From positions 124,001 through 188,000 of the forward strand of contig CANJCB010000002.1 of NCBI GenBank assembly GCA_947473305.1: DNA of 64,000 bases. Direction: 5' to 3'. Origin of the DNA: Rhodospirillales bacterium. GTDB taxonomy: Bacteria > Pseudomonadota > Alphaproteobacteria > ATCC43930 > CGMCC-115725. This document shows positions 1 through 64,000 of the stretch, one piece after another. The notes under the pieces are model-generated. The model made no database searches, was not told the origin of the DNA, and saw nothing but the letters and a program-made list of their open reading frames with translations. Position numbers and translations under genes: made by a program. Each line of letters opens with the position of its first letter. Position 1 is the first letter of the stretch.

Positions 1-553
1 CCTGGCCAGCGAACCGCCTGTCGCCCTGCCCGCCCCCGGCACGACGCTTCCCCAGGATCTTTCCGCCGAAGCCGCCAAGGCCAGGGGTGCCATCCATCGG
101 ACCATCATCGCCGTGACCGAGGATCTGGATCGGTTCCGCTTCAACCGTTCGGTCGCCCATATCCGCGAACTGACCAATCTTCTGGATGAGCTTGGCGGTG
201 GCGCCGGTGAAGCGGCCGTTCTGCGCGAAGGCCTGGAGACCGTGACCAAGCTGATCGGCCCCATGATGCCGCATCTGGCCGAGGAGCTGTGGCAAGCTTT
301 GGGACATCCCGGCCTGCTCGTCGATCAGGCCTGGCCTGTGGCCGATCCGGCGCTGGCCATTGAAAACAACGTCACCGTGGCGATCCAGGTGAACGGCAAG
401 CTGCGGGCGACGATTGATCTGCCCCGGGACGCCACCAAGGATATCGCCGAGGCGGCCGCCCGGGCGCATCCCGCCGTGGAGAAGGCCGCGGAGGGCAAGC
501 CGATCCGCAAGGTGATCGTCGTACCGAACCGGGTGATCAATGTGGTGGTCTAA
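1..553 (+). CDS. leuS: Leucyl-tRNA synthetase, C-terminal part (cut by window start)
   Basis: This is the 3' end of leucyl-tRNA synthetase, the class I enzyme that charges tRNA-Leu in the cytoplasm. The reading frame is open from base 2 to the TAA at 551-553, so the 5' part lies outside the window. The visible part is the helical anticodon-binding domain (FRFNRSVAHIREL, then MMPHLAEELWQ) followed by the small C-terminal domain with VAIQVNGKLRA and the ending VPNRVINVVV, both typical of LeuS. The lptE start lies inside the last codons (14 bp overlap), so the two genes are probably co-transcribed and translationally coupled. The order leuS-lptE-holA is common in Alphaproteobacteria. Confidence 0.95.
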   Translation, partial: LASEPPVALPAPGTTLPQDLSAEAAKARGAIHRTIIAVTEDLDRFRFNRSVAHIRELTNLLDELGGGAGEAAVLREGLETVTKLIGPMMPHLAEELWQALGHPGLLVDQAWPVADPALAIENNVTVAIQVNGKLRATIDLPRDATKDIAEAAARAHPAVEKAAEGKPIRKVIVVPNRVINVVV

Positions 554-1052
554 CCGCCTCGCCTTCTGTTGTTTTCTATCCCTGATGATGGGAGCCTGCG
601 GCTTCCACCCGCTCTATGCGCCGTCGAGCCGAAGCGTTTACGAACCGGAGCTGGCGGCGATCCGGGTCGAGTCGATCCCTGATCGGCTGGGTCAGATCCT
701 CGCCATTTCCCTGCGCGACAGCTTCAATCCGAGCGGGGAGCGGACCAGCGCCCGCTACGGTCTGCGCATCGCCATCACCATAAGCCGCCAGGACGTCGGC
801 ATCCGCAGCGACGGCACGGCCAGCCGCGCCGAGATCGACACGACGGCGACTTTCACGCTGACGGAATTGGGCAGCACCCGGATTTTGCTCACGAGCTCCG
901 CCCGTACGGTCAGCGGGTTCGATATTCTGACCGACGATTATGCCACGATCGTTGCCGAGAAAGACGCCAAGGAGCGGTCGATGCGCGATTTGTCGGACGA
1001 GATCCATACCCGGCTCGCGCTCTTCCTAGGGCGCGACCGGCGTAACGGCTGA
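540..1052 (+). CDS. lptE: LPS-assembly lipoprotein LptE
   Basis: LptE is an outer-membrane lipoprotein that plugs and assembles LptD, the channel delivering lipopolysaccharide to the cell surface. The 170-residue protein has a short signal peptide with lipobox MGAC (Cys about residue 20), followed by CGFHPLYAP, the usual start of mature alphaproteobacterial LptE. The rest is a poorly conserved alpha/beta domain, as expected for the family. The ATG at 540 overlaps the leuS stop by 14 bp. holA follows after 7 bp, which is the normal neighbour. The assignment rests on the N-terminal motif, length and context. Confidence 0.88.
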   Translation: MWWSNRLAFCCFLSLMMGACGFHPLYAPSSRSVYEPELAAIRVESIPDRLGQILAISLRDSFNPSGERTSARYGLRIAITISRQDVGIRSDGTASRAEIDTTATFTLTELGSTRILLTSSARTVSGFDILTDDYATIVAEKDAKERSMRDLSDEIHTRLALFLGRDRRNG

Positions 1053-1059
1053 TACGCCG

Positions 1060-2091
1060 GTGAAACTTCCGGCCGCGCGCATCTCCACCTTCCTGAAACA
1101 ACCCGACGCCGATATCCGGGCCGTGCTGATCTACGGGCCCGACAATGGCCTGGTGAGAGAGCGGGCCGATGCTCTGGGCTTGGCGATCTGTTCCGATCTG
1201 AAGGATGCGTTCCGGGTCACCGATCTCACGGCGGCGGCGCTTGTGGCCGACCCGGCGCGTCTCAACGATGAAGCATCGGCCCTCAGCCTGATCGGAGGGC
1301 GGCGCCTGATCCGCGTCAGGGATGCCACGGACAATATATCCTCTCTTTTCGCAGGTTTCCTGGGATCGCCCCCGCCGGGAGACGGCTTTGTCGTGATCGA
1401 AGCGGGCGACCTTCCCGGCAAGTCTTCTTTGCGTAAAGCCTTTGAGGGATCCCCGAGAGGGGCCGCTGTCGCTTGTTACGGCGATGCCGGCCGCGACCTG
1501 GCGGATCTCATCCGCGAGATCCTTGGAAAGCATGGGATAAGCATCAGCAGCGACGCCCAGTCTTACCTCCTGGCCCACCTGGGAAACGACCGGATGGTGA
1601 GCCGGGGAGAGATCGAGAAACTCGCGCTTTATGCGGGCGACCGGGGTCGGGTGGAGTTGGACGACGCCACGGCCTGCGTCGGGGATAGCGCGTCTCTTTC
1701 TGTCGACGACATTGTTTATGCGGCGGCGGACGGAAAAGGGGTCGCGCTGGAACGCGCGCTCATCAGGGCTTTGCAAGAGGGCGAGGCGCCGATTTCGATC
1801 TTGCGGGCAGTCATGCGGCACTTCCAGAAACTTCATCTGGTCGGATCGCGGCGCATGGCCGGAGCCTCGGTGGAGGAAGCCTTGCGCGCTTTGAGGCCTC
1901 CGCTCTTCTTCAAGGTTGCAGATCGGTTCAAGGCGCAGCTCGACGTCTGGCCACCCCATCGCGTGGTCTCGGCGCTCGAGCTTTTGATGCAGGCGGAGAT
2001 CAACGGGAAGCGGAGCATTCTGCCCCAGGAGACGATTTGCCGGGATGCCTTGCTGCGCGTGGCCCGCGCGGCCGCCGTTAGGCGAAATTAA
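1060..2091 (+). CDS. holA: DNA polymerase III subunit delta
   Basis: The delta subunit opens the beta sliding clamp within the clamp loader. The 343-residue protein starts with GTG at 1060 and has the usual delta length. Its N-terminal AAA+-like domain includes LIYGPDNGLVRERAD and later SLIGGRRLIRVRDA; its C-terminal part matches the delta collar region (SILRAVMRHFQKLH). A true Walker A is absent, as is normal for delta. It follows lptE after 7 bp, the common HolA neighbour. The stop overlaps the stop of the convergent parB gene by 4 bp (TTAA), leaving no room for an intrinsic terminator. Confidence 0.92.
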   Translation: MKLPAARISTFLKQPDADIRAVLIYGPDNGLVRERADALGLAICSDLKDAFRVTDLTAAALVADPARLNDEASALSLIGGRRLIRVRDATDNISSLFAGFLGSPPPGDGFVVIEAGDLPGKSSLRKAFEGSPRGAAVACYGDAGRDLADLIREILGKHGISISSDAQSYLLAHLGNDRMVSRGEIEKLALYAGDRGRVELDDATACVGDSASLSVDDIVYAAADGKGVALERALIRALQEGEAPISILRAVMRHFQKLHLVGSRRMAGASVEEALRALRPPLFFKVADRFKAQLDVWPPHRVVSALELLMQAEINGKRSILPQETICRDALLRVARAAAVRRN

Positions 2092-2975
2092 TAACGGGGC
2101 ATTCCCATCGCGGTGGGATTGAGCCGGCGGAGCACGTCGTCGAGCTGCTCCAGGGTGCGATATTGGATCGTTATCGATCCGCCCTGGCCCCTGAAGTCGA
2201 TCGAGACCTTTAGGCCCAGAAGGTTAGCCAGATCCCGCTCCAGGGCGGCGGTATCGGGATCCTTCTCAGGAATCGGCCGCGGGTTTCTCCCGGAAAGACC
2301 TTTATTCGCCTGGCTCATCCGCTCTGTATCGCGGACGTTCAGGCCCCGGGTCACGACTTCCTCGGCCAGAGCTATCGGGTCGCTCGATCCGAGCAACGCC
2401 CGAGCATGGCCCGCCGATAGCTTCCCCTCATTGACGAGATGCTTTACCGGTTCGGGCAAACCGAGAAGCCGCATCATATTGGCGACGTGGCTGCGGCTTT
2501 TCCCGACCGCCCGCGCGAGATCCTCCTGGGTATGGTCGAATTCATCCATGAGGCGGCTATAGCCTTCTGCCTCTTCCAGCGGGGTGAGGTCAGCGCGCTG
2601 GATGTTCTCCACCAAAGCGACTTCGAGCGCCTCGCGATCGTTGAAATCCTGCACGATGACAGGAACCTCGTGGAGGCGCGCCATCTGAGCCGCTCGCCAG
2701 CGGCGTTCGCCCGCGATGATCTCATAACCGCCCGGGTTCTCCGGATGCCGCCGCACCAGTAACGGCTGCAACACCCCGCGTTCCCTGACAGAATCCGCCA
2801 GGGCGGCCAGGCTTTCCTCATCGAAATGCTTACGCGGCTGGAAGGCGCCGGGCGTGAGCATATCCACAGAGACCAGTTTCCCGCCGCCCTGCCGGTCGGA
2901 AAGCTCCGGCTCGTCCTCTCCGAGAAGAGCCGAGAGCCCGCGCCCCAAGGTTTTCCGGCGAACATCCTCGTTCAC
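2088..2975 (-). CDS. parB: Chromosome partitioning protein ParB
   Basis: ParB binds parS sites near the origin, spreads as a CTP-dependent clamp and partners with ParA in chromosome segregation. The 295-residue protein starts with GTG and shows the typical N-terminus with RKTLGRGLSALLG. The CTP-binding motifs GERRWR (about residues 89-94) and ENIQRADLTPLEEA (about 123-136) are intact, followed by the helix-turn-helix (about 149-171) and a C-terminal dimerisation domain. It overlaps parA by 4 bp (GTGA), so the two form one operon read leftward. Its two likely targets are the parS sites at 4350 and 6300. Confidence 0.97.
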   Translation of the reverse strand: MNEDVRRKTLGRGLSALLGEDEPELSDRQGGGKLVSVDMLTPGAFQPRKHFDEESLAALADSVRERGVLQPLLVRRHPENPGGYEIIAGERRWRAAQMARLHEVPVIVQDFNDREALEVALVENIQRADLTPLEEAEGYSRLMDEFDHTQEDLARAVGKSRSHVANMMRLLGLPEPVKHLVNEGKLSAGHARALLGSSDPIALAEEVVTRGLNVRDTERMSQANKGLSGRNPRPIPEKDPDTAALERDLANLLGLKVSIDFRGQGGSITIQYRTLEQLDDVLRRLNPTAMGMPRY

Positions 2976-3799
2976 AGGCGCGCCCTCTCCCGCTGGAGCA
3001 CTTCCTTGGCCAGATGCACATAGGCCTGGGCCCCTGCGCAGCGAAAATCGTAAAGCAGAACCGGCTTGCCATGGGACGGGGCTTCGGACACGCGGACATT
3101 GCGGGGAATGACCGTCTCATAGACCTTGTCACCGAAATGGTCGCGCACGTCCGCAGCGACCGAATCACACAAATTGTTGCGTTTATCGAACATGGTCAGC
3201 ACCACTCCTTGAATTTCAAGTGAGGGGTTGAGGTGTCGCTTGACCCGTTCAATGGTGCGAATGAGGTGGCTCAACCCTTCCAAGGCATAGAATTCACATT
3301 GGAGAGGAACGAGCACCGCATGGGCTGCCACCAAGGCGTTGAGCGTCAACAGCGTCAAAGACGGCGGGCAGTCGATCAGCACATAGTCATAATCCAGCGG
3401 CGCTTCACGAAGCGCATCCCGCAGCTGATATTCACGCCGATCCGTGGCGACGAGCTCGATCTCGGCTCCGGAGAGCTCGACGGAGGACGGGATCATAAAG
3501 AGGCGTGGAATGGCCGTCGGCAGGACCGCTGAAAGCAGGGGCTGGCGCTCGATCAGCACATGATAGGACGTAAGCCGCCGCGCTTGACGATCGATGCCCA
3601 AGCCGGTGCTGGCATTGCCCTGCGGATCAAAATCAATCAGCAGGATGCGTTTGTTGGTCGCCGCCAGAGCCGTGGCCAGATTGATGGCGGTCGTGGTTTT
3701 CCCCACCCCCCCTTTCTGGTTTACGATTGCGATCACGCGGCTTGATGTCACCGCTTGTTCGGCATCAGGCGTGGTCAGGGAGGCGGCCAGGGAACTCAC
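2972..3799 (-). CDS. parA: Chromosome partitioning ATPase ParA (Soj family)
   Basis: ParA is a deviant Walker-type ATPase whose nucleoid-bound gradient moves ParB-parS complexes. The 275-residue protein shows the deviant Walker A KGGVGKTT (about residues 29-36, with the signature first lysine), the switch I region DFDPQGNAS (about 56-64) and the Walker B region DYVLIDCPPSL. The N-terminal extension of about 20 residues is unremarkable. The GTG start at 3799 lies 35 bp inside the end of rsmG, and parB starts within its stop. The order mnmG-rsmG-parA-parB is a classic origin-proximal cluster. Confidence 0.97.
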   Translation of the reverse strand: MSSLAASLTTPDAEQAVTSSRVIAIVNQKGGVGKTTTAINLATALAATNKRILLIDFDPQGNASTGLGIDRQARRLTSYHVLIERQPLLSAVLPTAIPRLFMIPSSVELSGAEIELVATDRREYQLRDALREAPLDYDYVLIDCPPSLTLLTLNALVAAHAVLVPLQCEFYALEGLSHLIRTIERVKRHLNPSLEIQGVVLTMFDKRNNLCDSVAADVRDHFGDKVYETVIPRNVRVSEAPSHGKPVLLYDFRCAGAQAYVHLAKEVLQRERARL

Positions 3800-4412
3800 G
3801 GGTGGGTTTCTCCAGTCGCAAAATCCGGCCGGAAGGATCGCTTCGGCTTGGATAGGGCGTGACGGTCATCTTCCATTGTTTGCCTATCTGGGTCAATTCT
3901 TCCGACACGCTACGCCCCTTGAGAAGCAGGCAAGTGGTATCCGGCCCCATGAACCTTTCGGCCAAGTCCAGCAACTTGGACAGAGATGCAAAGGCCCGCG
4001 CCGTAATGACTTTTGCCTTGAAGGGCGGCGCGTCTTCGATGCGTTTGGGAATAATCACAGGGTCGGCTTGGGTAAGACGGGCAGCTTCACGCAGAAAGAC
4101 ACATTTCCTTTGGTCGGATTCGATCAATCGGACATCGAGGACGCCCAGCACAGAGAGGACCAGGCCGGGAAAGCCCGCACCGCTGCCAAGGTCCACGAGG
4201 GGGGCGCACTCGCTCGGCAGGAACGGGAGCAGCTGGGCCGAGTCGAGGACATGGCGGCGCCAGACATCCGCTAAACTGTCGCGGCTGACCAGATTGATCT
4301 TTTCGTTCCATTGGCGGAGCAAGGCGACATAAATCTCAAGTCGGGCCAATGTTTCATGTGAAACATTCGTTTCCTTTTGAAACCGCTCCGCCGTTAAGGG
4401 GGCCTCAAGCAT
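3765..4412 (-). CDS. rsmG: 16S rRNA (guanine-527-N7) methyltransferase RsmG
   Basis: RsmG (GidB) methylates N7 of G527 in 16S rRNA using S-adenosylmethionine. The 215-residue protein carries the SAM-binding glycine-rich loop [10 protein letters not shown] (about residues 74-83). Residues NVSHET (about 16-21) are encoded by a parS site embedded in the gene, a feature known from many gidB genes. The start overlaps the end of mnmG by 8 bp and the end overlaps parA by 35 bp, so it is in the middle of a leftward operon. Confidence 0.95.
4350..4365. promoter_or_regulatory. parS site inside rsmG (15/16 match)
   Basis: TGTTTCATGTGAAACA differs from the classical parS palindrome TGTTTCACGTGAAACA at one central base. 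It lies in the rsmG coding sequence and encodes part of NVSHET. ParB encoded at 2088-2975 is the expected ligand. It is about 10 kb from the candidate origin, inside the usual range for parS. Confidence 0.9.
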
Positions 4413-6267
4413 CCACCGACGCCTCGGGACGTCGAACGTATTTGAGCAATGCGATCAGCGCCGCAGGCGTGACGCCGGAAATTCTACCGGCCGCCCCCAG
4501 GGTCCCGGGCCTAAGCGCATCAAGCTTTATCCGGATCTCGTTAGACAAGCTGCCCACCGCCCCGTAATCCAAATCCGCGGGCAGTTCCAAAGCCTCATCC
4601 CGGCGAAAGGCTTTGATATCTGCCTCCTGACGATCGAGATACCCCGCATAGCGCGCATCTATCTCCAACTGTTCGGCCACAGCCCCCGAAAACCTTCCAA
4701 GCTCCGGCCAGATCGAAGACAGTGAGGCGAGCGTCATTCCAGGAAGCGCCAGGAGATCACTTACGCTGCGGGCCACGCCGTCCTGATTTACGGACAAACC
4801 TTGGCGCTTCAACATCGAGGGCGAAGACTTCGTGCGCCCGACGAAAGCTCTGCCTTCACGAAGCAGTTCCGCCTTTTTTGAGAACACCGACGCCCGTTCC
4901 GCGCCCACGCATCCCGCTTTGATCCCGAGCTGGGTCAGACGCTGGTCCGCATTATCGGCGCGCAAAACCAACCTGTATTCCGCGCGGGATGTGAACATCC
5001 GATAGGGCTCTTCCGTCCCCTTGGTGATCAGATCGTCTATCAATACCCCAATATAGGAGCTGGCACGGTCGAGAACGAAGGCCTGCCCTCCCCCCGTCTT
5101 GATCGCCGCATTTATGCCCGCGATGAGGCCTTGGGCTGCAGCCTCTTCATAACCTGTCGTCCCGTTGATCTGCCCCGCCAAAAAAAGCCCTGCGACTTTC
5201 TTGGTTTCCAGACTTGCCCTAAGTTCGCGAGGGTCAACGAAGTCATACTCTATGGCATAGCCGGGACGGATCATTCGGGCATGTTCTAGGCCCGGTATGG
5301 TCTTCAGCAACTCGCTCTGGATTTCTCGCGGGAGAGAGGTTGAGATTCCATTCGGATAAACCGTGGAATCGTTTAGGCCTTCCGGTTCGAGAAAGATTTG
5401 ATGGCGCGTCCGGTCGGCGAAGCGAACGACCTTGTCCTCTATGGAAGGGCAATAGCGCGGGCCGGTGCTCTCGATCTGCCCTGAATACATCGGTGCCCGA
5501 TGAAGATTTGCCCGTATCAGGTCATGCGACGCCGGTGTCGTTTCGGTTATCCCGCAGGAGATCTGAGGCGTCGTAATATGTTCCGTCAGGAAAGAAAACG
5601 GCTCGGGTGGGCTGTCCCCATTCTGCGTTTCCAAAGACGCCCAATCGATCGTATTTCCGTCAAGCCTTGGTGGCGTACCTGTCTTCAACCGGCCCAGTCG
5701 AAAACCTCTGCCCGCCAGCATCTCCGACAGGCCCCTCGAAGGGTCTTCCCCGACACGCCCACCGGGGATCTTCTCTTCGCCGATGTGAATGAGTCCCCGA
5801 AGAAATGTCCCCGTCGTCAGCACAGCTGCCGGGGCCGATAGAGTGTGTCCGTCTGTCGTGCGAATGCCTTCGACCTTGCCATGCCGATCCAGAAGCACAT
5901 CCTCTACGGCAGCAGCCATGATCGTCAAATTCACCTGCTTGCGAAGGATGTCCTGCATGGCCTCGCGATAGAGCGCGCGATCAGCCTGCGCCCTGGGGCC
6001 TCTGACGGCAGGACCCTTGCTCCGATTTAAAACGCGAAACTGGATGCCCGCGCGATCGATCACCCGCGCCATCACGCCGTCCAACGCGTCGATCTCGCGA
6101 ACCAGCTGGCCCTTAGCCAATCCGCCGATCGCGGGATTGCAGGACATCTCGCCGATGGTTTCGATTTTATGCGTGATCAATAGGGTGCGTGCGCCCATGC
6201 GCGCAGAAGCCGCCGCCGCCTCGCAGCCCGCATGACCACCCCCAACAACAATTACGTCATAGGTCAC
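4405..6267 (-). CDS. mnmG: tRNA U34 carboxymethylaminomethyl-modifying enzyme MnmG
   Basis: MnmG (GidA) works with MnmE to install the cmnm5 group on U34 of certain tRNAs, using FAD, NADH and methylene-tetrahydrofolate. The 620-residue length is normal. The FAD-binding motif [12 protein letters not shown] sits at about residues 7-18 and the signature [13 protein letters not shown] at about 41-53. The C-terminal helical domain ends near [17 protein letters not shown]. It starts with GTG at 6267. It lies between mnmE and rsmG; mnmE is 53 bp upstream, and that gap holds a perfect parS. Confidence 0.97.
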
Positions 6268-6299
6268 GATATCTCTTCCGTTAAAGACGTAAGACAGAC

Positions 6300-6315
6300 T
6301 GTTTCACGTGAAACA
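6300..6315. promoter_or_regulatory. parS site between mnmE and mnmG (perfect palindrome)
   Basis: TGTTTCACGTGAAACA is an exact 16-bp match to the bacterial parS consensus. It sits in the 53-bp gap between the mnmE stop and the mnmG start. Together with the site at 4350 it makes a pair 1.95 kb apart, about 8-10 kb from the candidate origin. Confidence 0.95.
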
Positions 6316-6320
6316 AAAAT

Positions 6321-7655
6321 TCATTTGCCGATGCAAAACTCTTTGAACAGCACGTCCAACATGCTCTCCACATCCACCTTGCCGGTAATCCGCCCGAGGC
6401 CGCGCACGGCAAGACGTAGCTCTTCCGCCATCAATTCAGGAAGATCACTTTCCGGCACTTTCCCCAAAGCACTCAGGCACTCCTGCAAAGCCTGCCGGTG
6501 GCGTTCCCGCGTGATCGCCACCCCGCCCCCCGAGAGCCGTTCGCCGACTTCCTGTCGTAATCGACCGAGCAATTCCGTGATACCCACCTTACTCCTGATC
6601 GAGAGCAAAAGCGCCCGCTTCCCCTTGAGCGCGCCTTCAAGACGTCCGATATCTTCCACGAGATCTATCTTGTTCACGACGATAACCGCATCGCCGACCA
6701 ACATCTCCTCGACCGCGCCAAGGCTTTCGATATCAGCCCCGTCGAGAATGACCAGCCTGAAATCGGCCTGAGCCGCGGCAAGACGAGCGCGGCGCACTCC
6801 CTCCACCTCAATCGGATCCTCGGACTCCCGCAAACCGGCGGTGTCCGACAGGGTGACCGGATATCCCCCCAGGTCGAGATTGACCTCGATCACGTCACGC
6901 GTGGTCCCCGCCGTTGCGGAGGTGATCGCGACCTCCCGTTCCGCAAGAAGGTTCAGGAGGCTTGACTTGCCCGCGTTCGGCGGCCCGACGATCGCGATCC
7001 GCAAGCCATCGCGAACACGCTGTCCGCGCCGACCATCCGACAGCAAGCCATGGATTTCTCCCGAAACCGCCGCACATTCCCGCAGCGTGTCTGCCAGGAG
7101 GCTCTCCGGCAAGCCCTCCTCCGGGAAATCGATAGCCGCTTCGCAGAAAGCCAGCGCGTGCAAAAGCCGCTTCCGCCAGTCCTCGCAGCGATGCCCCAGT
7201 TCCCCGTCCAGCTGCCGCAGAGCCTGGCGCCGTTGCGCGGCCGTCTCCGCATCGACAAGGTCCGCCACCCCCTCGGCTTCCGTGAGATCGAGCTTGCCGT
7301 TTTCAAAGCCGCGGCGGGTAAATTCACCGGGCTCCGCAAGACGCAAAGCGGGCAGGCGTCCCAAAACGTCGCAAAGCCCGGCAACGGTCGCCCGCCCCCC
7401 ATGAATATGGAATTCCGCCATATCCTCACCCGTATAACTCGCCGGCCCGGGAAACCAGAACACAAGTCCCTTGTCCAAAACCTCGCTATCTTCGGGGTTC
7501 CTAAGCGTCGCAAGATGCGCAACCCTCGGCTGGGGCAGCTTCCCCGCTATCTTTTCCAACGCATTCCTGCACCCAGGCCCGGACAGGCGCAGGATGGCGA
7601 TGCCCGCGCGACCGGGAGCCGTGCTCACGGCGAAGATTGTGGCTTCCTCTCTCAT
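6321..7655 (-). CDS. mnmE: tRNA modification GTPase MnmE
   Basis: MnmE is the GTPase partner of MnmG in wobble-uridine modification. I place the start at the ATG at 7655 ([15 protein letters not shown]), giving 444 residues. A longer reading frame continues upstream to 8162 but runs antisense to the next gene and has no MnmE-like sequence. The N-terminal folate-binding domain contains [17 protein letters not shown]; the G domain contains the G1 motif GPPNAGKSS and the G3 motif DTAG; the C-terminus is FCIGK, the conserved Cys-x-Gly-Lys of MnmE. It is divergent from the DUF255 gene with a 54-bp gap. Confidence 0.96.
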
Positions 7656-7709
7656 CGCGCCGCTATCATCTCTCTGGCAGCCTCGCCCCTCGGCATCCGG
7701 GACAGATCC

Positions 7710-9731
<2,022 letters not shown>

Positions 9732-9738
9732 GTCCGCA

Positions 9739-10191
9739 ATGCCCACGCTGAGTTTCCCGTCGCCCCTTGGGTCTTTGACCTTGATAGAGACCGATGGCGC
9801 GATCACGCAGCTCCATTGGACCGACCAGGGCGGAAAAGATGGCACTCCCCTACTTCTGGAGGCTCGCCGCCAGCTCGACGCCTATTTTTCGAGGCAGCTC
9901 CGGGAATTCGATCTTCCTCTTGATCCGGGCGGCACGAATTTTCAGAGAAGCGTCTGGGATGCCATGGATCGAATCCCCTATGGCCAGACCCGCACCTATG
10001 GGGAAATCGCGAAGCAGATCGACGGGATCCCCCGAGCCGTCGGGGTCGCCTGCGGGGAAAACCCAATCGCCATCATCCTCCCCTGCCACCGGGTCGTCGC
10101 GGCAGGCGGGCGGACAGGCGGCTACAGTGGCGGCAATGGCGTGCCGCACAAACTCCAGCTTCTGGTGCTCGAAGGGTCTCTTCTGGCCTAG
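9739..10191 (+). CDS. ogt: Methylated-DNA-[protein]-cysteine S-methyltransferase
   Basis: This suicide enzyme repairs O6-alkylguanine by moving the alkyl group to its own cysteine. The 150-residue protein contains the active-site motif PCHRV, the preceding [13 protein letters not shown] context, and the helix-turn-helix region [14 protein letters not shown]. No N-terminal Ada regulatory domain is present, so it is an Ogt/MGMT-type stand-alone enzyme. The ATG at 9739 is chosen by family length. It lies 7 bp after the DUF255 gene. Its stop overlaps that of rho by 4 bp (CTAG). Confidence 0.93.
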
Positions 10192-11444
10192 GTGTTCATG
10201 GCATCGAAGAAATCGGAATTGCTCTTCGACTGCCGCAGCTTATCGATGAGGAATTCCAGACCGTCGACCGGGCCCATTGGCATGAGGACGCGGCGCAGCA
10301 CCCACATCTTCGACAGCACAGCCTTTTCGACCAGCAGCTCTTCCTTGCGCGTGCCTGACTTGGTGATGTCCAGGGACGGGAAGGTCCGCTTGTCCGCCAC
10401 CTTGCGGTCGAGCACGATTTCGGAATTGCCGGTGCCTTTGAACTCTTCGAAGATCACTTCGTCCATGCGCGAGCCGGTATCGATCAGCGCTGTCGCGATG
10501 ATGGTCAGGGAACCGCCTTCCTCGATGTTCCGCGCCGCGCCAAAGAAACGCTTCGGCTTCTGCAGCGCATTGGCATCGACGCCGCCGGTCAGCACCTTGC
10601 CGGATGATGGCACCACGGTGTTATAGGCACGCGCCAGCCGGGTGATGGAATCGAGCAGGATCACAACGTCCCGCTTGTGTTCCACCAGGCGCTTGGCCTT
10701 CTCGATCACCATCTCGGCGACTTGCACGTGCCGCGTCGCCGGCTCGTCGAAGGTCGAGCTGACGACCTCGCCCTTCACCGACCGCGCCATATCCGTGACT
10801 TCTTCCGGCCGCTCGTCAATCAGCAGCACCAGTAGGTAGACCTCCGGGTGGTTCGCCGCAATCGCATGGGCGATGTTCTGCAGCATCACCGTCTTGCCGG
10901 TCCGCGGCGGCGCCACGATCAGGGCACGCTGGCCCTTGCCCAAAGGCGTAATGAGGTCGATGACCCGGGTCGTCAGATCCTTGCGTGTCGGATCCTCGAT
11001 CTCCAGCTTCAGCTTCTCGTCGGGATAGAGCGGCGTCAGATTGTCGAAATTGATCCGGTGCCGAAGCTTGTCCGGCTCGTCGAAGTTGATCTGGTTGACC
11101 TTGAGCAGCGCGAAATAACGTTCGCCATCCTTGGGCGAGCGGATCTGGCCTTCGACCGTATCGCCAGTACGAAGACCGAAGCGCCGCACTTGGCTCGGGC
11201 TAACGTAAATATCGTCAGGTCCTGGCAAGTAATTCGCTTCAGGAGATCGCAGGAAACCAAATCCATCCTGCAGTATTTCCAAGACACCGTCGCCATAAAT
11301 GGCAACGTCGTTTTCTGCAAGCTGCTTCAAGATCGCAAACATCACCTCTTGCTTGCGCAGAGAAGAGGCCGCTTCTATTTGCAGTTCTTCAGCGAAAGCA
11401 AGCAGCTCCGCCGGTGTCTTGCGTTTCAGTTCTTGTAGGTTCAT
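10188..11444 (-). CDS. rho: Transcription termination factor Rho
   Basis: Rho is the hexameric RNA helicase that ends transcription at Rho-dependent sites. The 418-residue protein matches the usual length. It has the N-terminal helical domain ([15 protein letters not shown]), the RNA-binding OB fold ([13 protein letters not shown]), Walker A APPRTGKT, and the Q/R-loop region near [21 protein letters not shown]. The start is the ATG at 11444. The 180-bp upstream region probably holds its own promoter and a leader of more than 100 nt. Rho near hem genes and the origin is typical of Alphaproteobacteria. Confidence 0.97.
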
Positions 11445-11624
11445 GTGAAAAATGTCGCGTTGACTAAGGGGAGCGGTGCGGGAGAAGGCGGCGGGCGCGA
11501 AGCAGGAACGGGTGCGGTCTTGGAAGCGACCGGGTGTTCTTGCAAAGAATATAGGTAGGAAAGCGAGAAAAGCGCCGTGCGTCTAACAGCGACTTTTAAC
11601 CAGGAGCCACTGGCAAGTCAATCG
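11445..11624 (-). promoter_or_regulatory. rho upstream region: candidate sigma70 promoter and long leader
   Basis: On the minus strand TTGACT (11621-11616) is followed after exactly 17 bp by TAAAAG (11598-11593), a reasonable vegetative promoter just downstream of the hemJ stop. It would give a leader of roughly 140 nt before the rho ATG. Long leaders are used for Rho autoregulation in E. coli; that use here is inference. Nothing else was recognised in the gap. Confidence 0.5.
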
Positions 11625-12071
11625 TCAGAAGGGCTTCACCACCACGAGGATCACGATACCAACCAGGATCAAAGCCGGTATCTCGTTCATAATCCGATAG
11701 AATTTCGCGCTATAGCGATTCGCGTCGGCCGCGAATTCCTTGCGTCTCTTGGCCATTTCATGGTGGCCGATGGTCAGGAAAATCACCAAAGCGAGCTTTC
11801 CATAGACCCATCCCGAGGACCAATCCACGATCCCGGGGATTCCCGCGAGAAGCGCCCCGAAGACATAGGTGGCGATCATCGCGGGCGTCATGATCCCCCG
11901 CAGCAGCCGGCGTTCCATGATCTTGAAAGTCTCGGATGCTTCCGAGCCCGGCTTGGCATCCGCGTGATAGACAAAGAGCCGCGGCAGATAGAGCAGCCCC
12001 GCCATCCAGGAGATGACGCTCAAGATGTGGAAAACCTTGATCCAGAGATAGACCGCTGCGAGCCAGGTCAA
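11625..12071 (-). CDS. hemJ: Protoporphyrinogen IX oxidase HemJ
   Basis: HemJ is the integral-membrane protoporphyrinogen oxidase found in many Alphaproteobacteria. The 148-residue protein begins with a membrane helix containing LWIKVFHILSVISWMAG, with the conserved essential histidine, and ends in ALILVGIVILVVVKPF; about four membrane segments are visible. The start is TTG at 12071, with a GGGA-type ribosome site upstream. hemH lies 3 bp upstream, so the last two steps of haem synthesis are encoded side by side. Confidence 0.92.
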   Translation of the reverse strand: MTWLAAVYLWIKVFHILSVISWMAGLLYLPRLFVYHADAKPGSEASETFKIMERRLLRGIMTPAMIATYVFGALLAGIPGIVDWSSGWVYGKLALVIFLTIGHHEMAKRRKEFAADANRYSAKFYRIMNEIPALILVGIVILVVVKPF

Positions 12072-12074
12072 TGT

Positions 12075-13100
12075 CTATCCCTTTCCAAAAGCACATCCGC
12101 CAAAGGACCCCGGACACAGCCTTGGACCTTCCTCCGACGTCAGAGGCGCCCGGATCTCCGCAAGGCCCCGAACGAGATCAGCAAGGCCGGCGATGAAACC
12201 CTCTTCGGTGCCGACCGTGGGAAGGCGATCATAGAAAGGCACTCCCTCCTTGGCCGCGAGATCCCGGTAGTCCATATCCAGTTCCACCAAGGTTTCCGAA
12301 TGTTCCGAGACAAAGGCGATCGGCACGACGATGAGGCCTTTTCCATCCCGTCCGGCGCGATGGATTTCCTCCTCCGTCGAGGGACCGATCCATTTCAGCG
12401 GCCCCACCCGGCTCTGATAGCATACCACGCTGTCGAGGGAAGAATGGTTCAGCTCCTCGCGGACGGCCGCAACAGAGGCCTCGACCTGCCACTGATAGGG
12501 ATCGCCCGCTGCGACAATCTTCTCCGGCAGGCCATGAGCCGAGAAAAGCACACGGACAGGTGAGTTCTCCCGCTGTTCAAGGGCGTCCTTCAAAGAGCGG
12601 GACATGGCCTGGACGAAATTCCGGTTCGAGGGAAAACAGCACAAGGACCGCGTTTCGACCGTCAGACCGACAGATCCGGCCGCTTCCCCCCAGCTTCGAA
12701 AAGAAGACGCTGTCGTCGTCGTCGAATACTGCGGATAAAGCGGCAGCAGGAAGACCCTCTCCGCCCCCCAATCCTTTACCGCCTTCGCGGTTTCCGTGTT
12801 CAAGGGATGCCAATAGCGCATCGCGATAAAGACCCGATAATCGGATCCCAACTCGGTTTCCAAGGCCTGCGCCTGGGCCTTCGTATTCGCGAGCAAAGGC
12901 GAGGAACCGCCGATCTTCTGATAGATCTCCCGGGCGGTGGCGGCGCGCCGGCTCGAAATGAGCTTGGCGATCAGCCATCTCAAAGGGTTCGGCAAGGTGA
13001 TGATTGCCGGATCCCTGAAGAGATTGAAGAGGAAGGGCTCGACCGCCTCGGGACTGTCAGGACCGCCGAGATTGAAAAGGACGACCGCGCTTTTTGCCAT
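12075..13100 (-). CDS. hemH: Ferrochelatase
   Basis: Ferrochelatase inserts Fe2+ into protoporphyrin IX, the last step of protohaem synthesis. The 341-residue protein begins AVVLFNLGGPDSPEAVEPFLFNLF, a strongly conserved segment, and has VLFSAHGLPEK with the catalytic histidine, plus a downstream PIAFVSEHSETLVELD that is typical of the family. The C-terminal PRLCPGSFGGCAFGKG is cysteine-containing, but I cannot show that it binds an Fe-S cluster. It lies between hemE and hemJ in one leftward group. Confidence 0.96.
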   Translation of the reverse strand: MAKSAVVLFNLGGPDSPEAVEPFLFNLFRDPAIITLPNPLRWLIAKLISSRRAATAREIYQKIGGSSPLLANTKAQAQALETELGSDYRVFIAMRYWHPLNTETAKAVKDWGAERVFLLPLYPQYSTTTTASSFRSWGEAAGSVGLTVETRSLCCFPSNRNFVQAMSRSLKDALEQRENSPVRVLFSAHGLPEKIVAAGDPYQWQVEASVAAVREELNHSSLDSVVCYQSRVGPLKWIGPSTEEEIHRAGRDGKGLIVVPIAFVSEHSETLVELDMDYRDLAAKEGVPFYDRLPTVGTEEGFIAGLADLVRGLAEIRAPLTSEEGPRLCPGSFGGCAFGKG

Positions 13101-13112
13101 GGGGAGAACCGC

Positions 13113-14168
13113 CTAGCTCTTCCAGGCCCGCAAGCGCTCGGTCAGCCGCGCCACATGGTCCGGCGGCGTCTCCAGCATCACCCCGTGCCCGAGATTGAAG
13201 ATGAAAGGCGCTCCGGCCAGGTTTTCCAAGATGTCATCGATAGCCCGATCCATCCGATCGCCGCCCAGGCGAAGCAGCAACGGTTCCAGATTCCCCTGGA
13301 CCGGCCCGATCGGCTGAAGCTTTTCCTTCGCAAAGCCAAGCGGGACCGTTTGATCGAGCCCGACAGCGCTAACGCCCGTCTCGCGGAAATAGGTCTCGTA
13401 CATCAGGCCGGCACCCCGCGGGAAACCGATGATCGGCAGATCGGGATAAACTTCCCGTAAGGCCTCGACGATCTTTCTGGTCGGCTGGATAACACAACGG
13501 CGGAAGGCCTCCTCCGGCAGAACCCCAGCCCAGCTATCGAAGAGCTGCAGCGCCTCAGCCCCCGCCTTCACCTGTTCTTTCAGATAGAGAATCGTCGCGT
13601 CGACCAGCCGGTCGATGAGCAGGCCGAAACCATCGGGATCCTCGAAGGCCCATTTTCTCGTTTTCGCGAAATCCCGGCTCGACCCGCCTTCGACCATATA
13701 GGTCGCCACGGTCCAGGGCGCCCCCGCAAAGCCGATTAAGGCCACTTCAGAGGGCAGGTCACGCTTCACCCGCGCCACCGTCCCGAATACCGCTCCCACG
13801 CGCTCCAGCAGCCGGTTTGGTTCATAGGCCCCGAGCTCAGCCACCGATCTTATCGGGGATAGAACCGGACCCTCTCCTTCCTTGAAGGCGACCTCCTGGC
13901 CAAGGCCATAGGGTACAACCAGAATGTCGGAAAACAGGATGGCCGCATCCATGCGATAGCGTCGGATCGGTTGCAAGGTAACTTCGGCGGCAAGCTCCGA
14001 ATTGAAGCAAAGGTCAAGGAAACCCTTGGTGCTTGCCCGCACAGCCCGGTATTCCGGCAGGTATCTTCCCGCCTGGCGCATCAGCCAGAACGGTGGGGTC
14101 TCAACCGCCTCGCCAGCCAAGGCCCTCAGGAAAGGTTTACGGCTCATTTCCTTCGGGGCAACGGGCAC
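13113..14168 (-). CDS. hemE: Uroporphyrinogen decarboxylase
   Basis: HemE converts uroporphyrinogen III to coproporphyrinogen III. The 351-residue protein contains the N-terminal signature PPFWLMRQAGRYLPEYR and the VPYGLGQEVAF substrate loop. The GTG at 14168 has AAGGA six bases upstream; the ATG at 14147 (MSRKPFLRAL) is the alternative, but its purine run is only one base away. The hem genes read leftward from here. The gene marks one side of the conserved alphaproteobacterial origin neighbourhood. Confidence 0.95.
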   Translation of the reverse strand: MPVAPKEMSRKPFLRALAGEAVETPPFWLMRQAGRYLPEYRAVRASTKGFLDLCFNSELAAEVTLQPIRRYRMDAAILFSDILVVPYGLGQEVAFKEGEGPVLSPIRSVAELGAYEPNRLLERVGAVFGTVARVKRDLPSEVALIGFAGAPWTVATYMVEGGSSRDFAKTRKWAFEDPDGFGLLIDRLVDATILYLKEQVKAGAEALQLFDSWAGVLPEEAFRRCVIQPTRKIVEALREVYPDLPIIGFPRGAGLMYETYFRETGVSAVGLDQTVPLGFAKEKLQPIGPVQGNLEPLLLRLGGDRMDRAIDDILENLAGAPFIFNLGHGVMLETPPDHVARLTERLRAWKS

Positions 14169-14569
14169 TCGGTCGATCCTTATCTGACGTCCCTCTACCC
14201 TTCCTTATTTATAAGAAATAGGTGGTTGAGGTAGTGGGGGACATGAAAGCTGTGGACTAAATCTTATACAACCCCTTATCCCAAATCCGTAAGCTCGGCT
14301 ACGACAGGGCTCGTGACCGGGGGATAAAAGACGGATATGACGGAACGGCCTGTGTCTTACCGCGAGATAGCCGGGAAACTTCAATTCGGGGAAGCTGGGG
14401 ATAAGATGAACGGCAAAGCGGGTTTTCCCGGATCGCGGAGGGGTGACAGTCACTTGTCCCCTTCTGCATATCCCTCCCTAGGATATTTACCCTTTCGGGG
14501 GTGGAAATTGGCCGCCCTTCAAAAAGGGTCGGTTGTCCCCTGTTTCGAACAGGCCGTTCACAGGCCCTT
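14169..14569. other. Candidate chromosomal replication origin (oriC)
   Basis: This is a roughly 400-bp gene-free gap between hemE and the RP001/DUF299 homologue, the same gene pair that flanks the experimentally defined Caulobacter origin and the predicted Rickettsia origin. It holds an AT-rich stretch at 14200-14221, DnaA-box-like 9-mers (14396-14404 in the gap, 14569-14577 at its edge, weaker ones at 14251-14259, 14262-14280 and 14319-14327), and inverted repeats at 14468-14486 (ATATCC/GGATAT) and 14515-14528 (CCCTT/AAGGG). Neighbouring genes on each side are transcribed away from it. I found no perfect DnaA box, which is common in Alphaproteobacteria. The boundaries are approximate. Confidence 0.72.
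14396..14404 (-). promoter_or_regulatory. DnaA-box-like 9-mer
   Basis: TGGGGATAA, read as TTATCCCCA on the minus strand, matches the DnaA box TTATCCACA at 8 of 9 positions. It lies in the candidate origin. Confidence 0.45.
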
Positions 14570-14577
14570 GTGCATAG
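14569..14577 (-). promoter_or_regulatory. DnaA-box-like 9-mer at the ppsR start
   Basis: TGTGCATAG, read as CTATGCACA on the minus strand, matches TTATNCACA at 8 of 9 positions. It overlaps the proposed GTG start of ppsR (14570), so DnaA binding there could also affect that gene; this is inference. Confidence 0.42.
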
Positions 14578-15406
14578 GTTCCGGGCTTTGACCCGGTTTC
14601 ATCTCCATCTCGTTTCCGACGCCACCGGGGATACCGTCCATTCGGTCGCCCGCGCCTGCCTCGTCCAGTTCGAGGATGTGGAGGCCATAGAACATATCTG
14701 GTCGATGGTCCGCACCAAGGCCCAGCTCGACCGGGTGATCGCCAGCATCAAGCTCAACCCCGGACTTGTCCTTTTCACCATCGTCAACGAGGCGCTGCGC
14801 ACGCATTTCCAGGAAGGCTGCCGCAAGCTCCAGATCGCGACGATTCCCGTGCTCGACCCGATCATCGCGGCCTTCGGCGCCCATCTCGGTCGCCAGAGCC
14901 GGGGATTGCCGGGACAACAGCATCTGCTCGACAACGAGTATTTCGCGCGGATCGACGCGATGACCTTCGCCATGAACCACGACGATGGCCAATCCACCTG
15001 GGGCCTGAACGATGCGGATGTGGTGCTGGTCGGCGTCTCCCGCACGTCCAAGACGCCGACCTGCATCTATCTCGCGAACCGGGGGATCAAGGCGGCCAAT
15101 GTTCCCATGGTTCCGGGCGTGGCCCTGCCGGAGGAAGTCTTTACCGCGACCCATCCCTTGATGATCGGCCTGACCAACGATCCGGAACGGCTGATCCAGG
15201 TGCGGCGCAACCGGCTGACCACGCTTCAGCAGAACGATCGGACCGACTACACCGACATGGAAGCGGTAAAGGCGGAGGTAGCTATGGCGCGGCGTCTCTT
15301 CACCGAGCACAAATGGCCCGTCATCGATGTGACCCGCCGATCGATCGAGGAGACGGCTGCCGCGATCCTCAAACTCCTCGCAAGGCGGCAGGGGACCGAC
15401 GCATGA
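14570..15406 (+). CDS. ppsR: Pyruvate, phosphate dikinase regulatory protein (DUF299, RP001 family)
   Basis: This family is a bifunctional ADP-dependent kinase and Pi-dependent pyrophosphorylase acting on PPDK or PEP synthase. The protein contains FHLHLVSDATGDTV at the N-terminus, the P-loop-like GVSRTSKTPT, and the LLDNEYFARIDAMTFAMNHDDG segment characteristic of the family. The frame is open from 14501, but family length (about 275) favours the GTG at 14570 (278 residues) or the TTG at 14588. It is the first gene of a rightward operon with maf, aroE and coaE, and is the RP001 homologue that marks alphaproteobacterial origins. Confidence 0.9.
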   Translation: MHRFRALTRFHLHLVSDATGDTVHSVARACLVQFEDVEAIEHIWSMVRTKAQLDRVIASIKLNPGLVLFTIVNEALRTHFQEGCRKLQIATIPVLDPIIAAFGAHLGRQSRGLPGQQHLLDNEYFARIDAMTFAMNHDDGQSTWGLNDADVVLVGVSRTSKTPTCIYLANRGIKAANVPMVPGVALPEEVFTATHPLMIGLTNDPERLIQVRRNRLTTLQQNDRTDYTDMEAVKAEVAMARRLFTEHKWPVIDVTRRSIEETAAAILKLLARRQGTDA

Positions 15407-16014
15407 TCCCGACTTCCTCCCAGCCGCTGGTGCTTGCCTCGGCCAGCGTTTCCCGGGCGCGGCTTCTCGCCCAGACCGGGCTCTCCATATTCTGCGATGC
15501 CTCCGGGCTCGACGAGACGCCGATCAAACAGGCCTATCGGGCGCAGGAAAGCGATGCCGGCTCCTGCGCCGAAGCCCTGGCGGAAGCCAAGGCGCGGATG
15601 GTGTCGATCCGGCATCCGGGGGCCCTGGTCATCGGCGCCGACCAGATCCTGCAATGCGAGGGAAACTGGTACGATAAGCCCGCGACCCCCCAGGAGGCGC
15701 GCGATCATCTGGAGCGGCTCCGGGGGCGCGAGCATGAGCTCGTCTCGGCCGTCTGCGTGGTGCGCGACGATAATCTGCTTTGGCATCATGTGGACCGGCC
15801 GCGCCTCATCATGAGGGACTTCAGCGACGGCTTCATGGATGAATATCTCGTCATGATCGGCGAAGAGGCTTTTGCCTCGGTCGGCGCCTATCAGCTCGAA
15901 GGTTACGGGGCTCAGCTCTTTTCCCGCATCGCCGGGGATTATTTTTCAATTCTCGGGCTTCCCTTGCTGGCCCTGCTCGATTTTCTGCGGCTTCACCGGG
16001 TGGTGAAGGAATGA
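15403..16014 (+). CDS. maf: Maf-family nucleotide pyrophosphatase
   Basis: Maf proteins hydrolyse non-canonical or modified nucleoside triphosphates to monophosphates, a pool-cleaning role linked to cell-division control. The 203-residue protein has the N-terminal signature VLASASVSRARLL, the conserved GADQILQ, and a C-terminal GAYQLEGYGAQL. The ATG at 15403 overlaps the ppsR stop (ATGA), and the gene ends inside the aroE start, so coupling is likely. The exact nucleotide substrate cannot be told from the sequence. Confidence 0.92.
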   Translation: MIPTSSQPLVLASASVSRARLLAQTGLSIFCDASGLDETPIKQAYRAQESDAGSCAEALAEAKARMVSIRHPGALVIGADQILQCEGNWYDKPATPQEARDHLERLRGREHELVSAVCVVRDDNLLWHHVDRPRLIMRDFSDGFMDEYLVMIGEEAFASVGAYQLEGYGAQLFSRIAGDYFSILGLPLLALLDFLRLHRVVKE

Positions 16015-16862
16015 TGCTCTCCGGTGCGGCGAAGCTGGCGGGGGTCATGGGCTGGCCCGTCGCCCATTCGCGCTCGCCGCGGCTTCACGGCTTTTGGCTC
16101 GCCCGCTACGGCATCGATGGCGCCTATCTTCCTTTGCCGGTGCGGCCCGAAAATCTCGAAGCCGCGTTGCGGTCCTTGCCGGTCCTCGGCTTTGCCGGGT
16201 GCAACCTGACGATTCCCCATAAGGAGGCGGCCCTGGCGCTGGTCGACCGGCTCGATCCCCTGGCAAAGCGGATCGGCGCGATAAATACGGTCGTCGTCGC
16301 GCCGACCGGTGAACTGACCGGCTCCAATACCGATGTCTTCGGCTTCCGCGAAAATCTCCTGTCGGCGGCAAAGACCTGGCGGGCAAATGCCGGGCCCGCA
16401 GTGGTGATCGGCGCGGGTGGGGCCGCGCGGGCGGCGCTGGCGGTCCTGGCGGAGGGCGGCGCGCCGGAGATCAGGCTCGTTAACCGTAGCCGCGACCGCG
16501 CCGAAGCCCTCGCCCGGGTCTTCGGACCCTCCGTCACCGTGATCGATTGGGAGAAGCGGGCGGCGGCGCTCGATGGAGCCAGCCTCCTTGTGAACAGCAC
16601 CAGCCTGGGGATGGCGGGGCAGCCCCCGCTCGATCTCGCCTTGGACGATCTGCCGCGCGAGGCAATCGTCACCGACATGGTCTATGTCCCTCTTGAAACG
16701 CCGCTTCTGCGGGAAGCGCGTCGGCGCGGAAACCTCGCGGTGGATGGGCTCGGCATGCTGCTTCACCAGGGCCGGCCGGGCTTCGCCGCCTGGTTCGGCG
16801 TCGATCCCGAAGTCACCGCCACCCAGCGCGAGGCGGTGCTCGCAACCATGAGGACCCCATGA
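16011..16862 (+). CDS. aroE: Shikimate dehydrogenase
   Basis: AroE reduces 3-dehydroshikimate to shikimate with NADPH in aromatic amino acid synthesis. The 283-residue protein has the substrate-binding MGWPVAHSRSPRLHGFW (Ser-x-Ser), the catalytic lysine in NLTIPHKEAAL, the glycine-rich NADP loop GAGGAARAAL and the NSTSLGM motif. Two ATG codons are possible (16011 or 16014), as the maf stop lies between them. It overlaps coaE by 4 bp. Confidence 0.96.
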   Translation: MMLSGAAKLAGVMGWPVAHSRSPRLHGFWLARYGIDGAYLPLPVRPENLEAALRSLPVLGFAGCNLTIPHKEAALALVDRLDPLAKRIGAINTVVVAPTGELTGSNTDVFGFRENLLSAAKTWRANAGPAVVIGAGGAARAALAVLAEGGAPEIRLVNRSRDRAEALARVFGPSVTVIDWEKRAAALDGASLLVNSTSLGMAGQPPLDLALDDLPREAIVTDMVYVPLETPLLREARRRGNLAVDGLGMLLHQGRPGFAAWFGVDPEVTATQREAVLATMRTP

Positions 16863-17491
16863 TCGTTCTGGGACTGACCGGCTCCATCGGCATGGGCAAG
16901 AGCACGGCGTCGAAGATGCTCCGCCGGATGGGCGTGCCGATCTACGATGCCGACGCCGAGGTTCACCGCATGATGCGGCCGGGCGGCGAGGCGTTGAAAC
17001 CGGTCCTGGCCGCCTTCCCCGAGGCCGGCAGCCTGAAGACCGGGGTCGACCGGGTGGTCCTGGGCAAACAGGTCTTCGGCGATCCGGCGGCCTTGAAGCG
17101 GCTGGAAAAGATCATCCACCCGCGCCTCGGCGACTGCCGTCAGCGGTTTCTGCGGCGGCATCGCGGAAGGCGTACCCCCGTGGTCATTCTCGACGTGCCG
17201 CTGCTTTTCGAGATCCGCAACGAGCGCGACTGTGACGCGGTGATCGTCGTAACGGCGCCCCCTTTCCTGCAGCGCGCCCGGGTCATGGCCCGGCCCCATA
17301 TGACCACCGAGCGGCTCCGGACCATCCTCAAGAAGCAGATCCCCGACGCCGAGAAACGCCGGCGGGCCGATTTTATCGCCTGGACGGGGCTCGGGAAGGC
17401 GCCGACCCAGAGAGCCCTGGCGGCGGTCATCCGGGCGGCCCGCCACGGGGAGATCAGGAAACGGAAAAAGCGTCCGGTGCTGCGCCGATAG
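16859..17491 (+). CDS. coaE: Dephospho-CoA kinase
   Basis: CoaE phosphorylates dephospho-CoA, the last step of coenzyme A synthesis. The 210-residue protein opens with the P-loop GLTGSIGMGKST and has YDADAEVHRM and the lid region with arginines (RVMARPHMTTERL). The C-terminal KRKKRP tail is basic but not unusual. Its ATG overlaps the aroE stop by 4 bp. dnaQ follows after 36 bp. Confidence 0.96.
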   Translation: MIVLGLTGSIGMGKSTASKMLRRMGVPIYDADAEVHRMMRPGGEALKPVLAAFPEAGSLKTGVDRVVLGKQVFGDPAALKRLEKIIHPRLGDCRQRFLRRHRGRRTPVVILDVPLLFEIRNERDCDAVIVVTAPPFLQRARVMARPHMTTERLRTILKKQIPDAEKRRRADFIAWTGLGKAPTQRALAAVIRAARHGEIRKRKKRPVLRR

Positions 17492-17527
17492 CTTGCACCC
17501 GGGCAAGGCTCGCGTCAGACTCTGGGC

Positions 17528-18199
17528 ATGCGTGAAATCGTTCTCGATACGGAAACCACCGGCCTCGATCCCTCGGAAGGTCACCGGCTCGTCGAAATCG
17601 CCTGCGTCGAGCTTTTCAACCACATCCCGACCGGGGCTCATTTCCATAAATACGTGAACCCCGAACGGGACATGCCCGACGAGGCTTTCGCGGTCCATGG
17701 GCTGTCGGCCGAATTCCTCTCGGAACATCCGCTTTTCGATGCGGTCGTGGACGAATTCCTCGCCTTTATCGGCAACGACCGGCTGATTATCCATAATGCG
17801 GAATTCGATCTCAAATTCCTGAATGCCGAACTGAAGCGGTGCGGCAAACCGAAGATCGCCTGTCCCGTCGAGGACACGCTGCTCATGGCGCGGCGCCGCT
17901 TTCCCGGCGCCCAGGCAAGCCTAGATGCGCTCTGCCGCCGCTTCGAGATCGATCTGTCGGCGCGCAGCAAGCATGGCGCGCTGCTGGACGGCGAATTGCT
18001 CGCTGCCGTTTATCTGGAGCTCTTGGGCGGCCGGCAGCCCGATCTGGCGCTGGCGACGGCCGCGGCCGAGGCGGCGCGCACCGTGGTCGAGCGGGTTCTC
18101 CGCCCGGCCCGGCCGCATGGGCCGACCGAGGCGGAGCTCGAAGCTCACGCCGCTTTCATGAAGAAACTGAAAGAGCCGCTCTGGCTCGCGGAAGGATAG
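17528..18199 (+). CDS. dnaQ: DNA polymerase III epsilon subunit (3'-5' proofreading exonuclease)
   Basis: Epsilon is the proofreading exonuclease of the replicative polymerase. The 223-residue protein has ExoI motif DTETTGLD, ExoII IIHNAEFDLKFL and an ExoIII region with HGALLDGELLA, so the DEDDh catalytic set appears complete. The C-terminal tail (AHAAFMKKLKEPLW) probably binds the polymerase subunit. The order coaE-dnaQ-secB is a widespread alphaproteobacterial arrangement. It converges with secB with 13 bp between stops. Confidence 0.95.
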   Translation: MREIVLDTETTGLDPSEGHRLVEIACVELFNHIPTGAHFHKYVNPERDMPDEAFAVHGLSAEFLSEHPLFDAVVDEFLAFIGNDRLIIHNAEFDLKFLNAELKRCGKPKIACPVEDTLLMARRRFPGAQASLDALCRRFEIDLSARSKHGALLDGELLAAVYLELLGGRQPDLALATAAAEAARTVVERVLRPARPHGPTEAELEAHAAFMKKLKEPLWLAEG

Positions 18200-18212
18200 A
18201 ACCGGCGACGCC

Positions 18213-18710
18213 TCAGGCGAGCGCGGTGCCGTTCCCGGGCTTATGCCCTTCCGCCTGCTGCCGGCGCAGCAGTTCCGCGAAATCGATCGGATTGATCATC
18301 AGCGGCGGAAAACCGCCGTCCCGCGTCGCGTTGGAAACGATCGACCGCGCGTAGGGGAAAAGCATATGCGGCGTGTCGACCAGGATCATCTGTGCGAGCT
18401 GGTCTTCCGAGGCGCCGGTGATGGTCACGACGGCCGCATAGATGAGTTCGACCATAAAGACCGCTTCGCCGCCGGCCTTGGCATTGGCGCCCAGGGTCAG
18501 CGCGACTTCATAGACGTCGGGCGCCAGGCGGTTCGCGCCGACATCGACATTGAGCGCGACTTCAGGCTGCTTCTGGTCAATCAGGCTCTGGGGCGCCCGC
18601 GGGTTCTCGAAGGACAGGTCCTTCACATATTGCGCGTTGACGACAAGCTGCACCGTTCCCGGAGGCGGGTTCGCGGGGGCAGCTTGCCCGTTGGTCAGAT
18701 CCGACGCCAT
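18213..18710 (-). CDS. secB: Protein-export chaperone SecB
   Basis: SecB is a tetrameric chaperone that keeps preproteins unfolded and passes them to SecA. I choose the ATG at 18710 (MASDLTNG), giving 165 residues, because AGGAG lies six bases upstream; the longer frame to 18764 is not supported. The protein contains VVNAQYVKDLSFENP, near the conserved start of the core, and the HMLFPYARSIVSNATRDGGFPP motif near the C-terminus. Its neighbours dnaQ and fxsA are usual. Confidence 0.95.
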   Translation of the reverse strand: MASDLTNGQAAPANPPPGTVQLVVNAQYVKDLSFENPRAPQSLIDQKQPEVALNVDVGANRLAPDVYEVALTLGANAKAGGEAVFMVELIYAAVVTITGASEDQLAQMILVDTPHMLFPYARSIVSNATRDGGFPPLMINPIDFAELLRRQQAEGHKPGNGTALA

Positions 18711-18776
18711 GGATAACTCCTCTTGGATTAGCCGCTGGCTACCACGGAACGATGGGCGGCACAACCTCGGGAGATA

Positions 18777-19388
18777 TCAGGCCTTGGGAGATTTTCCCGG
18801 AACCGGGAGATTACCGGGAGGCGCCGGGCGAACCTCCCCATAAAGGCATTCGGCGGGATGCTCCGGGCGCGTCGGATCGATCCGCAGGACCGACCCGTTC
18901 GTGACGGCTAGGCCTGTCAGGCTGCGGATGACGCCCCAATGACTCACCACCGCGATCTCCCGCCAATCGACACGGTCGGCGATGCCCTTGCGGAAGATAC
19001 CGATCCTCTTGTCGAGGGCCTCCTCGGTTTCGCCGAGCGTCGGCCACCAGGGATCGGGCAGGTGGTCGAGCGCGATATGCGGCCAGCGCGTCTTCAGCTC
19101 CGCGCAGGACGAGCCCACGTCGCAGACGAAGACGGCGCGTTCGCCGACCTCCCGCTCGACGGTGATCGGCAGATCGAGATGGCTTGCGATGATCTCGGCG
19201 GTTTCCAACGCCCGGGTATAGGGGCTCGCGATGATGCGCTTTACGCCCTCGCCGACCATGGCCTCGGCGGCCTCCGCGATCTGGCGGCGGCCTTCGGGGG
19301 TCAGCTTCGGATCCCGAATGCCTGGATCTTTCCGGGTCTGATTGAAGATGACGTTGAACTCGGATTGTCCGTGCCGAACCAGGATCAT
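18777..19388 (-). CDS. Histidine phosphatase family protein (phosphoglycerate-mutase-like)
   Basis: The 203-residue protein has the RHG motif ILVRHGQSEFN at its start, with the catalytic His, and a distal SHWGVIRSL with the second catalytic His, so it is an active-looking member of the histidine phosphatase superfamily. The substrate is unknown. The ATG at 19388 overlaps the fxsA stop (ATGA) and is preferred over the start at 19415, which would add nine basic residues. It lies between secB and fxsA; four short GGGAG repeats at 18769-18821 mark its 3' end. Confidence 0.85.
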   Translation of the reverse strand: MILVRHGQSEFNVIFNQTRKDPGIRDPKLTPEGRRQIAEAAEAMVGEGVKRIIASPYTRALETAEIIASHLDLPITVEREVGERAVFVCDVGSSCAELKTRWPHIALDHLPDPWWPTLGETEEALDKRIGIFRKGIADRVDWREIAVVSHWGVIRSLTGLAVTNGSVLRIDPTRPEHPAECLYGEVRPAPPGNLPVPGKSPKA

Positions 19389-19846
19389 CGCTCGTGCCGC
19401 CCGCCTTTTCCCCACGGACTCCTGTCGTCCGGCAGTTCGACTCTTGCAGGCTTTTCCGGGGCGCTCTCGACGATCTGGTAATCGGCGTCGATGATGGTCG
19501 GAGCGGCGCGTTGCGGCCGCGACAGGCTGATTTTCCGGGGCAGGAGCAGCAGGATCAGGGCCGCCAAATCGCTGACGAATCCCGGCACGATCAAAAGCGC
19601 CCCGGCGATCGCCAGCCTGAGGCGGATCGCCAGCGAAGCCTGCGGCAGCCTGCGGTGCTCGGCGAAGAGCGCGAGGTCGCGCAGCGCCCCTTGTCCCTGC
19701 GCCCGGATCAAAACCACCCCGACGACCGCCCCGAGAATCAGGAGGAGGAGCGTCGGGCCCAGACCGATCGCCTGGCCGACCGCGATGCAGGATGCGATCT
19801 CGATCAGCGGGATCAGCACCACCAAAGCCAGAGGATTGACGCGCAT
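19385..19846 (-). CDS. fxsA: FxsA family membrane protein
   Basis: FxsA-like proteins are small inner-membrane proteins, named for suppression of F-plasmid exclusion of phage T7; their normal role is unclear. The 153-residue protein has hydrophobic segments LVVLIPLIEIASCIAVG, GPTLLLLILGAVVGVVLI and AIAGALLIVPGFVSDLAALILLLLP, with the family PGFVSD motif, followed by a hydrophilic tail of about 45 residues. In Alphaproteobacteria it commonly sits divergent from the Tim44-like gene next to secB, as here. Confidence 0.9.
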   Translation of the reverse strand: MRVNPLALVVLIPLIEIASCIAVGQAIGLGPTLLLLILGAVVGVVLIRAQGQGALRDLALFAEHRRLPQASLAIRLRLAIAGALLIVPGFVSDLAALILLLLPRKISLSRPQRAAPTIIDADYQIVESAPEKPARVELPDDRSPWGKGGRHER

Positions 19847-19937
19847 GCTTGCCCTTTCCCGACGAACCGCCTATCTACGATCTATGCGATGGAAGCGCGA
19901 AAATCTGTTGCCGCTCCCCGCGTGAGGCACAAGAGCC

Positions 19938-20609
19938 ATGGGCGAAAGCTTCCAGTTCCTAGACATTATCATCTTCGCCCTTGTGGCTGTGTTCCTGGCG
20001 ATACGCTTGCGCAGCGTGCTGGGACGCAGGACAGGGAACGAACAGCGCCGCGATCCCTTCGCGCCCCCGCCCGCCGATCAGGCCCCCGCCTCCGCCAAGG
20101 TGGTGACGCTGCCGGATCGGAACAAGGTGATCGACGCGACGCCCATTCCCGCGGACGGAGACCTTTCCGCCGGCCTGGCCCGCGTGAGATCCGCCGATGC
20201 GAGCTTCGACCCCAGTCGTTTCGTCGGCGGTGCCCGCAGCGCTTTCGAGATGATCGTCGCGGCCTTCGCGGCGGGCGATACGGCCGTTCTGAAGCCTCTC
20301 CTCAATAGCGAGGTGCTGCAGAATTTCACCCAGGCCATCGAAGAGCGCCGCAGCCAGCACGAGACCTTGGAAACGACGCTCCTTGCCGTGAAGCAGGCGG
20401 ACATCGTCAAGGCCGAGCTTGACCGCAACATCGCCGTGATCACGGTCAAATTCGTCTCCGATCAGGTCAATGTCACCCGGGCGTCCGATAACTCGGTGGT
20501 CGAGGGCGATCCCAACCGGGTCGAGGAGAAGACCGACTATTGGACTTTCTCGCGGGACACCCGGGCGCGCGATCCCAATTGGCAGCTCGTCGCCACTCAT
20601 AGCGGCTGA
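19938..20609 (+). CDS. Tim44/TimA-like domain protein
   Basis: The 223-residue protein has one N-terminal membrane segment (LDIIIFALVAVFLAIRL), a charged and proline-rich linker, and a C-terminal Tim44-like (NTF2-fold) domain, about residues 85-220. It resembles alphaproteobacterial TimA, the bacterial relative of the mitochondrial import motor subunit Tim44; TimA itself is a membrane protein of uncertain function. It is divergent from fxsA and 3 bp before mltA, a conserved arrangement that suggests an envelope role. Confidence 0.88.
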   Translation: MGESFQFLDIIIFALVAVFLAIRLRSVLGRRTGNEQRRDPFAPPPADQAPASAKVVTLPDRNKVIDATPIPADGDLSAGLARVRSADASFDPSRFVGGARSAFEMIVAAFAAGDTAVLKPLLNSEVLQNFTQAIEERRSQHETLETTLLAVKQADIVKAELDRNIAVITVKFVSDQVNVTRASDNSVVEGDPNRVEEKTDYWTFSRDTRARDPNWQLVATHSG

Positions 20610-20612
20610 TCG

Positions 20613-21794
20613 ATGCGTTTTCTTTGGCCGGTCGCGCTTGCGCTGCTCGCCGCTGCCTGCGTTCCCAAATCGACACCTCCCCCGACGCCCTCCCCCGAGC
20701 CCGAAAAGCTCGTCCTGAGCCGGGTGTCTTTCGAGAGCCTGCCCGGTTGGACCGAGGACAGGCAGGCCGAGGCCCTGCCGGCTCTCCTCAAATCCTGCGC
20801 GCGGATTGGGCAGCGGGCCGATGGCGAGGCTGTGGGTCCCGATGGCATGGCCGGCACCGCCAAGGATTGGCGGGGGCTTTGCGAAGAGGCGGCTCGGCTG
20901 CGCCCTTCGGATGCCGTCGCCGCGCGGCGGTTTTTCGAAGGATCTTTCGTGCCCTTCGCCGCCACCGATAACGGAACACCGACGGGCCTTTTCACAGGCT
21001 ATTACGAACCCGAGCTCAAGGGGTCGAGGACGCGCAGCGCCCGTTACGCGGCCCCTCTCCTGAGGCGCCCGCCGGACCTGGTGTCCGTGGAACTAGGCGA
21101 TTTCCGGGCCGACTGGCGCGGGCAAAGGATCGCCGGCCGTGTCGTCGCGGGCCGCCTGAAGCCTTTCGAGACGCGGGCCCAAATCGAAGCCGGCGCACTC
21201 GCGGGCGGCAATCTGGAATTGCTCTGGGCCGAGGATCCGATCGCGGTCTTCTTCCTCCAGATCCAAGGATCGGGACGGGTCCTGCTGCCCGACGGCCGGT
21301 TGGTGCGGGTCGGTTTCGACGGACAGAACGGCCGACCCTATGTACCGGTCGGGCGGGTCTTGGCCGAGCGAGGCGATTTGCCCCGCGACGGCGTCTCGAT
21401 GCAGTCGATCGCCGGCTGGATGCGCAGCCATCCCGAGCGGGCGCAGGCCCTGATGAACGAGAACCCGTCCTATGTCTTCTTCCGGGAGGTCTCCGGCGAC
21501 GGGCCGATCGGCAGCCAGGGCGTGGCTCTCACCCCGGGCCGGAGCCTTGCCGTCGACGCGACTTTTCTGGCGCTTGGATTGCCGGTATGGCTCGATGCGG
21601 TCGATGACGGGAACGGCGGCGCCGTTTTGCGCCGTTTGGCAATCGCCCAGGATACCGGAGGAGCGATACGCGGCCCGGTGCGCGGCGATGTCTTCTGGGG
21701 CGCCGGAGCGGAAGCCGAGGAACGCGCCGGAAGGATGCGCGCCCGTGGCCGCTACTATATCCTGCTCCCCGTGGCCGTCGCGGCCCGGCGTTAA
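20613..21794 (+). CDS. mltA: Membrane-bound lytic murein transglycosylase A
   Basis: MltA cleaves peptidoglycan glycan strands to 1,6-anhydro products. The 393-residue protein has a signal peptide and lipobox LAAAC (Cys about residue 16), so it is an outer-membrane lipoprotein. The MltA domain includes GLFTGYYEPEL and IQGSGRVLLPDG, and the C-terminal 3D domain includes AQDTGGAIRGPVRGDVFWG with the catalytic aspartate. It starts 3 bp after the Tim44-like gene. Confidence 0.95.
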   Translation: MRFLWPVALALLAAACVPKSTPPPTPSPEPEKLVLSRVSFESLPGWTEDRQAEALPALLKSCARIGQRADGEAVGPDGMAGTAKDWRGLCEEAARLRPSDAVAARRFFEGSFVPFAATDNGTPTGLFTGYYEPELKGSRTRSARYAAPLLRRPPDLVSVELGDFRADWRGQRIAGRVVAGRLKPFETRAQIEAGALAGGNLELLWAEDPIAVFFLQIQGSGRVLLPDGRLVRVGFDGQNGRPYVPVGRVLAERGDLPRDGVSMQSIAGWMRSHPERAQALMNENPSYVFFREVSGDGPIGSQGVALTPGRSLAVDATFLALGLPVWLDAVDDGNGGAVLRRLAIAQDTGGAIRGPVRGDVFWGAGAEAEERAGRMRARGRYYILLPVAVAARR

Positions 21795-21821
21795 TCCTTC
21801 TCCCGTCTGAAAAAACATCCC

Positions 21822-22313
21822 ATGCGCCCGCAATTTTCGATCGTCCTTCTCGCGCTCTCGCTTTGGGCTTGCGCGCCGGCAAAACCCCCCTCGCCGCCGC
21901 CCTCCGTACCGGCGGGAGCGCCGTCTCCCCTCTCCGAACCAGTCGCCCCACCCACGACGGAGCTGGCACCGGCGACGATCCCCTTTGTCGAGGAGCCGCC
22001 GCCCCCGCCGGGCCGGCTCGCGGCTGGATTGCTGGGCGCGGAAGGGGCGAAGGGACTGAATGAGGCCGACCGCCAGGCGATGGAGCTTGCGGCGAAAAAT
22101 GCCTTCGACAACGCCCCCACCGGCCGCGGCGCGCCCTGGCGCAACCCGGCGACGGGCAATTCGGGCACGATCACGCCGGTGCGGAGCTTCCAGGATGCCC
22201 GGCGCGACTACTGCCGGGACTTCCAGCAGGTGATCGTGGCGGGCGGCCAGACCCGTCAAGGCAAGGGAACCGCCTGCCGCCGGGCTGACGGCTTGTGGCA
22301 GGTTGTCCAATAG
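21822..22313 (+). CDS. Lipoprotein with a Rickettsia 17-kDa/RT0821-like C-terminal domain
   Basis: The 163-residue protein has a short signal peptide with lipobox LWAC (Cys about residue 17), a Pro/Ala-rich linker to about residue 80, and a compact C-terminal domain with APWRNPATGNSGTITPVR, YCRDFQQVIV and GTACRRADGLWQVV. That spacing of W, NP, TG, CR and DG-W matches my recollection of RT0821/Lpp0805-type surface proteins. The glycine-zipper part often found in that family is missing. A role in the envelope is likely from the lipobox and from mltA upstream; the exact function is unknown. Confidence 0.7.
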   Translation: MRPQFSIVLLALSLWACAPAKPPSPPPSVPAGAPSPLSEPVAPPTTELAPATIPFVEEPPPPPGRLAAGLLGAEGAKGLNEADRQAMELAAKNAFDNAPTGRGAPWRNPATGNSGTITPVRSFQDARRDYCRDFQQVIVAGGQTRQGKGTACRRADGLWQVVQ

Positions 22314-22384
22314 GCGTTGCTTTCGGCGGCAGCGCTGGCCATGCTCTGCCGGAGTTCCAGTCCCATCGCGAGGGTCCTCCGCAA

Positions 22385-23155
22385 ATGTCCGACGGACCTG
22401 TGCATGTCGGTCTTTTCGTCACCTGCCTGGTCGACCTCTTCCGCCCCACCGTCGGCTTTGCGGCGGTGAAGCTGTTGGAGGACGCGGGCTGCACGGTTTC
22501 CGTGCCGGGTCTTCAGACCTGTTGTGGGCAGCCGGCCTTTAATTCGGGCGACCGGGCGGATACCATGGCTATTGCCCGCCAGGTCATCGCCGCCTTCGAG
22601 GGCTTCGACTATGTAGTGGCGCCTTCCGGATCCTGCGCGGGCATGATCCGCGAGCATTATCCGGCGCTGTTCAAGGATGATCCCGCCATGGCACCCCGCG
22701 CCCACCATCTGGCGGCGCGGACCTGGGAGCTTCTGTCCTTCCTGACCGATGTCAGGGGCCTTAGCGATATCGCCGCGCGTTACGACGGGACCGTGACCTA
22801 TCACGACAGCTGCTCCGGCCTGCGCGAACTGGGCGTCAAGGAACAGCCGCGCCAATTGCTGAGCCAGGTGGCGGGCCTGTCGCTGGTGGAACTGCCGGGG
22901 GCGGAGGTCTGCTGCGGCTTTGGCGGAACCTTCTGCGTCAAATACCCCGAGATTTCGGACAAGATGGTTACGGAAAAGGCGGCGGATATCGTGGCCACGG
23001 GAGCGGACACGGTCCTGGCCGGTGACTTGGGCTGCCTCCTCAATATTGCGGGCAAGCTTTCCCGGCTCAACCAGCCGGTGAAGGTCCGCCATGTGGCCGA
23101 GGTCCTGGCCGGTATGACCCAGGACGTGAGCCCCATCGGGGCGGAGCCCGGCTGA
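22385..23155 (+). CDS. lutA: L-lactate utilisation protein LutA / LldE (CCG-domain Fe-S protein)
   Basis: LutA, LutB and LutC together oxidise L-lactate to pyruvate. This 256-residue subunit has two CCG-type cysteine motifs: VPGLQTCCGQPAFNSG and LPGAEVCCGFGGTFCVKYP, the latter with preceding YHDSCSGLR; they coordinate an iron-sulfur or electron-transfer centre. I use the ATG at 22385; a frame open from 22295 has no homologous sequence. It overlaps lutB by 1 bp (TGATG). No lactate permease or LutR/LldR regulator is adjacent. Confidence 0.9.
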   Translation: MSDGPVHVGLFVTCLVDLFRPTVGFAAVKLLEDAGCTVSVPGLQTCCGQPAFNSGDRADTMAIARQVIAAFEGFDYVVAPSGSCAGMIREHYPALFKDDPAMAPRAHHLAARTWELLSFLTDVRGLSDIAARYDGTVTYHDSCSGLRELGVKEQPRQLLSQVAGLSLVELPGAEVCCGFGGTFCVKYPEISDKMVTEKAADIVATGADTVLAGDLGCLLNIAGKLSRLNQPVKVRHVAEVLAGMTQDVSPIGAEPG

Positions 23156-24585
23156 TGCTGCCTCAAAGCCACGCCTTCAAATCGGGCGCGCGGATCGCGC
23201 TCGGGAACCAGCCGCTGCAGAAGGCGCTGGGATTCATGAAGACAACCGGTTTTCCGGCAAAGCGCCTTGCCGCCGTCCAGCGCCTGCCGGAATTCGAGGC
23301 CCTGCGCGAGGAAGGCCGGACGATCAAGGACCGCACCCTCAAGCATCTCGATTTCTATCTCGAGACCTTCGAGGCCAATGTCATCGCCACCGGCGGCCAT
23401 GTGCATTGGTGCCGCACGGCGGCCGAGGCCTGCGAGACGATCCTGAAGATCTGCCGCGCCCTCGACGCCAAGACCGTCACCAAGGGCAAGTCCATGGTGG
23501 CCGAGGAGATCGCCCTCAACGAATATCTCGAAAAACACGGGATCACGCCGGTCGAGACCGACCTCGGCGAATACATCATCCAGCTCCGCCACGAGCCGCC
23601 GAGCCATATCATCGCCCCGGCGATCCATCTGGTGAAGGAGCAGGTCGCGGAGACCTTCCGTGCCGCCCATACCGATCGCGACCCCGACCGCCCGCTCAAT
23701 GACGGCCGCATCCTCTGCGACGAGGCCCGGGCCGAACTGCGGCAGAAATTCCTGGCCGCCGATGTCGGGATCACCGGGGCGAATTTCCTGATCGCCGAGA
23801 CGGGCTCCAGCATCATCGTCACCAACGAGGGCAACGGCGACCTGACCCAGACCTTGACCAAGGCCCATATCGTCGTGGCCAGCCTCGAGAAGGTGGTGCC
23901 GACGCTGGAGGATGCCTCCACCATCCTGCGGCTCCTGGCGCGGTCGGCCACGGGACAGGAGTTCTCGACCTATACGACGGTTTCGACCGGCCCGCGCCGG
24001 GCCGAGGATACGGATGGACCCGGCGAATACCACGTGGTGCTGCTCGACAACGGCCGCACCTCCATGCTTGGAACCGAGTTTCAGGACATGCTGCGCTGCA
24101 TCCGCTGCGGCGCCTGCATGAACCATTGCCCGGTCTATCAATCGGTGGGCGGCCATGCCTATGGCTGGGTCTATCCGGGACCCATGGGCTCGGTGCTGAC
24201 CCCGACATTGGTCGGTATCCAGGAGGCCGGCCACCTGCCCAATGCCTCCACCTTCTGCGGCAAATGCGAGAGCGTCTGCCCTATGAAGATCCCCTTGCCG
24301 AAGATGATGCGGCATTGGCGGGAGGCGGAATTCGCCCGCGACCTGAGCCCGGCCGTGGCGCGCCGAGGCCTCGCCGTCTGGGCGTTTCTCGCAAAGCATC
24401 CGACGCTTTATCGCATGCTCGCCTCGGCCGCGATCCGGCTTCTCGCCCTGGCGGGAGGGCGGCGGGGACGGTTCCGCACCCTGCCGCTGGCGGGCGGCTG
24501 GACCTCGGTGCGCGACATGCCGGTGCCTGAGGGCCGGACATTCCACAGCCTTTGGGCATCGGGCAAGGGACGGGGGACGCGATGA
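23155..24585 (+). CDS. lutB: L-lactate utilisation iron-sulfur protein LutB / LldF
   Basis: This is the large subunit of the LutABC lactate-oxidising system. The 476-residue protein has the LUD domain (about residues 70-300, including GITGANFLIAETGSSI) and then two ferredoxin-type 4Fe-4S motifs, CIRCGACMNHCPVY and CGKCESVCPMKIPLPKM. The C-terminal segment is the usual extension. It begins at the last base of lutA and overlaps lutC by 4 bp. The antisense strand is open for 581 codons, a by-product of high GC. Confidence 0.93.
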   Translation: MLPQSHAFKSGARIALGNQPLQKALGFMKTTGFPAKRLAAVQRLPEFEALREEGRTIKDRTLKHLDFYLETFEANVIATGGHVHWCRTAAEACETILKICRALDAKTVTKGKSMVAEEIALNEYLEKHGITPVETDLGEYIIQLRHEPPSHIIAPAIHLVKEQVAETFRAAHTDRDPDRPLNDGRILCDEARAELRQKFLAADVGITGANFLIAETGSSIIVTNEGNGDLTQTLTKAHIVVASLEKVVPTLEDASTILRLLARSATGQEFSTYTTVSTGPRRAEDTDGPGEYHVVLLDNGRTSMLGTEFQDMLRCIRCGACMNHCPVYQSVGGHAYGWVYPGPMGSVLTPTLVGIQEAGHLPNASTFCGKCESVCPMKIPLPKMMRHWREAEFARDLSPAVARRGLAVWAFLAKHPTLYRMLASAAIRLLALAGGRRGRFRTLPLAGGWTSVRDMPVPEGRTFHSLWASGKGRGTR

Positions 24586-25286
24586 GCGGCCGCGACCAGA
24601 TCCTGGCCGGGATCCGCCGGTCCCTCAATCGCGGCGCGCTCGACGAGGCGACGGTCGCGACCCTGCGCGGGGGTCTTGCCGCGCCGCGCCGCAATCTCAT
24701 CCCGGCGCGCGCCACGATCCTCGATGCCGAGGGGCGGGCCGCCCTTTTCCGCTCGATGGCCGAGGAAGTGGCGGCGACGGTCGAGCCGATTGCCACGCTC
24801 GATGCGGTTCCTGCCGCGGTGGCGGATTACCTGGCGCGGCTCAACCTGCCGCCGACTGTCGTCGCGGCGCCCGACCCGCAGCTTGCGGCGATCCCCTGGG
24901 ACAAACGCCCCTTGCTGACCGTGCGGCAAGGACGGGTGGAGGATGCCGATCCCGTCGCCGTCACCGCCTGTTTCGCCGGGATCGCGGAGACCGGCACCCT
25001 GATGCTGCTTTCAGGCCCCGAGAGCCCGACCCGTAACAATTTCCTCCCCGACACCCATATCGTGGTAATGCGGAAGAGCCAGATCGTCGGGACCTATGAA
25101 GAAGCCTGGACCAAGCTTCGCGCGCGTCACGGCGCCGGAAATTGGACCATGCCCCGGACGGTCAATTTCATCACCGGGCCGTCCCGCACCGCCGATATCG
25201 AGCAGCGGGTGGAGCTTGGGGCCCATGGTCCCCGGCGTCTCCACATCATCCTCGTCGAGGACGGAGATGGCGCGTCGCAAGGCTAA
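24582..25286 (+). CDS. lutC: L-lactate utilisation protein LutC / LldG
   Basis: LutC is the LUD-domain third component of the lactate-oxidation complex. The 234-residue protein includes CFAGIAETGTLMLLSGPESPT and the conserved terminal FITGPSRTADIEQRVELGAHGPRRLH. The ATG at 24582 overlaps the lutB stop by 4 bp. The Smr-domain gene starts 20 bp before its end, so the downstream genes are probably read through from the lactate operon. Confidence 0.92.
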   Translation: MSGRDQILAGIRRSLNRGALDEATVATLRGGLAAPRRNLIPARATILDAEGRAALFRSMAEEVAATVEPIATLDAVPAAVADYLARLNLPPTVVAAPDPQLAAIPWDKRPLLTVRQGRVEDADPVAVTACFAGIAETGTLMLLSGPESPTRNNFLPDTHIVVMRKSQIVGTYEEAWTKLRARHGAGNWTMPRTVNFITGPSRTADIEQRVELGAHGPRRLHIILVEDGDGASQG

Positions 25287-25902
25287 GTCCTTCCCGATCC
25301 TGACCGAGGGCTTTTCCGTTCCTGCGGAGAAGAAGCGGGGAAAGGTGAGCGCTGTCGGCGCCATCCTGCCGGCTAAACTCGCCCCTGGGCCTCCCCTTCC
25401 GATGAACGACCCTGGCGTGAAAAAGAGAACGCCGAGCCCGTCGGAGATCCGGCTTTGGCGCATCGCCATGGGCGATGTGGAGCCCGCCGAACAACCGCCC
25501 GCGCCTCCTTCCATCGCGGTTACCATCCCCGTGGTCGAGCGCCCGCCGCTTGCGCCTCCCCCGCTCGATCCCGGCCTCGATCGCCGCACGGCCCAGCGCT
25601 TGAAGCGCGGCCAATTGGAGCCCGAGGCGCGGCTCGACCTCCACGGCATGACCCAGGCTCGCGCCCATGGGGCGCTGCAGGGTTTTCTCGCGCGGTCGCA
25701 ACAGGGCGGCTTGCGCTGCGTGCTGGTCATCACCGGCAAAGGATTTCGGATGACCGGCCAGCCCGGCATTCTGCGCGCCTCGGTTCCCCGCTGGCTCGAT
25801 GAATCCCCCAACCGGAGCCGCCTCCTGGGCTTTTCCCCGGCGCAACCGAAGGACGGTGGCGAGGGGGCGCTCTACATCATGCTCCGGCGGTTGAAGTCGT
25901 GA
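25267..25902 (+). CDS. Smr/MutS2-domain protein
   Basis: The 211-residue protein has a proline-rich low-complexity N-terminal half (about residues 40-100) and a C-terminal Smr domain with LDLHGMTQARAH and VLVITGKG, the LDxH and TGxG motifs of Smr-family endonucleases. In Alphaproteobacteria this gene usually follows mltA; here the lipoprotein and lutABC lie between. The MARRKAKSF start at 25267 gives a 20-bp overlap with lutC. The nucleic-acid substrate is unknown. It overlaps the XRE gene by 4 bp (GTGA). Confidence 0.9.
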   Translation: MARRKAKSFPILTEGFSVPAEKKRGKVSAVGAILPAKLAPGPPLPMNDPGVKKRTPSPSEIRLWRIAMGDVEPAEQPPAPPSIAVTIPVVERPPLAPPPLDPGLDRRTAQRLKRGQLEPEARLDLHGMTQARAHGALQGFLARSQQGGLRCVLVITGKGFRMTGQPGILRASVPRWLDESPNRSRLLGFSPAQPKDGGEGALYIMLRRLKS

Positions 25903-26300
25903 CCCCCTTCGGCGAGCGCCTGCGCCAGCTCCGCGCCGAACGCGGCATCAGCCAGCAGGAGATGGCGGAGCAGCTCGGCGTCTCGGCCGCCTATCTCTCG
26001 GCCCTGGAGCACGGTCGGCGGGGCAGGCCGACCCATGCCATGGTCGTGGCGATCTGCGCGCAGCTCAATATCATCTGGGACGAGGCGGACGAGCTGGCCC
26101 GGCTCGCGAGATTGTCACATCCGCGCGTCACGGTAGATACGACCGGGCTGTCGCCAACCGCGACGGAGCTTGCTAATCTGCTGGCGGAACGGATCAGGAA
26201 GCTGCCCCCGGATCGGGTCGACCGCCTCCTTGAGATCCTCAAGACGACCCCCGCCGGACCGTCACGCCGGCGAAGAAAAGCGGCGCTAAGTATCTCTTAA
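25899..26300 (+). CDS. XRE-family DNA-binding regulator
   Basis: The 133-residue protein has an N-terminal HTH_3 domain (about residues 5-60: LRQLRAERGISQQEMAEQL, then SAAYLSALEHGRRGRP), a helical middle and a basic C-terminal tail (SRRRRKAAL). It starts with GTG overlapping the Smr-gene stop. Target genes are unknown; the paired TCTTAAGG elements directly at and after its stop codon are candidate operators. A role in controlling the upstream lactate genes is possible only by position. Confidence 0.88.
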   Translation: MTPFGERLRQLRAERGISQQEMAEQLGVSAAYLSALEHGRRGRPTHAMVVAICAQLNIIWDEADELARLARLSHPRVTVDTTGLSPTATELANLLAERIRKLPPDRVDRLLEILKTTPAGPSRRRRKAALSIS

Positions 26301-26324
26301 GGGTCGTATGTGATAATCTTAAGG
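26295..26324. repeat. Direct repeat of TCTTAAGG, 22 bp apart
   Basis: TCTTAAGG occurs at 26295-26302 (over the XRE stop codon) and at 26317-26324, each with the palindromic core CTTAAG. The 22-bp period is about two helical turns, as in paired operators. A GATAAT hexamer at 26312-26317 lies between them as a possible -10 for the next gene. Confidence 0.5.
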
Positions 26325-26352
26325 CAAGTTCGTTGGGTGTTGAGGATTGAAC

Positions 26353-26553
26353 ATGCAGGGCCAGGATTTAACGCAGGCTGATCTTTCGAGCCTCTCAGTC
26401 CAGGATATGACTGCCGAGCAGAAGGCTGAGCTGCGTCGGCGTTACGACACCTTCGTTCGCAACTTCGGCGTGGCCCCGAGGCCCGAAGAAGACGATGAGA
26501 AGCCCGCGCCCGAGGTCAAGAAGTGGGTCCCCGGTATGAAGGCCGCCCGCTAA
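26353..26553 (+). CDS. Small hypothetical protein (66 residues)
   Basis: I do not recognise this protein. The ATG at 26353 has GAGG upstream; a TTG two codons earlier is less likely. It is highly charged and probably helical in the first half (MTAEQKAELRRRYDTFVRNFG), then acidic and lysine-rich, ending VKKWVPGMKAAR. No cysteine, signal peptide or membrane segment is present. Codon use looks like its neighbours. It is set off from the XRE gene by a putative promoter/operator and followed by a hairpin, so it may be a separate transcript. Confidence 0.65.
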   Translation: MQGQDLTQADLSSLSVQDMTAEQKAELRRRYDTFVRNFGVAPRPEEDDEKPAPEVKKWVPGMKAAR

Positions 26554-26569
26554 CCGTCTGACGACGCGT

Positions 26570-26586
26570 CGCCCGCTTTGAGGGCG
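26570..26586. terminator. Hairpin between the small gene and hslU
   Basis: CGCCC (26570-26574) pairs with GGGCG (26582-26586) around a 7-nt loop, followed by GCTTTCCTT on the plus strand. It sits in the 40-bp gap between convergent genes and could be a weak intrinsic terminator for the small gene. Confidence 0.45.
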
Positions 26587-26593
26587 GCTTTCC

Positions 26594-27904
26594 TTATAAA
26601 ATGAATTTCGACAGGTCGGCGTTTTTCGCGAGCGCCCCGACGTGTTCGCGGACATAGTCGCGGTCGATGGTGATCACCGTGTCCGGCGGCTGATCGGAAG
26701 CGGAAAAGCTGATCTCTTCCAGAAGGCGCTCCAGCACGGTGTGAAGCCGCCGCGCCCCGATGTTCTCGACGGAGGTATTGATCTCCTCCGCCAGGGTCGC
26801 GATCTCGTCGATCGCCTCCTCGGCGAAATTGAGAGTGACGCCTTCGGTCGCCATGAGCGCCCGGTATTGCTTGATGAGGCTCGCTTCGGGTTCGGTCAGG
26901 ATGCGGCGCAGGTCGTCGCGGCCCAGGGCCTTCAATTCCACCCGGATCGGCAGCCGCCCCTGAAGCTCCGGCAGCAGGTCAGACGGCTTGGCGAGATGGA
27001 ATGCGCCGGAGGCGATGAACAGCACGTGGTCGGTCTTTACCGCGCCATGCTTGGTCGCGACCGTGGTGCCCTCGATCAACGGGAGCAGATCCCGCTGGAC
27101 GCCCTCGCGGCTCACATCCGCGCCCGCCCGCTCGCTGCGGGCGCAGATCTTGTCGATCTCGTCGAGGAAGACGATGCCGTTCTGCTCGACGGATTCAATG
27201 GCCTCCCGCACGACCTTTTCCTGGTCGAGGAGCTTCTCGCTTTCCTCGGCGAGCAGGATCGTATGGCTTTCCTTGACCGTGATCCGCCGGGTCTTAGTGC
27301 GATTGCCGAAAGCCTTGCCGAGCATGTCGTTGAGATTGAGCATGCCCATCTGGGCGCCGGGCATGCCGGGGATCTCGAAGGTGGGCATGCCGCCGCCGGT
27401 ATCCTGGACCGAAACCTCGATCTCCCGGTCGTCGAGCTGGCCCTCGCGCAGCATCTTGCGGAATTTCTGTCGGGTCTCGGCCCCTGCGCTGGTGCCCACG
27501 AGGGCATCGAGAACCCGTTCCTCGGCCAGCATCTCGGCCTTGGATTCGACTTCCTTGCGCAGCTTTTCCTTGGTCAGGGAAACGGCGATTTCCACCAGAT
27601 CCCGGATGATCTGCTCGACATCCCGGCCGACATATCCCACTTCGGTGAACTTCGTCGCCTCGACCTTGAGGAAGGGGGCCTGGGCGAGTTTCGCCAGCCG
27701 CCGGGCGATCTCGGTCTTGCCGATGCCGGTCGGGCCGATCATCAGGATGTTCTTGGGTAGCACTTCTTCCCGGAGCGCGTCGGAAAGCTGCTGGCGCCGC
27801 CAGCGGTTGCGGAGCGCGATGGCCACGGCGCGCTTGGCGTCGTTCTGGCCGACGATATGGCGGTCGAGTTCGGAAACGATCTCGCGGGGACTGAAAGCGG
27901 TCAT
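26594..27904 (-). CDS. hslU: ATP-dependent protease ATPase subunit HslU
   Basis: HslU is the AAA+ unfoldase of the HslUV heat-shock protease. The 436-residue protein has [21 protein letters not shown], Walker [13 protein letters not shown], the pore/I-domain region and Walker B FLDEIDKI. It ends in [13 protein letters not shown], the conserved C-terminus that inserts into HslV. It overlaps hslV by 4 bp and shares its RpoH-like promoter. Confidence 0.97.
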
Positions 27905-28449
27905 AGGATCTCGAAGGTCAGCTTTTCATTGGTATAGACGCAGATTCCGGCGGCAATGCCCATGGCCTTGCGCGCGATCGTCTCCGCATCGAGGCCCGGC
28001 ACGTCGATCAGCGCCCGGGCGGCGGCCAGCGCATAGGTGCCGCCGGAGCCGATGCCGATGATCCCGTCTTCGGGCTCCAGCACGTCGCCGGTGCCGGACA
28101 AGATCAGCGAGACCTTGTCGTCCGCAACCGCCATCATCGCTTCAAGCCGACGCAGATAGCGGTCGGTTCGCCAGTCCTTGGCCAGCTCGACGCAGGCCCG
28201 CGCCAATTGCCCGGCGTGCTGCTCCAGCTTCGCCTCCAGCCGCTCGAAGAGCGTCAGGGCGTCGGCCGTCGCCCCGGCAAAGCCCGCGATCACCGTCCCG
28301 TTGCCGAGCCGGCGGAGCTTCTTGGCATTGGACTTCACCACGGTCTGGCCCATGGAGACCTGGCCGTCGCCGGCGATGACGACCCGGCCGTCCTTGCGCA
28401 GACAAAGGATCGTGGTGCCATGCCACAGCGGTTCGCGATTTTCTTGCAT
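27901..28449 (-). CDS. hslV: ATP-dependent protease peptidase subunit HslV
   Basis: HslV is the proteasome-like peptidase of HslUV. The ATG at 28449 (182 residues) has GAAGG six bases upstream and is preferred to the TTG one codon before. The catalytic threonine is in [23 protein letters not shown]; it is the first Thr after His-Gly (about residue 12), so an 11-residue propeptide must be removed, as in other Alphaproteobacteria. SNAKKLRRL and [13 protein letters not shown] are also family signatures. Confidence 0.97.
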
Positions 28450-28481
28450 CAAGGGCCTTCGATTGAATGGAATTGGCTCAG

Positions 28482-28510
28482 AGATTGGGTCGCCATCCTA
28501 GAGCATCAAG
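28482..28510 (-). promoter_or_regulatory. RpoH-type heat-shock promoter of hslVU
   Basis: On the minus strand CTTG (28510-28507) and CCAATCT (28488-28482) are separated by 18 bp. The same two elements with the same spacing occur before nfuA (61988-62016). The predicted transcription start is about 25-30 nt before the hslV ATG. Confidence 0.68.
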
Positions 28511-28599
28511 CATAGCGCGTCCCTTGGCGCTGGCGAAGACCCGGCGCTACTGGTAAAAGATCGCAAAAATCATCATGTTCTCCCGGAAGGAGAGTCCCC

Positions 28600-29199
28600 G
28601 TGCGCCAGGCGACGGTGACGCGCAATACGCGCGAGACACGCATCACCGGCACCGTCGATCTCGACGGCACCGGCATCTACGACGTGCACACCGGCATAGG
28701 GTTCCTGGACCATATGCTGGAGCAGCTGTCGCGCCACAGCCTCATGGACCTGACCTTGAAGGCCGAGGGCGATCTTCATATCGACTATCACCACACGACC
28801 GAGGACACCGGCTATGTGGTGGGCGAGGCCGTGTCCAAGGCGTTGGGTGACCGGCGCGGCATCACCCGCTACGGCCAGGCGACGATCCCCATGGACGAGA
28901 CCCTGAGCTGGGTGGCGCTCGATGCGTCGAACCGCCCCTATCTCGTCTGGAAGGTGCAGTTCTCCAAGCCCAAGCTCGGCGAGATGGACACCGAGCTTTT
29001 CAAGGAATGGTTCCAGGCCTTCGCGCAATCGGCGGGCTTCACGCTGCACGTCGAGAACGCTTACGGCGAGAACAACCACCATATCGTCGAGAGCTGCTTC
29101 AAGGGTCTCGCCCGCGCGCTGCGGGAAGCGGTGACCCTGGACCCGCGCCGCGCCGATGCGATCCCCTCCACGAAAGGCGTGCTCGGCGGCAGCCTCTGA
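28600..29199 (+). CDS. hisB: Imidazoleglycerol-phosphate dehydratase
   Basis: HisB dehydrates imidazole-glycerol phosphate, the sixth step of histidine synthesis. The 199-residue protein is the monofunctional dehydratase (no phosphatase domain). Metal-binding histidine motifs are intact: [23 protein letters not shown] and [12 protein letters not shown]. The GTG start at 28600 has AAGGAG seven bases upstream. It is the first gene of the his cluster and shares a 150-bp divergent region with hslV. Confidence 0.97.
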
Positions 29200-29840
29200 T
29201 GACCACGGTGGTGATCGATTACGGATCGGGCAACCTCCGATCCGCGGCGAAAGCCTTTGAACGTGCGGCTGCCGAGAGCGGCCATGCGGAGCGCATCGTC
29301 GTCTCCGGAGATGCCGAGGCGGTAGCAGGCGCCGACCGGGTCGTGCTGCCGGGTGTCGGCGCTTTCGCCGATTGCCGCCGCGGTCTCGCCGCCGTGCCGG
29401 GCATGGAAGAGGCGCTCCAGGAAGCGGTCATCCGTCGCGGCAGGCCGTTTTTCGGGATCTGCGTCGGCATGCAGCTCATGGCGGACCAGGGCCTCGAATT
29501 CGAGACGGTCGCGGGTCTCGGCTGGATTTCGGGCGAAGTCGCCGCGATCGAACCCGCGGATGCTGCTCTCAAGATCCCTCACATGGGCTGGAACGATCTG
29601 CGCGTGCTGAAATCTCATCCCGTGCTGGAGGGCGTCACGACCGGGGCGCATGCTTATTTCGTCCACAGCTATGGGTTTCGCGGCGTGAGTTCGGCGGATT
29701 TGCTGGCGACGGTCGATTACGGCGGCGATCTCGTGGCCATGGTCGGCCGCGACAATCTGGTGGGCAGCCAGTTCCATCCGGAAAAGAGCCAGGCGACCGG
29801 CCTCCGGCTCATCGCCAATTTCCTGCGGTGGAAGCCATGA
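29199..29840 (+). CDS. hisH: Imidazole glycerol phosphate synthase subunit HisH
   Basis: HisH is the glutaminase that supplies ammonia to HisF. The 213-residue class I amidotransferase has the oxyanion/nucleophile region GICVGMQLM with the catalytic Cys and the SQFHPEKSQ motif with the catalytic His-x-Glu. The ATG at 29199 shares one base with the hisB stop; the longer frame from 29007 is not homologous. Confidence 0.96.
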
Positions 29841-30382
29841 CCGGCTCTCTCGCCAAGGTGTCGACCATCGAGGCGCTGACGGCCTATGCGGGTACGGATC
29901 TCGACGATCTCTGCGACGCGACCCGCGCCGCCATCGAGGACGGCGGCGGTTTCGGCTGGATCAAGACGCCGCCGCGCCACATCCTGGAGAACTACTGGAA
30001 GGGCATCCAGCTGGTGAGCGGCCGCGACCTTTATGTGGTCCGGGTCGAGGGCACCATCGCCGGTTCCGCCCAGCTCGTCCGGCCGCCGCGCAATAGCGAA
30101 GCCCAGTCTTTCGCCGCCCAGGTCATGAGCGCCTTTCTGGCGCCTTGGGCGCGCGGCCACGGCCTCGGCCGCCGCCTGCTCGACGCGGTCGAGGCGGGGG
30201 CTCGGGAGGCAGGGTTTGAAGTGTTGAACCTCGACGTGCGGGAAACCCAGGAACCCGCAATCAAGCTTTTCGAGAAAGCGGGATATATCCGCTGGGGAAC
30301 CCACCCCGCCTATGCCCGCGTCGAGGACAAGACCATCGCCGGCCATTTCTATTGGAAGGCGCTGGGGAGGCCGCAGTTGTGA
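29837..30382 (+). CDS. GNAT-family N-acetyltransferase within the his operon
   Basis: The 181-residue protein is a GNAT acetyltransferase: the acetyl-CoA site is [21 protein letters not shown] (Q/RxxGxG/A-type loop), followed by the beta-5/alpha-4 segment [22 protein letters not shown]. Its start overlaps the hisH stop and its stop overlaps the hisA start, so it is translated as part of the histidine operon. The acceptor substrate is unknown. A tie to histidine metabolism is inferred from position only. Confidence 0.85.
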
Positions 30383-31110
30383 TCCTTTTTCCGGCCATCG
30401 ACCTCAAGGGCGGCCAATGCGTCCGCCTGCTGCGCGGCGAGATGAGCGCCGCCACGGTCTTCAGCGACGATCCGGCGGGCCAGGCCAAGCGTTTTGAGGC
30501 GGCCGGTTTCCAATGGCTCCATGTGGTGGATCTCGACGGCGCCTTCGCGGGGCAGCCGGTCAATGAGGCGGCGGTCGATGGGATCCTCGCGGCAATCTCC
30601 CTGCCGGTGCAATTGGGGGGCGGTATCCGCAGCCTCGATAGGGTGGCGCGCTGGCTCGACCGGGGAATCCGCCGGGTGATTCTCGGCACCGTCGCCCTGA
30701 CCGATCCGGCGCTCGTCAAGGAAGCCTGCCGTCTGCATCCCGGTGGCGTCGTCGTGGGCATCGATGCCCGCGACGGCAGGGTGGCCGTCGAAGGCTGGGC
30801 CAAGACCTCCGAGGTTACGGCGCTGGATCTGGCGCTTCGCTTCGAGGACGCGGGCGTGGCGGCCATTGTCTATACGGATATCGACCGGGATGGCGCGCTT
30901 GGCGGCGTCAATGTAGAAGCGACCGCAGCGCTTGCCGCCAGATTGAAGACACCCGTCATCGCCTCTGGCGGGGTAGCCTCGCTCGCGGATCTCGAAGCCT
31001 TGAAGCGGCACGCATCGAGCGGCATCGAAGGCGTCATCAGCGGTCGCGCCCTTTATGACGGAAGGATCGACCCGGCGGCGGCGCTCGCTCTTCTGAAGGA
31101 TGCCGCCTGA
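30379..31110 (+). CDS. hisA: Phosphoribosylformimino-5-aminoimidazole carboxamide ribotide isomerase
   Basis: HisA isomerises ProFAR to PRFAR in histidine synthesis. The 243-residue TIM barrel begins [20 protein letters not shown], with the first catalytic Asp, and has [15 protein letters not shown], with the second. I use the GTG at 30379, overlapping the GNAT stop (GTGA); the frame from 30352 would add nine unrelated residues. Confidence 0.95.
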
Positions 31111-31868
31111 TGCTCAAGATGCGGGTCATCCCCTGTCTCGACGTGAAGGACGGCCGCGTGGTGAAGGGCGTTAATTTCGTCGATCTCGTCGATGCGGGCG
31201 ACCCTGTGGAACAGGCGCGGCTCTACGATGCGGAGGGCGCTGACGAACTCACCTTCCTCGATATCACCGCCTCCTCGGATGGGCGCGATACGCTTTACGA
31301 CGTGGTCCGCCGCACCGCCGAGCAATGCTTCATGCCGCTGACCGTCGGCGGGGGCGTGCGTGTGGTCGAGGACATCCGCAAGCTCCTGCTGGCGGGGGCG
31401 GACAAGGCGTCGATCAATACGGCGGCCATCCAGCGCCCCGAATTCGTGCGTGAAGCCGCAGAGAAATTCGGCAGCCAATGCGTCGTGGTGGCCATCGACG
31501 CCAAATCCGTGCGTCCCGGCAAGTGGGAGGTCTTCACCCATGGCGGAAGGCGCGAGACCGGTCTCGACGCTATACAATGGGCCAAGCGCATGGCCGACTA
31601 TGGCGCGGGCGAGATCCTGCTGACCTCGATGGACCGGGACGGGACCAAGGCCGGTTTCGACACCGCCCTGACCCGCGCCGTCGCCGATGGCGTGCGTATC
31701 CCGGTGATCGCCTCGGGTGGGGTTGGAACGCTGGATCACATGGTGGCGGGGGTCCGCGACGGTCACGCGAGCGCGGTGCTGGCGGCCTCGATCTTCCATT
31801 TCGGCACCTATCGCATCGCCGAGGTGAAGGCCCATCTCGCCGCCGCCGGCATTCCGGTGCGGCCATGA
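31110..31868 (+). CDS. hisF: Imidazole glycerol phosphate synthase subunit HisF
   Basis: HisF is the cyclase that forms imidazole-glycerol phosphate and AICAR from PRFAR with ammonia from HisH. The 252-residue TIM barrel has the catalytic aspartates in [16 protein letters not shown] and [12 protein letters not shown], plus [11 protein letters not shown]. Its ATG shares one base with the hisA stop. The stop codon (31866-31868) lies inside the first copy of a 14-bp tandem duplication. Confidence 0.97.
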
Positions 31869-31892
31869 GTAAGAAGGCATGAGCAAGAAGGA
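31865..31892 (+). repeat. 14-bp tandem duplication creating a 5-codon leader ORF before hisE
   Basis: ATGAGTAAGAAGGC (31865-31878) is followed at once by ATGAGCAAGAAGGA (31879-31892), 12 of 14 bases identical. The second copy is the hisE start (MSKK). The first copy, in another frame, makes ATG AGT AAG AAG GCA TGA (MSKKA): its ATG overlaps the hisF stop and its TGA overlaps the hisE ATG. This looks like a duplicated start region that now forms a minimal coupling cistron. Confidence 0.7.
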
Positions 31893-32235
31893 CGCAGAAG
31901 CTATGGCCGATCTCGACGGCACGATTCTCGACCGACTTTTTTCCCACATCGAGGAGCGCCGCCACGGCGATCCTCAGACTTCCTATACCGCGAAGCTCGT
32001 CCAGCAGGGCCGCCGCAAGATCGCCCAGAAACTGGGCGAGGAAGCGGTGGAAGCCGTCATAGAGGCGGTGCGCGGCGACCGGGACAAGCTGGTCTCGGAA
32101 AGCGCCGATTTGCTCTACCACCTGCTGGTGGTCTGGCTCGACGCGGGCTTGAAGCCCGAGACCATCTACCAGGAGCTGCGCCGCCGGGAAGGCATCTCCG
32201 GCATCGCCGAGAAACACGCAAGACCGAAATCCTGA
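31879..32235 (+). CDS. hisE: Phosphoribosyl-ATP pyrophosphatase
   Basis: HisE hydrolyses phosphoribosyl-ATP to phosphoribosyl-AMP, the second step of histidine synthesis. The 118-residue alpha-helical NTP-pyrophosphatase-like protein has [21 protein letters not shown], then EAVIEAV and [13 protein letters not shown], the acidic metal-binding helices. It is the stand-alone form; hisI is not in the window. It starts in the second copy of the 14-bp duplication. Confidence 0.95.
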
Positions 32236-32247
32236 GGGGAGGACGTC

Positions 32248-32610
32248 ATGCCCTATGATCCGAACAACATCTTCGCCCGTATCCTGCGGGGCGAGATCCC
32301 CTGCAAGAAGGTCCATGAGGACGAGCACGCGCTCGCTTTCCACGACATAAATCCCCAGGCCCCGACCCATATCCTGGTCATTCCCAAGGGGGCTTACGTC
32401 TCCCATGACGATTTCTCCGCCAAGGCTTCGGATGCCGAGATCGCGGGCTTCGTCCGGGCGGTCGGCCAGGTGGCGCGCGCGGCGGGGGTGGCGGAGACGG
32501 GATATCGCATCCTCGCCAACCACGGCCGCGACAGCCACCAGGAAGTGCCGCACTTCCATATCCATATCTTCGGCGGCCGCGATCTCAAGGGGATGATCCC
32601 CAAGGCCTGA
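32248..32610 (+). CDS. hinT: HIT-family purine nucleoside phosphoramidase
   Basis: The 120-residue protein carries the histidine triad HFHIHIFGG near its C-terminus and IFARILRGEIPCKKV at its N-terminus, both typical of HinT, which hydrolyses AMP-lysine and AMP-NH2-type phosphoramidates. It follows hisE after 12 bp, a common alphaproteobacterial neighbour. The last codons and stop lie in a 14-bp tandem duplication. Confidence 0.94.
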   Translation: MPYDPNNIFARILRGEIPCKKVHEDEHALAFHDINPQAPTHILVIPKGAYVSHDDFSAKASDAEIAGFVRAVGQVARAAGVAETGYRILANHGRDSHQEVPHFHIHIFGGRDLKGMIPKA

Positions 32611-32629
32611 TCCCTAAGGCCTAATCCCT
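32602..32629 (+). repeat. 14-bp tandem duplication spanning the hinT stop codon
   Basis: AAGGCCTGATCCCT (32602-32615) is repeated as AAGGCCTAATCCCT (32616-32629), 13 of 14 bases identical. The first copy encodes the last two residues and the TGA stop of HinT. The second is noncoding. Confidence 0.75.
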
Positions 32630-32690
32630 CGAGTAGAACCTTGTTCAAAGAGTAAGAGGGCGTTAATTCAACGGCCGGTAGTATGGACCC

Positions 32691-33950
32691 ATGTCGGTCG
32701 ATACCGTGCAGCGCCCCCGGCTGCCCATCACCCAAGCGGAGCTCGACGAGGCCGTCCGGCTCCACGAAAAATATCATCGCGCCAAGCCCGGCGGGCGGCG
32801 CGCGTTGCTGTCCTATCGGGACCTCAGTCATCTCGATCTTTCAGGCCGCGATCTCAACGATGCGGATCTCACGGCCTGCTTCCTGACCGACGTCACGGCG
32901 GCGGGCGCCAATCTCAACGGCGCGATCCTCTTCGGCGCCAATCTGACCCGTGCGGATCTGCGGGGCGCGAAGCTTGTGCGGGCGGATCTGCGCGGCGCCT
33001 GCCTGCGCGGCGCCGACCTGACGGGCGCCGATCTTTTCGATGCAGATCTGCGCGACGGCCGATTGGCGCAACGCTTGCCGACCGGAGAGATCCGCGAGAT
33101 CGCCATCGAGGGCGCCGCCTCCGCCGAATTGAGCGGCGCGACCATGGTCAACGCCAACCTGACCCAGGCGCGCATGTCGAGCGCGGTGGCGCAGCACACC
33201 GACTTCACCGATGCCATCATGCGGCGCTGCAAGCTGACCCGCGCCAATCTCCGCAACGCCCGCCTCGACGGGGTCAATCTGGAGAATGCCGATCTCACCG
33301 GGGCGGATCTCCGGGGCGCGAGCCTCCGCGACGCCGTTCTGCAGGGGGCCATCCTCTATACGGCCGATGTAACCGAAGCCGATTTCACCAATGCGCTGAC
33401 CAACGACGAGGCGGGCAAGTCCCTGAAGCTGCTGCCCAAGCCCTTCGAGGAAATGGTCCGGCGCCACGAGCAATGGGCGCTCTCCACGGGCAGCGAAGGC
33501 GCGCCGCTCGATCTGACGGGCTACGATCTGCGGCAGAGCCCGCCGCTGGCCGGCACGGTGCTCTCGGCCCTGAAGGCGGATGGTGCGGTCTTCTATGGGT
33601 TGAACCTCGAGGGCGTCGGCCTGCAGGCCGCGCAGCTCGAAGGGGCGGATCTGCGGTGCTGCCGGTTCAACCGCGCGGACTTGCGGGGCGTGAATTTGGC
33701 CGGGGCCAGGCTCAATTACGCCGATTTCCGCGACAGCGACTTCGGCCCGCTCATTATCGACGAGCACCATGTGATGCTGAGCCGCCTCGACGGCATCATC
33801 GCGCGACATGCGGATTTTCGCGGTGCGAAGCTGAAGCGCGCCAGCCTTTTCCGGGCGGATCTGTCCTCGGCCGATTTCACCGGCGCGGATGTCCAGGGGG
33901 CCTTCTGGGCCGAGGCTAACTTGAATGGCGTCAGGGGCCTTTCCGGCTGA
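32691..33950 (+). CDS. Pentapeptide-repeat protein A
   Basis: The 419-residue protein is mostly pentapeptide repeats (A(D/N)LxG type, for example GANLTRADLRGAKL), expected to fold as a right-handed quadrilateral beta-helix. It appears to have two modules, each headed by a helical motif: LDEAVRLHEKYH at about residues 18-29 and MVRRHEQWALSTGSEGA at about 254-270. No signal peptide or membrane segment is seen, so it is probably cytoplasmic. The same module plan is present in the protein at 36984-38288. Function unknown; a DNA-mimic (Qnr-like) role is not supported by any specific residue. Confidence 0.85.
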   Translation: MSVDTVQRPRLPITQAELDEAVRLHEKYHRAKPGGRRALLSYRDLSHLDLSGRDLNDADLTACFLTDVTAAGANLNGAILFGANLTRADLRGAKLVRADLRGACLRGADLTGADLFDADLRDGRLAQRLPTGEIREIAIEGAASAELSGATMVNANLTQARMSSAVAQHTDFTDAIMRRCKLTRANLRNARLDGVNLENADLTGADLRGASLRDAVLQGAILYTADVTEADFTNALTNDEAGKSLKLLPKPFEEMVRRHEQWALSTGSEGAPLDLTGYDLRQSPPLAGTVLSALKADGAVFYGLNLEGVGLQAAQLEGADLRCCRFNRADLRGVNLAGARLNYADFRDSDFGPLIIDEHHVMLSRLDGIIARHADFRGAKLKRASLFRADLSSADFTGADVQGAFWAEANLNGVRGLSG

Positions 33951-33957
33951 TCCGGCT

Positions 33958-35499
33958 TCAGGTCCTCCGCGTCACCTCGTTGCCCAGGACAACCCGCCGA
34001 TAGCTCAAGGCCTCTGCTACATGAAGGCGGCGCACATCCGCGCTGCCGTCGAGGTCCGCGAGCGTCCGGGAAACGCGCAAGACCCGGTGATACCCGCGGG
34101 CCGAGAGCTTCAGTCTTTCGGCCGCCTCCATCAGCAGCTTGCGTCCGTCCGCATCCGGGGTCGCGACCTGGTCGAGAAGCTCGCCGTCCACTTCCGCATT
34201 GGTCCGGACCGGACGGTCGAGCTTCAGCGCCGCGTAGCGATGGGACTGACGCTCGCGCGCGGCCGCGATCCGCTTGGCGATGGTGGCGGAATCCTCGGTG
34301 GGCGGCGGCAGCGCCAGATCCAAGGCGCGCACCGCCGGCACATCGATATGGAGATCGATCCGGTCGAACAGCGGACCCGAAATCCGGGACTGGTAATCCT
34401 GCGCGCAGCGCGGCGCCCGTCCGCAGGCGAGACCCGCGTCGTCAAGATGACCGCAGCGGCAAGGGTTCATGGCGGCGATGAGCTGCACTCGCGCGGGATA
34501 GGTCACATGGGCATTGACCCGCGCCACCATGGCCCGGCCCGATTCGAGCGGCTGGCGCAGGGCCTCCAGGGTCGCGCGCTGGAATTCCGGCAATTCGTCG
34601 AGAAACAGAATCCCGAGGTGCGCCAAAGATACCTCCCCCGGGCGGCCGCGATGACCTCCGCCCACCAGAGCGGGAAGCGAGGCGCTGTGATGCGGGTCGC
34701 GGAATGGGCGCTGGCGCATGAGCTTCCCATCGCGCAGCAGGCCCGCGACCGAATGGATCATGCTGACTTCGAGCGCTTCCGCCGGAGAAAGCGGAGGTAA
34801 AAGACCAGGGAGGCGGGAGGCCAGCATGCTCTTGCCCGATCCAGGTGGGCCAACCATCAGGAGATTATGATTCCCGGCCGCCGCGACCTCCAGGGCCCGT
34901 TTGGCGCTCTCCTGGCCCTTGATGTCCTTGAGATCGAGATGCTTGATCGTTTCTTCGGCGAGGCGCGGCTCCGGTGGGGTCAGGACCTGCGTGCCCTTGA
35001 AGTGATTGATAAGCGCCAGGAGCGAATTGGGCGCCAGAACGTCCAGATCCGCTCCCGCCCAGGCCGCTTCGCCGCCGCAAGGGGCGGGGCAGATGAGACC
35101 ACGCTCCCATTCCACCGCCGCCATGGCCGCGGGCAGCACGCCGGCCACCGCCGTCAGCGACCCGTCGAGCGCCAGCTCGCCCAGCGCCAGATAGGAGGAA
35201 AGCTCGTCGAGCGGCAGCACGCCCATCGCGCCCAGGAGACCGAGCGCGATCGGCAGATCGAAATGGCTGCCCTCCTTCATGAGATCGGCCGGCGCCAGAT
35301 TGACGGTGATGCGCTTGGGCGGCAGCGCCAGGCCCAGGGCGTTGAGCGCCGCGCGCACCCTTTCGCGGGATTCAGCCACGGCCTTGTCCGGCAGGCCCAC
35401 GACGGTGAAGGCGGGAAGGCCTGAGGCGATCGTGACCTGAACGTCGATCTCGATCGCCTCGATCCCCTGGAACGCAACCGTGGCGATACGGGCGGCCAC
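33958..35499 (-). CDS. comM: YifB/ComM-family Mg-chelatase-like AAA+ ATPase
   Basis: ComM-type proteins are hexameric helicases that promote branch migration in natural transformation and recombination. The 513-residue protein has the N-terminal ChlI domain (KAVAESRERVRAALNALGL and SHFDLPIALGLL), Walker A GPPGSGKSMLA, Walker B LFLDELPEF and the C-terminal LSARGYHRVLRVSRTLADLDG. Four cysteines in NPCRCGHLDDAGLACGRAPRC form the usual zinc-like cluster. The start is GTG at 35499. It converges with pentapeptide gene A with only 7 bp between them. Confidence 0.95.
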   Translation of the reverse strand: MAARIATVAFQGIEAIEIDVQVTIASGLPAFTVVGLPDKAVAESRERVRAALNALGLALPPKRITVNLAPADLMKEGSHFDLPIALGLLGAMGVLPLDELSSYLALGELALDGSLTAVAGVLPAAMAAVEWERGLICPAPCGGEAAWAGADLDVLAPNSLLALINHFKGTQVLTPPEPRLAEETIKHLDLKDIKGQESAKRALEVAAAGNHNLLMVGPPGSGKSMLASRLPGLLPPLSPAEALEVSMIHSVAGLLRDGKLMRQRPFRDPHHSASLPALVGGGHRGRPGEVSLAHLGILFLDELPEFQRATLEALRQPLESGRAMVARVNAHVTYPARVQLIAAMNPCRCGHLDDAGLACGRAPRCAQDYQSRISGPLFDRIDLHIDVPAVRALDLALPPPTEDSATIAKRIAAARERQSHRYAALKLDRPVRTNAEVDGELLDQVATPDADGRKLLMEAAERLKLSARGYHRVLRVSRTLADLDGSADVRRLHVAEALSYRRVVLGNEVTRRT

Positions 35500-35779
35500 G
35501 CTCAGACGCCCGCGCCTGTGAACATGCTCGTCGAGCCCCGCGCGACAAGGGCGATAAAAATCGATGTGCTGACAACCGGCATGCGAGGCCCCTGCTCAAA
35601 CCGCCCGCGCGAATAGATCAAACCCGGGGGTCAACTTCAACCTGGTTTCGGTTCGGGATCCATTTCTTCAATCGCAGGGCGAAACGGGCAAAGAAAGTTC
35701 AAATGAAGCCGTCGCGATTTTTGCGAAGATTTAAGAAATAGTCTTACAATGTGAGAACGGTGGGGGAGGGCATCGGCCT
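35500..35779. promoter_or_regulatory. 280-bp divergent intergenic region with a candidate promoter
   Basis: The right part, from about 35600, is clearly less GC-rich than its surroundings. On the plus strand TTGCGA (35721-35726), 18 bp, TACAAT (35745-35750) is a plausible sigma70 promoter for the unknown gene starting at 35780. No promoter for comM, repeat or RNA structure was convincing in the rest. Confidence 0.45.
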
Positions 35780-36979
35780 GTGTTCTCGTTTTTCCAGGCG
35801 CGCAAGCTGCGCTACGAGATCCATGTCCAGCGGGACGACCGCTGGCAGATCAAGGAGGTTGTCGACGACGAGCGCGACAGCCTGAAGCGCAAATTCGACC
35901 GGCTCGATTTCCAGGCGCTCGAAGCCGAGGTGATCCAGCGTGCCAAGGATGTCCTGCGCGATCCCCGCATCCAGGCGGTGAAGGTGTTGCGCGAGCGGTC
36001 CCGCCCGGACGGCTTCACGACGACCCAGGAAATCTTCTCCGAGGCGCCGACCTCAAAGCCCGCGGAGACTTTCGCCATCGGCGAATACAAGGGCGCCGTG
36101 GAACTCTGCACCACGGTCGAGCAGCTCTATGAGCGCCCCTCCTGCCGGGTGATCGGCTTCGTGCTGCGCAGCTATCTGGAGCGCTTCACGCTCACCCCGC
36201 TGGAGCTTCTTCATCATTATTCCTACATCCGGAAGCTGGAGCAGAACTATCAGCTCCGGAACGCCGCAGTGCATCACATCGCGGCGCGGCAAGGCGGACC
36301 GGAAGCAGCCGGCCTCAAGGCGCGGATCGACGTGCTGGAAAAACTCCTCGGCGCGGCGTCGAGCATCGCCAAGGCGGTCTGGCAGGAAAGCGGCCGGCTG
36401 AAGCTCGCGGGCGACGACATCGAGGCCTTGAACCGCGCCGTCACTGGGAGTTTTTCCGGGGCCGCGGCGAAATTCCGCATCGGCCTCGCCCTTTCCGACG
36501 CGCTTCTGGGCACGGGCTTCGACGGCAAGGTTGCCGCCCTCTTGCGCTGGCGCGACAGGACCGAGGATCCTCTGCTCTGCCGCTTCCTGGACGAATTTGT
36601 CGCCGGCTGCATCGACAGCCCCCAATTCGTAACCTCGCTGATCGGCGGGCAGGGCAATCTTTCTGGGGCGCTCCGGGCGCTTGCGGACCTCAGCCGGGGA
36701 CAGCTGCCGGCCAAGGGGCGCGGCCCTTCCGAGATCGCGGCGCCGCTTGTGGCCCGGATCAAGAAGCAGGAATTTCCCGCGACCGAGGCCGCCATCTGGG
36801 AGCGCATCCTGAGAGAGTTCGAACGGCGCACGCCGCTCACTCACGAGGATAAGGCGGGAGAATGGAACGAGGTGAAGCGGCTGTCGCTGTTCTTCGACTC
36901 GGTCGCGCCGATTGCGATCCGAAAGTCTTTCCTGGACGCCGCGCAGATCCGCTACCAGCGCCTGCGCCAAGCGGGCTGA
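35780..36979 (+). CDS. Conserved-looking hypothetical protein (399 residues)
   Basis: I do not recognise this protein. It starts with GTG. The first 85 residues look like a small alpha/beta domain (LRYEIHVQRDDRWQIKEVV, then AKDVLRDPRIQAVKVLRE, then FTTTQEIF). The rest, about 100-399, is mainly helical, with SYIRKLEQNYQLRNAAVHHIA and LIGGQGNLSGALRALADLS. No signal peptide, membrane helix, Walker motif or cysteine motif is visible, so it is probably cytoplasmic. Codon use resembles its neighbours, which argues for a long-resident gene. It is flanked by comM and pentapeptide gene B (4-bp gap to its convergent stop). Confidence 0.7.
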   Translation: MFSFFQARKLRYEIHVQRDDRWQIKEVVDDERDSLKRKFDRLDFQALEAEVIQRAKDVLRDPRIQAVKVLRERSRPDGFTTTQEIFSEAPTSKPAETFAIGEYKGAVELCTTVEQLYERPSCRVIGFVLRSYLERFTLTPLELLHHYSYIRKLEQNYQLRNAAVHHIAARQGGPEAAGLKARIDVLEKLLGAASSIAKAVWQESGRLKLAGDDIEALNRAVTGSFSGAAAKFRIGLALSDALLGTGFDGKVAALLRWRDRTEDPLLCRFLDEFVAGCIDSPQFVTSLIGGQGNLSGALRALADLSRGQLPAKGRGPSEIAAPLVARIKKQEFPATEAAIWERILREFERRTPLTHEDKAGEWNEVKRLSLFFDSVAPIAIRKSFLDAAQIRYQRLRQAG

Positions 36980-36983
36980 AGCC

Positions 36984-38288
36984 TCAGGCCTCGACCGCCG
37001 CCGGGGAGGGCATGGGCATCAGGGTGTCGGCGAGGTCGGCCGCCTCGAGTCGGGTATTTTCCAGGATCGCCTCGAGGAGATTGGCGCCCGCGAGCTTGGC
37101 GCGGGTGAGATCGGCATCCGTCAGATTGGCATGGCGCAGGTCGACGCCGCTCAAATCGGCCTCGACCAGCACCGCCGCCGAGAGGTTGGCGGGCCACCGC
37201 CGCCCGGTCAGCCTTCCCGCGCCGTCGCGCAGCGCGACCGGCCCGATCAGGGCGTTGCGAAGAAACGCCCGGCTCAGGTTCGCCCGGGAGAGATTGACGC
37301 CCTCAAGGGTCGCTCCGTCGAAGATCGCCCCCGTCAGGTCGGCGCCCGAAAGATCGGACATGATGAGCAATGCGCCGCCGAGCCGCACATCCGTCATGAG
37401 GGCGCCGCGCAGGCTGGCTCCGCTCAGATTGACGCCATTGAGGTCGATGTGGCGGAGATCCGCCCCATCGAGCACCGCTCGCGCGCCTTCCTGCCCGTTG
37501 GTCTCCATCCAGCGGTAGTGGAGCTTCAGCGCATTCCTCAGATCGGTGGGCAGGGTTTCCTGGCTCAAGGCGAGCTTGGCCCCGGTGAGATTGGCCCTGT
37601 CGAGATCGACGCCGTCGAGGTTCGTTCCTTCGAGATTGGCGCCCTGCAACGTCGCGCCGTCGACCACGGCATAGGCGAGATTGGCGCCCCGGAGATCGAC
37701 CCCCGTCAGATCGGCCGCAGTGAAATTCGCGCCCCTGAGGTTGCTGTTCGAAAGATTGGCCGCCGCGAGCTTGGCATTTGAGAAATTGCAGCCCTGGAGA
37801 TTGGCGTTGCTGCAATCGGCGCCGCGAAGCGTGGCATTGGACAGATCCGCGCCGCTCACATTGGCCTTGGCCAGCACCGCATAGTCGAGCTCGGCGTTTT
37901 TGAGATCGACCGAGGCGAGGCCCGAGGGGCTGCCTCTGCGCGGATTGAGCAGCGCGCCGCCGCGCAGATCCGCCCCTCTGAGCTTCGCGCCGGTGAGCTT
38001 CGCGCCCCTGAGATAGGCGCCGCGCAGGTCGGCGCGCGTGAGATCGCAGTTGGTGAGATCGGCCCGGTCGAGATTGACGGCGAACATATCCGCTTCGGAA
38101 AGCCGTGCGCCGACGAGGATGGAACGTCCCAGATTGGCGCCCGAGAGCTTGGCCGCATGCAGGACGGACTTGCTGAAGTCGTAGCCATGAAGATCCGACA
38201 TCGCCAGATTCAGCCTGGCCCCGCCGGTCCTTTTAAGGATCCAGAGGCGGTGCTTTTCGAGCATGGCCTGCAGCTGATCGGGCGTCAT
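36984..38288 (-). CDS. Pentapeptide-repeat protein B
   Basis: The 434-residue protein is built of pentapeptide repeats (for example GANLEGTNLDGVDLDRANL) in two modules. Each begins with the header also seen in protein A: LQAMLEKHRLWILKRTGGARLN at about residues 6-27, and LKLHYRWMETNGQEGARAVL in the middle. Breaks occur at NPRRGSPSGLA and at LRDGAGRLTGRRW. It has no signal peptide. It reads leftward and ends 4 bp from the unknown protein. Its function is unknown; it is likely paralogous to protein A. Confidence 0.85.
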   Translation of the reverse strand: MTPDQLQAMLEKHRLWILKRTGGARLNLAMSDLHGYDFSKSVLHAAKLSGANLGRSILVGARLSEADMFAVNLDRADLTNCDLTRADLRGAYLRGAKLTGAKLRGADLRGGALLNPRRGSPSGLASVDLKNAELDYAVLAKANVSGADLSNATLRGADCSNANLQGCNFSNAKLAAANLSNSNLRGANFTAADLTGVDLRGANLAYAVVDGATLQGANLEGTNLDGVDLDRANLTGAKLALSQETLPTDLRNALKLHYRWMETNGQEGARAVLDGADLRHIDLNGVNLSGASLRGALMTDVRLGGALLIMSDLSGADLTGAIFDGATLEGVNLSRANLSRAFLRNALIGPVALRDGAGRLTGRRWPANLSAAVLVEADLSGVDLRHANLTDADLTRAKLAGANLLEAILENTRLEAADLADTLMPMPSPAAVEA

Positions 38289-38314
38289 TGCGGGTCGGTC
38301 TACCGGTCCTGTGG

Positions 38315-38335
38315 GATCACCCCTTGGGGTGGATC
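38315..38335. repeat. Inverted repeat upstream of pentapeptide gene B
   Basis: GATCACCCCTTGGGGTGGATC is a near-perfect palindrome (GATC, ACCCC, TT, GGGGT, one bulged G, GATC) 27 bp before the ATG of pentapeptide gene B. It could be an operator or a leader hairpin. It lacks a T-tract on either strand, so it is not a typical terminator for gshB. Confidence 0.5.
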
Positions 38336-38379
38336 GCCGAGGATGGCGCTATTTTCGTTAAAATTCCGTTTTTCTCCCG

Positions 38380-39345
38380 TCAGGCGGAAGGGCGGTTTCC
38401 CCGGGCGGCTAAACGGCCCTCGATGGCGTCCCAGATCTTGGCCTCGATCTTCACGCCATCGAGCCGGTTGATCTCCTGGATGCCGGTCGGCGAGGTGACA
38501 TTGATCTCGGTGAGATAGTCGCCGATCACATCGATGCCGACGAAAATCAGACCGCGCTGCCTCAATGCCGGGCCGATCGCAGCGCAGATCTCGCGCTCGC
38601 GGTCGGTAAGTTCGGTCTTCTCGGCGCGTCCGCCCACATGGAGATTGGCGCGCGCCTCGCCCTGGGCCGGCACCCGCATGACGCCGCCCATCGGTTCGCC
38701 ATCCACCAGGATGATGCGCTTGTCGCCCTTGCGCACCTCCGGCAGGTAGCGCTGGACCATGACCGGCTCGCGGAAAAGCTGGGTGAAAAATTCGAGAAGT
38801 GAATTGAGGTTCTCGTCGCTGGGCGTGATGCGGAAAACGCCGGCCCCGCCGTTGCCGAACAGCGGCTTGACGATGATGTCGCCGTGCTCGGCGCGGAAAT
38901 CGAGGATCTCGGCCCGGTCGCTGGTGATGAGGGTCGGCGGCATCAGCCCTTCGAAATGGGTCGCGTAGAGCTTCTCCGGGGCGTTCCGCACGCTCACCGG
39001 GTCGTTCACCACCAGCACCTTGTCGGCGACATGCTCCAAGAGGTGGGTGGCGGTGATATAGGCCATGTCGAAGGGCGGGTCCTGACGCATCAGGATCACG
39101 TCCACCGCCACCAGTTCGAGGGATTCGAAAGGCCCGAACTCGTGATGCCGGCCCTTTTCCCGCTTCACGCTCAGCCGACGGGCTTTGGCGATGAGCCGCC
39201 CGTTCCGGAGGCTCATATGCTGGGGCAGGTAATGGTAAAGCGCATGGCCGCGCGCCTGGGCTTCCAGCGCCAGGACGAAGGTCGAATCGCCGTCGATATT
39301 GATGGTCTCCATGGGATCCATCTGAATGGCGACCGCAAGACCCAT
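38380..39345 (-). CDS. gshB: Glutathione synthetase
   Basis: GshB joins gamma-glutamylcysteine and glycine with ATP. The 321-residue ATP-grasp protein has [25 protein letters not shown] at its start, [20 protein letters not shown], the glycine-rich loop [12 protein letters not shown] and a terminal [21 protein letters not shown]; these are the prokaryotic GshB signatures. Length is normal. The region above its ATG (39346-39414) shows no clear promoter; a hairpin for the upstream gene lies beyond. Confidence 0.96.
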
Positions 39346-39414
39346 GATTATCCTCCTCCAAGGGGCCGCGAGTATCGCGACACCGGGCGGCTTTTCACAA
39401 GCGAATTGGAGAGG

Positions 39415-39448
39415 GGCCGGTCCGGATGGCCTTGGATCAGGACCGGCC
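39415..39448 (-). terminator. Hairpin downstream of the DolP-like gene
   Basis: GGCCGGTCC (39415-39423) and GGACCGGCC (39440-39448) form a perfect 9-bp stem with a 16-nt loop, 26 bp after the DolP-like stop on the minus strand. Only a short pyrimidine run follows, so it may be a weak terminator or an mRNA end stabiliser. Confidence 0.55.
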
Positions 39449-39482
39449 TGACGAGCCTAGTTCACCTGACCAGCCTAGTTCA
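39447..39482 (-). repeat. 18-bp tandem duplication spanning the stop codon of the DolP-like gene
   Basis: CCTGACGAGCCTAGTTCA (39447-39464) is followed by CCTGACCAGCCTAGTTCA (39465-39482), 17 of 18 identical. On the minus strand the second unit contains the gene's last residues (Leu-Asn) and its TAG stop; the first unit places another TAG in frame six codons later. Confidence 0.75.
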
Positions 39483-40263
39483 GGGGTGTGACCTGAATCC
39501 CTCCCGCCGGCGGAGGCGGCGTATAAGGCGGCTGAGGGGCCGCACTATAGGCTGGCTGCGGCGCAGAATAAGCCGGCGGTTGGGAGGAATAGGTCGGCGC
39601 CGACATCGGGGCCGGCCCGGACATCGGGGCGGGCGTCGTCATCGGCGCGGGTTCGGTGCTGGGCGGCGCGCCGACCCGGATCTCGATGTAATTCACCACG
39701 CGTTTGACGCCGGAAATATTGCGCGCGTAATTCGTCACGCGGTCGATTTCGCCCTGGGTGCGGCCGGAGCCCAGGAGATAGATGATCCCGTCGAAGGTGG
39801 TGATCGTGAAGTTGAGCGAGCGGATCTGGGTATCGAAGGTCAGCTGCGAGCGCAGCTTCGTGGTGATCTCGGTATCGCGCAGATCGCGGCCGGTGGTGGT
39901 CTGCGGCCCGACCTCGACCTCGTTGTAGACCGCGCGGACATTCGCGACCTGCCAGGCGAGCCGCATGGCGTCATCCCTGAACTGGTCGGTCGGGACGCGG
40001 CCGGTCAGGAGGACCCGGCTGTCGTAGACGTCGATGCCGATGTCTTTTGCCAGGTCGCGGTTCGACGCATCCCAATTGTCCTGGATCTTGGAGCGGATCC
40101 CCAGATCACGGGCATTTTCGGAGGGGGTCCGTTCCTGTCCCGCCATATAGCCCACGGCGCCGGCGCCGGCGCCGACCGCGAGAAGAATGCAGCCCGGAAG
40201 CGTGACGAGGCTCGATAGCGCCAGGGCGGCCGCGAGCAGGTTGGTGCGAGAGCGTAAAGCCAA
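39475..40263 (-). CDS. BON-domain outer-membrane lipoprotein (DolP-like)
   Basis: The 262-residue protein has a signal peptide with lipobox LPGC (Cys about residue 25), a glycine-rich segment (VGAGAGAVGYMAG), two BON domains (about residues 55-120 and 130-200) and a Pro/Ala/Tyr-rich C-terminal tail. BON lipoproteins such as DolP bind anionic phospholipid and support outer-membrane integrity. Its place beside yraN, rsmI and an LpoA-like gene parallels the E. coli yraL-lpoA-yraN-diaA-dolP cluster. The start is TTG at 40263, supported by GAGGAG eight bases upstream. Confidence 0.82.
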   Translation of the reverse strand: MALRSRTNLLAAALALSSLVTLPGCILLAVGAGAGAVGYMAGQERTPSENARDLGIRSKIQDNWDASNRDLAKDIGIDVYDSRVLLTGRVPTDQFRDDAMRLAWQVANVRAVYNEVEVGPQTTTGRDLRDTEITTKLRSQLTFDTQIRSLNFTITTFDGIIYLLGSGRTQGEIDRVTNYARNISGVKRVVNYIEIRVGAPPSTEPAPMTTPAPMSGPAPMSAPTYSSQPPAYSAPQPAYSAAPQPPYTPPPPAGGIQVTPLN

Positions 40264-40407
40264 GGTCGTGTCTCCTCTTGGGGTCCCGGCCAGCGAAGAC
40301 CTCTATATATAGTGATTCATCCCCGCGCCGAAGCCAAGTCCTGTGCGATCCTCATCATGGGGCAGAATTATGACCCTCGTGGGGCAAGAGCGCTCAGTCG
40401 CCAGTCT

Positions 40408-40791
40408 TCAGTCGTCGGTCCGCCAGGCGTTCGCAAGATGCCTCGGCCATCGGCCGGGAACCACCAGCATCACATCGAAGCGCAGGGTCAGGCCGGCGAG
40501 ATGGGGATGGCGGGCCAGGAAATGCTCGGTCGCCCGGGCGATGCGGCGGCGCTGGTGAGAGGAGATCGCCTCGCTCGCCGCGGCTGCCGTGGGTCGCGCC
40601 TTGACCTCGATGGCGACCAGGATCCGGCCGCGACGTGCGATCAGGTCGATCTCGCCCGAGGGGACGCGATAGTCCCGGGCCAGGATGCGCCAGCCGCGCA
40701 GCCGCAAATGCCAGAGACAGAAAAGCTCCGCCAGGCGCCCGCGCCGGACGGCGCGCAGCTTCTTGGCGAGCCTGCCGGACGCGTCGTTCAT
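40408..40791 (-). CDS. yraN: UPF0102 family endonuclease-like protein YraN
   Basis: The 127-residue protein has the nuclease-like core GEIDLIARRGRILVAIEVKAR, with the Asp and Glu-x-Lys pattern of PD-(D/E)XK-type folds, and the N-terminal RRGRLAELFCLWHLRLRGWRIL. The role of YraN is not established; a Holliday-junction-resolvase-like fold is known for the family. It overlaps rsmI by 4 bp (ATGA). The downstream gap to the DolP-like start (144 bp) contains a TATATA element at about 40304-40310 that may serve that gene. Confidence 0.9.
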   Translation of the reverse strand: MNDASGRLAKKLRAVRRGRLAELFCLWHLRLRGWRILARDYRVPSGEIDLIARRGRILVAIEVKARPTAAAASEAISSHQRRRIARATEHFLARHPHLAGLTLRFDVMLVVPGRWPRHLANAWRTDD

Positions 40792-41780
40792 TTGCTTTTC
40801 GCGGCGAGCTCCAAGGCACGCGCGTAGACTTGCCGGCGCGGCAAGCCGGTGGCCGTGGCGACCGCTTCGCTGGCGTCCCGCAGGCTCATGGCGGGAAGGG
40901 CCGCGCGCAGCCGCTCGTCGAGCCCCGGTTCGTCCGGGGCTACCTCGCCCGGCGGGCCGACGACAATGACGATCTCCCCTCGGGGCGGTCCTGCCTCGCG
41001 ATAGTGGGCGGCCAGCGCTGCCAGACCGTCCCGCCTCACCTCCTCGTGGAGTTTCGTCAGTTCCCGCGCGACCGAGGCAGGCCTGTCGCCCAGTACCTCG
41101 GCCATATCCGTCAGCGCCTCGCCGAGCCGCGACGCGCCCTCGAAGAAGATCAGGGTCGCCGGAATGGCTTTAAGCTCGTGAAGCTCGCGCCGCCGCGCCG
41201 TCTGCTTGGCTGTCAGGAAACCCGCGAAGAGGAAGCGGTCGCTGGGCAGGCCGGAAAGCACCAGCGCCGCCAAGGTCGCCGAGGCACCTGGCACCACGGT
41301 CACGGACAATCCTTCGGCGAGCGCCTCGCGCACCAGCTTGAAGCCGGGATCGGAGACGAGGGGCGTTCCGGCGTCCGAGACGAGGGCGACCGTGCCGCCC
41401 TCGCGCAGTCGCCCAAGCAGGGCGGGCCGCATCTTTTCGGCGTTATGGTCGTGATAGGCGATCCGGCGCGTCGCGATGCCGTGCCGGGCGGCCAGCTTCG
41501 CCGTCACCCGCGTATCTTCGCAGGCGATGATATCGGCCTCCCGCAAGACCTTGAGGGCGCGCAGCGTGATGTCGTCCGCATGGCCGATCGGCGTGGCGAC
41601 CACATAGAGGCCGGGATCAATCGGCCGCGGCTCCCTCTTGGAAGAACTTTCGGGTGGGGGCCGTTTACTTCGCCGGGTCCTGTCGATAGGCTCTGCGCTC
41701 TTCTCTTTCCCACCGGAGGTTTCGCGTGTTCCGCCCGTCCCGCCACTTGTCCCCTTGGCGCTGGTCCGCGGCTGCGGCAT
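40788..41780 (-). CDS. rsmI: 16S rRNA (cytidine-1402-2'-O)-methyltransferase RsmI
   Basis: RsmI methylates the ribose of C1402 in 16S rRNA. The core begins GLYVVATPIGHADDITLRALKVL and includes CEDTRVTAKLAARHGI and LVSDAGTPLVSDPG, the tetrapyrrole-methylase-fold SAM site. The only in-frame ATG is at 41780, which gives a low-complexity, basic N-terminal extension of about 50 residues (Gly/Thr/Ser/Lys-rich) before the core. That extension is antisense to the first 55 bp of the lpoA-like gene. AAGGA nine bases upstream supports the ATG. Confidence 0.9.
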   Translation of the reverse strand: MPQPRTSAKGTSGGTGGTRETSGGKEKSAEPIDRTRRSKRPPPESSSKREPRPIDPGLYVVATPIGHADDITLRALKVLREADIIACEDTRVTAKLAARHGIATRRIAYHDHNAEKMRPALLGRLREGGTVALVSDAGTPLVSDPGFKLVREALAEGLSVTVVPGASATLAALVLSGLPSDRFLFAGFLTAKQTARRRELHELKAIPATLIFFEGASRLGEALTDMAEVLGDRPASVARELTKLHEEVRRDGLAALAAHYREAGPPRGEIVIVVGPPGEVAPDEPGLDERLRAALPAMSLRDASEAVATATGLPRRQVYARALELAAKSK

Positions 41781-43111
41781 GGCTCGCGATCCTTTGCGTT
41801 GTTCTGAGTGGCTGCGGCGGCGCAAGGGTAGCGGGATCGGCGGGGCGGCCGCAAGCGCCAGTCATCGTACCGCCCATCGCCTCCACGCCGCCCATCCCGA
41901 TGGTTCCTCCTCCGCCGGTTCCGGAGCCGACGCCGGAGCCGGTGCCTGCTCCGACGCCCGAAGTCGTGGCCGCCGGACCGGTGAAGGTCGGCGTGCTGCT
42001 GCCGCTTAGCGGACCCAACGCCGCGATCGGCCGCGCCATGCTCGACGCGGCGCAGATGGCGCTCTTCGATGTGGGCGACAAGGAGCTTCAACTGCTTCCC
42101 CGCGACACCCAGGGCACTCCCCAGGGAGCCGCCGACGCCGCGCAGGCCGCGCTGGGCGAGGGGGCGCGCTTCCTCATCGGGCCTTTGCTCGCCGGCGAGG
42201 TCGAGCGGGTGAAGCCGATCGCGAAGGCCGCCAATGTCCGGGTCCTGGCTTTCTCGACGGCCACGCAGTTTGCGGGCGACGGCACCTATCTGATGGGTTT
42301 CCTACCGAAGGAGGAGGTATCCCGGGTCGTCGCCTTCGCGCATCAGCGCGGCATGACGAAGTTCGCGGCGCTCGCGCCCAATTCCGCCTATGGCCAGATC
42401 GCCGTCGACGCCCTGAAGGCCGCCGTCGAAGGAAATGGCTCCGAAGTGACCCAGGTGGAGTTCTACGATCCCCAGGCGACGGATGTCGCCCCGAGCATCC
42501 GCCGCCTGGCCGATTACGAGAAACGGCGGGCCGCGCTTGCCGCGCAGAAGAAGCAGCTCGAAGCGGCCGGCGACGACGCGTCGAAGGCCGCGCTCCAGCG
42601 CATGGCGTCGCAGAACACCTCGGGAGACGCCGATTTCGAGGCCCTGCTGATCCCCGAAGGGGTGGCGCGGCTCAAGACCCTGGCGCCGCTGCTGCCCTAT
42701 TACGACCTCGATCCCGCCCGGGTGAAATTCCTCGGGACGGGGCTCTGGGACGAGCCGGGACTGGCGTCGGAACCGTCGCTCGTCGGCGCCTGGTACGCGG
42801 CCGCCCCCCTGGCGCAACGGCGGGATTTCGAGAGGCGCTATCAGCAACTTTATGGCAGTCGGCCTGTGCGGCTGGCGACCCTCGGCTACGATGCGGCGGC
42901 GCTCGCCGCCGTGCTGGCGCGGGAAGAAAAGGGACCGGATTTCTCCGATGGGGCGTTGACCAATCCGAGCGGCTTTGCCGGGCTCGACGGAATTTTCCGC
43001 CTGCGCACGGACGGCTTGGTGCAGCGGGGCCTCGCGGTCATGGAAATCCAGCGCAACGGCAGTCCGGTAGTAGGCCCTGCCGCCGAAACCTTCCAGCAAT
43101 TCACGAATTAG
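41726..43111 (+). CDS. Penicillin-binding protein activator (LpoA/LppC-like lipoprotein)
   Basis: The 461-residue protein has a signal peptide with lipobox LSGC (Cys about residue 30), a long proline-rich linker (about residues 45-85) and a C-terminal type 1 periplasmic-binding-protein fold (VKVGVLLPLSGPNAAIGRAML and ARFLIGPLLAGEVERVKPIA). This matches the LppC/LpoA C-terminal domain, which in E. coli stimulates PBP1A; the N-terminal TPR domain of E. coli LpoA is missing, as is usual in Alphaproteobacteria. The GTG at 41726 has GGAGGT at ideal spacing. It is divergent from and overlaps rsmI. Confidence 0.85.
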   Translation: MFRPSRHLSPWRWSAAAAWLAILCVVLSGCGGARVAGSAGRPQAPVIVPPIASTPPIPMVPPPPVPEPTPEPVPAPTPEVVAAGPVKVGVLLPLSGPNAAIGRAMLDAAQMALFDVGDKELQLLPRDTQGTPQGAADAAQAALGEGARFLIGPLLAGEVERVKPIAKAANVRVLAFSTATQFAGDGTYLMGFLPKEEVSRVVAFAHQRGMTKFAALAPNSAYGQIAVDALKAAVEGNGSEVTQVEFYDPQATDVAPSIRRLADYEKRRAALAAQKKQLEAAGDDASKAALQRMASQNTSGDADFEALLIPEGVARLKTLAPLLPYYDLDPARVKFLGTGLWDEPGLASEPSLVGAWYAAAPLAQRRDFERRYQQLYGSRPVRLATLGYDAAALAAVLAREEKGPDFSDGALTNPSGFAGLDGIFRLRTDGLVQRGLAVMEIQRNGSPVVGPAAETFQQFTN

Positions 43112-43671
43112 CTCAGGAGCGTATGCTCGATCAGGATCTTCGTCCCGATCGCGATCAGACCGATCCCGCCGAGCGCCTCCGCGACGCGGCCGAACTTGCC
43201 GCCGGCGATCCGGCCGAGAAGAATCCCCAGGGTTCCCATGGTGAAGGTGGCCAGACCGATCGCCAGCGCCGCCACCAGGATATCGGCATCGATGAAAGCC
43301 AGGGTCACGCCGACCGCCAAGGCGTCGAGGCTCGTGCCCACCGCGGTCGCGAGCAAAACGCCCAGCGGGTGACGCCGGGGCTTTTCCTGTGCGGCGCTCC
43401 GGCGGACGCTCTGCCACAGCATTCTCGCGCCCAGGAGAGCGAGAAGCGTAAAGGCGATCCAGTGGTCGATGGCATCGATGAAGCCGCTGGCCGCGCGACC
43501 GCAGACCCAACCGATCACCGGCGTCGTGGCCTCGACGAGCCCGAAGAGAAGACCGGTGCGGAGCGCCTCGGCAAGTTTCGGCCGGTCGAGTGCGGCCCCC
43601 TTTGCCAGGGTCGCGGCGAAGGCGTCGGCCGACATGCTGAAGGCGAGAACGGCGGTGGCCAGGGGATTCAT
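43108..43671 (-). CDS. mntP: Manganese efflux pump MntP
   Basis: MntP exports Mn2+. The 187-residue protein (E. coli MntP has 188) has six membrane segments and conserved acidic residues in the first one (LAFSMSADAFAATLAKGA) and in the fourth (AVGTSLDALAVGVTLAF). The ATG at 43671 is used; the upstream TTG at 43698 would add nine residues with no family match. The upstream region is a yybP-ykoY manganese riboswitch, so the gene is very likely induced by manganese. It converges with the LpoA-like gene with a 4-bp stop overlap. Confidence 0.95.
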   Translation of the reverse strand: MNPLATAVLAFSMSADAFAATLAKGAALDRPKLAEALRTGLLFGLVEATTPVIGWVCGRAASGFIDAIDHWIAFTLLALLGARMLWQSVRRSAAQEKPRRHPLGVLLATAVGTSLDALAVGVTLAFIDADILVAALAIGLATFTMGTLGILLGRIAGGKFGRVAEALGGIGLIAIGTKILIEHTLLS

Positions 43672-43708
43672 CGAGAGGACCTGCCGGGCGGAGACCAAAC
43701 GACCCGAG

Positions 43709-43728
43709 GGAGCCGGCCGGGCGGCTCC
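43709..43728 (-). promoter_or_regulatory. Hairpin between riboswitch and mntP (expression platform candidate)
   Basis: GGAGCCG (43709-43715) and CGGCTCC (43722-43728) form a perfect 7-bp stem with a 6-nt loop between the riboswitch and the ATG. No U-tract follows, so control by sequestering the translation start or by Rho is more likely than intrinsic termination (inference). Confidence 0.55.
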
Positions 43729-43737
43729 TGGGTGCGT

Positions 43738-43862
43738 TTTGGTCTCGCTAAGCAGGTCTTGGTCCTGCCGGCCGCGCCACGCGACATATCGCGAGCTTGT
43801 TGACGCGGCCCCGTCTCAAAGGACGGCAGCTACTCCCCTCAACGGGATGAACCTAGCGACCG
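43738..43862 (-). ncRNA. yybP-ykoY manganese riboswitch upstream of mntP
   Basis: The minus strand holds the hallmark GAGGGGAGTAGC (43840-43829) of the yybP-ykoY class, then stems and the segment GGACCAAGACC (43764-43754). A P1 stem can form between GGTCGCTAG (about 43861-43853) and TTAGCGAGACC (about 43751-43741). The class senses Mn2+ and commonly controls mntP, which is exactly the downstream gene here. The 3' boundary is approximate. Confidence 0.82.
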
Positions 43863-43874
43863 GTCGCCGGAGAA

Positions 43875-45062
43875 TCAAGGAGTGTCGGGCAATAAGGCCG
43901 CGAGAACCGCGTCCAGCCTTTGCCGACCCTCGGCCGTGGCGGCGAGCCCTTGGGCGTCGAGCTTAAGGAAACCGCCCTCGATCAGCGACTCGAGGCGGCT
44001 CGTATCCAGAAGTTCCGTCATGTCCCGGCCGGTCTCGGCCCGGAACCTCTGGAGCGGGATGGGTTCGGCGAGCCGCAGGCCCATCATCATCATTTCCCGC
44101 AGGCGCTCCGAGGCAGAGAGCGGAAGCCGTTCTTCCGTTCCGTGGCCCTGGGCCTCGACCGCGGCGAGCCAGGTTTCGGGCGCCTTGCGCTGGCGGGTGG
44201 CGAATTTGTCGCCGTCCAGCGACAGGCGCCCATGCGCGCCGGGTCCGACCCCCACATAGTCCCGGTACCGCCAATAGGAGAGGTTATGGCGGCTTTCCTC
44301 TCCGGGCCTGGCGTGGTTCGAGATTTCATAGGCGGGCAAGCCGGCATCGGTCAGCTTAGCCTGGGTCATCTCATAGAGATCGCCGGCCAGATCCTCGTCG
44401 GGAAGGTGGAAATCGCCGCGCCCGAAGGAGGTGGCGAAGGCGGTGCCCGCCTCGATGGTGAGCTGGTAGACCGAAAGATGGGAGCCGGCCAATTCCAGCG
44501 CCCGGTCGAGTTCCGCCTCCCAGGCCGCGAGATCCTGCCCCGGCCGGGCATAGATGAGGTCGAAGGAAAAACGCGGGAAGAGCTTCCGGGCAAGCTCGAC
44601 GGCCGCAAGGGCTTCGGCGACGCTATGCTTGCGGCCGAGAAAGCGGAGGGCAGATTCGTCCAGCGCCTGCACGCCGAGAGATACCCGGTTGACGCCCGCG
44701 GCCCGAAAATCGCGAAAACGCTGGGCCTCCACCGAGGTGGGATTGGCTTCGAGGGTGATTTCGGCCTGCCCGTCGAGCCGCCAGAGCCGGGCCGCCCGGT
44801 CGATGAGAGCAGCCACCGTCGCCCCTTCCATCAGGGACGGAGTGCCGCCGCCGAAGAAGATCGAGGTGATGCGCCGGGACCCGGTCTCTCCCGCCCAATA
44901 CTCAAGTTCGGCCAGGAGCCCCTCGCGCCACCGCTCCTGCTCGATCCGGTCGCGGACATGGCTGTTGAAGTCGCAATAGGGGCATTTGGCGAGGCAGAAG
45001 GGCCAATGGATATAGAGGGCCTGGCCCTCGTCGCCGGGTAGGGTGGGGGAGGCTTCCGTCAC
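43875..45062 (-). CDS. hemW: Radical SAM haem chaperone HemW (coproporphyrinogen dehydrogenase-like)
   Basis: HemW is a radical SAM protein related to HemN, thought to insert haem into respiratory enzymes. The 395-residue protein has the cluster motif [13 protein letters not shown] (CxxxCxxC, about residues 23-30), [12 protein letters not shown] and EANPTSVE. The N-terminal catalytic residues specific for HemN are not visible, and the rdgB-hemW order is typical of HemW. The GTG start overlaps the rdgB stop by 4 bp. Confidence 0.93.
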
Positions 45063-45673
45063 CCGGTCTTCCGCCCGAAGCAGGCCTCGGTCAATTGCGA
45101 GAAGGCCTTGGCCCGATGGCTCATGGCGTGCTTCTCCCCGGGCTCGATCTCGCCGAAGGTTTCGCTGCGGCCTTCCGGCACGAACATGGGATCGTAGCCG
45201 AAGCCCTTTTCCCCGCGCGGCGGCCAGACGAGATTTCCATGGACCTCGCCGCGGAAAACCTCGGTGTGGCCGTCGGGCCAGGCCAACGCGAGCACCGCGA
45301 CGAAATAGGCGCTGCGGTCGGATTTACCCTTCAGGCCGTCCTCGACCCGTTTCATGGCATAGGCGAAATCCTTGGCAGGACCCGCCCAACGCGCGGAATA
45401 GATGCCGGGATCGCCATGGAGCGCTGCGACCACGACGCCTGAGTCGTCCGCCAGCGCCGGCAGATTGGCGCTTGTCGCGGCGGCCACTGCCTTCAGGACG
45501 GCATTGGCCTCGAAGGTGCTGCCGGTTTCCTCGGGCTCCGGCAGGCCCAGTTCGCCGGCCGAAACGACCGAGAAGCCGTAGGGCGCCACCAGTTCGGCGA
45601 TCTCGCGCAGCTTCCCCTTGTTATGGGTCGCCAATACGAGCCTGCCGCCCGAGAGTTGCCGCCTCTCAGTCAA
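45059..45673 (-). CDS. rdgB: dITP/XTP pyrophosphatase RdgB
   Basis: RdgB removes inosine and xanthosine triphosphates from the nucleotide pool. The 204-residue Ham1-like protein has [27 protein letters not shown], the catalytic [25 protein letters not shown] and [12 protein letters not shown]. The TTG start at 45673 overlaps rph by 8 bp, and hemW overlaps its stop. The order rph-rdgB-hemW is conserved. Confidence 0.96.
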
Positions 45674-46388
45674 GGTTGAGCGCTTTCCTTTGCAGCGCCA
45701 GCAACTCGCCGGTTCCCTTGCGGGCGAGCGTCAGCATGCGGTTGAAACGGGCCTCGTCGAAGGGCGTGGCTTCGGCGGTCGCCTGGATCTCGACGATCCC
45801 GCCGGTCCCGGTCAGAACGAAATTCGCATCGGCCTCGGCGGTCGAATCCTCGTCGTAGTCGAGGTCGAGCACCGGCTCGCCCTGGTGGATGCCGCAGGAA
45901 ACCGCGGCGACCGCGTCGATCAGCGGCACGGCGGGAAGCAGGCCTTGGGAGACGAGGCGGCTGAAGGCGATATGAAGCGCCACATAGCTGCCGGTGATCG
46001 AGGCCGTCCGGGTACCGCCGTCCGCCTGGATCACGTCGCAATCGACCTTGACCTGGCGCTCGCCCAGGGCGACGAGGTCGGTGACGGCGCGCAGGCTGCG
46101 GCCGACGAGCCTCTGGATCTCCTGGGTACGGCCGCTCTGCTTGCCCCGGGCCGCCTCGCGGTCGGAGCGCGTATGGGTCGAGCGCGGCAGCATGCCGTAT
46201 TCCGCCGTCACCCAGCCCTTGCCGGTATTGCGCAGGAAGGGCGGCACCTTCTCCTCCACCGAGGCGGTGCAGAGCACATGGGTGTCGCCGAACTTGATGA
46301 GGCAGGAGCCCTCGGCATATTTGGAGAAACCGGTTTCGAGCGAGACGCGGCGCATTTCGTCGGCTGCGCGCAGGGACGGACGTGTCAT
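45666..46388 (-). CDS. rph: Ribonuclease PH
   Basis: RNase PH trims tRNA 3' ends by phosphorolysis. The 240-residue protein begins [31 protein letters not shown] and has the typical [27 protein letters not shown] with the RNA and phosphate-binding arginines, and the [19 protein letters not shown] active site. It is divergent from hrcA with a 195-bp region holding the heat-shock operator, the usual alphaproteobacterial arrangement. Confidence 0.97.
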
Positions 46389-46466
46389 CGGGGCTATTCC
46401 TTTAATGAGCGGCCGTGAAGCTAGTGCGGTGCCCCGCTTTCGTCTAGCGTCATGGCATCTGGCTTG

Positions 46467-46493
46467 TTAGCCGCCCGAGGTTGACGCTGCTAA
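46467..46493. promoter_or_regulatory. Degenerate CIRCE operator (HrcA site)
   Basis: TTAGC (46467-46471) and GCTAA (46489-46493) are perfect outer arms at exactly the CIRCE spacing (9-9-9; 27 bp in all). The inner arm bases diverge from consensus TTAGCACTC/GAGTGCTAA; 12 of 18 arm positions match and 7 of 9 are symmetric. It overlaps the -35 of the hrcA promoter, which fits autorepression. Confidence 0.65.
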
Positions 46494-46509
46494 CCCTCCT
46501 CCCTACATT
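46481..46509 (+). promoter_or_regulatory. sigma70 promoter of hrcA-grpE
   Basis: TTGACG (46481-46486), 17 bp, TACATT (46504-46509) is a good vegetative promoter about 75 bp before the hrcA ATG. Its -35 sits inside the degenerate CIRCE. Confidence 0.68.
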
Positions 46510-46583
46510 CCCGCGGCATCCTTAGGGTGGGGTGCGAAGCTTTTCCGCAGTGGAGCCAAGGGTCTCGATAGGAGGCCCCGATC

Positions 46584-47615
46584 ATGATTACCGAACTCAA
46601 CGACCGCGGACGGGAGATCTTTCGGCGCATCGTCGACGCCTATCTGGCGACCGGCGAGCCCATCGGCTCGCGCACGCTGTCCCGGCGCGGCCTCGATCTG
46701 TCGCCGGCGACGATCCGCAACGTGATGGCGGATCTGGAAGAGGCGGGTCTGCTTTTCGCGCCCCATACTTCGGCGGGACGCTTGCCGACCGAGGCGGGGC
46801 TTCGGATGTTCGTCAACGGCCTGCTGGAGGTCGGCGGGCTTTCCCAGGACGAGCGCGAGAGCATCGATGGACGCTGCGCCGCGGCGGGCAAGAGCATCTC
46901 CCAGGCGCTGGAAGAGGCGACAGCCGCGCTCTCGGGCCTGTCGCGCTGCACCGGGCTGGTGGTTGCGCCCAAGACCGAGCGGCCGCTGAAGCATATCGAA
47001 TTCGTGCCGCTGGGGCCGGGTCGGGCGCTGGTGGTGCTGGTGACCGAGGACGGGCTGGTCGAGAACCGCATCATCGACGTGCCGCTCGGCACGCCGCCCT
47101 CGACGCTTCAGGCCGCGAGCAACTACCTCAACGCCCGGCTTGTCGGCCGGACCATCGCCGAAGCCAAGAGCGAGGTCGAGATCGACATCGAGACGCGTCA
47201 GGCCCAATTGGACGAGCTGACGAGCAATCTGGTCGAAGCCGGGCTCGCCAGCTGGGGTGGCGGCAACAAGGGCGGTTCCCTCATCGTGCGCGGCCAGTCG
47301 AACCTTCTGGACGACATCACGGCCGTGGCGGATCTTGAAAGGCTGCGCAGTCTCTTCGATATGCTGGAGACCAAGGAAGCGATGCTGCGGCTTCTCGACG
47401 CGACGCGCGAGGGCGAGGGGGTGCAGATCTTCATCGGCTCCGACAACCCGCTGTTCGGGGTCGCCGGCTGTTCGATGGTGATCGCCCCCTATACCAACAG
47501 CCGCCAGCAGGTGGTGGGTGCCATCGGGGTGATCGGCCCGACGCGCATCAATTACGCCCGCATCATTCCGATGGTCGATTATACCGCCAAGGTGATCGGC
47601 CGGTTGCTCGGCTAG
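46584..47615 (+). CDS. hrcA: Heat-inducible transcription repressor HrcA
   Basis: HrcA binds CIRCE and represses chaperone genes until heat titrates GroEL. The 343-residue protein has an N-terminal winged helix (LNDRGREIFRRIVDAYLATGEPIGSRTLSRRGLDLSPATIRNVMADLE contains the helix-turn-helix), HTSAGRLPTEAGLRMFV and the C-terminal GAF-like domain ending IGPTRINYARIIPMVDYTAKVIG. The gene is 27 bp from grpE and divergent from rph. Confidence 0.96.
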   Translation: MITELNDRGREIFRRIVDAYLATGEPIGSRTLSRRGLDLSPATIRNVMADLEEAGLLFAPHTSAGRLPTEAGLRMFVNGLLEVGGLSQDERESIDGRCAAAGKSISQALEEATAALSGLSRCTGLVVAPKTERPLKHIEFVPLGPGRALVVLVTEDGLVENRIIDVPLGTPPSTLQAASNYLNARLVGRTIAEAKSEVEIDIETRQAQLDELTSNLVEAGLASWGGGNKGGSLIVRGQSNLLDDITAVADLERLRSLFDMLETKEAMLRLLDATREGEGVQIFIGSDNPLFGVAGCSMVIAPYTNSRQQVVGAIGVIGPTRINYARIIPMVDYTAKVIGRLLG

Positions 47616-47642
47616 AAACTGACTGAAAGCTGGAAGAGGACG

Positions 47643-48203
47643 ATGGACGAGGAGAACAAGGAAGCCGTGACGCCCGAGGATCCGGCGGATCAGGCGATCG
47701 ACCCGGTGGATAGGCTCGCGGCTCTGGAGGCCGAGGTCGCCGAATGGAAGGACCGCGCCCTTCGGGCCGCCGCCGAGACGGAAAATGTCCGCCGCCGCGG
47801 CCAGAAGGAGCGCGAGGACGCCAATAAATACGCGGTGTCCAACTTCGCCCGGGATCTCGTGAGCTCGGTGGATAATCTCCGCCGCGCCGTCGATAGCGTC
47901 CCGGAAGCGAAAATCTCCGACGACCTGACGCGCACCCTTCTCGCGGGCGTCGCCGCGACGGAACGCGAGCTTTTGAACGCGCTGGAGAAGAATGGCGTCA
48001 AGCGGATCGATCCCAAGGGCGAACGCTTCGACCACAATCTCCATCAGGCGATCTTCGAGGCGGAGAACACCGGGCAGCCGGCAGGCACCGTGGTCGAAGT
48101 CCTCCAGGCCGGATACGTCCTTCACGACCGCTTGCTGCGCCCTGCCATGGTGGGTGTCGCCAAAGGCGGCGAAGCTCCGGCGAGGGTCGATACGACCGTC
48201 TGA
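47643..48203 (+). CDS. grpE: Nucleotide exchange factor GrpE
   Basis: GrpE releases ADP from DnaK. The 186-residue protein has a coiled-coil N-terminal half (LAALEAEVAEWKDRALRAAAETENVRRR) and a C-terminal beta domain (NLHQAIFEAENTGQPAGTVVEVLQAGYVLHDRLLRPAMVGV), both typical. It is co-transcribed with hrcA and precedes dnaK after 226 bp that contain separate dnaK promoters. Confidence 0.96.
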   Translation: MDEENKEAVTPEDPADQAIDPVDRLAALEAEVAEWKDRALRAAAETENVRRRGQKEREDANKYAVSNFARDLVSSVDNLRRAVDSVPEAKISDDLTRTLLAGVAATERELLNALEKNGVKRIDPKGERFDHNLHQAIFEAENTGQPAGTVVEVLQAGYVLHDRLLRPAMVGVAKGGEAPARVDTTV

Positions 48204-48222
48204 CGGCTTGTTGGCCGGGGGA

Positions 48223-48252
48223 CTTGCAGCCCTCGGGCCGGGCACCCTATAT
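48223..48252 (+). promoter_or_regulatory. RpoH-type heat-shock promoter of dnaK
   Basis: CTTG (48223-48226), 19 bp, CCTATAT (48246-48252). The -10 fits the alphaproteobacterial RpoH consensus CYTATNT. It would give a roughly 170-nt leader containing the sigma70 promoter and a hairpin. Confidence 0.7.
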
Positions 48253-48301
48253 CACGGCGTCACCGCCCTTCGATTCGGCGGAAAACCGAAATGAAACGCG
48301 G

Positions 48302-48330
48302 TTGTATCGTCGGGGGTCGGCACATATATA
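48302..48330 (+). promoter_or_regulatory. Candidate sigma70 promoter of dnaK
   Basis: TTGTAT (48302-48307), 17 bp, TATATA (48325-48330) forms a good vegetative promoter, giving constitutive expression and a leader of about 90 nt that begins at the hairpin at 48338. Confidence 0.62.
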
Positions 48331-48337
48331 ACCACGT

Positions 48338-48355
48338 ACACAAAGCCGTTTGTGT
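48338..48355 (+). promoter_or_regulatory. Hairpin at the start of the dnaK leader
   Basis: ACACAAA (48338-48344) and TTTGTGT (48349-48355) form a perfect 7-bp stem with a GCCG tetraloop. It lies where the sigma70-derived transcript would begin, so it may act as a 5' stabiliser or as an operator at the DNA level. It is 74 nt from the ATG, too far to hide the ribosome site directly. Confidence 0.55.
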
Positions 48356-48429
48356 GACGGACCATTCCAAGGGGGTTGTGGGCAGTGCCTCCGGGGGCTG
48401 CTGAACCCTGCTGCAATAAAGAGGTGGCC

Positions 48430-50382
<1,953 letters not shown>

Positions 50383-50408
50383 TCGGGCGGTGAGTTTGTA
50401 GACTGGTA

Positions 50409-50450
50409 AACCGCCCCGGCGTCCCTTTGGGATTGAACGCCGGGGCGGTT
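50409..50450 (+). terminator. 14-bp hairpin between dnaK and dnaJ
   Basis: AACCGCCCCGGCGT (50409-50422) and ACGCCGGGGCGGTT (50437-50450) are perfect complements with a 14-nt loop. The 14-bp GC-rich stem is followed by CGCATAGG, not a T-tract. It is therefore more likely a partial attenuator or an RNase block that leaves more dnaK than dnaJ message than a full terminator (inference). Confidence 0.75.
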
Positions 50451-50485
50451 CGCATAGGAAGGCTTGAGGGTCGGGGCGAGACGCG

Positions 50486-51622
50486 ATGGCGAAGCAGGAC
50501 TTTTATGGACTTCTTGGCGTGCCGAAGGATGCCGGGGCGGAAGATCTGAAGAAGGCCTATCGCAAGCAGGCCATGCAGTATCATCCGGACCGCAATCCGG
50601 GCGACAAGGAGGCCGAGCACAAGTTCAAGGAAATCAGCGAGGCCTATGACGTACTGAAGGACGATCAGAAGCGTGCCGCCTACGACCGCTTCGGCCATGC
50701 CGCCTTCGAAAACGGCGGCGGCGGGCGGCCCGGTGGCGATTTCGGCTTCGGGGCGGGCTTCGCCGATATCTTCGACGAGATGTTCGGCGACTTCATGGGC
50801 GGCCGGCGGGGCGGCCAGCAGGGCGGCGGCGCCCGGGGCAGCGACCTGCGCTACAACCTCGAAATCACTTTGGAAGAAGCCTTCAAGGGCAGCCAGACGA
50901 CGGTTCGCGTGCCGAGCCTCACTTTGTGCGAGGCCTGCAGCGGCAGCGGGGCCCATGCGGGGTCGAAGCCGGTCAACTGTCCCACCTGCCAGGGCAATGG
51001 CCGGGTGCGGGCGCAACAGGGCTTCTTCACCATCGAGCGGACCTGTCCCTCGTGCCACGGCGCGGGGCGGGTCATCGAGAACCCCTGCAAACCCTGCGGG
51101 GGCCAAGGCCGCGTCCGCCGCGAGAAGGCGCTCTCGGTCAATATCCCTTCAGGCGTCGAAGACGGCACCCGGATCAGGCTCGCCGGAGAGGGCGAGGCGG
51201 GCATGCGCGGGGCGCAGCCGGGGGATCTCTATATATTCCTGTCGGTGAAGCCGCATCGGCTCTTCCAGCGCGACGGGGCCAACATCCATTGCCGGGTGCC
51301 GATTTCCATGCCGACGGCGGCGCTCGGCGGTCAGGTGGAGGTCCCCACCATCGACGGCAATCGCGCCAAGGTGAATATCCCGGCCGGAACCCAGCCCGGT
51401 CATCAGTTCCGGCTCAAGGGCAAGGGCATGACCGTGCTGCGCTCGCCGGCGCGCGGAGACATGTTCATCGAGGCCACGGTCGAGACCCCCGTCAACCTCA
51501 CGAAGCGTCAGCAGGAACTCCTGCGCGAATTCGAGCGGGAAGGCGCCAACCAGAAGACCAGCCCCGAGAGCGAAGGCTTCTTCGCCAAGGTGAAGGAATT
51601 CTTCGGGGACCACGGGAACTAG
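50486..51622 (+). CDS. dnaJ: Molecular chaperone DnaJ (Hsp40)
   Basis: DnaJ delivers substrates and stimulates DnaK's ATPase. The 378-residue protein has the J domain with the HPD motif ([12 protein letters not shown]), a Gly/Phe-rich region (about residues 70-120), a zinc domain with four CxxCxGxG motifs ([32 protein letters not shown]) and the C-terminal substrate domain. Complete and typical class A. It follows dnaK after 103 bp that contain the large hairpin. Confidence 0.97.
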
Positions 51623-51629
51623 CGCCCCA

Positions 51630-52328
51630 ATGATCTCCGCCCTGGGTCGCGCCTTCGAGGATGCCCTGGCGCCGGCCCAGCGGCGCGTGCTCCTGCTCAG
51701 CCTCATGATCGCCTGTGTTCTTTTCGCGCTTCTCTGGCTGGGCGCGTCGCTGCTGTTGCATCGCGCGGGGCTTACCGGCATAGGCTTCGTCGATACAGGC
51801 ATCGAGGTCCTGGGTCAGTTCGCGATCCTCTTCCTCGCCTGGCTCCTGTTCCCGGCGGCGACGACCATCGTGCTGGGGCTTTTCCTGGACGGTGTCCTGC
51901 TGAGTATCGAGCGGCGGCGCTATCCCGGCCTGGGGCCGCCGCGGAACATTCCGGTCGCGCAAGTCCTTCTCGGCGGCTTGCGACTGGCGGGGTTGACGGT
52001 TCTGATCAATCTCCTGATTTTGCCTTTTTATGTCCTTTTGCCTGCCATAAATCTCGTTCTTTTCTATGGGGTGAACGGGTATCTTCTCGGGAGGGAATAC
52101 TTCGAACTGGTGGCCTTGAGGCGGCTCGACCGGCAGACCGCGAGAACGGCGTGGCATATCAACCGGCTGCGGCTCTGGGCCGCGGGCGCGACGATCGCGG
52201 CCCTCTTCTCCATACCTGTCGTCAACCTCGCGGCGCCGCTCCTGGGCGCGGCTTTCATGCTCCACCTGTTCGAACGCATTCGCCGAGGCGCCGATCCTGC
52301 TTCAAGAACCTTCAACGCCATGAGCTAA
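51630..52328 (+). CDS. EI24/CysZ-like integral membrane protein
   Basis: The 232-residue protein has about four membrane segments: VLLLSLMIACVLFALLWLG, FAILFLAWLLFPAATTIVLG, VLINLLILPFYVLLPAINLV and AAGATIAALFSIPVVNLAAP. The layout and NGYLLGREYFELVALRRLD are typical of EI24-domain proteins (relatives of CysZ). CysZ is a sulfate transporter in E. coli, but the substrate here is unknown. It begins 7 bp after dnaJ and precedes the bactofilin by 13 bp, so it is probably in the same transcript. Confidence 0.75.
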   Translation: MISALGRAFEDALAPAQRRVLLLSLMIACVLFALLWLGASLLLHRAGLTGIGFVDTGIEVLGQFAILFLAWLLFPAATTIVLGLFLDGVLLSIERRRYPGLGPPRNIPVAQVLLGGLRLAGLTVLINLLILPFYVLLPAINLVLFYGVNGYLLGREYFELVALRRLDRQTARTAWHINRLRLWAAGATIAALFSIPVVNLAAPLLGAAFMLHLFERIRRGADPASRTFNAMS

Positions 52329-52341
52329 GGGGATAAGCAAC

Positions 52342-52998
52342 ATGTTCCGCCGAAAGAAGCCCGAGAGCGATGACGACAAGGGTCTTGCCGAAGCCGCCGA
52401 CGATCTTGCCATTCCGGTAAAGCCCGGCGCGCGCCTGCCACTCGGGATGCAGCAATCGCTGAGCCGCCCCGCGGGCACGGGTCCGGGTCCCACATCGGCC
52501 CCGATCATGCCGCCCCGCGCGGCGGTCGAACCCGCGCGGCCCGCGCCAGAACTGCCCCGCCGCCCGGCCGATCTGCCCCAGGCGGGAGCGGGGGAATTGG
52601 GGATTCCCTCGACATCCATCCCGGCCTTCGCATCGCCGTCTGCGCCGGTTGCGAAACCGGCAGAGCCTGAGATGCGCAAGCTCATCGTCGGCCGCGATAT
52701 CACGCTTTCCGGCGAAATCACCTCCTGCGACCGGCTGACGGTCGAGGGTCGGATCGAAGCCACCCTGAGCAATTGCAAGGAGATGGAAATCTCCGAGAAC
52801 GGCCTCTTCAAGGGAACCGCGACGATCGACGATGCGGAGATCAAGGGTCGCTTCGAAGGCACGCTCACGGTTCGGAAACGGCTGCTGATCAAGGCCAGCG
52901 GCAAGGTCATGGGCAACATCCGCTACGGCCAGCTCGAAATCGAGCTGGGGGGCCATCTGTCGGGGGACATCCAGTCGGAAGAGGCAAAGCTCATCTGA
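52342..52998 (+). CDS. Bactofilin-family polymer-forming cytoskeletal protein
   Basis: Bactofilins form nucleotide-free filaments that scaffold cell-wall enzymes and appendages. The 218-residue protein has a disordered Pro/Ala-rich N-terminal tail (about residues 1-110) and a beta-helical bactofilin domain (about 115-210) with repeats such as KLIVGRDITLSGEITSCDRL and VEGRIEATLSNCKEMEISENG. The short N-terminal motif MFRRKK may bind the membrane, as proposed for other bactofilins. It lies just upstream of a lipoprotein gene. Confidence 0.92.
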   Translation: MFRRKKPESDDDKGLAEAADDLAIPVKPGARLPLGMQQSLSRPAGTGPGPTSAPIMPPRAAVEPARPAPELPRRPADLPQAGAGELGIPSTSIPAFASPSAPVAKPAEPEMRKLIVGRDITLSGEITSCDRLTVEGRIEATLSNCKEMEISENGLFKGTATIDDAEIKGRFEGTLTVRKRLLIKASGKVMGNIRYGQLEIELGGHLSGDIQSEEAKLI

Positions 52999-53082
52999 CG
53001 GGGATCTGGACAGCTTTCTTTGGGTGGGCTACTAGAAATTGTGGTGGTGGGTCTTCTAAAACCGCAACCAGTGGATCGCCCG

Positions 53083-53550
53083 ATGGTTAAGATGGGTTCA
53101 GGAAACAGGGATGCGACCGGTCCCGGCGGCCGGCGCTTCCTGCCGCTTTTCGCTCTCGCGCCGCTTCTGCTCGCCGCCTGCGCGGGTCCGTCGCCGACGC
53201 CCGTCGCCTCTGCGTCTCCCGCTTTTGCGGGAACAACCACTACGTCGATCGCAACGCGTCCCAATCCCTCCCAGCCGGTCCCGCGCTTCGAGGAATTGAA
53301 GGGTCTTAACCGGGCGCGGCTGGTGGATCTTCTGGGTGATCCCGATTTCCGCCGCAAGGAGACACCGGGCGAGATCTGGCAGTATCGGACCGCCGACTGT
53401 GTCCTCGACGTCTTTCTTTATAGCGAGGGCAAGGACATCAAGGTCCGCCACGCGGAGACCCGGGACCGGGGGCTGCTCAAGATCTCCCAGGCGAATTGCC
53501 TCGGCGGTCTGGTGGCGGCCCGCTCGCGTCTCCGCGAAAGCCGGACCTAG
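53083..53550 (+). CDS. Putative lipoprotein (155 residues, small beta-rich domain)
   Basis: A signal peptide with lipobox LLAAC (Cys about residue 33) is followed by a Ser/Thr/Pro linker and a C-terminal domain that includes LKGLNRARLVDLLGDPDFRRKE and IWQYRTADCVLDVFLY. The pattern of a leading helix then GDP and W-Y resembles BamE/SmpA-like small domains, but I cannot confirm that. I use the ATG at 53083; the TTG at 53020 would give an improbably long leader. The TAG stop lies in the first copy of a palindromic element. Confidence 0.65.
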   Translation: MVKMGSGNRDATGPGGRRFLPLFALAPLLLAACAGPSPTPVASASPAFAGTTTTSIATRPNPSQPVPRFEELKGLNRARLVDLLGDPDFRRKETPGEIWQYRTADCVLDVFLYSEGKDIKVRHAETRDRGLLKISQANCLGGLVAARSRLRESRT

Positions 53551-53580
53551 AGCGAGTTCCACTCACGTGGAATCGCTCTA
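53548..53580. repeat. Palindromic element copy 1, containing the lipoprotein stop codon
   Basis: TAGAGCGA-g-TTCCAC (53548-53562) pairs with GTGGAATCGCTCTA (53567-53580), a 14-bp stem with one bulge. Its first three bases are the stop codon of the upstream gene. The form CGATTCCACGTGGAATCG-CTCTAG is familiar as an intergenic repeat in many Alphaproteobacteria (from memory). Confidence 0.7.
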
Positions 53581-53614
53581 GGTAATAATAGGGCCTCCGG
53601 CCGCTCAAGCGCCG

Positions 53615-53656
53615 CCTAGACTGTCGCGTTTCCATCAAGATGGAAATCGCTCTAGG
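53615..53656. repeat. Palindromic element copy 2, containing the nth stop codon
   Basis: CCTAGA (53615-53620) pairs with TCTAGG (53651-53656) and TTTCCAT (53629-53635) pairs with ATGGAAA (53640-53646). Copy 2 shares TCGCTCTAGG with copy 1. The CTA at 53652-53654 is the TAG stop of nth on the minus strand. Confidence 0.68.
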
Positions 53657-54335
53657 CCGGTTTTTTCGGTTTTGGTTTCGGCTTCTTGACCGGGACACCG
53701 CCCAGGGTCGTCTTCGCCGGATAGGCGCAGAGATCGCTGACGATGCAATTGGGGCAATCGGGCTTCAGCGCCTTGCAGGTGTAGCGTCCGTGCAGGATCA
53801 GCCAATGGTGGGCATGGAGCCGCCAGGGCTTGGGTACCGCCTTCAGCAGCTTTAACTCCACCGTCAGCACGTTCTTTCCGGGCGCCAGGCCGGTGCGGTT
53901 CGAGACCCGGAAGATATGGGTATCGACCGCGATGGTCGGCTCGCCGAAGGCCGCGTTGCGCACCACATTGGCGGTCTTCCGTCCGACGCCGGGCAAGTCT
54001 TCCAGCGCCGCCTGGTCGTTCGGAACCACCCCGCCGTGCCGTTCCAGGAGGAGGGTGCTGAGCCCGATCACGTTCTTCGCCTTGGTGCGGTAGAGCCCGA
54101 TGGTGCGGATATAATGCCGGACCTTGTCTTCGCCCAGTTCCAGCATCTTTTCCGGCGTATCGGCGATCTCGAAGAGCGGCTTGGTCGCCTTGTTGACCCC
54201 GACATCGGTCGCCTGGGCGGAGAGAACCACCGCGACCAGCAGCGTATAGGGGTTGATGTATTCGAGCTCGCTGCGCGGATTGGGGCGCTGCTCGGCGAGC
54301 CGGCGGAAGAATTCGTCGACGTTCTTGGGCTTCAT
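53652..54335 (-). CDS. nth: Endonuclease III
   Basis: Nth is a DNA glycosylase/AP lyase for oxidised pyrimidines. The 227-residue protein has the helix-hairpin-helix with catalytic Lys (DLPGVGRKTANVVRNAAF), the catalytic Asp in TIAVDTHIFRV and the 4Fe-4S loop CKALKPDCPNCIVSDLC (C-x6-C-x2-C-x5-C). A lysine/proline-rich tail (KKPKPKPKKPA) ends in the palindromic element. It is divergent from the DUF2244 gene with 64 bp between. Confidence 0.96.
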   Translation of the reverse strand: MKPKNVDEFFRRLAEQRPNPRSELEYINPYTLLVAVVLSAQATDVGVNKATKPLFEIADTPEKMLELGEDKVRHYIRTIGLYRTKAKNVIGLSTLLLERHGGVVPNDQAALEDLPGVGRKTANVVRNAAFGEPTIAVDTHIFRVSNRTGLAPGKNVLTVELKLLKAVPKPWRLHAHHWLILHGRYTCKALKPDCPNCIVSDLCAYPAKTTLGGVPVKKPKPKPKKPA

Positions 54336-54362
54336 GGCCGCGATTCTAATTCGAGGCAGAGG

Positions 54363-54392
54363 CTTGGCGCAACGAGGGCGGGTGGCCTATCT
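54363..54392 (+). promoter_or_regulatory. RpoH-like promoter directly before the DUF2244 gene
   Basis: CTTG (54363-54366), 19 bp, CCTATCT (54386-54392) has the same form and spacing as the dnaK promoter. Transcription would start at about 54399-54400, at the ATG itself, and no Shine-Dalgarno sequence is visible, so the message may be leaderless. Confidence 0.55.
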
Positions 54393-54399
54393 TCATCCC

Positions 54400-54918
54400 A
54401 TGACCGATCTCACCGCAGATCCGGACGCTCCCGACGCGGTCTTCTTCGACGCGGTTCTCCGCCCGCATCGGAGCCTGCCGCATCGGGGATTCTTCATCGT
54501 CATGCTGCTGGTGGCGGGCGTGAGCTTCGTGATCAGCCTGGGTTTCGTGCTGTTGGGCGCCTGGCCGGTGACGGGCTTTTTCGGGCTCGACGTGTTGCTG
54601 CTCTATTGGGCCTTTCGGATCAACTACCGGAACGCCCGCGAGCATGAGGTTCTGCGGCTCACCGGCGACGCGCTGACCGTCGACAAGGTCAGCATCCGCG
54701 GCGAGCATCGCCAGTGGCGGCTCCAGCCCTTCTGGCTTCGGGTCGTGCTGGAGGAAAAGGACGAGGACGAGAACCGCCTCTACGTCACGTCCCATGGCCG
54801 GTCGGTTCCCCTAGGCACCTTCCTGGCCCCGCAGGAACGCCGGACCCTGGCGCAGGCGCTAAAGGACGCGCTGGGTCGATGGCGCGCCGATCTCCAGCCG
54901 CGACAGGCCGAGTCCTAA
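54400..54918 (+). CDS. DUF2244 membrane protein
   Basis: The 172-residue protein has two adjacent membrane segments (FFIVMLLVAGVSFVISLGFVLLG and GFFGLDVLLLYWAFRI) followed by a soluble C-terminal domain with HEVLRLTGDALTVDKVSIRGE and the stretch FLAPQERRTLAQALKDAL. This is the DUF2244 layout, common in Alphaproteobacteria beside nth and dapB. Its function is unknown; a heat-shock link is suggested only by the promoter. The stop overlaps that of dapB by 4 bp. Confidence 0.82.
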   Translation: MTDLTADPDAPDAVFFDAVLRPHRSLPHRGFFIVMLLVAGVSFVISLGFVLLGAWPVTGFFGLDVLLLYWAFRINYRNAREHEVLRLTGDALTVDKVSIRGEHRQWRLQPFWLRVVLEEKDEDENRLYVTSHGRSVPLGTFLAPQERRTLAQALKDALGRWRADLQPRQAES

Positions 54919-55721
54919 AGGCCCAGCACTTCCTTCATGCCGTAAAGTCCCGGCGGCTTGCCGATGGCCCAGAGCGCCGCGCGGATAGAGCCCCGAGCAT
55001 AGATTTGCCGGCTCGCCGCCTTATGGGTGAGTTCGATGCGCTCGCCGGCGCCGGCGAAGACGACCGTGTGATCCCCCACCACATCGCCGCCGCGCAGGGT
55101 CGCAAAGCCGATGTCGCCGGCCTTGCGTGGGCCGGTATGGCCGTCGCGCACCCGCTGGCTGCGCTTTGCGAGGTCGATAGCCCGCCCGGCCGCCGCCGCG
55201 CGGCCCAGCGCCAGGGCCGTGCCGGAGGGCGCGTCGACCTTGTGCTTGTGGTGCATCTCGACGATTTCGATGTCGTAGTCTTCGCCGAGGATCCCGGCTA
55301 CCTGCTCGACGAGACCCAGCAGCAGGTTGACGCCGAGGCTCATATTCGCGGCCCAGACGATGGGCGCGTGTTTCGCCGCCTCGCGCACGGCGGCCGCCAT
55401 GGCGTCGTCGAGGCCCGTGGTCCCGATGACCAAAGGCTTCTTGAGGGAGGCCGCGAGTTGCGCATGCTCGACGCTTGCGGCGGCGCTGGTGAAATCGACG
55501 ACGGCGTCGGCCTGGGCGAAAACCGCCTCGCGGTCGCCGCTGGCAGTGACGCCGAGGGTGCCAAGACCCGCCAATTCGCCGAGGTCGCGGCCGATCAGCG
55601 GATTGTTCGGGGTTTCGGTCCCGCCCGACACCACGCAGCCCGGCGTTCCCTGGATCTCGGCTACCAGCATCCGGCCCATCCGGCCGCCGCTCCCCGTGAT
55701 CGCGATGCGCGCGTCGCCCAT
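54915..55721 (-). CDS. dapB: 4-hydroxy-tetrahydrodipicolinate reductase
   Basis: DapB reduces HTPA in lysine and diaminopimelate synthesis. I choose the ATG at 55721 (MGDARIAITGSGGRMGRML), which has GGAGG five bases upstream; the frame to 55781 is not supported. The 268-residue protein contains the NAD(P) loop GSGGRMGRML, TTGLDDAM, and EMHHKHKVDAPSGTAL with catalytic His and Lys. It is divergent from murJ. Confidence 0.95.
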   Translation of the reverse strand: MGDARIAITGSGGRMGRMLVAEIQGTPGCVVSGGTETPNNPLIGRDLGELAGLGTLGVTASGDREAVFAQADAVVDFTSAAASVEHAQLAASLKKPLVIGTTGLDDAMAAAVREAAKHAPIVWAANMSLGVNLLLGLVEQVAGILGEDYDIEIVEMHHKHKVDAPSGTALALGRAAAAGRAIDLAKRSQRVRDGHTGPRKAGDIGFATLRGGDVVGDHTVVFAGAGERIELTHKAASRQIYARGSIRAALWAIGKPPGLYGMKEVLGL

Positions 55722-55829
55722 TTCCGCCTCCCCAGCCTTGCTTTCCGTCGAGGGGGTACAAGGGGCCTCGGCGAATGACAAGCCCCTAATCCTTCCCCCT
55801 ATCGCCGATTTCCTCTACAAACCCGCGCC

Positions 55830-57374
55830 ATGGCGCTCCTTAAAGCCGCCGCGACGGTGGGCGGCTACACCTTGTTGAGCCGGATCCTGGGCTTCGCCCG
55901 GGACGTGCTGACCGCCGCGCTTCTCGGCGCGGGGCCTGTGGCGGACGCCTTTTTCGTGGCTCAGCGGCTGCCCAACCTTTTCCGAAGCCTCTTTGCGGAG
56001 GGGGCTTTCAGCGCGGCCTTCGTCCCGCTTTTCGCGGGGCGTATCGCCCAGCACGGCCCAGAGAATGCCAAGCGCTTTGCCGAGGACGCGCTTTCCGTGC
56101 TGCTGGCCGCGCTTATCGTCTTCACGATCCTCGGCGAGATATTCACGCCGGAGATCCTGAGCGTGATTGCTCCCGGTTTCGCCGCCGATCCCGAGAAGTT
56201 CGGCCTGACGGTCGATCTCACGCGCATCACCTTTCCCTATCTTCTCTATATCTCGCTGGCGACATTGCTGGGCGGGATGCTGAATTCGGTCGAGCGCTTC
56301 GCGGCGACCGCCGCGACGCCGACGCTGCTCAATATCGCCCTGATCATCGCGCTGGTCGTTACCCGCCCGCCGAGCGGCTATGCGCTGGCCTGGGCGACGT
56401 CGGCGGCGGGTTTAGCGCAGTTCCTGTGGCTTATGCTTTCCTGCCATCGCGCCGGCATCGCGCCCCGCCTGCCCTGGCCGCGCCTCACGCCCGATGTGCG
56501 GCGGCTGATCGGGATCATGGCGCCCGGCGTGGTCGGAGCGGGCGCTACCCAGCTCAACCTCCTGGTCTCGACGGCGGTGGCCTCGCTACTTCCGGCGGGG
56601 GCGGTTTCCTATCTCTATTATGCCGACCGCCTGAACCAGCTTCCGCTCGCCGTGGTCGGGATCGCGGTCGGCACGGCGATCCTCCCGTCGCTTTCCCGCC
56701 AGGTTCGCCAGGGCGACACCCAGGCCGCGATCGAGACCCAGAACCGGGGATTGGAGCTCGCCCTTCTCCTGACCCTCCCGGCAGCGGTGGCGCTGGGCAT
56801 CACCGCCCATGCGATCCTCTTCGCGCTCTTCCAGCGGGGCGCTTTCGGCCCGGCAGAGGTGGCGGCGACCGCGCCCGCATTGGCAGCCTATGCGGCGGGG
56901 CTTCCCGCCTTCGTGCTGGTGAAGGTCATGACCCCGGGCTTCTTCGCGCGGCAGGATACGGCGACGCCGGTCAAGATTGCCGTGGTGTCGATGGCGTCGA
57001 ACATCGTTCTTACGCTGGCCCTGATGGTGCCGCTGGCTCATGTAGGCAACGCGCTCGCCAATTCGGTGGCCGGCTGGATCAATGCCCTGGCGCTGATCGT
57101 GATCCTCCACCGCCGGGGGCATTTCAGGCTCGACGCCAGGTCGCGGCGAGCGCTTCCCCGGATCGTGCTGGCGTCGCTGGGTATGGGGGTGCTTCTCCTT
57201 CTTCTGGAAGGGCGGTTGATTCCGGGCGAGGAAGCAGGCCTCCTGCTTCGTGCGGGGGGGCTTTGCGCCCTGGTGCTCGCCGGGATCATCGCCTTCGGGG
57301 CACTGGCGCTTCTGTTCGGCGCGACGGATATCCGGGGATTGAAGCAGCTTCTCACCCGGCGCCGGAGCCCTTAA
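55830..57374 (+). CDS. murJ: Lipid II flippase MurJ
   Basis: MurJ flips lipid II across the inner membrane for peptidoglycan synthesis. The 514-residue protein has about 14 membrane segments. LSRILGFARDVLTAALLGAGPVADAFFVAQRLPNLFRSLFAEGAFS contains the conserved first helices with essential arginines, and PAFVLVKVMTPGFFARQDTATPVKI is conserved further on. dapB lies divergent; trpS follows after 73 bp. Confidence 0.96.
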   Translation: MALLKAAATVGGYTLLSRILGFARDVLTAALLGAGPVADAFFVAQRLPNLFRSLFAEGAFSAAFVPLFAGRIAQHGPENAKRFAEDALSVLLAALIVFTILGEIFTPEILSVIAPGFAADPEKFGLTVDLTRITFPYLLYISLATLLGGMLNSVERFAATAATPTLLNIALIIALVVTRPPSGYALAWATSAAGLAQFLWLMLSCHRAGIAPRLPWPRLTPDVRRLIGIMAPGVVGAGATQLNLLVSTAVASLLPAGAVSYLYYADRLNQLPLAVVGIAVGTAILPSLSRQVRQGDTQAAIETQNRGLELALLLTLPAAVALGITAHAILFALFQRGAFGPAEVAATAPALAAYAAGLPAFVLVKVMTPGFFARQDTATPVKIAVVSMASNIVLTLALMVPLAHVGNALANSVAGWINALALIVILHRRGHFRLDARSRRALPRIVLASLGMGVLLLLLEGRLIPGEEAGLLLRAGGLCALVLAGIIAFGALALLFGATDIRGLKQLLTRRRSP

Positions 57375-57380
57375 GCGATC

Positions 57381-57422
57381 GCGGCTTGCGGCGGTGCCGC
57401 GAAACCCGTAAATCCAAGCCGC
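57381..57422 (+). repeat. Nested hairpin between murJ and trpS
   Basis: GCGGCTTG (57381-57388) and CAAGCCGC (57415-57422) are exact complements enclosing a second inverted repeat GCGGC/GCCGC (57388-57392, 57396-57400). No T-tract follows. It could be a processing or attenuation structure in the trpS leader. Confidence 0.5.
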
Positions 57423-57447
57423 GCCAAATCAAGGGATCGACGACATC

Positions 57448-58458
<1,011 letters not shown>

Positions 58459-58533
58459 AAAGCGCGGATTTCCTGGGAAATACCCTTTGAGGCCCAGATG
58501 CCCCTGTGTAAGGTGAACCTCTGACCGGGGATG

Positions 58534-58557
58534 CCCGGAATTCCTCACGTTTCCGGG
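58534..58557 (+). repeat. Inverted repeat at the TauE/SafE start
   Basis: CCCGGAA (58534-58540) and TTCCGGG (58551-58557) form a 7-bp stem with a 10-nt loop, ending 4 bp before the ATG at 58562. If formed in RNA it would mask the start region; it may also be a regulator's operator. Confidence 0.5.
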
Positions 58558-58561
58558 CCGA

Positions 58562-59479
58562 ATGGATATCTACCTGCCCATCGCCGCGATCTCGCTGGAC
58601 GTCGTTGTCCTGCTGGCTCTTGGCGGATCGGTGGGCTTCCTCTCCGGTATCTTCGGCGTCGGCGGCGGATTTCTCCTCACCCCGCTCCTGATCTTTATCG
58701 GCGTGCCCCATGCGGTGGCGGTCGCCTCCTCTGCCAATCAGCTCGTGGGAGCGTCGGTTTCCGGCGTCATCGCCCATTGGCGGCGCGGCAACGTCGATTT
58801 CCAGATGGGGATCGTGCTGCTGGTGGGCGGCATCCTGGGTTCGGGCTTCGGGGTCTGGCTTTTCGCGCTGCTGCGGCAGGTCGGCCAGATCGATCTCGCG
58901 ATCAGCCTCTGCTATGTGGTTCTGCTCGGCACCCTGGGGGCGCTGATGCTCGTGGAGAGCGTGCGGACCCTCCTACGCCAGCGCCGGCCGGGCGGGAGCC
59001 GGCGGAAACTCCACCAGCATTATTGGCTGCACGGCCTGCCGCTCAAGATGCGGTTCCGCCGGTCGAAGCTCTATATCAGCGCGCTGCTACCCCTGGGCCT
59101 CGGTTTCGCGGTGGGCGTCCTCTCGGCGATCATGGGGATCGGCGGCGGCTTCATCATGGTTCCGGCCATGATCTATATGCTCGGGATGCCGACCTCGGTG
59201 GTGCCCGGGACCTCGCTCTTCCAGATCATCTTCGTGGCGGCCAATGTCACGGTGCTGCAATCCGTTGGCAACGGCACGGTCGATGCGGTCCTGGCGCTGG
59301 TGCTGCTGCTCGGCGGGGTGATCGGCGCGCAGCTCGGCAGCCGCTTCGGCGCGAAGCTCCGGGGCGAGCAGCTCCGCCTGCTGCTGGCGCTGATGGTTCT
59401 CGCGGTGGCGGCGAAACTCGCGGTCGATATGACGGTCCGGCCGGACGATCTTTTCACCGTGCTGACCGAGGGGGATTGA
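58562..59479 (+). CDS. TauE/SafE-family sulfite or organosulfur exporter
   Basis: The 305-residue protein has eight or so membrane segments in two halves, each with the family glycine motif: GFLSGIFGVGGGFLLTPLL and GVLSAIMGIGGGFIMVPAMI. The family (DUF81/TauE/SafE) exports sulfite, sulfoacetate and related anions, but the substrate here is unknown. It shares one base with the TIGR02186 gene, a pairing I recall from Alphaproteobacteria. Confidence 0.88.
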   Translation: MDIYLPIAAISLDVVVLLALGGSVGFLSGIFGVGGGFLLTPLLIFIGVPHAVAVASSANQLVGASVSGVIAHWRRGNVDFQMGIVLLVGGILGSGFGVWLFALLRQVGQIDLAISLCYVVLLGTLGALMLVESVRTLLRQRRPGGSRRKLHQHYWLHGLPLKMRFRRSKLYISALLPLGLGFAVGVLSAIMGIGGGFIMVPAMIYMLGMPTSVVPGTSLFQIIFVAANVTVLQSVGNGTVDAVLALVLLLGGVIGAQLGSRFGAKLRGEQLRLLLALMVLAVAAKLAVDMTVRPDDLFTVLTEGD

Positions 59480-60216
59480 TGGCGCGCCTCGCCTTCTTCC
59501 TCCTGGTGCTGCTGGCGCCCCTGCGGGCGTCCTGGGCGGCCGATCCGCTGGTGGCGGACCTCACCAGCCATCTCATCGGCATCACCACCGGTTTCACGGG
59601 CACGAGCATGGTGCTCTTCGGGGCGACCGACGGCCCCGGTGATATCGTGGTCAGCGTCAGAGGGCCGGAACGCGACCTGGTGGTTCGCCGGAAGAGCCGG
59701 ATTGCCGGCGTCTGGGCGAACACGAGCCAGGCCACTTTTCCCAATACACCGAGCTTCTACAGCCTCGCCGCCACCCGCCCCCTCGATCAGATCGCGTCGC
59801 CTTCGGTTCGCGCGCTGCATCAACTTGGGCTCGATAACATGCGGATCGCCGTGAAGGACAAGCTCCCCCCGGAAGAAGCGGCCGAGTTCCGCGCCGCGCT
59901 CATCCGCACGCAGCAGCGGGACGGGCTTTTCGGGCGGGACCCGGGCAAGGTCAATTTCCTGGGGGAGCGGCTCTTCCGCACGACCATCGGCTTTCCCTCG
60001 AACGTGCCGACCGGCACCTATCTGGTGGAGGTCTATCTGATCCGCGACGGCAATGTGGTGAGCGGACAGACCATCCCGCTCGACGTGTCGCAAGTGGGCG
60101 TCGCGGCGGAAGTCTATGAATTCGCAACGCAACAGGCGCTGCTCTACGGGATCATTGCGGTGATCGCGGCGGCAATGGCAGGATGGCTCGCAAGCCTGCC
60201 GTTCCGGAGAGTGTGA
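59479..60216 (+). CDS. TIGR02186 family membrane-anchored protein
   Basis: The 245-residue protein has a cleavable-looking signal peptide (LAFFLLVLLAPLRASWA), a periplasmic domain with DLTSHLIGITTGFTGTSMVLFGA and LRADNM-type segments replaced here by GLDNMRIAV, and a C-terminal membrane anchor (LLYGIIAVIAAAMAGWLASLPF). This is the layout of the alphaproteobacterial TIGR02186 (Alph_Pro_TM) family. Function unknown; it is coupled to the TauE/SafE exporter by a 1-bp overlap and may be its accessory protein. Confidence 0.82.
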   Translation: MARLAFFLLVLLAPLRASWAADPLVADLTSHLIGITTGFTGTSMVLFGATDGPGDIVVSVRGPERDLVVRRKSRIAGVWANTSQATFPNTPSFYSLAATRPLDQIASPSVRALHQLGLDNMRIAVKDKLPPEEAAEFRAALIRTQQRDGLFGRDPGKVNFLGERLFRTTIGFPSNVPTGTYLVEVYLIRDGNVVSGQTIPLDVSQVGVAAEVYEFATQQALLYGIIAVIAAAMAGWLASLPFRRV

Positions 60217-60224
60217 GAAGGCCG

Positions 60225-60722
60225 ATGAACGATCCGCAGACCGAAACCGCCCCGTCCACGGCCCAGCGTATTTTCCTGGTGGTCGTCGACGACACGGAGG
60301 AGATGCGCGTGGCGCTCCACTACGCTGCGCGCCGGGCAAACCATACGGGCGGCAAGGTGGCGCTCCTCTATGTGATCGAGCCGGCCGACATGCAGCATTG
60401 GGCGTCGATCGAGACCCTGATGCGCGAGGAGCGCCGCGAAGAGGCGGAGGAGCTTCTCCAGAAGCTTTCGTCCGAGACCGCCGATATCGCGGGCTCGCTC
60501 CCTATCGTCTATATCCGCGAGGGCCGCCGGAGCGACGAGCTTCTGTCGCTCATCGACGAGGAGCGGACGATCTCGATCCTGGTGCTGGCGGCGGGCACCG
60601 ATCCCGACGGGCCGGGTCCGCTCATCACGACCCTGGTGGGCAAGCATGTGGGGAAACTTCGCGTTCCCATCACGGTGGTCCCCGGGACCCTCACCGACGA
60701 ACAGCTCGACGCGTTGAGCTAA
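60225..60722 (+). CDS. Universal stress protein (UspA fold)
   Basis: The 165-residue protein has IFLVVVDDTEEMRVALHYAARRA at its start, with the Usp strand-1 Asp, and a C-terminal GKHVGKLRVPITVVPG resembling the end of the Usp fold. The full ATP-binding G2xG9GS motif is not evident, so it may be a non-ATP-binding type. I use the ATG at 60225 with AGAAGG upstream. It lies 8 bp after the TIGR02186 gene and ends in a 4-bp stop overlap with the cyclase. Confidence 0.82.
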   Translation: MNDPQTETAPSTAQRIFLVVVDDTEEMRVALHYAARRANHTGGKVALLYVIEPADMQHWASIETLMREERREEAEELLQKLSSETADIAGSLPIVYIREGRRSDELLSLIDEERTISILVLAAGTDPDGPGPLITTLVGKHVGKLRVPITVVPGTLTDEQLDALS

Positions 60723-61933
60723 AGTTCCTGCGACGGGTCCTCGTGGGGCGGCAGGCCGAAGACCTCCTGCTGCGCGGCAAGCCCGCGCAAGCTATGGGTG
60801 CCGATCGACACGGCCGGAATCCTCGAAGCCTCGGCGAAGGCCGACGAGAAGAGGACCGATCGCTCATATTCCCGGCACAGGCCCTGCAGCCGGCTGACCA
60901 GATTGACCGACGGCCCGATCACCGTGAAATCGAGCCGATGGGGCGAGCCGATATTGCCATAGACCACCTGCCCCACATGCAGCGTGATCCCGATGCGCAG
61001 CCGGGGCTCGCTGGGGTCATCGGCATGCTTCCGGTTGACTTCCGCGACATTCGCCAGCGCCGACTTTGCCGCCGCCAGGGCGGCGAGGCAGGCGGGATGC
61101 GCGCCGCCCGCATGGACCGGGAAGATGGCGAGCAAGCCGTCGCCCATCAGCTTCAGCACCTGGCCGTCGTAATCCTCGACCGGTTCGATCACCGCCTGGA
61201 AATAGTCGTCGAGCAGGGTGATCATGCGATCGGGCGGCAGATGTTCGGAATGCTGGGTGAAGCTGCGCATATCGGAGAAGAGCACGGCCGCCTCGATGGT
61301 CTGGCCGATGCCGCGCTTGATCTCGCCCCGCAAAACCCGCATCGCGACATCACTGCCCAGATAGACCGAGAGCAGCGTCTGGGCGATGAAATGCGCGACC
61401 CTGACCTCCATGGCCAATGCGAGATAGGGCAGCAGGGTATCGATGAAGGAAAAATCTTCGGCGCTGAAGCCGCCGGGCCGGTCGGTCGCCCAGGTCACGG
61501 AATTGCCGGTGCCGTCGCTGAAGGGCATGCGCAGCGCGAGATAATCCGTGGCGCCCTCGGCCTTCAGGTCCTGGAGGATCGGGAAGTCCATCGCCACATG
61601 GGGGTCTTCCAGATGCCGGCGAAGCCGCTCCATCCCGCCATGAATCCAAAAGATCGGGCTCGACGTATAGCCGGCGTCGCGCTCCACCCCATGCAGTCGG
61701 CGGATGATCTCGGCGCCTTTGCCCCGCTGCCAGAGGATGGTCACCGCCAGGATTTCGGGATGAATGGTGCGGATGTGCAGGGTTAGCCGCGAAATGCCCA
61801 GGCCGGCCGCGGCAATCCGCTCAGCGAGCTTCTCCACCACCACCGCGGGATCGACGATCGCCGGGGCTTCCCGGGCGAGCCAGTCCGTGATTGGATCTAT
61901 CCTCTGATCGTGCAAGGCCCCTCCATCATCCAT
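60719..61933 (-). CDS. Class III adenylate cyclase
   Basis: The 404-residue protein has a C-terminal class III cyclase domain (about residues 200-385). Metal-binding aspartates are in AAVLFSDMRSFT and KLMGDGLLAIF; the substrate-specifying Lys and Asp are in VLKLMGDG and RLDFTVIG, which fits adenylate rather than guanylate; transition-state Asn and Arg are in PSVNLVSRL. The N-terminal half (about 20-190) looks like a GAF-type sensor region. No membrane segment is seen. The ATG at 61933 is used rather than the TTG at 61960. Confidence 0.88.
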   Translation of the reverse strand: MDDGGALHDQRIDPITDWLAREAPAIVDPAVVVEKLAERIAAAGLGISRLTLHIRTIHPEILAVTILWQRGKGAEIIRRLHGVERDAGYTSSPIFWIHGGMERLRRHLEDPHVAMDFPILQDLKAEGATDYLALRMPFSDGTGNSVTWATDRPGGFSAEDFSFIDTLLPYLALAMEVRVAHFIAQTLLSVYLGSDVAMRVLRGEIKRGIGQTIEAAVLFSDMRSFTQHSEHLPPDRMITLLDDYFQAVIEPVEDYDGQVLKLMGDGLLAIFPVHAGGAHPACLAALAAAKSALANVAEVNRKHADDPSEPRLRIGITLHVGQVVYGNIGSPHRLDFTVIGPSVNLVSRLQGLCREYERSVLFSSAFAEASRIPAVSIGTHSLRGLAAQQEVFGLPPHEDPSQEL

Positions 61934-61987
61934 TGAGACAGAGCACCCCTGCAGGCGCAAGGCCCGAAAGCCCTATCTCCCGCACGG

Positions 61988-62016
61988 CTTGACATGATAG
62001 AGCAAGACCCCAATCT
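61988..62016 (+). promoter_or_regulatory. RpoH-type promoter of the nfuA-like gene
   Basis: CTTG (61988-61991), 18 bp, CCAATCT (62010-62016) has the same -10 and spacing as the hslVU promoter. TTGACA is also a perfect sigma70 -35, but no good -10 lies at its usual distance. The start of transcription would be about 62023. Confidence 0.65.
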
Positions 62017-62040
62017 AGGGCCTGTCCGCAGGAGATGCGC

Positions 62041-62586
62041 ATGTTCATTCAGACCGAACCGACCCCGAACCCCGCTACGCTGAAGTTCCTTCCGGGACGC
62101 ACCGTGATGGAAGCGGGGACGCGCAACTTCGTGGATGCCGCGGCCGCCGAGAACTCGCCCCTCGGGCAGAGCCTCTTCGCGCTCGACGGCGTGACCGGCG
62201 TTTTCCTGGGCCAAGACTTCGTGACCGTCAGCAAGCGCGACGATATCGACTGGTACCAGATGAAGCCCCTGGTGCTCGGCGCGATCATGGAGCATTTCAC
62301 GGCCGGACGCGCCGTGGTGCTCGACGAGCAGAAGGCCGAAGGCGCCAACGAGGAGGACAGCGAGATCGTTGTTCAAATCAAGGAACTGCTGGAGACCCGG
62401 GTTCGTCCCGCGGTTGCCCAGGACGGCGGCGACATCGTCTTCCACAGCTTCGACGACGGGGTTGTCTATCTTCACATGCAGGGCTCCTGCTCGGGTTGCC
62501 CCAGCTCGACCGCCACCTTGAAGGCCGGCATCGAGAACATGCTGAAGCATTATGTGCCCGAGGTGCAGGAAGTCCGCGCCCTCTGA
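62041..62586 (+). CDS. NfuA/NifU C-terminal-type Fe-S cluster carrier
   Basis: The 181-residue protein has an N-terminal Nfu_N domain (MFIQTEPTPNPATLKFLPG) and a C-terminal NifU-like domain with the cluster motif CSGCPSS (CxxC) and VAQDGGDIVFHSF. It carries 4Fe-4S clusters to target enzymes. I choose the ATG at 62041 because AGGAG lies six bases upstream; the ATG at 62035 is too close to it. The RpoH-like promoter suggests induction by protein-damaging stress. Confidence 0.93.
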   Translation: MFIQTEPTPNPATLKFLPGRTVMEAGTRNFVDAAAAENSPLGQSLFALDGVTGVFLGQDFVTVSKRDDIDWYQMKPLVLGAIMEHFTAGRAVVLDEQKAEGANEEDSEIVVQIKELLETRVRPAVAQDGGDIVFHSFDDGVVYLHMQGSCSGCPSSTATLKAGIENMLKHYVPEVQEVRAL

Positions 62587-62597
62587 GAGGCCGTGAG

Positions 62598-62628
62598 CTG
62601 CCGCGCCTTACATCATGGGGCGCGGCAG
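62598..62628. terminator. Bidirectional hairpin between nfuA-like and ddpX-like genes
   Basis: CTGCCGCGCC (62598-62607) and GGCGCGGCAG (62619-62628) form a perfect 10-bp stem with an 11-nt loop, placed between convergent genes and covering the end of the dipeptidase gene. T-tracts are absent on both sides. Confidence 0.5.
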
Positions 62629-63159
62629 GATGCTGTCGCTGAGCAAGGGATAGCGGCGGGCGTCGAACAATTGATAATGCCACCATTCCTTACTGTAGAA
62701 GTCCCAGCCCGCGGCGCTCATGAGCCCCAGCAGGACCAGCCTGTTTTTTTGCGCCGTCGCGGGGATCTCGGTATTGGCGTGATGCGACAGGGGCGTGAAG
62801 GCGTCGAAGCCCGTGCCCATGTCGAGTTCGCTCCCGCTGCCGTCCAGCAGGGTGAGATCGACCGCCGCCCCACGCGAATGTGGCGATCCCCGGCGCGGAT
62901 CCGCCAGAAAATCGGGATCCGGCCGCGCTTCCCAGAGTTTCCACTGCGCTTCGGCCGGCCGGAAGGCGTCGAAGATCTTCAGGCGCAAGCCGAGCGGCCG
63001 GGCAAGCTCGATTGCCCGCTCCAGCTTTTGCAGGGCGTCCTTATGGAGATAGCACCCCGGCCTGGAATAGACCGGCCGTCCGGTGATATTGCGCTCCGTC
63101 GCATAGGCGATATCGAGGACCACGCCATGGCTCGCCTCGGTGATTTCCATGAGATCCAT
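62608..63159 (-). CDS. D-alanyl-D-alanine dipeptidase (VanX/DdpX family)
   Basis: The 183-residue zinc peptidase has SPHSRGAAVDLTLLD, with zinc-binding His and Asp, and SKEWWHYQLFD, with catalytic Glu and zinc His. VLDIAYATERNITGRPVY is the VanX-family start. It hydrolyses D-Ala-D-Ala; without VanHA neighbours it is probably for peptidoglycan recycling, not vancomycin resistance. I use the ATG at 63159 with AGGA upstream; the frame to 63291 runs antisense to tsaB. Confidence 0.9.
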   Translation of the reverse strand: MDLMEITEASHGVVLDIAYATERNITGRPVYSRPGCYLHKDALQKLERAIELARPLGLRLKIFDAFRPAEAQWKLWEARPDPDFLADPRRGSPHSRGAAVDLTLLDGSGSELDMGTGFDAFTPLSHHANTEIPATAQKNRLVLLGLMSAAGWDFYSKEWWHYQLFDARRYPLLSDSILPRPMM

Positions 63160-63203
63160 GATCGTCTTCCTAGCATGACCGCTCTCGGCCGCAAGCCGGT
63201 AAA

Positions 63204-63881
63204 ATGGAGGATCTGCTGAAGGTCCTGGCTTTCGATACCTCGGGGGCCGGCTGCTCGGCAGCGGTGCTGGTCGAGGGAAGGCTCCTCGCACATCGGGCCG
63301 AGATCCTGGGACGGGGCCATGCCGAACGGATCATGCCGATGATCCGGGAGGTCATGGAGGAAGCCGGTGTTGAGCCGCGAAGCCTCGATCTCCTGGGCGT
63401 GACGACGGGTCCCGGCGCTTTCACGGGCCTGCGCATCGGCCTCGCGGCGGCACGCGGGTTGGCGCTGGCGATCGGCGCGCCGGCCCTCGGCATCACGAGC
63501 TTCGATGCTCTCGCCACGGAGGTGCCGGAGGAGGCCCGTTCCGGTCGTCTCCTCGTGGTCGCCATCGACAGCAAGCGCGACGCCCCTTTCCTTGCCGTTT
63601 ATGGGAAAAAAGGGGAGATGACGGGGACCGCCTCCCCGGTTATGCCGGCGGATTGGGAGATCTGGTTGCCGGAAGGCCCTCTCCTCCTCGTGGGAGATGC
63701 GGCGGCGCGGCTCGCGCAAGCGCTGCCCGGTCGCGATATCCTTGTGGCCCCGCCCCGCCTGCCCGATGCCGCCGCCGTCGCGAGACTTGCGGAGGCGGCC
63801 TTCCGGCGGGGCGAGCGTCCCGCGGCGCGACCCCTTTATCTCAGGGCGCCGGATACGACGCTGTCCCGGAGCCAGCCGTGA
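63204..63881 (+). CDS. tsaB: tRNA threonylcarbamoyladenosine biosynthesis protein TsaB
   Basis: TsaB is the scaffold partner of TsaD in t6A37 tRNA modification. The 225-residue ASKHA-fold protein has VLAFDTSGAGCSAAVL at its start and VTTGPGAFTGLRIGLAAARGLAL, the TsaB signature. The ATG at 63204 lies 44 bp from the divergent dipeptidase gene. It overlaps the rimI-like gene by 4 bp (GTGA), the usual tsaB-rimI order. Confidence 0.94.
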   Translation: MEDLLKVLAFDTSGAGCSAAVLVEGRLLAHRAEILGRGHAERIMPMIREVMEEAGVEPRSLDLLGVTTGPGAFTGLRIGLAAARGLALAIGAPALGITSFDALATEVPEEARSGRLLVVAIDSKRDAPFLAVYGKKGEMTGTASPVMPADWEIWLPEGPLLLVGDAAARLAQALPGRDILVAPPRLPDAAAVARLAEAAFRRGERPAARPLYLRAPDTTLSRSQP

Positions 63882-64000
63882 TCCCGGTGCGCCTTCAGCC
63901 GATCGGACCTGCCGATCTCGATCGGATCGCCGCCCTCCATGCCAAATGCTTTCCCGGCGAAAGCTGGGACCGGCAGGCGCTCGGCGAAGTGATGGCGATG
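63878..64000 (+). CDS. rimI: RimI-like ribosomal-protein-alanine acetyltransferase, N-terminal part (cut by window end)
   Basis: The frame starts with GTG at 63878 overlapping the tsaB stop and is open to the end. The first 41 residues include LDRIAALHAKCFPGESWDRQAL, a typical N-terminal GNAT/RimI segment. Assignment relies on this and on the usual tsaB-rimI order; the acetyl-CoA site is outside the window. Confidence 0.8.
   Translation, partial: MIPVRLQPIGPADLDRIAALHAKCFPGESWDRQALGEVMAM

Follow-up and report, generated by a model that had tools for sequence, protein, structure and literature searches.

Where does replication of the chromosome begin in an uncultured bacterium that is represented by a draft assembly? 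The question is raised by the gap between two genes, hemE and ppsR, in a 64,000-nucleotide stretch of DNA, called the window below (C2:124001-188000), which is part of the 247-kb contig C2 in a genome of 4.70 Mb and 105 contigs. The host is a Rhodospirillales-like bacterium whose closest named relatives are Rhodospirillales or Alphaproteobacteria metagenome assemblies, with PpsR identities of 72-81%. A boundary between hemE and COG1806 has been proven to mark the origin in Caulobacter, was inferred to do so in Rickettsia and has served for predicting origins in other Alphaproteobacteria (PMC1914354). An earlier note on this DNA had accordingly placed oriC between the two genes. Our analysis upholds that proposal: given the conserved synteny, the skew minima here and in closed relatives, the enrichment of DnaA boxes in 44 orthologous gaps and a module that is unique in the genome under leave-one-out training, the gap is almost certainly the chromosomal oriC.

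The gap and its neighbours

The left flank of the gap is hemE (uroporphyrinogen decarboxylase; 13113-14147, minus strand) and the right flank is ppsR (DUF299, COG1806, the RP001 homologue; 14588-15406, plus strand). Both identities, proposed earlier from the sequence, are borne out by Pfam matches of 388 bits (URO-D) and 319 bits (Kinase-PPPase), and the genes do diverge, each reading away from the gap. Alignment with relatives sets the hemE ATG at 14147 and the ppsR TTG at 14588, leaving a gap of 440 bp (14148-14587) with a GC content of 53.6%, compared with about 65% over most of contig C2. The synteny is kept in the relatives in which both genes were found, with gaps of 324-727 bp.

The genes parB and parA (2088-3799, minus strand; Pfam ParB domains and AAA_31/ParA) are found in the same window. 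Beside them are the two parS sites that had been reported 8-10 kb from the gap, an exact copy of TGTTTCACGTGAAACA at 6300-6315 and a copy with one mismatch at 4350-4365. A third parS-like site, with two mismatches, is located on another contig (G000:C63:14145-14160). An Rfam search recovered no RNA family within the gap; elsewhere in the window it annotated a yybP-ykoY manganese riboswitch (43750-43846, minus strand) that scores barely above the Rfam gathering score.

Strand-composition skew

The cumulative keto skew (G+T minus A+C) of contig C2 has its minimum at 139,692 (window 15692), a mere 1.1 kb away from the gap. That of the GC skew is less sharp and is located at 153,171 (window 29171), 15 kb from the gap. 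The earlier note had named a minimum near 14.3 kb as support; the keto skew comes close to it, the GC skew less so. A change-point fit to the GC skew gives 150.0 kb, with a rough interval of 139.0-154.5 kb that narrowly misses the gap, and from 140 to 225 kb the C2 skew is flat.

Closed genomes provide a further view. In a closed genome of the same order (G037) the keto minimum is at 5,099,814 in the 433 kb scanned, about 5 kb from a gap at approximately 5,094,600-5,094,980, and the cumulative curve is still climbing towards and through dnaA, 245 kb further on. The keto skew alone agrees in this genome: the GC minimum is 40 kb from the gap, and a coarsely sampled GC skew places its minimum elsewhere. 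Coarse sampling of G054 places the minimum in the interval 2.964-3.175 Mb, which includes the gap (about 3.009 Mb) and leaves dnaA (3.227 Mb) just outside. For G052 the corresponding interval, 2.026-2.194 Mb, borders on the gap (2.209 Mb) and is more than 1 Mb from dnaA (at 0).

DnaA boxes in the gap

As had been noted before, the 440-bp gap hosts no perfect DnaA box. It does host five boxes with one or two mismatches to TTATCCACA, where the density on the contig predicts 0.49 and composition-matched shuffles predict 1.0 (P = 0.0025). These are TAGTCCACA at 14251-14259 (minus strand, two mismatches), TTATCCCAA at 14276-14284 (plus strand, two mismatches), TTATCCCCC at 14319-14327 (minus strand, two mismatches), TTATCCCCA at 14396-14404 (minus strand, one mismatch) and CTATGCACA at 14569-14577 (minus strand), which is immediately ahead of the ppsR start. 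The last two match TTATNCACA at eight of nine positions, with 0.05 such matches expected.

Over the 44 orthologous gaps there are 72 DnaA boxes against 3.3 expected. The commonest perfect form tested is TTATCCCCA, with 16 copies compared with six of TTATCCACA, a preference that recalls the weak boxes of Caulobacter (PMC4468827). The DnaA protein of this genome is itself ordinary and has the canonical RDHTTV recognition motif.

Two other clusters of boxes on C2 were considered and set aside. Four of the five sites in the cluster at 90.1-90.6 kb are within long open reading frames, and we judged this cluster to be due to chance; the cluster at 218.8 kb, three TTATCC sites and one more box, has no module match. 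The inverted repeats that the earlier note had listed along with the 8/9 boxes do exist, but they are short and far apart, and we see no clear role for them. The best is a perfect 11-bp repeat, GAACGGCCTGT / ACAGGCCGTTC (14343-14353 and 14549-14559), with 195 nt between its arms and a near-copy at 14559-14569.

A conserved module at the hemE end

When the gaps of relatives are aligned, the end next to hemE stands out as a block of AT-rich DNA, a GGTAGTGGTAG-like stretch, a G-rich stretch and two tandem boxes, (T)GTGGATA and CGGGGATTA, which on the opposite strand read TATCCAC(A) and TAATCCCCG. In this genome the order from the hemE end is an AT-rich stretch (14205-14220), a tract with a three-base period (14223-14237), a G run and the DnaA box at 14251-14259, which occupies the same place as the conserved TAATCCCCG box of the relatives. 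Read along the box strand, the order in the aligned gaps is box 2, box 1, spacer, triplets, AT-rich DNA. Here the first of the two tandem boxes is degenerate; its best remnant is ATGTCCCCC (14236-14244), with four mismatches by our own count. The AT-rich block had previously been given as 14200-14221; it is real, and 14205-14220 are better limits. It opens the conserved 55-bp module (14205-14259), and strand melting probably starts in it. The earlier note had overlooked the tract of trio-like triplets and the box next to it (14223-14259).

The module is specific enough to single out the gap. A 55-bp model trained leave-one-out, with this genome excluded, scores 25.4 bits at 14205-14259, which ranks first among 494,298 positions in C2; the next separate site scores 9.7. 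A second model, also built without the sequence of this genome, has its best match genome-wide in the gap (16.1 bits, E = 0.05; runner-up 9.6 bits). Shorter models are weaker, and a 36-bp model placed the gap 22nd. For G037, with the three closed genomes of its genus excluded from training, the best score is 26.7, in the gap, against 5.4 for the next site; in all ten outgroup stretches outside the training set of that test, the best match is upstream of ppsR.

A search with the second model of 86 genomes sampled across Alphaproteobacteria yielded matches in 51 of them (E <= 0.1). Among the 30 top-ranking loci, six of which had fed the model and the remainder of which had not, 29 encode hemE and/or ppsR beside the match: in five of these hemE is present with ppsR undetected, and one, at a contig end, has ppsR and no hemE. 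The only one of the 30 with neither gene, L172 (G073:C39:124022-124077), may be an origin that has moved or a chance match. The module model can serve to search for oriC in draft genomes of Alphaproteobacteria, in which the skew gives little signal and dnaA may be distant.

GANTC, the sequence methylated by CcrM, occurs in a 30-bp stretch around the AT-rich portion of the module in 24 of the 44 gaps (3.6 expected). This suggests that melting may be sensitive to methylation in the relatives; in this genome the site is missing from the gap (14148-14587).

Triplets beside the box

The tract at 14223-14237 can be read as five triplets, 3'-GGT GAT GGA GTT GGT-5', on the plus strand, which is presumably the bound strand. 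Its period is shared widely. In the 44 gaps the identity of bases three apart is 0.413, compared with 0.294 after shuffling (z = 9.4), with lag 6 raised too, and for 23 class loci that had not been used in training, z at lag 3 is 9.2, although loci picked by a model lean towards that model. Phased triplets from these 23 loci have C first (102/115), then A, T or C about equally, then A (88/115), where the choice of the best phase favours C and A by construction. A test that uses no model found five-triplet C.A runs scoring at least 9/10 in 13 of the 44 gaps, this window included, against 0.5 expected and none on the opposite strand. A coding origin of the period was rejected: in most genomes, this one included (57 bp), the hemE frame is closed by a stop codon short of the tract, although there are exceptions.

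How does the tract compare with the published rule for trios (Pelliciari 2021)? A box with at most two mismatches is located within 16 bp of the triplets, the first of which ends at 14237, 13 bp from TAGTCCACA, and a three-base unit is repeated beside this box on a fixed strand. That said, the rule's three consecutive NAN triplets do not occur in this gap, and such runs are not enriched in the 44 gaps (eight, versus 12.1 by shuffle). Taken with the triplet phasing and the strand-biased C.A runs, this leads us to read the tract as resembling DnaA-trios with a free middle base, 3'-GNT-5'.

Cell-cycle regulators

The genome encodes CtrA (418 bits, above the family cut-off) and GcrA. Nevertheless, no CtrA site (TTAA-N7-TTAA, up to two mismatches) was found in this gap, and the 44 gaps together contain one with at most one mismatch, against 3.0 expected by chance. 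A consensus search for IHF sites found none in this gap and none in the 44 gaps, and neither CtrA nor IHF sites occur in any of the 36 gaps that come from this family or its sister family. The scarcity of CtrA sites agrees with the reported dispensability of CtrA in the Rhodospirillales studied, where its loss has no effect on growth or viability (PMC8116508). The absence from the family and its sister family also fits the published idea that CtrA acquired cell-cycle control later than its role in motility.

Alternative explanations

Many bacteria have their origin beside dnaA, and the hemE gap could be an old location or a mere neighbour. In this genome dnaA is on the same contig (C2:228 kb), 90 kb off, and the flat stretch of the C2 skew runs almost up to it. 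However, the skew of closed genomes rules against this location, with a minimum near hemE/ppsR and far from dnaA in G052 and a curve that rises through dnaA in G037. None of the boxes listed for C2 is around dnaA, the module model finds nothing there and the position of dnaA near the origin is not conserved in Rhodospirillales (PMC8116508); we consider an origin at dnaA extremely unlikely. It is also improbable, if slightly less so, that the module is a promoter or regulatory element of hemE instead of an origin element. It is directly upstream of hemE and stays with this gene in the five class loci that lack a detected ppsR, and transcription of hemE is tied to the origin in Caulobacter (PMC8959179). 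Yet the module has its DnaA boxes in tandem and its triplets placed as in an unwinding module, the gap around it is rich in further boxes and the skew minima coincide with it. The module could serve both hemE regulation and the origin.

A different doubt accepts oriC at this site and takes the period-3 tract for a low-complexity spacer, with opening by another route, e.g. loop-back. The free middle base, at odds with the published conserved middle adenine, and the lack of enrichment of strict runs speak in its favour. Even so, the tract keeps to one strand and one position, with the box on one side and AT-rich DNA on the other in every case, both in the 44 gaps and in 23 other loci of the class, and the consensus search of these gaps yielded no IHF site for looping. 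Moreover, the authors of the trio work themselves suspected trios without the middle adenine, which possibly explain origins that they could not score (PMC8287927). On balance a mere spacer is unlikely, and unwinding by a trio-type mechanism is the probable route, by analogy with Bacillus.

A proposed model for initiation

It is very probable that the gap serves as the chromosomal replication origin, and probable that a DnaA-loaded module opens the AT-rich stretch. The location, its conservation, the box enrichment, the period-3 tract and the skew switch were computed directly, and on these we build the following proposal. DnaA would bind the several weak boxes across the gap. The box at 14251-14259 would load a DnaA oligomer onto the plus strand of the trio-like tract (14223-14237) in its single-stranded form, and the oligomer would stretch the tract; we infer both the bound strand and the loading from the Bacillus system. 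Stretching of the tract would then melt the AT-rich DNA at 14205-14220 beside hemE, helicase loading would follow and forks would depart both ways. ParB and the parS sites 8-10 kb off would segregate the new origins. The analysis places the origin of an uncultured group from sequence.

Comparison with known systems

Bounded by hemE and COG1806 (ppsR), AT-rich, hosting a cluster of DnaA boxes above chance and located at a switch in strand composition (close by keto skew, less exact by GC skew), this origin is a further member of the already known hemE-type class in Alphaproteobacteria. It shares its flanking genes, gap size, AT-rich stretch, several weak DnaA boxes and nearby parAB with Cori of Caulobacter crescentus and the predicted origin of Rickettsia prowazekii. 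It differs from Cori in that CtrA and IHF sites are missing by consensus, though the genome has ctrA. The predicted origins of Wolbachia, Ehrlichia and Anaplasma (the hemE / COG1253 type), found via flanking genes and binding sites, are also beside hemE, but their other flank is a different gene and CtrA and IHF sites are reported for most of them.

The closest likeness to the module is the basal unwinding system (BUS) of Bacillus subtilis, DnaA-boxes 6/7 plus the DnaA-trios, where box, short spacer, triplets and AT-rich DNA match in order and also in orientation, given the orientation that we assume for the B. subtilis oriC sequence. Most relatives have tandem boxes like those of the BUS, while here the first box is no longer clear. 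The order of box, spacer, trio and AT-rich DNA has been described for B. subtilis oriC (PMC6669920, PMC8287927), and a survey of about 2,070 origins predicted DnaA-trio modules in 85% of them (PMC8287927). A search of the main text of open-access papers for 'DnaA-trio' together with 'Alphaproteobacteria' returned one paper, on epsilonproteobacterial origins. The triplets of the BUS are 3'-GAT-5'; here the outer G and T are kept and the middle is free. Should experiments bear out a loosened trio code, it would represent a new version of this unwinding element; the published definition is challenged directly, and in a testable way, by a free middle base. We tentatively hypothesize that alphaproteobacterial origins share an unwinding module with 3'-GNT-5' trios, of which DnaA may read the outer G and T and no middle adenine, and that the trio code might differ between bacterial lineages.
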